Source of the DNA: a bacterium
GTDB lineage: Bacteria; SM23-31; JAUVVT01
Length of the DNA stretch: 14,122 nt
Direction: 5' to 3'
Assembly: GCA_030616165.1 (NCBI GenBank)
Contig: JAUWXV010000076.1
Location: forward strand, 1 to 14,122
Shown here: in pieces, positions 1-14,122 of the stretch
Layout of the letters: every line of letters begins with the position of its first letter
Position numbering within the stretch: the first letter of the stretch is position 1
Notes under the pieces: model-generated
Databases searched by the model: none
What the model was told of the DNA's origin: nothing
What the model saw: the letters and a program-made list of their open reading frames with translations, nothing else
Position numbers and translations under genes: made by a program

Positions 1-85
1 CACGACTGGTTAATATTGTAAAGATTTAACTTATAAAAACAATATATCAGATTTTAAAATATAAATTTTTTTGTATTGCAATTCA

Positions 86-1396
86 TTAAAGTGGGTCTTT
101 GATTTCTATGTAAACCTCTTTTTTCGCATCTTCAAGGAACCTAAGAAACTCATCATTGCTTTTTTGGGCCCTTGCAATCTGTTCGATAGTCTCTCTATCT
201 TTTTCAAGTGTCAGTATATGCTTTTCTATCTTATCATTGAGTTTAACAATAAAGTAACCGAAGTTAGTTTTAAAAGGTTCACTGATTTCTCCGACCGTCA
301 GGTATGGCAGAATTTGATTAAATGCTTCAAATTCAGGTTGGATGTTCTCAAGGTAAATCCACCCTAATTTTCCCTCTGTCTTTTTGGCATCAGGTTCATC
401 AGAATATTCCTTGGCAAGTTCTTCAAATGGTTCTCCACTTTCTGCTCTCTTCTTAATTTCCATTAAGAAATTAGCAATTTCGGCATCGTCTTCTTCACTC
501 TTGGTAATCTCGATTAAAATATGCTGGACATTCATTGTATCATCTTTTTTCTCCAGTGCCCTTATTATATGAAATCCGAGTGGCGTTTCCACAATATCAG
601 AAATCTCGCCTGGCTCAAGAGCAAAAGCGGCTTCTTCAAAAGACTTCATTAAGTCCCCCCTTTTAATAAATCCTATAACTCCACCATTAGAACTAGTTAC
701 CTCATGGTCGGAGTATTCTTTTGCCATTTCGGAAAAATCCGCTCCCTCCTTTATTTTCTGAAGGATCATCCCAGCCTTTTCTAATGCCCTCCTTCTTAAG
801 TTATCACCAGGTAATTCAGCTTTCAGAATATACGAAATCTCATACCTATCAGGCATCTCAGGCAGACTATCTCTCATAGTATTGTAAAATTCTTCCAGTT
901 CCTCTCCCGTAATCTTTACCTCCTCCATTTTCTTTTGCCTGAATTTATCAACCATCCCTTTCTTTCTTACATCTTCTCTATATAAATTTTTTAACTTCTT
1001 TACAGAGAAACCCAAATTTTTTTCCATTTCTTCTTGTGAACCAAACTGCTGGATATAATCGTTTATTTGCTGTTCTAAAACCATATCCACCTCTTCCTCT
1101 GTTACCTCGATGCTATCTTCTATTGCCTTTGCAAGTAAAACATATTGTTCGATCAACTGCTCCAGTGACTGTCGTCTAATCTCATCGTATTTTTCTGGTT
1201 CAACTCTTGGATCAATCTTTAATTGAATAGCATACATCTGGGCAAACACCTCAACCTCCGACTGCAGTATTATCTCATCTTCCACAATTGCTAAAACCCG
1301 ATCAACAATCTCACCAGATTTTAAAAATTTAGGGAATATTAATATTAAAAAAATTGCTAATGAAAAATAAACACAAAAAGATAAAATTTTATTCAT
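86..1396 (-). CDS. surA: SurA-like periplasmic chaperone with two parvulin (PpiC) domains
   Basis: Predicted periplasmic folding factor for outer-membrane or secreted proteins. The 436 residues are close to the length of E. coli SurA (428). An N-terminal hydrophobic signal segment covers residues about 4-22, with K3 before it. A SurA-type N-domain follows (DRVLAIVEDEIILQSEVE at about 32-49, then charged helices to about 175). Two parvulin domains lie at about 185-283 and 290-388, each with the EYSD motif, and a C-terminal helix follows. The first domain reads ISYIL where parvulins usually have xHIL but keeps GFHII. The second has QHIL but reads GYFIV where GYHII is usual. The ATG start has a strong ribosome-binding site (GGAGG, six bases upstream). 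The gene lies 18 bp after the lipoprotein gene, so the two are probably co-transcribed. Family assignment is firm; isomerase activity is doubtful. Confidence 0.93.
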   Translation of the reverse strand: MNKILSFCVYFSLAIFLILIFPKFLKSGEIVDRVLAIVEDEIILQSEVEVFAQMYAIQLKIDPRVEPEKYDEIRRQSLEQLIEQYVLLAKAIEDSIEVTEEEVDMVLEQQINDYIQQFGSQEEMEKNLGFSVKKLKNLYREDVRKKGMVDKFRQKKMEEVKITGEELEEFYNTMRDSLPEMPDRYEISYILKAELPGDNLRRRALEKAGMILQKIKEGADFSEMAKEYSDHEVTSSNGGVIGFIKRGDLMKSFEEAAFALEPGEISDIVETPLGFHIIRALEKKDDTMNVQHILIEITKSEEDDAEIANFLMEIKKRAESGEPFEELAKEYSDEPDAKKTEGKLGWIYLENIQPEFEAFNQILPYLTVGEISEPFKTNFGYFIVKLNDKIEKHILTLEKDRETIEQIARAQKSNDEFLRFLEDAKKEVYIEIKDPL

Positions 1397-1400
1397 AAAA

Positions 1401-1407
1401 CTCCTCC
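1401..1407 (-). promoter_or_regulatory. Strong Shine-Dalgarno of surA
   Basis: Minus-strand GGAGGAG sits six bases before the surA ATG at 1396. It is the clearest ribosome-binding site in the window. Most other genes here (mnmE, mnmG, rsmG, mfd, the lipoprotein) show no obvious one, so it supports this start and suggests efficient translation. Confidence 0.8.
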
Positions 1408-1414
1408 AAATTAT

Positions 1415-2275
1415 TTATCTATTTTGCCGAGACTCCAATGTATCAGGTAATCCTTCTTCCCCTAAAAAGCCAAGTTCTGAATAATTAATCTCCACAACTG
1501 CGTTATCTTTAAGACTATTAATCAACTGGTTATATTTTTCCTTTCTCTTTTGAGCGATAATTTTGGTAATAATTTCATTCTTCACTAAATTCAAATCCAT
1601 AACATCCCCTTTATTCCTCTTATCTGTCAACCTTAAAAAATGATAACCATCCTTTAGTTTAATCCTTCTCCAGGTGCCAACTTTCATAGCAGAAATTGTT
1701 TTTAAAAGTTCAGTGGGAATTCGGCTCTCTTTTATATAAATATTACTCGTATGGTTATCGACAGATAAAACATTTTTTACTTCCTTTGATATCTCGGTAA
1801 ATGTCTTATTCCCTTTAAGTTCTTTTTCCACTATTCTCGAATCATTTGAACTCTTTACCATTATGCGCTCATATTTATAATTATTTTCTAAGAATTGAAA
1901 ATACTGTGAATTATTCTCATAATAATCTTTTATTTCATCATCTGTAATTTCCAACTTTCTTTCAATTTCCAATTCCAATAATCTGTCTATAACGAGTTCC
2001 ATTTGTAAATTTGACAGTTCTCTCTTAATAAAAGGATCTTCCTTTAATCCCCTTTTAACCGCCTCTTTATAAAGAAGTTCCCTTTCTACCCATCTCTCTG
2101 CATAATCTCTCTTTTCATCAAATCCGATTATTTGAGAATTATCAGCGCCAAAAACATCATTTATCATCTCCAGGGTAAGGACATTATTTGCAACCTTTGC
2201 TACAGGTGGACCACTTTGCTTTTTGCCAGAGCAAAAAAATAAGAGCAAAAAAATTATAATGGATAATCTTTTCAT
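1415..2275 (-). CDS. Putative lipoprotein, SurA-N/parvulin-like foldase
   Basis: A 286-residue exported protein. It begins MKRLSIIIFLLLFFC, a short basic start and hydrophobic stretch ending at Cys15, then SGKKQSG. This resembles a lipoprotein signal, although FFC is a poor lipobox, so lipidation is an inference. VAKVANNVLTLEMINDVFG (about 25-43) resembles the start of SurA/PrsA-type N-domains. A charged helical region follows, then a degenerate parvulin-like fold at about 135-217 ending DGYHFLRLTD. The first parvulin histidine is missing (YERIMV), as is a clear central motif. The next gene, 18 bp downstream, is surA, so the two likely act together on envelope protein folding. It could be a membrane-anchored chaperone and not an active isomerase. 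There is no clear Shine-Dalgarno before the ATG at 2275. Confidence 0.8.
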   Translation of the reverse strand: MKRLSIIIFLLLFFCSGKKQSGPPVAKVANNVLTLEMINDVFGADNSQIIGFDEKRDYAERWVERELLYKEAVKRGLKEDPFIKRELSNLQMELVIDRLLELEIERKLEITDDEIKDYYENNSQYFQFLENNYKYERIMVKSSNDSRIVEKELKGNKTFTEISKEVKNVLSVDNHTSNIYIKESRIPTELLKTISAMKVGTWRRIKLKDGYHFLRLTDKRNKGDVMDLNLVKNEIITKIIAQKRKEKYNQLINSLKDNAVVEINYSELGFLGEEGLPDTLESRQNR

Positions 2276-2310
2276 TTTATCAAAGCCGTAATTTAAATTT
2301 AAAAAAATTT

Positions 2311-2316
2311 ATTATA
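2311..2316 (-). promoter_or_regulatory. Possible -10 box for the lipoprotein-surA pair
   Basis: A perfect TATAAT on the minus strand lies about 35 bases before the lipoprotein ATG, which would give a leader of roughly 30 nt. I see no convincing -35 hexamer, and such boxes arise easily by chance in AT-rich DNA. Confidence 0.25.
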
Positions 2317-2349
2317 TTTTAAAATCATTAATAAAACTTCGGTAAATTT

Positions 2350-2381
2350 TTAAATTCCTGCGATTAAAAGCAGAAATTTAA
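2350..2381. repeat. Inverted repeat, 12-bp arms with one mismatch
   Basis: TTAAATTCCTGC (2350-2361) pairs with GCAGAAATTTAA (2370-2381) across an 8-base loop, with one C/A mismatch. It lies two bases from the next hairpin. It is not seen next to the other composite copy at 9007, so it may be unrelated to that element. Confidence 0.55.
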
Positions 2382-2383
2382 CC

Positions 2384-2488
2384 ATTTCTAATTCATCCCG
2401 ACTCTTCGGGATGAATTAGAAATAAGTAAAAAGTTTCTTTGCTTACTTTCTTTTCAAAGAAAGTAAGTTCTTTTTCAAAGAAAGTAAG
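2384..2488 (+). repeat. Composite two-hairpin repeat element, copy A
   Basis: First hairpin: ATTTCTAATTCATCCCGA (2384-2401) pairs perfectly over 18 bp with 2406-2423 around the loop CTCT. Next comes the conserved box AAAGTTTCTTTG (2430-2441). The second hairpin follows: CTTACTTTCTTT (2442-2453), TC, AAAGAAAGTAAG (2456-2467). The last 20 bases are then duplicated in tandem, with one extra T, to 2488. The same order of parts recurs at 9007-9087. It has no coding capacity; a non-autonomous mobile or REP-like element is the likeliest explanation. Confidence 0.8.
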
Positions 2489-2598
2489 TTTTTAAAAAAT
2501 TTACTAAAATCAAATTAATGAAAACTTATGAAAAAAACAAAGTAAAATCTTTAAATGATTCAATAAAAAAATTATTGTGTAAAAAACCTCAGAGATAC

Positions 2599-5500
2599 TT
2601 AATTTTCAATAATATTCTTTTTTTCTACTGTAATTACTTGTGTTAAAACATTTTTAAATAAATTCCTGATATTATCCAATTTTTTTGTATCATCCTTTTC
2701 CTGAAACATAATTCTAAAACCGAATTTCTTACCTTGAAAAAATGTGAACTCTTCAGGAGCAAATTTCGAAAAGGAAAATATCTTTTCTTTAAATCTCTCA
2801 TTTTTGACACCTTCATCAAATTCAGCAGTCAATGATTCATTACTTATAGATATATGATTAATATCTAATTTATTACCAAGGATTTTAATGCATATTAACT
2901 GCATTAAATTATAAACAGTATCAGGAAATTTACCATATCTATCCTTCATCTCTTCTTCAATATCAAAAACTTCGTTTAACTCTTTTGCCTCGGAAAGTCT
3001 GCGGTAATAATTTACTCTCTGCTCGCTGTCATTTATATAATCTTCGGGAAAGAAAGCATCAATATCAGAAATAATCTTAAGTTCCCAATCTTTATCACTT
3101 ACCTCTTCTGCCTCTTCAGTTTCAAACTCCTTCTTTTTAAGTTCGTTCACCGTCTGCCGTAAAATCTTATTATACAAATCGAATCCTACTGCATTTATAA
3201 ATCCACTCTGCTCCCTTCCGAGCAGGTTTCCTGCTCCTCTTATCTCAAGGTCTTTTAAAGCAATCTTAAAACCGCTTCCCAGTTCAGAATGACTCTTTAT
3301 AGTCAAAAGTCTCTTTAGAGAAATATCATCAAGCGTATCAATGGAAGGAACAACAAGATATGAATAAGCCTGAACATTTGACCTGCCGACCCTGCCGCGT
3401 AATTGATATAACTGAGACAATCCAAACTTATCTGCTCGGTCTATTATTATTGTATTAACATTCGGAATATCAAGACCTGATTCAATTATCATTGTCGAAA
3501 CAAGACAATCAAACTTCCTTTCTAAAAAATCTATCATAACTGTTTCAAGGTCCTTCTCTTTCATCTGCCCGTGTGCAATAGCAATCCTTAAACCGGGCAC
3601 AATCCTCTTTATCCTGGCTGCTATTCCGTTAATAGTCTTAACACGATTATGAACAAAATAAACCTGTCCACCGCGGTCTATTTCTCTCAAAATTGCGTTC
3701 CTTATAATATTATCATCAAACTTGATAATTTTTGTAATAATCGACAGTCTCTCTTTTGGAGGGGTATCAATATTAGAAAGGTCTCTTATCCCCATAAGAG
3801 ACATATTCAGAGTCCTCGGAATTGGAGTAGCGGTCATAGTTAAAACATCTACTTCTTTACGAAACTTTTTCAACTTTTCTTTGTGACTTACCCCAAATCT
3901 TTGTTCTTCATCAATAATCAAAAGACCTAATTCCTTAAATTCTACATCTTTTGACAAAATCCTGTGTGTTCCGATGACAATATCGACAATCCCCAATTTC
4001 ATTCTCTCGACTATATATTTCTGCTGTTTTCTCGTTTTGAACCTCGAAAGCACTTCTATACTCATTGGATACTTTGACAGCCTGCTTTTAAATGTATCAT
4101 GATGCTGTTGAGCAAGGATAGTAGTCGGAACAAGGACGGCGACCTGCTTTGAGTCATTAACCGCCTTAAAAGCAGCGCGAAGGGCAACTTCTGTCTTCCC
4201 ATATCCTACATCCCCGCAAACAAGCCTGTCCATTATCAGCGGTTTCTCCATATCATATTTGATTTCACGGCACGCCTGAAGCTGTCCAGGAGTTTCATCA
4301 TAAAAAAACGAAGCCTCAAGTTCCCTCTGCCATTGAGTATCTGATGAAAATGAAAATCCCATCCTTATTTTTCTTTCAGCATAAATCCCAAGCAGTTCCT
4401 TCGCAATATTTTGAACAGACTTTTTTGTCTTCTTCTTTATCTTTTCCCAGTCAGTTGTCCCAAGTTTGCTGAGTTTAGGCTTTATCCCTTCCTGTGCAGA
4501 ATATTTTTCAATCTTATTCAATCGGTCAATACTAAGATATAGATAATCCCTATCATCATACATAATTTTCAGACATTCCTGAAGGCTTCCTCCCACATTT
4601 ATCTTTTTCAGACCAAAATAATTCCCTATACCGTAATCTTCATGCACAATAAAATCTCCTGTACTCAAAGATTTGTCAGAAAACAACCCTCTAACACTCT
4701 CCCGAATCCTTCTTGCAGGTCTCCATTTCTCCCTTTGGAAAATCTGGTGGTCTATAAATACCGCACATCCTGCATCCGGAAATATAAAACCATCACATAA
4801 AGAACCTGTCCCCACAAACGGCTCTTCAACAATATTCGGATCATCCTCAAAAAACTCCTCTAATCTTTCAGTCTGACCATTATTATCACAGAGTATATAA
4901 ACAGAGCATTTATTTTCTCTGGAATATAACCTTGATATCTCTTTACTCAAAAGAGAAAGGTCTCGTTTAAATGACGGGGGCTCACATGAAGAAAAATCTA
5001 TTTCATCTTTCCCATAAACCGTCTCAAATGATATATCAATCGATGGAAGTGAATTCATTCTGGTTATTATTTCATCCGGTTTATAGAAATTATCTTCTAA
5101 ACTCGAACCCAAAAATAAATCATAGGAATCAAATGGAAGATTATTTGTTATCTCCTTAATATGATTCTCCATTCTATTTTTATAAAGAAAGGGTTCAATT
5201 TTAAAAAACCTAACATCCTTATCAAGAAAATCAAAAAACTGAAATCCTGACTTTTTATCAATTCTTTCATCTTCCCCTGAAAGGTCATTCACTGGTGAGA
5301 TAAATAATGTACTATCAAGATTCTTGATTGACCTCTGGGTAGATACGTCAAATAAGCGAATAGAATGTATAAAATTCCCATCAAGTTCCATTCTTAAGGG
5401 ATTATCAAAAGTGTGCGGGAAAATATCTATGATTCCACCCCTAACGCTGAAATCTCCCGGCTCTTCAACCATACTCTGCCTCTCAAATCCCATATTATGG

Positions 5501-5970
5501 ATTCTCTCAAGAAGTATATCGTATTCTACTTGACCTCCCAATTTAAACTCAAAAAAATAATTTGATAATTCTGAAGGCGGTTTCAAGGGATAAATCAATG
5601 AACTCGAATCTATTATGAATATTCCCTTTCTCTCATAAAAAAGTTTTTCATATACCCTCAGTCTCTGGGAGATTATCTCTTGATTTTGAACTGCATCGGT
5701 AAAAAAATATGGGTCATACGAAATAAAGACAGATATATCTATGTCGTTAAGATTTTCAAGGTCATCTCTCAGGCTCAATGCTGAATTTTTTTCAGGAACA
5801 AATATTACAAAGCTTCCACCAATCCTCTCGTACAATAAAGATATCAATATACTATTCAGCGAACCACATACACCTTTTAAGACGAAATTCTCCCCTCTCC
5901 CCCCTTTATTCAGAAAATTCTCTGTAATCCGACTTCCTGCTACCTTTTTCTTTATTGAATCGATTAACAT
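2599..5970 (-). CDS. mfd: Transcription-repair coupling factor Mfd
   Basis: ATP-driven DNA translocase that removes RNA polymerase stalled at lesions and recruits UvrA for nucleotide excision repair. From the ATG at 5970 it is 1123 residues, near the usual 1100-1180. A degenerate UvrB-like region comes first, with RGGIIDIFP at about 177-185. The RNA-polymerase-interacting (CarD-like) domain is at about 434-491 (TGDFIVHEDYGIGNYFG). The translocase has Walker A GDVGYGKTE at about 586-594, DEEQ at 687-690, TATPIPRT near 714, and LRGRVGRS at about 857-864. A C-terminal TRCF domain contains INDSEQRVNYYRRL. An in-frame TTG at 6012 would add 14 residues (MKKKVAKKTLNYFS), but these are read from an interspersed repeat, so the ATG is preferred. 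Neither start has a clear ribosome-binding site. It follows rsmG by about 95 bp. Confidence 0.97.
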   Translation of the reverse strand: MLIDSIKKKVAGSRITENFLNKGGRGENFVLKGVCGSLNSILISLLYERIGGSFVIFVPEKNSALSLRDDLENLNDIDISVFISYDPYFFTDAVQNQEIISQRLRVYEKLFYERKGIFIIDSSSLIYPLKPPSELSNYFFEFKLGGQVEYDILLERIHNMGFERQSMVEEPGDFSVRGGIIDIFPHTFDNPLRMELDGNFIHSIRLFDVSTQRSIKNLDSTLFISPVNDLSGEDERIDKKSGFQFFDFLDKDVRFFKIEPFLYKNRMENHIKEITNNLPFDSYDLFLGSSLEDNFYKPDEIITRMNSLPSIDISFETVYGKDEIDFSSCEPPSFKRDLSLLSKEISRLYSRENKCSVYILCDNNGQTERLEEFFEDDPNIVEEPFVGTGSLCDGFIFPDAGCAVFIDHQIFQREKWRPARRIRESVRGLFSDKSLSTGDFIVHEDYGIGNYFGLKKINVGGSLQECLKIMYDDRDYLYLSIDRLNKIEKYSAQEGIKPKLSKLGTTDWEKIKKKTKKSVQNIAKELLGIYAERKIRMGFSFSSDTQWQRELEASFFYDETPGQLQACREIKYDMEKPLIMDRLVCGDVGYGKTEVALRAAFKAVNDSKQVAVLVPTTILAQQHHDTFKSRLSKYPMSIEVLSRFKTRKQQKYIVERMKLGIVDIVIGTHRILSKDVEFKELGLLIIDEEQRFGVSHKEKLKKFRKEVDVLTMTATPIPRTLNMSLMGIRDLSNIDTPPKERLSIITKIIKFDDNIIRNAILREIDRGGQVYFVHNRVKTINGIAARIKRIVPGLRIAIAHGQMKEKDLETVMIDFLERKFDCLVSTMIIESGLDIPNVNTIIIDRADKFGLSQLYQLRGRVGRSNVQAYSYLVVPSIDTLDDISLKRLLTIKSHSELGSGFKIALKDLEIRGAGNLLGREQSGFINAVGFDLYNKILRQTVNELKKKEFETEEAEEVSDKDWELKIISDIDAFFPEDYINDSEQRVNYYRRLSEAKELNEVFDIEEEMKDRYGKFPDTVYNLMQLICIKILGNKLDINHISISNESLTAEFDEGVKNERFKEKIFSFSKFAPEEFTFFQGKKFGFRIMFQEKDDTKKLDNIRNLFKNVLTQVITVEKKNIIEN

Positions 5971-5983
5971 AGAAAAATAATTT

Positions 5984-6022
5984 AAAGTTTTCTTTGCTAC
6001 TTTCTTTTTCAAAAGAAAGTAG
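5984..6022 (+). repeat. Interspersed hairpin element, copy D (overlaps the possible mfd start)
   Basis: A variant box AAAGTTTTCTTTG (5984-5996) is followed by stem CTACTTTCTTTT (5997-6008), TC, AAAAGAAAGTAG (6011-6022). Orientation matches the other copies. Compared with them the inner stem has one extra T/A pair. The alternative TTG start of mfd lies inside the loop and right arm (6010-6012). Confidence 0.8.
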
Positions 6023-6065
6023 AGATTTTAATAAAATTTGAAAATTTACTATACTTTGATATTTT

Positions 6066-6752
6066 TTATATTTCTTTTTTATAAAATAATAAAAATCTTA
6101 ATTTTTTCTTAGAATCTACATATACAATCTCCTCGCGCATATTAGTATTTCTAAAAGAATTATCACTAAAAATAGATTTCTTTTTTAAAGAATAAGGAAT
6201 AACAAGGACTCCCCCATTTTTATTTTTATTAGATAATTTTAAAAAAGGAATAGTCCAGGATATAATTTTATCAATTGGAGCAACAGTCCGGGCAGTAATA
6301 ATATCAAAAGAGTTCAAAAGACGACTATCATCCATATTTTCAATCCTTTCACAAGCGAGAGAGACATTATTCAGTTCCAAAGTATCTATAAGTTCTTTCA
6401 GATAAAGATATTTTTTCCTGTTCGACTCTACAAGTAAAAGAAGAATCTCAGGGAAGATAATCTTCAAAGGAATTGAAGGGAAACCTGCACCGGGACCTAA
6501 ATCCATCATTCTCTTTGGCTTTGTAAAATCAAAAATCTTCAATAAAGCAAGCGATTCGATAAAATGCTTGCTGACAATCCTCTCCTCATCACCTCTTGAA
6601 ACCAGATGTACCCTCTTATTCCATTGGATTAAAAAATCCTTATAAATAGAAAAAATCCTCATCTTTTCTTCAGATATATCTACTCCCCACCCCATTAAAA
6701 CTTCACCCATCCTTTTAATCTCTTCAGAAAAAAAATGTTTCACGTGAAACAT
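6066..6752 (-). CDS. rsmG: 16S rRNA (guanine527-N7)-methyltransferase RsmG
   Basis: Methylates N7 of G527 in 16S rRNA using S-adenosylmethionine; also known as GidB. The 228 residues are typical of the family. SAM-binding motif I is DLGPGAGFPSIPL at about 84-96 (family form DIGSGAGFPGIPL). Other family signatures are LIQWNKRVHLVS (41-52), LVESNRKKYLYLKEL (107-121) and ITARTVAPI (152-160). The N-terminus MFHVKH recurs in RsmG proteins of many bacteria because the DNA there is a parS site. No Shine-Dalgarno is visible before the ATG, but an extended -10 promoter candidate lies about 30 bases upstream. It follows mnmG by 73 bp, the classical gidA-gidB order. The genes that often follow, parA and parB, are replaced by mfd. 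Confidence 0.97.
   Translation of the reverse strand: MFHVKHFFSEEIKRMGEVLMGWGVDISEEKMRIFSIYKDFLIQWNKRVHLVSRGDEERIVSKHFIESLALLKIFDFTKPKRMMDLGPGAGFPSIPLKIIFPEILLLLVESNRKKYLYLKELIDTLELNNVSLACERIENMDDSRLLNSFDIITARTVAPIDKIISWTIPFLKLSNKNKNGGVLVIPYSLKKKSIFSDNSFRNTNMREEIVYVDSKKKLRFLLFYKKEI
6735..6752. promoter_or_regulatory. parS centromere site (ParB binding) inside the 5' end of rsmG
   Basis: ATGTTTCACGTGAAACAT is a perfect 18-bp palindrome. Its central 16 bases, TGTTTCACGTGAAACA (6736-6751), match the widely conserved bacterial chromosomal parS consensus at every position. The palindrome is also codons 1-6 of rsmG (M-F-H-V-K-H). Origin-proximal parS sites load ParB for chromosome segregation and SMC recruitment. 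No parA or parB lies in the window, so the cognate proteins must be encoded elsewhere. Confidence 0.9.
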
Positions 6753-6778
6753 TGAAATAAGTCTATTAATATTAATGT

Positions 6779-6787
6779 ATTATATCA
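6779..6787 (-). promoter_or_regulatory. Candidate extended -10 promoter of rsmG
   Basis: The minus strand reads TGATATAAT, a perfect TGnTATAAT extended -10, placing a start site about 20 nt before the rsmG ATG. There is no good -35, which extended -10 promoters can tolerate. A 12-bp palindrome, ATTAATATTAAT (6765-6776), covers the expected start point. Unproven, but better placed than other TATAAT boxes here. Confidence 0.4.
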
Positions 6788-6825
6788 TAAAGATTTTTTG
6801 CTTTCCTTAAGAGATACATTGTTTT

Positions 6826-8688
6826 TTATACATTGCATCCAATCTTCTTAAGGTAGATAAAAAGAACCGAGATATCTGAAGGTGTTATGCCTGGAATTCT
6901 TGAAGCCTGTCCAATTGAATGCGGTCTTACTTTTGAAAGCTTCTCCTTTGCTTCTGTCGAAATCGACATTATTTTATAATAATCAATATCATCGGGAATA
7001 AGTTTTTTCTCATGTTTTTTCATCCGCTCTATCTGGGAAATCTGTCTTTCTATATATCCTTTATACTTTATTTCCATCTCCACCTGAGGGGCAATGCTGT
7101 CAAGGGATTCATTTTTCTCATCCCCTCTTAAGAATTCACTTATATCTGAAAACCTTATCTCTGGTCTTTTTAATATCTGAGCAATATTTACTGCGTTATC
7201 TACCTTTGCCGAATTAACTCTTTCGAGTACAGGATTGATTTCGTTTGGTTTCACTTTCTTTTTGTACAACGAAATAATAATCTTTTCACGCTCTTCTCTT
7301 TTCTTTTTCATTTTTTCATACGCTTTATCGGGTATAAGACCAAATCCATATCCATATTTCATCAATCTTTCATCGGCATTATCCTGTCTTAAAAGTAGGC
7401 GGTATTCCGCTCTCGATGTAAACATTCTGTATGGTTCGTCTGTTCCTCTGGTAACAAGGTCATCTATCATAACCCCTATATATGCCTCCGAACGACCAAG
7501 TACAAAAGGTTTTTCATTCTGGAGTTTTAATACAGCATTAATTCCCGCCATCATACCAAGACCAGCCGCCTCTTCGTATCCAGATGTTCCGTTTATCTGT
7601 CCTGCCAGAAAGAGATTTTCCACTGCTCTTGATTCAAGGTTTAGTTTTATCTGATCCGTGGGAAAATAATCGTATTCTATAGCATATCCAAACCTCGTGA
7701 TTTCAACTTCCTCCAGCCCTTTTATTGACCCCAGTCCCTTAATCTGAATATCCTCAGGAAGGGATGTCGAAAATCCATTTACATAATATTCCGAAGTATT
7801 ATATCCTTCCGGTTCGAGGAATATCTGGTGTCTCTCTTTATCTTTAAATCTCACGAGTTTCGTCTCAATAGAAGGACAGTATCTCGGACCTAAAGATTTT
7901 ATTACACCTGAATACAACGGCGACCTGTCAAATCCACTGAAAAGTATATTATGTGTCTCCTGATTTGTATATGTCAGATAACAAGGCACCTGCACTATTT
8001 CTATCTTCTCTGTCTGATAAGAAAATGGGACAGGGATTTCATCCCCATTCTGAAAAGTAAGGAGTTTCCAGTTAACCGTTTTGCCATCAATCCTCGGGGG
8101 GGTACCTGTTTTAAATCTCTTAGATTTTATCCCCAACTTATTCAAATTCTCGGTCAATCCTTTTGATGGAATCTCACCAGCCCTTCCCCCGGGATAACTC
8201 TTAAGACCAATATGTATAAGCCCGTTTAAAAATGTCCCGGCAGTGATTATAACCGCTCTGCCTTCATATACAATTCCCATGCCGGTTTTAACTCCGGCTG
8301 CCCTTTTCCCGTCCGCCAATATCTCCACTACCATACCCTCTTCTACGGTCAGATTATCTTTTTTCTCAACTCTACTTTTCATCTCCGAAGAATACATTAC
8401 CCTATCAGCCTGAGCCCTCGGCGACCACACTGCCGGACCCTTCGACCTGTTAAGCATCCTGAATTGAATACCTGTTGCATCAATCACCTTTGCCATCTCC
8501 CCACCAAGAGCATCAATCTCCTTCACCAAATGTCCCTTTGCAAGCCCTCCAATTGCAGGATTGCAGGACATCCAGGCAATGCTGTTCACATTCATTGTTA
8601 TCAGCAGAGTTTTACATCCCATTCCCGCAGATGCTGCCGCCGCTTCACACCCGGCATGTCCTCCACCTACCACGATTATATCATACAT
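6826..8688 (-). CDS. mnmG: tRNA uridine-34 carboxymethylaminomethylation enzyme MnmG (GidA)
   Basis: FAD-dependent partner of MnmE that installs the cmnm5 group on U34 of certain tRNAs. From the ATG at 8688 it is 620 residues, the usual length. The dinucleotide-binding motif GGGHAG is at 8-13 directly after MYDIIVV, which fixes the start. The two cysteines expected by family are present: SCNPAIGG (Cys42) and RYCPSIE (Cys271). Also seen are KGPAVWSPRAQADR, AGTFLNG, GGRAGEIPS, RFKTGTPPR, the FAD motif FLAGQINGTSGYEEAAG (about 360-376) and TSRAEYRLLLRQDNAD. The C-terminal helical domain with IPGITPSDI is complete. The frame stays open to an upstream ATG at 8793, adding 35 residues that do not resemble the family. 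No clear Shine-Dalgarno is present. Confidence 0.97.
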   Translation of the reverse strand: MYDIIVVGGGHAGCEAAAASAGMGCKTLLITMNVNSIAWMSCNPAIGGLAKGHLVKEIDALGGEMAKVIDATGIQFRMLNRSKGPAVWSPRAQADRVMYSSEMKSRVEKKDNLTVEEGMVVEILADGKRAAGVKTGMGIVYEGRAVIITAGTFLNGLIHIGLKSYPGGRAGEIPSKGLTENLNKLGIKSKRFKTGTPPRIDGKTVNWKLLTFQNGDEIPVPFSYQTEKIEIVQVPCYLTYTNQETHNILFSGFDRSPLYSGVIKSLGPRYCPSIETKLVRFKDKERHQIFLEPEGYNTSEYYVNGFSTSLPEDIQIKGLGSIKGLEEVEITRFGYAIEYDYFPTDQIKLNLESRAVENLFLAGQINGTSGYEEAAGLGMMAGINAVLKLQNEKPFVLGRSEAYIGVMIDDLVTRGTDEPYRMFTSRAEYRLLLRQDNADERLMKYGYGFGLIPDKAYEKMKKKREEREKIIISLYKKKVKPNEINPVLERVNSAKVDNAVNIAQILKRPEIRFSDISEFLRGDEKNESLDSIAPQVEMEIKYKGYIERQISQIERMKKHEKKLIPDDIDYYKIMSISTEAKEKLSKVRPHSIGQASRIPGITPSDISVLFIYLKKIGCNV

Positions 8689-8702
8689 TTTAAAAATCTT
8701 AA

Positions 8703-8730
8703 TTATAAATTTTCTTACTTCTTTTGAAAG
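8703..8730 (+). repeat. Possible decayed hairpin element just upstream of mnmG
   Basis: CTTACTTCTTTTGAAAG (8714-8730) resembles the left arm and loop of the interspersed hairpin (CTTACTTTCTTT, TC, AAAG), with small deletions and no full right arm. It lies 15-40 bases before the mnmG ATG, about where copies C and D lie before mnmE and mfd. It could be chance in AT-rich sequence. Confidence 0.3.
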
Positions 8731-8827
8731 ATGACACGGCAAAAAGTCTAAAAAATTTGTTTTTAAATCTTTGTTCCGAAAATAGAACCCCATATTTCAC
8801 GGATTATACAGATTAAAGAAATTAGAT

Positions 8828-8856
8828 GTAGGGACAGAACACTGTTCTGTCCTTAC
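8828..8856. repeat. Palindromic repeat, TGTAGGGACA family, copy 1
   Basis: GTAGGGACAGAACA (8828-8841) pairs with TGTTCTGTCCTTAC (8843-8856) around a single C. The 14-bp arms contain one G-T wobble. It shares the frame TGTAGGGACA...TGTCCTT with 8957-8982 while the inner arm differs. It is GC-richer than its surroundings. Confidence 0.75.
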
Positions 8857-8877
8857 AATTATTTTCATAACTCGTGG

Positions 8878-8892
8878 TGCTCTTAAAGAGCA
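8878..8892. repeat. Small inverted repeat
   Basis: TGCTCTT (8878-8884) and AAGAGCA (8886-8892) flank one A. In RNA this would fold as a short stem with a small AU loop. It lies between the two TGTAGGGACA palindromes. No U-tract follows on either strand, so it is not an obvious terminator. Confidence 0.4.
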
Positions 8893-8956
8893 TGAATGTT
8901 TCTTTTGAAATAAATACAATTTTAATATATTGACTTAAATTAATCTGCACGACCTT

Positions 8957-8982
8957 GTAGGGACACGCCGAGGCGTGTCCTT
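8957..8982. repeat. Palindromic repeat, TGTAGGGACA family, copy 2
   Basis: GGACACGCC (8961-8969) pairs perfectly with GGCGTGTCC (8972-8980) around GA. A G-T and an A-T pair extend the stem outward. The flanks (TGTAGGGACA and TGTCCTT) match copy 1, but the inner arms are CGCC/GGCG where copy 1 has GAACA/TGTTC. Confidence 0.75.
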
Positions 8983-9006
8983 TATTAATTTTCACTTTTT
9001 GCCGGA

Positions 9007-9087
9007 CTATTATTCCTCATCCCGAAACTTTGGGATGAGAAATAATAGAAAAGTTTCTTTGGTTACTTTCTTTTCAAAGAAAGTAAC
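9007..9087 (+). repeat. Composite two-hairpin repeat element, copy B
   Basis: First hairpin: CTATTATTCCTCATCCC (9007-9023) pairs with 9032-9048, 17 bp with one mismatch. Next comes AAAGTTTCTTTG (9050-9061), then stem GTTACTTTCTTT (9062-9073), TC, AAAGAAAGTAAC (9076-9087). It has the same architecture and orientation as 2384-2467. The last stem base is also the last base of the mnmE stop codon, so the element abuts the gene exactly. Confidence 0.8.
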
Positions 9088-10481
9088 TATTTGCCTATGC
9101 AGAACTTGGAAAATATCCTATCGAGAAGGTCCTCTCCTGCAGCATCACCTGTTATCTTACCCAAATATTCTATCGTCTCTGAGAAATCAAGTGCCAAAAA
9201 CTCATTAGGAACATTATTTTCGTAACCCTTAATCAATCTCCCAATCCCTTCATGAGCCTTCTTTAACAGCTCCTGATGTCTAATATTCACAATTAATATA
9301 TCATTGTTTTCTATGGATTTATGTGATATTGTGCTTTCAGTGAATGCATTTTTAAGTTTATCAATGCCAATCTTTTCTTTTGCAGAAACCAAAAGACTTA
9401 CCCCCTCATTGCCATTAATTATTGGCTTAAATTTATTTATGTCTTTTATAAGGTCAATTTTATTATACGCTATAAATAATTTTTTGTCTCCAAAAAATTT
9501 ATTCTTCAAATCATTATATATTTTTAAATCCTCATCTGGCTGGATATCAGACATATCGATTACCAGCACTGCTATATCAGAATCCTCCATAGTAAGTTCT
9601 GTTCTTTTTACCCCCTCTTTTTCAACATACACGACGCTTTCCCGGAGCCCTGCAGTATCTACAATTTTTAATAATACCCCATTATGAGTAATTTCTCCAT
9701 CAATAATATCGCGAGTTGTTCCAGGCTCATCACTAACAATTACCCTGTCCTTGCCAATCAATGCGTTAAGGAGCGAGGACTTTCCAACGTTTACCCTTCC
9801 ATAAATCCCAATCTTAATTCCATCCTTATAATACCTGCCTATTTTATAAGATTCAATCATCTTTATTATCCCGTCTGATATACCATTTAATCTTTTTATT
9901 AGTATGTCTTTATCTTCCAGTTCAATATCCTCTTCAACAAAATCTATTTCTGCTTCAGAAATTGAATAAATATCAATGATTTTATCCCTTATTTCCTTTA
10001 TAGAACTTTTCAAATCTCCAACAACCTGTCTAACGGCAATTTTCATTACCTTCTCTGATTCTGCTTCTATTAAATCTGCCACAGCCTCCGCTTGTGTTAG
10101 GTCAATCCTCCCGTTTATAAATGCTCTAAATGTGAACTCACCCGGTTCAGCAATCCGTGCACCTTTAGACAAAACAATCTCAAGCAAATTCTTTATCAAA
10201 TAAACGCCTCCATGCGTATTTATTTCAACCATATCTTCCCTGGTATAGGTATTGGGGGCTCTCATTACAATATACATTACCTCGTCGTGTATTTCGCCTG
10301 ACTCTTGATTGATGAAATAGCCGTGATAAACTCTATGAGATTCCGACTCAGAAATTCTCTTACTCCCTTTTAGCACCTTTTCAGCTACAATGAATGCATC
10401 TTCCCCGCTTATTCTTATTATCCCGATACCTCCTTTTCCCATTGGAGTCGATATCGCTGCTATTGTATCCTCTGTTTTCAT
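9087..10481 (-). CDS. mnmE: tRNA modification GTPase MnmE (TrmE)
   Basis: K-loop GTPase that works with MnmG on wobble uridine-34 of tRNA. The 464 residues are family length. The N-terminal formyl-tetrahydrofolate-binding TrmE domain starts DTIAAISTPMGKGGIGIIRISG. A helical domain holds the inserted G domain, with P-loop GRVNVGKSS (228-236), switch GTTRD (254-258), DTAGL (275-279), NKID (340-343) and SAKEKIG (366-372). The C-terminus ends RIFSKFCIGK with the family cysteine at 461. The usual proline of GRPNVGKSS is valine here, a mild variant. An interspersed hairpin occupies the 5' leader 23 bases before the ATG, and no Shine-Dalgarno is visible. Upstream is gyrB with its own terminator, so mnmE needs its own promoter or read-through. 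Confidence 0.98.
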   Translation of the reverse strand: MKTEDTIAAISTPMGKGGIGIIRISGEDAFIVAEKVLKGSKRISESESHRVYHGYFINQESGEIHDEVMYIVMRAPNTYTREDMVEINTHGGVYLIKNLLEIVLSKGARIAEPGEFTFRAFINGRIDLTQAEAVADLIEAESEKVMKIAVRQVVGDLKSSIKEIRDKIIDIYSISEAEIDFVEEDIELEDKDILIKRLNGISDGIIKMIESYKIGRYYKDGIKIGIYGRVNVGKSSLLNALIGKDRVIVSDEPGTTRDIIDGEITHNGVLLKIVDTAGLRESVVYVEKEGVKRTELTMEDSDIAVLVIDMSDIQPDEDLKIYNDLKNKFFGDKKLFIAYNKIDLIKDINKFKPIINGNEGVSLLVSAKEKIGIDKLKNAFTESTISHKSIENNDILIVNIRHQELLKKAHEGIGRLIKGYENNVPNEFLALDFSETIEYLGKITGDAAGEDLLDRIFSKFCIGK

Positions 10482-10492
10482 TTTATAGTTAT

Positions 10493-10530
10493 AAAGTTTC
10501 TTTGCCTACTTTCTTTTCAAAGAAAGTAGG
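10493..10530 (+). repeat. Interspersed hairpin element, copy C
   Basis: AAAGTTTCTTTG (10493-10504) is followed by stem CCTACTTTCTTT (10505-10516), TC, AAAGAAAGTAGG (10519-10530). Relative to copy A the second stem pair is C-G instead of T-A, a compensated change. It lacks the CATCCC hairpin found beside copies A and B. It lies in the mnmE leader. Confidence 0.8.
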
Positions 10531-10551
10531 ACAATTGAACAAAAACAAATA

Positions 10552-10592
10552 ATATAACCCTGCCGGAAGAACTTTAACCAACAGGGTTATAT
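10552..10592 (-). terminator. Hairpin terminator downstream of gyrB
   Basis: On the minus strand a perfect 11-bp stem is formed by ATATAACCCTG and CAGGGTTATAT with a 19-base loop. It is followed at once by TATTTGTTTTTG, a T-rich tract. It lies about 45 bases after the gyrB stop. The GC core plus T-tract make it the best intrinsic terminator candidate in the window, and it would separate gyrB from mnmE. Confidence 0.65.
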
Positions 10593-10637
10593 ATAAAAGA
10601 AAATCTGATAGAAATCAATTATTTATTAATAATTCTC

Positions 10638-12539
<1,902 letters not shown>

Positions 12540-12544
12540 TTACT

Positions 12545-12551
12545 TTCACCT
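12545..12551 (-). promoter_or_regulatory. Shine-Dalgarno of gyrB
   Basis: Minus-strand AAGGTGA precedes the gyrB ATG by about six bases, inside the short gap after dciA. It supports the chosen start and translation from a shared dnaN-dciA-gyrB message. Confidence 0.65.
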
Positions 12552-12559
12552 TTTAGATT

Positions 12560-12856
12560 CTATTTAAATATGATATCCTTGATTACATCACTCCTGAGTT
12601 TTATGTTCAATTTTTTAATAATCTCGTTTTTTTGATAAAAAAGTTCCTGTCTCCATGTACTGTCTGTTGTTCTAACAAATAATATCCCTCTGTCAATTTT
12701 AATCGGCTTTGTTTTTCTGGCATTTATTTCCCCTACGACCTCATTCCATAAAACAAAAGCCCGTCCCTGAAGTATCCCTTTTTCAATATCCAAATTAAAG
12801 ATAAGTTTGCTTAATACTTCTCTTACAGGTACAGGCTTCTTACTAAGTTTTCTCAT
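12560..12856 (-). CDS. dciA: DUF721/DciA-family protein, putative replicative helicase loader
   Basis: A small protein of 98 residues from the ATG at 12856, which opens MRKLSKKPVPVREVLSKLI as family members often do. The DUF721 core is visible: WNEVVGEINARKTKPIKIDRGILFVRTTDSTWRQELFYQKNEIIKKLN, with the two conserved tryptophans. DciA proteins interact with DnaB and act in helicase loading in bacteria without DnaC or DnaI; that role is transferred here by family and position. The same frame is open upstream to a TTG at 12889 that would overlap the dnaN stop by four bases and add 11 residues; neither start has a clear ribosome-binding site. It sits between dnaN and gyrB, where recF plus DUF721 is common, but recF is absent. 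Confidence 0.85.
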   Translation of the reverse strand: MRKLSKKPVPVREVLSKLIFNLDIEKGILQGRAFVLWNEVVGEINARKTKPIKIDRGILFVRTTDSTWRQELFYQKNEIIKKLNIKLRSDVIKDIIFK

Positions 12857-12885
12857 AATACAGTGGTAATATACAGTAAAATTTC

Positions 12886-14001
12886 TCAATCGATTAGTTT
12901 TATGGGCATAACAAGCATTAATATATCTTCATTCTCTCTCTGTTCTGATGGATATGCTAAACCGGCACTTGTCGACGAGCCAAAATCAAATACCACCTTT
13001 TCAGTATCGATATGACCAAGTATGTCCAGGAGATATCCTGCGTTGTATCCAATAGTCATCTCTTCTCCATTATAATCAGCGGTGATTTTTTCTCTTCCCT
13101 CTTTTCCATAATCCACATCCTCGGAAGATATCTCAACAGAATTTTCTGAGAGCTTTAATTTTATTTGTTGTGTTACTTTATTTGCAAAAACTAAAATTCT
13201 CTTCACCGAAGACTCCATCATATTTCTATCCACCATAAGCCTGTTTTTATTATCCTTCGGTATAACCTTTTCATAATCCGGATACATTCCCTCAATCAGT
13301 CTTGAATATACAACAAAATTATCAAAATTGAACATAAGATAATTATCACTTATAGACAGCTTTACAGTTCCACCTTCAGACCTATTTTTAAGGAATTGAC
13401 CAAGTGCCTTGGGTGAAGTGATGTATCCTCCAATATCTTCTTTTATCTTAACATTTTTATTTATAACTCTCACCAATCTATGTCCATCTGTAGAAACTGC
13501 TCTGAATTCATTTTTTAAAAATTGTAAATATACACCCATTATTGACGATTTTACCCCATCCATAGAAATGGCAAAGAGAGCTTTACTAATTATTCTCTCT
13601 AATACGTCACTTTCAACATCTATTTCATGTTTTATGTCTGCTTTGGGTACCGAGGGAAATTCGCTTTCATTCTCACCTGATATTACATATTCTCCAATAT
13701 CAGTCTTTATATTTGCTCTATAATTTTCATCAACTGTAATATCAAGGGTTACATCAGGAAGTTGCCTTATTATATCCCCAATAATCTTACCCGGCAAAGC
13801 AACTCCTCCTTCCTTATCAGTTTTAACTTCTACAAATGTCCTTATTGTAACTTCGAGGTCCGTTGCACTTAAGCAAAGTTTATTATCTTTTAGTGAAAGT
13901 AGGACATTTCCTAATATTGGAAGTGTAGTTTTAGCAGGAACCACATTTATAACACTTAACAAAACATTTCTTAAATCGCTACTTTTAACAGAAAACCTCA
14001 T
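12886..14001 (-). CDS. dnaN: DNA polymerase III beta subunit (sliding clamp)
   Basis: Ring-shaped processivity clamp that tethers DNA polymerase III and many repair factors to DNA. The 371 residues match the family. It begins MRFSVKSSDLRNVLLSVINVVPAKTTLPILGNVLL, with the typical LPIL segment. The first domain continues LCLSATDLEVTIRT, the second contains STDGHRLVRV, and the C-terminus DILMLVMPIKLID corresponds to the clamp-partner groove strand. The ATG at 14001 is chosen because GGAG lies six bases before it and because it gives the family N-terminus; a TTG at 14013 would add only four residues. It is the first gene of dnaN-dciA-gyrB. dnaA would be expected beyond the right edge. Confidence 0.98.
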   Translation of the reverse strand: MRFSVKSSDLRNVLLSVINVVPAKTTLPILGNVLLSLKDNKLCLSATDLEVTIRTFVEVKTDKEGGVALPGKIIGDIIRQLPDVTLDITVDENYRANIKTDIGEYVISGENESEFPSVPKADIKHEIDVESDVLERIISKALFAISMDGVKSSIMGVYLQFLKNEFRAVSTDGHRLVRVINKNVKIKEDIGGYITSPKALGQFLKNRSEGGTVKLSISDNYLMFNFDNFVVYSRLIEGMYPDYEKVIPKDNKNRLMVDRNMMESSVKRILVFANKVTQQIKLKLSENSVEISSEDVDYGKEGREKITADYNGEEMTIGYNAGYLLDILGHIDTEKVVFDFGSSTSAGLAYPSEQRENEDILMLVMPIKLID

Positions 14002-14007
14002 ATTTTT

Positions 14008-14011
14008 CTCC
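14008..14011 (-). promoter_or_regulatory. Shine-Dalgarno of dnaN
   Basis: Minus-strand GGAG lies six bases before the ATG at 14001. It decides between that ATG and the in-frame TTG at 14013, which overlaps it. Confidence 0.6.
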
Positions 14012-14045
14012 AAACTTATTATATAATAATAAATTTTAACTTTAT

Positions 14046-14074
14046 AATTTACGAAATATTTACTTAATTTTCAA
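14046..14074 (-). promoter_or_regulatory. Candidate dnaN promoter
   Basis: The minus strand shows TTGAAA (14069-14074, five of six to TTGACA), a 17-base spacer, and TAAATT (14046-14051, four of six to TATAAT). The leader would be about 40 nt. The region is extremely AT-rich, so chance matches are likely. Confidence 0.35.
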
Positions 14075-14080
14075 GTAAAT
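14058..14080. repeat. Inverted repeat upstream of dnaN
   Basis: ATTTACTT (14058-14065) and AAGTAAAT (14073-14080) are perfect 8-bp arms around a 7-base spacer. It overlaps the -35 of the candidate dnaN promoter, so it could be an operator. No T-tract follows, so a terminator for an upstream gene is less likely. Confidence 0.45.
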
Positions 14081-14095
14081 TTTGTCTTCTTAAAA

Positions 14096-14104
14096 TTATC
14101 CACC
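14096..14104 (+). promoter_or_regulatory. Near-consensus DnaA box
   Basis: TTATCCACC matches the consensus TTATCCACA at eight of nine positions. It sits in a stretch of AT-rich DNA about 95 bases upstream of dnaN. One box does not make an origin, and the window ends 18 bases later, but the position is where dnaA-dnaN origins or DnaA-regulated promoters lie. Confidence 0.45.
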
Positions 14105-14122
14105 GATTTAATATAATATAAG

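Follow-up and report, generated by a model that had tools for sequence, protein, structure and literature searches.

Four short hairpins lie scattered among the genes of the window, by which we mean the whole stretch of DNA analysed here (14,122 nt; contig JAUWXV010000076.1, positions 1 to 14,122, forward strand, assembly GCA_030616165.1; SM23-31; JAUVVT01). What kind of element do they represent, and what keeps their arms paired while the sequence changes?

The four copies and their family

A preliminary description had placed four copies in the window, and all were confirmed at their stated positions on the + strand, the genes there running the other way. The features are:

2384..2423, + strand: central hairpin (hp1) of copy 1, 18-bp stem, ATTTCTAATTCATCCCGACTCTTCGGGATGAATTAGAAAT; aligned with 30 others in alignment A2
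2424..2467, + strand: copy 1, with linker (putative third strand) TTTCTTTG at 2434-2441 and end hairpin at 2442-2467, arm AAAGAAAG
2447..2488, + strand: near-tandem duplication, 21 nt, of the 3' part of the copy 1 end hairpin (families D2/D3)
5981..6022, + strand: copy 2, a half element in the rsmG-mfd gap, with linker TTTTCTTTG at 5988-5996 and end hairpin at 5997-6022, arm AAAAGAAAG
9007..9048, + strand: central hairpin (hp1) of copy 3, CTATTATTCCTCATCCCGAAACTTTGGGATGAGAAATAATAG
9049..9087, + strand: copy 3, with linker TTTCTTTG at 9054-9061 and end hairpin at 9062-9087
10490..10530, + strand: copy 4, without hp1, directly upstream of the mnmE start, with linker TTTCTTTG at 10497-10504 and end hairpin at 10505-10530

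The four end hairpins have 12-bp stems with TC at the tip and fold better than shuffled sequences (z from -3.3 to -5.9). From copy 1 to copy 4 the outer stem pairs read CTTAC/GTAAG, CTAC/GTAG, GTTAC/GTAAC and CCTAC/GTAGG; they do change together, as the preliminary description had it, although its listing of them was not in positional order. That description, whose interpretation is supported in part, saw one end of the element only, and missed the second, longer hairpin (hp1) that precedes copies 1 and 3 and belongs to the element. Copy 2 differs from the others by an additional T in the linker and an additional A in the arm, and this pair of differences was the key to the matching rule described below.

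The claim of a multi-copy interspersed family, which confinement of the copies to the window would have contradicted, is borne out: among the candidates listed, the window genome has at least 134 covariance-model matches at E<=0.01 (opposite-strand matches on one palindrome being counted twice), and the genome of a sister genus has at least 63 copies. A sequence pattern matched 40 times in the window genome and its reversed control not once, which, together with the covariance-model matches, argues that the family is not due to chance. Our reading of the window genome combines search matches with targeted stretches, and since the copies are related by descent, family counts do not represent independent events.

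A complete copy is palindromic, spans approximately 120-150 nt and contains three hairpins: a variable central one, hp1, flanked on either side by a linker and then an end hairpin, with the two halves in inverted orientation. Overlapping model matches on opposite strands have one hp1 in common. Full copies therefore consist of two inverted palindromes around a spacer, while many others have been reduced to a half element or a solo end hairpin.

With many copies aligned, the stem changes covary strongly (145 cells changed on both sides, where shuffles gave 42.6 and slid controls 15-37), so that pairing itself is kept, as had been proposed from the four copies. The two arms of hp1 likewise vary in concert, and intermediates altered on one side only are very few. 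In the window lineage the mismatches of the central hairpin are 6 GT, 4 CA and 8 others among 445 cells, and those of the outer stem pairs 3 GT and 6 CA; the absence of a G-T preference among these sparse mismatches favours a cause at the DNA level in this lineage.

A parallel match between linker and hairpin arm

The main new result is a rule relating the linker to the hairpin beside it, in a motif that is apparently undescribed. Across nine arm types, each base of the linker follows, in parallel, the corresponding base in the purine arm of its own hairpin. Exact matches were found in 96 of 128 cases, where shuffles gave a mean of 27 and a maximum of 41 in 10,000; within the AAA/AAAA subclass the association of linker with arm has a Fisher p of 8e-11; and in viral DNA, scanned with the arm only, 35 of 41 cases fell on the diagonal, about 11 being expected from the table margins. 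Antiparallel pairing of the linker with the 3' arm was considered and rejected, as it fits AAAGAAAG only because that arm is mirror-symmetric, and fails for AAAAGAAAG, AAAAGAAG, AAAAAAGG and AAGAAAAG.

A parallel match is the behaviour expected of a Hoogsteen third strand. The putative triple helix is a sequence rule: the match that Hoogsteen contact of L1 bases with S2 purines would predict holds both in the window family and in the viral scan. The predicted triple helix would need C+.G-C where a C lies opposite an internal G, and G.G-C where a G lies opposite the terminal one.

The search for relatives of the family elsewhere was successful in other phyla and in viral DNA. The form found in Burkholderiales, Pasteurella, Ilyobacter, Aeromonas and viral contigs contains a loop of 8 nt, whose bases pair with others upstream of the linker. 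Covariation supports reading it as an H-type pseudoknot, in which a triple helix is predicted in the major groove: the pseudoknot stem gives 3.75 against 2.68 +/- 0.12 (maximum 3.04 of 1000), the S1 stem shows 25 double changes in four pairs, and S1 and S2 both covary and stand in pseudoknot order. Within the window family, where loops are almost all 2-3 nt, this arrangement is not found. The module often occurs as an outward-facing inverted pair closing otherwise unrelated palindromic repeats, as in Caballeronia, Pasteurella and Variovorax. Its mismatches in other phyla are 15 G-T against 1 C-A (plasmid-collection records account for seven of the 15 G-T, several of them in a single Caballeronia record). 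This suggests that the structure belongs to the sense strand; such a wobble bias suits RNA at least as well as single-stranded DNA. Phage records and E. coli genomes were searched with no match. Matches in Enterococcus plasmids cover part of the query only, several lying inside annotated genes.

Telomerase RNA and the SAM-II riboswitch are H-type pseudoknots with a major-groove triple helix, and the copies in other phyla resemble them in the order S1a-L1-S2a-S1b-S2b and in a T/U-rich L1 running parallel to an A-rich S2 strand. The module differs from both in forming the ends of dispersed repeats, in lacking S1 in the window lineage, and in that its triple helix is predicted.

Genome scans rarely look for parallel covariation of the kind seen here between linker and arm, because standard covariation tools consider antiparallel pairs alone. 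If the rule reflects a triple helix, it could be used to find triple-helix pseudoknots from sequence, many anonymous palindromic repeats from viruses and distantly related bacteria would share a single type of structural end, and a protein that recognises the module, either an enzyme or an RNA-binding protein, would await discovery.

Placement and comparison with relatives

The copies lie at gene edges or between genes, as had been observed in the window, where the mnmE stop codon (9087-9089) and copy 3 have one base in common; the usual position of the unit is directly behind a stop codon. In the window genome, copies are present in 2 of 15 divergent gaps, compared with 86 of 240 tandem and 11 of 26 convergent gaps. 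In 45 of those 86 tandem gaps an end hairpin overlaps the upstream stop codon or lies no more than 10 nt from it, against 8 on the start side. REPs share this location in tandem and convergent gaps beside the 3' ends of ORFs, and their position next to stop codons has been described (PMC3733652). Relative to the flanking tandem genes, 21 copies are antisense and 16 sense.

Comparison with relatives gave several kinds of difference. In the rsmG-mfd gap, relative L066 carries the same module in the orientation opposite to that of copy 2; at the copy 3 site it too carries an end hairpin; and copy 4 is absent from its gyrB-mnmE gap. This gap and C259:12417, both diverged, are the two sites at which the element is present in the window genome and missing in the relative, the kind of difference that the preliminary description had led one to look for. 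At two orthologous sites one genus has a full element and the other a solo hairpin. Between the genera, whose orthologous genes are about 75% identical, parts of the element about 44 nt long reach 95-100% identity. We count this high identity, the presence/absence differences, the exchange of full for solo copies and the flipped orientation in favour of mobility. No clean empty site with joined flanks was found in the relatives' orthologous gaps, which have diverged, and by eye no target-site duplication was seen at a few full copies, which do have inverted ends. No recurrent ORF family was found beside the elements, nor was a mobilising enzyme.

Possible origins of the elements

We give about an even chance to the reading that the copies are structure-recognised ends of lineage-specific, non-autonomous palindromic interspersed mobile elements of a REPIN- or MITE-like kind. 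The linker would act as a third strand occupying the hairpin's major groove (T.A-T, C+.G-C and a final G.G-C), and some enzyme would recognise this compact end on single-stranded DNA, or on RNA, and copy the unit. The window lineage would have kept the third-strand and hairpin part and lost the pseudoknot stem, leaving a 2-nt loop. Copies would persist mainly just 3' of stop codons because, we propose, coding sequence and ribosome-binding sites are spared there, and the near-perfect arms of hp1 may come from arm-to-arm copying or cassette exchange at the DNA level. A broader version, which we hold more tentatively, is that an H-type pseudoknot with L1 in a parallel triple helix of 7-9 bases is a motif shared across phyla. 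Many mobile palindromic repeats of bacteria and phages, unrelated in other respects, would have it as their recognised end and be moved by some enzyme, and the window lineage would be a pseudoknot-less offshoot with about a hundred copies.

Several known families share parts of this design. YPAL/RU-2, ERIC, Correia and RUP are likewise short, palindromic, non-autonomous, MITE-like elements between genes (PMC2229807), and YPAL targets areas of dyad symmetry (PMC2229807); the window family differs in its variable central hairpin, in conserving structure more than sequence, and in that neither target duplication nor a clean empty site is established for it. The ends of IS200/IS605 elements carry a subterminal hairpin with a short adjacent guide sequence that must match. 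The family resembles them in having a hairpin with a short matching sequence beside it, but here linker and arm match in parallel over 7-9 bases, and the sister genome has no Y1 gene.

The main rival, which we consider rather unlikely, is a cis-acting 3'-UTR RNA: folded in transcripts downstream of stop codons, as a stable hairpin or as a pseudoknot with a triple helix, the module would block 3'-to-5' exonucleases or tune operon expression, its spread being secondary. Placement behind stops in tandem and convergent gaps, the sense-strand wobble bias and pseudoknot covariation in other phyla, and the fact that a complete palindromic unit always has one end in sense all suit this role, whereas the mixed orientation in the window genome and the window lineage's lack of both a pseudoknot stem and a G-T bias do not. 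Nor is there an Rfam family: no match exceeded any family's gathering score, only sub-threshold chance matches being returned. A literature search by sequence string found no relevant paper with these sequences, and integron attC sites were ruled out because the copies are dispersed on both strands.

It is improbable that these are selfish or neutral palindromes kept perfect solely by template switching between arms during replication, with neither enzyme nor function. The concerted change of the hp1 arms with so few one-sided intermediates, and the tandem duplication in copy 1, are what this would give, but arm-to-arm copying never produces a parallel (mirror) match of linker to arm, and both the dispersal and the recurrence of the module with other arm types in other phyla are left unexplained.

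Mobilisation as a REP/REPIN by a RAYT (a Y1 transposase), which the preliminary description had suggested, we regard as less probable still. The resemblance to REPINs and BIMEs, the REP doublets, is considerable, as these too have two inverted palindromes around a spacer, occur intergenically in high copy near ORF 3' ends, supply stop codons, and leave singletons as dimer remnants (PMC3116915, PMC3733652). The window family is unlike them in its third, central hairpin, in the parallel match of linker to arm, in lacking a linked RAYT, and in its hairpin foot, which has neither GTAG nor CGTC as an unpaired tag, the bases there being paired and variable (CTTAC, CCTAC, GTTAC, GACACC and GCAAC with their complements). 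The window genome has seven Y1_Tnp matches; the six loci examined carry or adjoin other, GC-rich (GTAG-type) palindromes or lack the family at their borders, with one exception that is preceded by a degenerate end hairpin. In the sister genome (70% complete) no Y1_Tnp match was detectable alongside its 63 or more copies, and the RAYT-associated REP was rejected for this family.

Bidirectional intrinsic terminators are the least probable explanation: the hairpins do stand at gene ends, and a terminator scan listed copies 1 and 2 and the hp1 of copy 1, but the stems are A-T rich, the tails in the scan are weak, dispersal and the linker rule go unexplained, and most copies lie within co-directional gaps, some of them 16-37 nt before the next start codon.

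Repeat copies in the window and in its genome

The window is the entire contig C151 of a 3.74-Mb assembly of 343 contigs, with dnaN, dciA, gyrB, mnmE, mnmG, rsmG, mfd and two PPIC-type isomerase genes on its minus strand. The four hairpins reported in the preliminary description were all found at their positions on the plus strand, folding better than dinucleotide shuffles. Real as these copies are, they had not been connected with the longer hairpins that precede the first and the third.

Hairpins of the repeat in the window
2384-2423, second, longer hairpin (perfect or near-perfect) ahead of copy 1
2442-2467, plus strand, end hairpin of copy 1, with 5' linker
5997-6022, plus strand, end hairpin of copy 2, with 5' linker
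9007-9048, second, longer hairpin (perfect or near-perfect) ahead of copy 3
9062-9087, plus strand, end hairpin of copy 3, with 5' linker
10505-10530, plus strand, end hairpin of copy 4, with 5' linker

A strict pattern found 40 copies in this genome, and the reversed control pattern none. The covariance model, built on 31 copies (alignment A2), gave at least 134 matches at E<=0.01 there and at least 63 in the sister genus genome (G001), although one palindromic unit can yield two matches; copies are thus not confined to the window. Searching 39 other genomes with the model gave no match. Copies are strongly clustered on contigs C259 (many in its first 20 kb), C218, C297 and C76, while C182 has no model match among the matches listed.

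In 90 matches with flanks, the unit reads end hairpin, linker, central hairpin (hp1), linker, end hairpin, the left half being the right half inverted, and many copies consist of one half. The hp1 hairpin is variable, with a stem of 13-21 bp, and the linker sometimes carries an inserted small CCGCC..GGCGG hairpin.

Stem covariation and the linker/arm rule

The covariation suggested by four copies held over the larger alignment. Both sides had changed at 21 of 29 pairs in A2; such cells number 145 (shuffles, 42.6; slid controls, 15-37), and few cells had changed on one side only. Its reading as a sign of functional RNA needs qualification. Watson-Crick cells make up 427 of 445 in hp1 (exceptions GT 6, CA 4, other 8), and mismatches in the outer pairs of the window lineage's end hairpins are GT 3 and CA 6. 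As RNA under selection is expected to favour G-U over C-A, pairing in this lineage is probably maintained at the DNA level.

There are several classes of end hairpin, and the linker differs from class to class.

Linkers and corresponding stem arms
TTTCTTTG, arm AAAGAAAG
TTTTCTTTG, arm AAAAGAAAG
TTTTCTTG, arm AAAAGAAG
TTTTTTGG, arm AAAAAAGG
TTTTTGG, arm AAAAAGG
TTTTTTTG, arm AAAAAAAG
TTTTTTG, arm AAAAAAG

With both read 5' to 3', T stands opposite A, C opposite an internal G, and G opposite the last G, a rule for which antiparallel pairing of linker and arm cannot account. Of 128 hairpins picked automatically, 96 match exactly (10,000 shuffles: mean 27, maximum 41); an extra G in the stem, or use of the palindrome's wrong side, is behind many of the exceptions. 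The two closest classes are separate (Fisher p = 8e-11), and the window's four copies all obey the rule, the length change in copy 2 included.

The module in distant genomes

The strict pattern occurred once more among 384 further genomes, and also in viral contigs. The latter were scanned by hairpin-arm patterns alone, so that selection was independent of the rule; any of five linkers lay close to 41 hairpins, and for 35 of these it was the one that their own arm calls for (about 11 expected from the table margins).

Similarity searches found the module (linker plus end hairpin) in Caballeronia, Paraburkholderia, Burkholderia, Variovorax, Aeromonas, Pasteurella, Chitinibacter and Ilyobacter. 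Paraburkholderia has it at 40 or more places per replicon. In Caballeronia, paired inverted modules face outward, about 460 bp from each other, within a near-palindromic repeat some 640 bp long; on pNK81 (L267-L286) this repeat has at least nine copies, with the module closing both sides and several conserved internal hairpins. A Pasteurella pair, about 410 bp apart, ends 7 nt from dapF, and in a Variovorax pair the arms differ between the two ends, each arm being matched by the linker beside it.

Most loops in these distant copies have 8 nt, against 2-3 nt in the window family, and bases 1-5 of the loop pair with those directly 5' of the linker (TCGCC/GGCGA, GTGGCC/GGCCAC, GCTGC/GCAGC, GCCGC/GCGGC, CCTGC/GCAGG, GGCCC/GGGCC, GTCGGC/GCCGAC and others). 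Loop pairing scores 3.75; shuffled loops score 2.68 +/- 0.12, and none of 1000 reached the observed value. In an ungapped alignment of 18 modules, several from one Caballeronia record, this loop stem (S1) has both-side changes at 4 of 5 pairs (25 cells), and the hairpin stem (S2) is 99.5% paired. Six near-identical repeats of about 150-200 bp on Ilyobacter pILYOP01 (L252, L254, L256-L259) each carry a terminal pseudoknot module; a seventh copy (L260) has the module alone in common with them, its S1 different but compensated.

An H-type pseudoknot whose L1 crosses the major groove of S2 has the same order of parts, S1a-linker-S2a-S1b-S2b; with this geometry, as established for telomerase RNA and SAM-II, a T/U-rich L1 can lie along the purine strand, in parallel, as its third strand. 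Among mismatches in the outer S2 pairs of these distant copies, G-T (15) outnumbers C-A (1), so that the sense strand matters, which suits RNA or single-stranded DNA. Rfam had no matching family, and a search of the open-access literature for the sequence strings gave no relevant paper.

Our preferred reading of the window family is a non-autonomous palindromic repeat with this module, minus the pseudoknot, at its ends. Judging from the linker/arm rule, these ends may form a triple helix with the linker as third strand, and such a structure could be what an enzyme recognises.

Placement, mobility and the transposase question

The strongest rival is that the module acts in transcripts behind stop codons, which could coexist with the mobile-repeat reading. 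In the fetched stretches, gaps containing an end hairpin number 86 of 240 (tandem), 11 of 26 (convergent) and 2 of 15 (divergent); as these stretches were selected for carrying copies, the proportions serve to compare gap types and do not give genome frequencies. The upstream stop codon is overlapped by the hairpin, or is no more than 10 nt from it, in 45 of the 86 tandem gaps (start side, 8). Both orientations relative to genes occur, 21 antisense and 16 sense; the uniform orientation opposite to the genes, correctly described for the window, is local.

As for the mobile-repeat reading, a stretch from a relative (L066; MnmE 71% identical) lacks the gyrB-mnmE copy, has the one at the mnmE end and carries the rsmG-mfd copy in opposite orientation. 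Comparison with G001 revealed one site without the element and two with a solo end hairpin only. Parts of the element about 44 nt long show 95-100% identity across the two genera, against about 75% for genes. Separately, G000:C218:1-814 and G001:C390:3696-4509, both at contig ends, share 98% DNA identity over 814 bp (other orthologous regions, about 74%), representing a shared contig, contamination or recent transfer.

A REP-associated tyrosine transposase (RAYT), proposed earlier as mobiliser, found no support. The window's genome has seven Y1_Tnp matches; the six loci examined have GC-rich palindromes (several GTAG-type) or others within or beside them, no locus has intact copies of the window element at its borders, and G001 (70% complete) gave no Y1_Tnp match. 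One locus, L061, does follow a degenerate end hairpin at the preceding gene's stop codon. No family recurs among the proteins compared beside copies. Membership in the GTAG/CGTC REP families fails on tag and RAYT linkage; a repeat working like a REPIN does not fail as a reading.

The RAYT-like genes have palindromes of their own. At L059 (G000:C182:13346-16660) the gene lies mid-way in a long array of GTAG-type units (CCGAGCCTGGGGACAGGCTCGGCTACGG) with pyrimidine-rich spacers; the closely related genes at L060 (1381-1878) and L061 (1354-1881) have reading frames that themselves include GTAGGGGCGGATTTATCCGCCC-type palindromes; and another family (CGCCCTGGGTTTCATTACCCAGGGCG) flanks the gene at L062 (G000:C51), at 1100-1240 and 1800-1870. 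Upstream of mnmG, the window has two GC-rich GTAG-type palindromes, TGTAGGGACAGAACACTGTTCTGTCCTTACA (8827-8857) and TGTAGGGACACGCCGAGGCGTGTCCTT (8957-8982); the RAYT gene at L064 (G000:C268) has similar GTAGGGGC palindromes both within it and next to it. Behind gyrB, a hairpin at 10553-10592 (ATAACCCTG..CAGGGTTAT), conserved in L066, resembles a normal terminator or gene-end hairpin.
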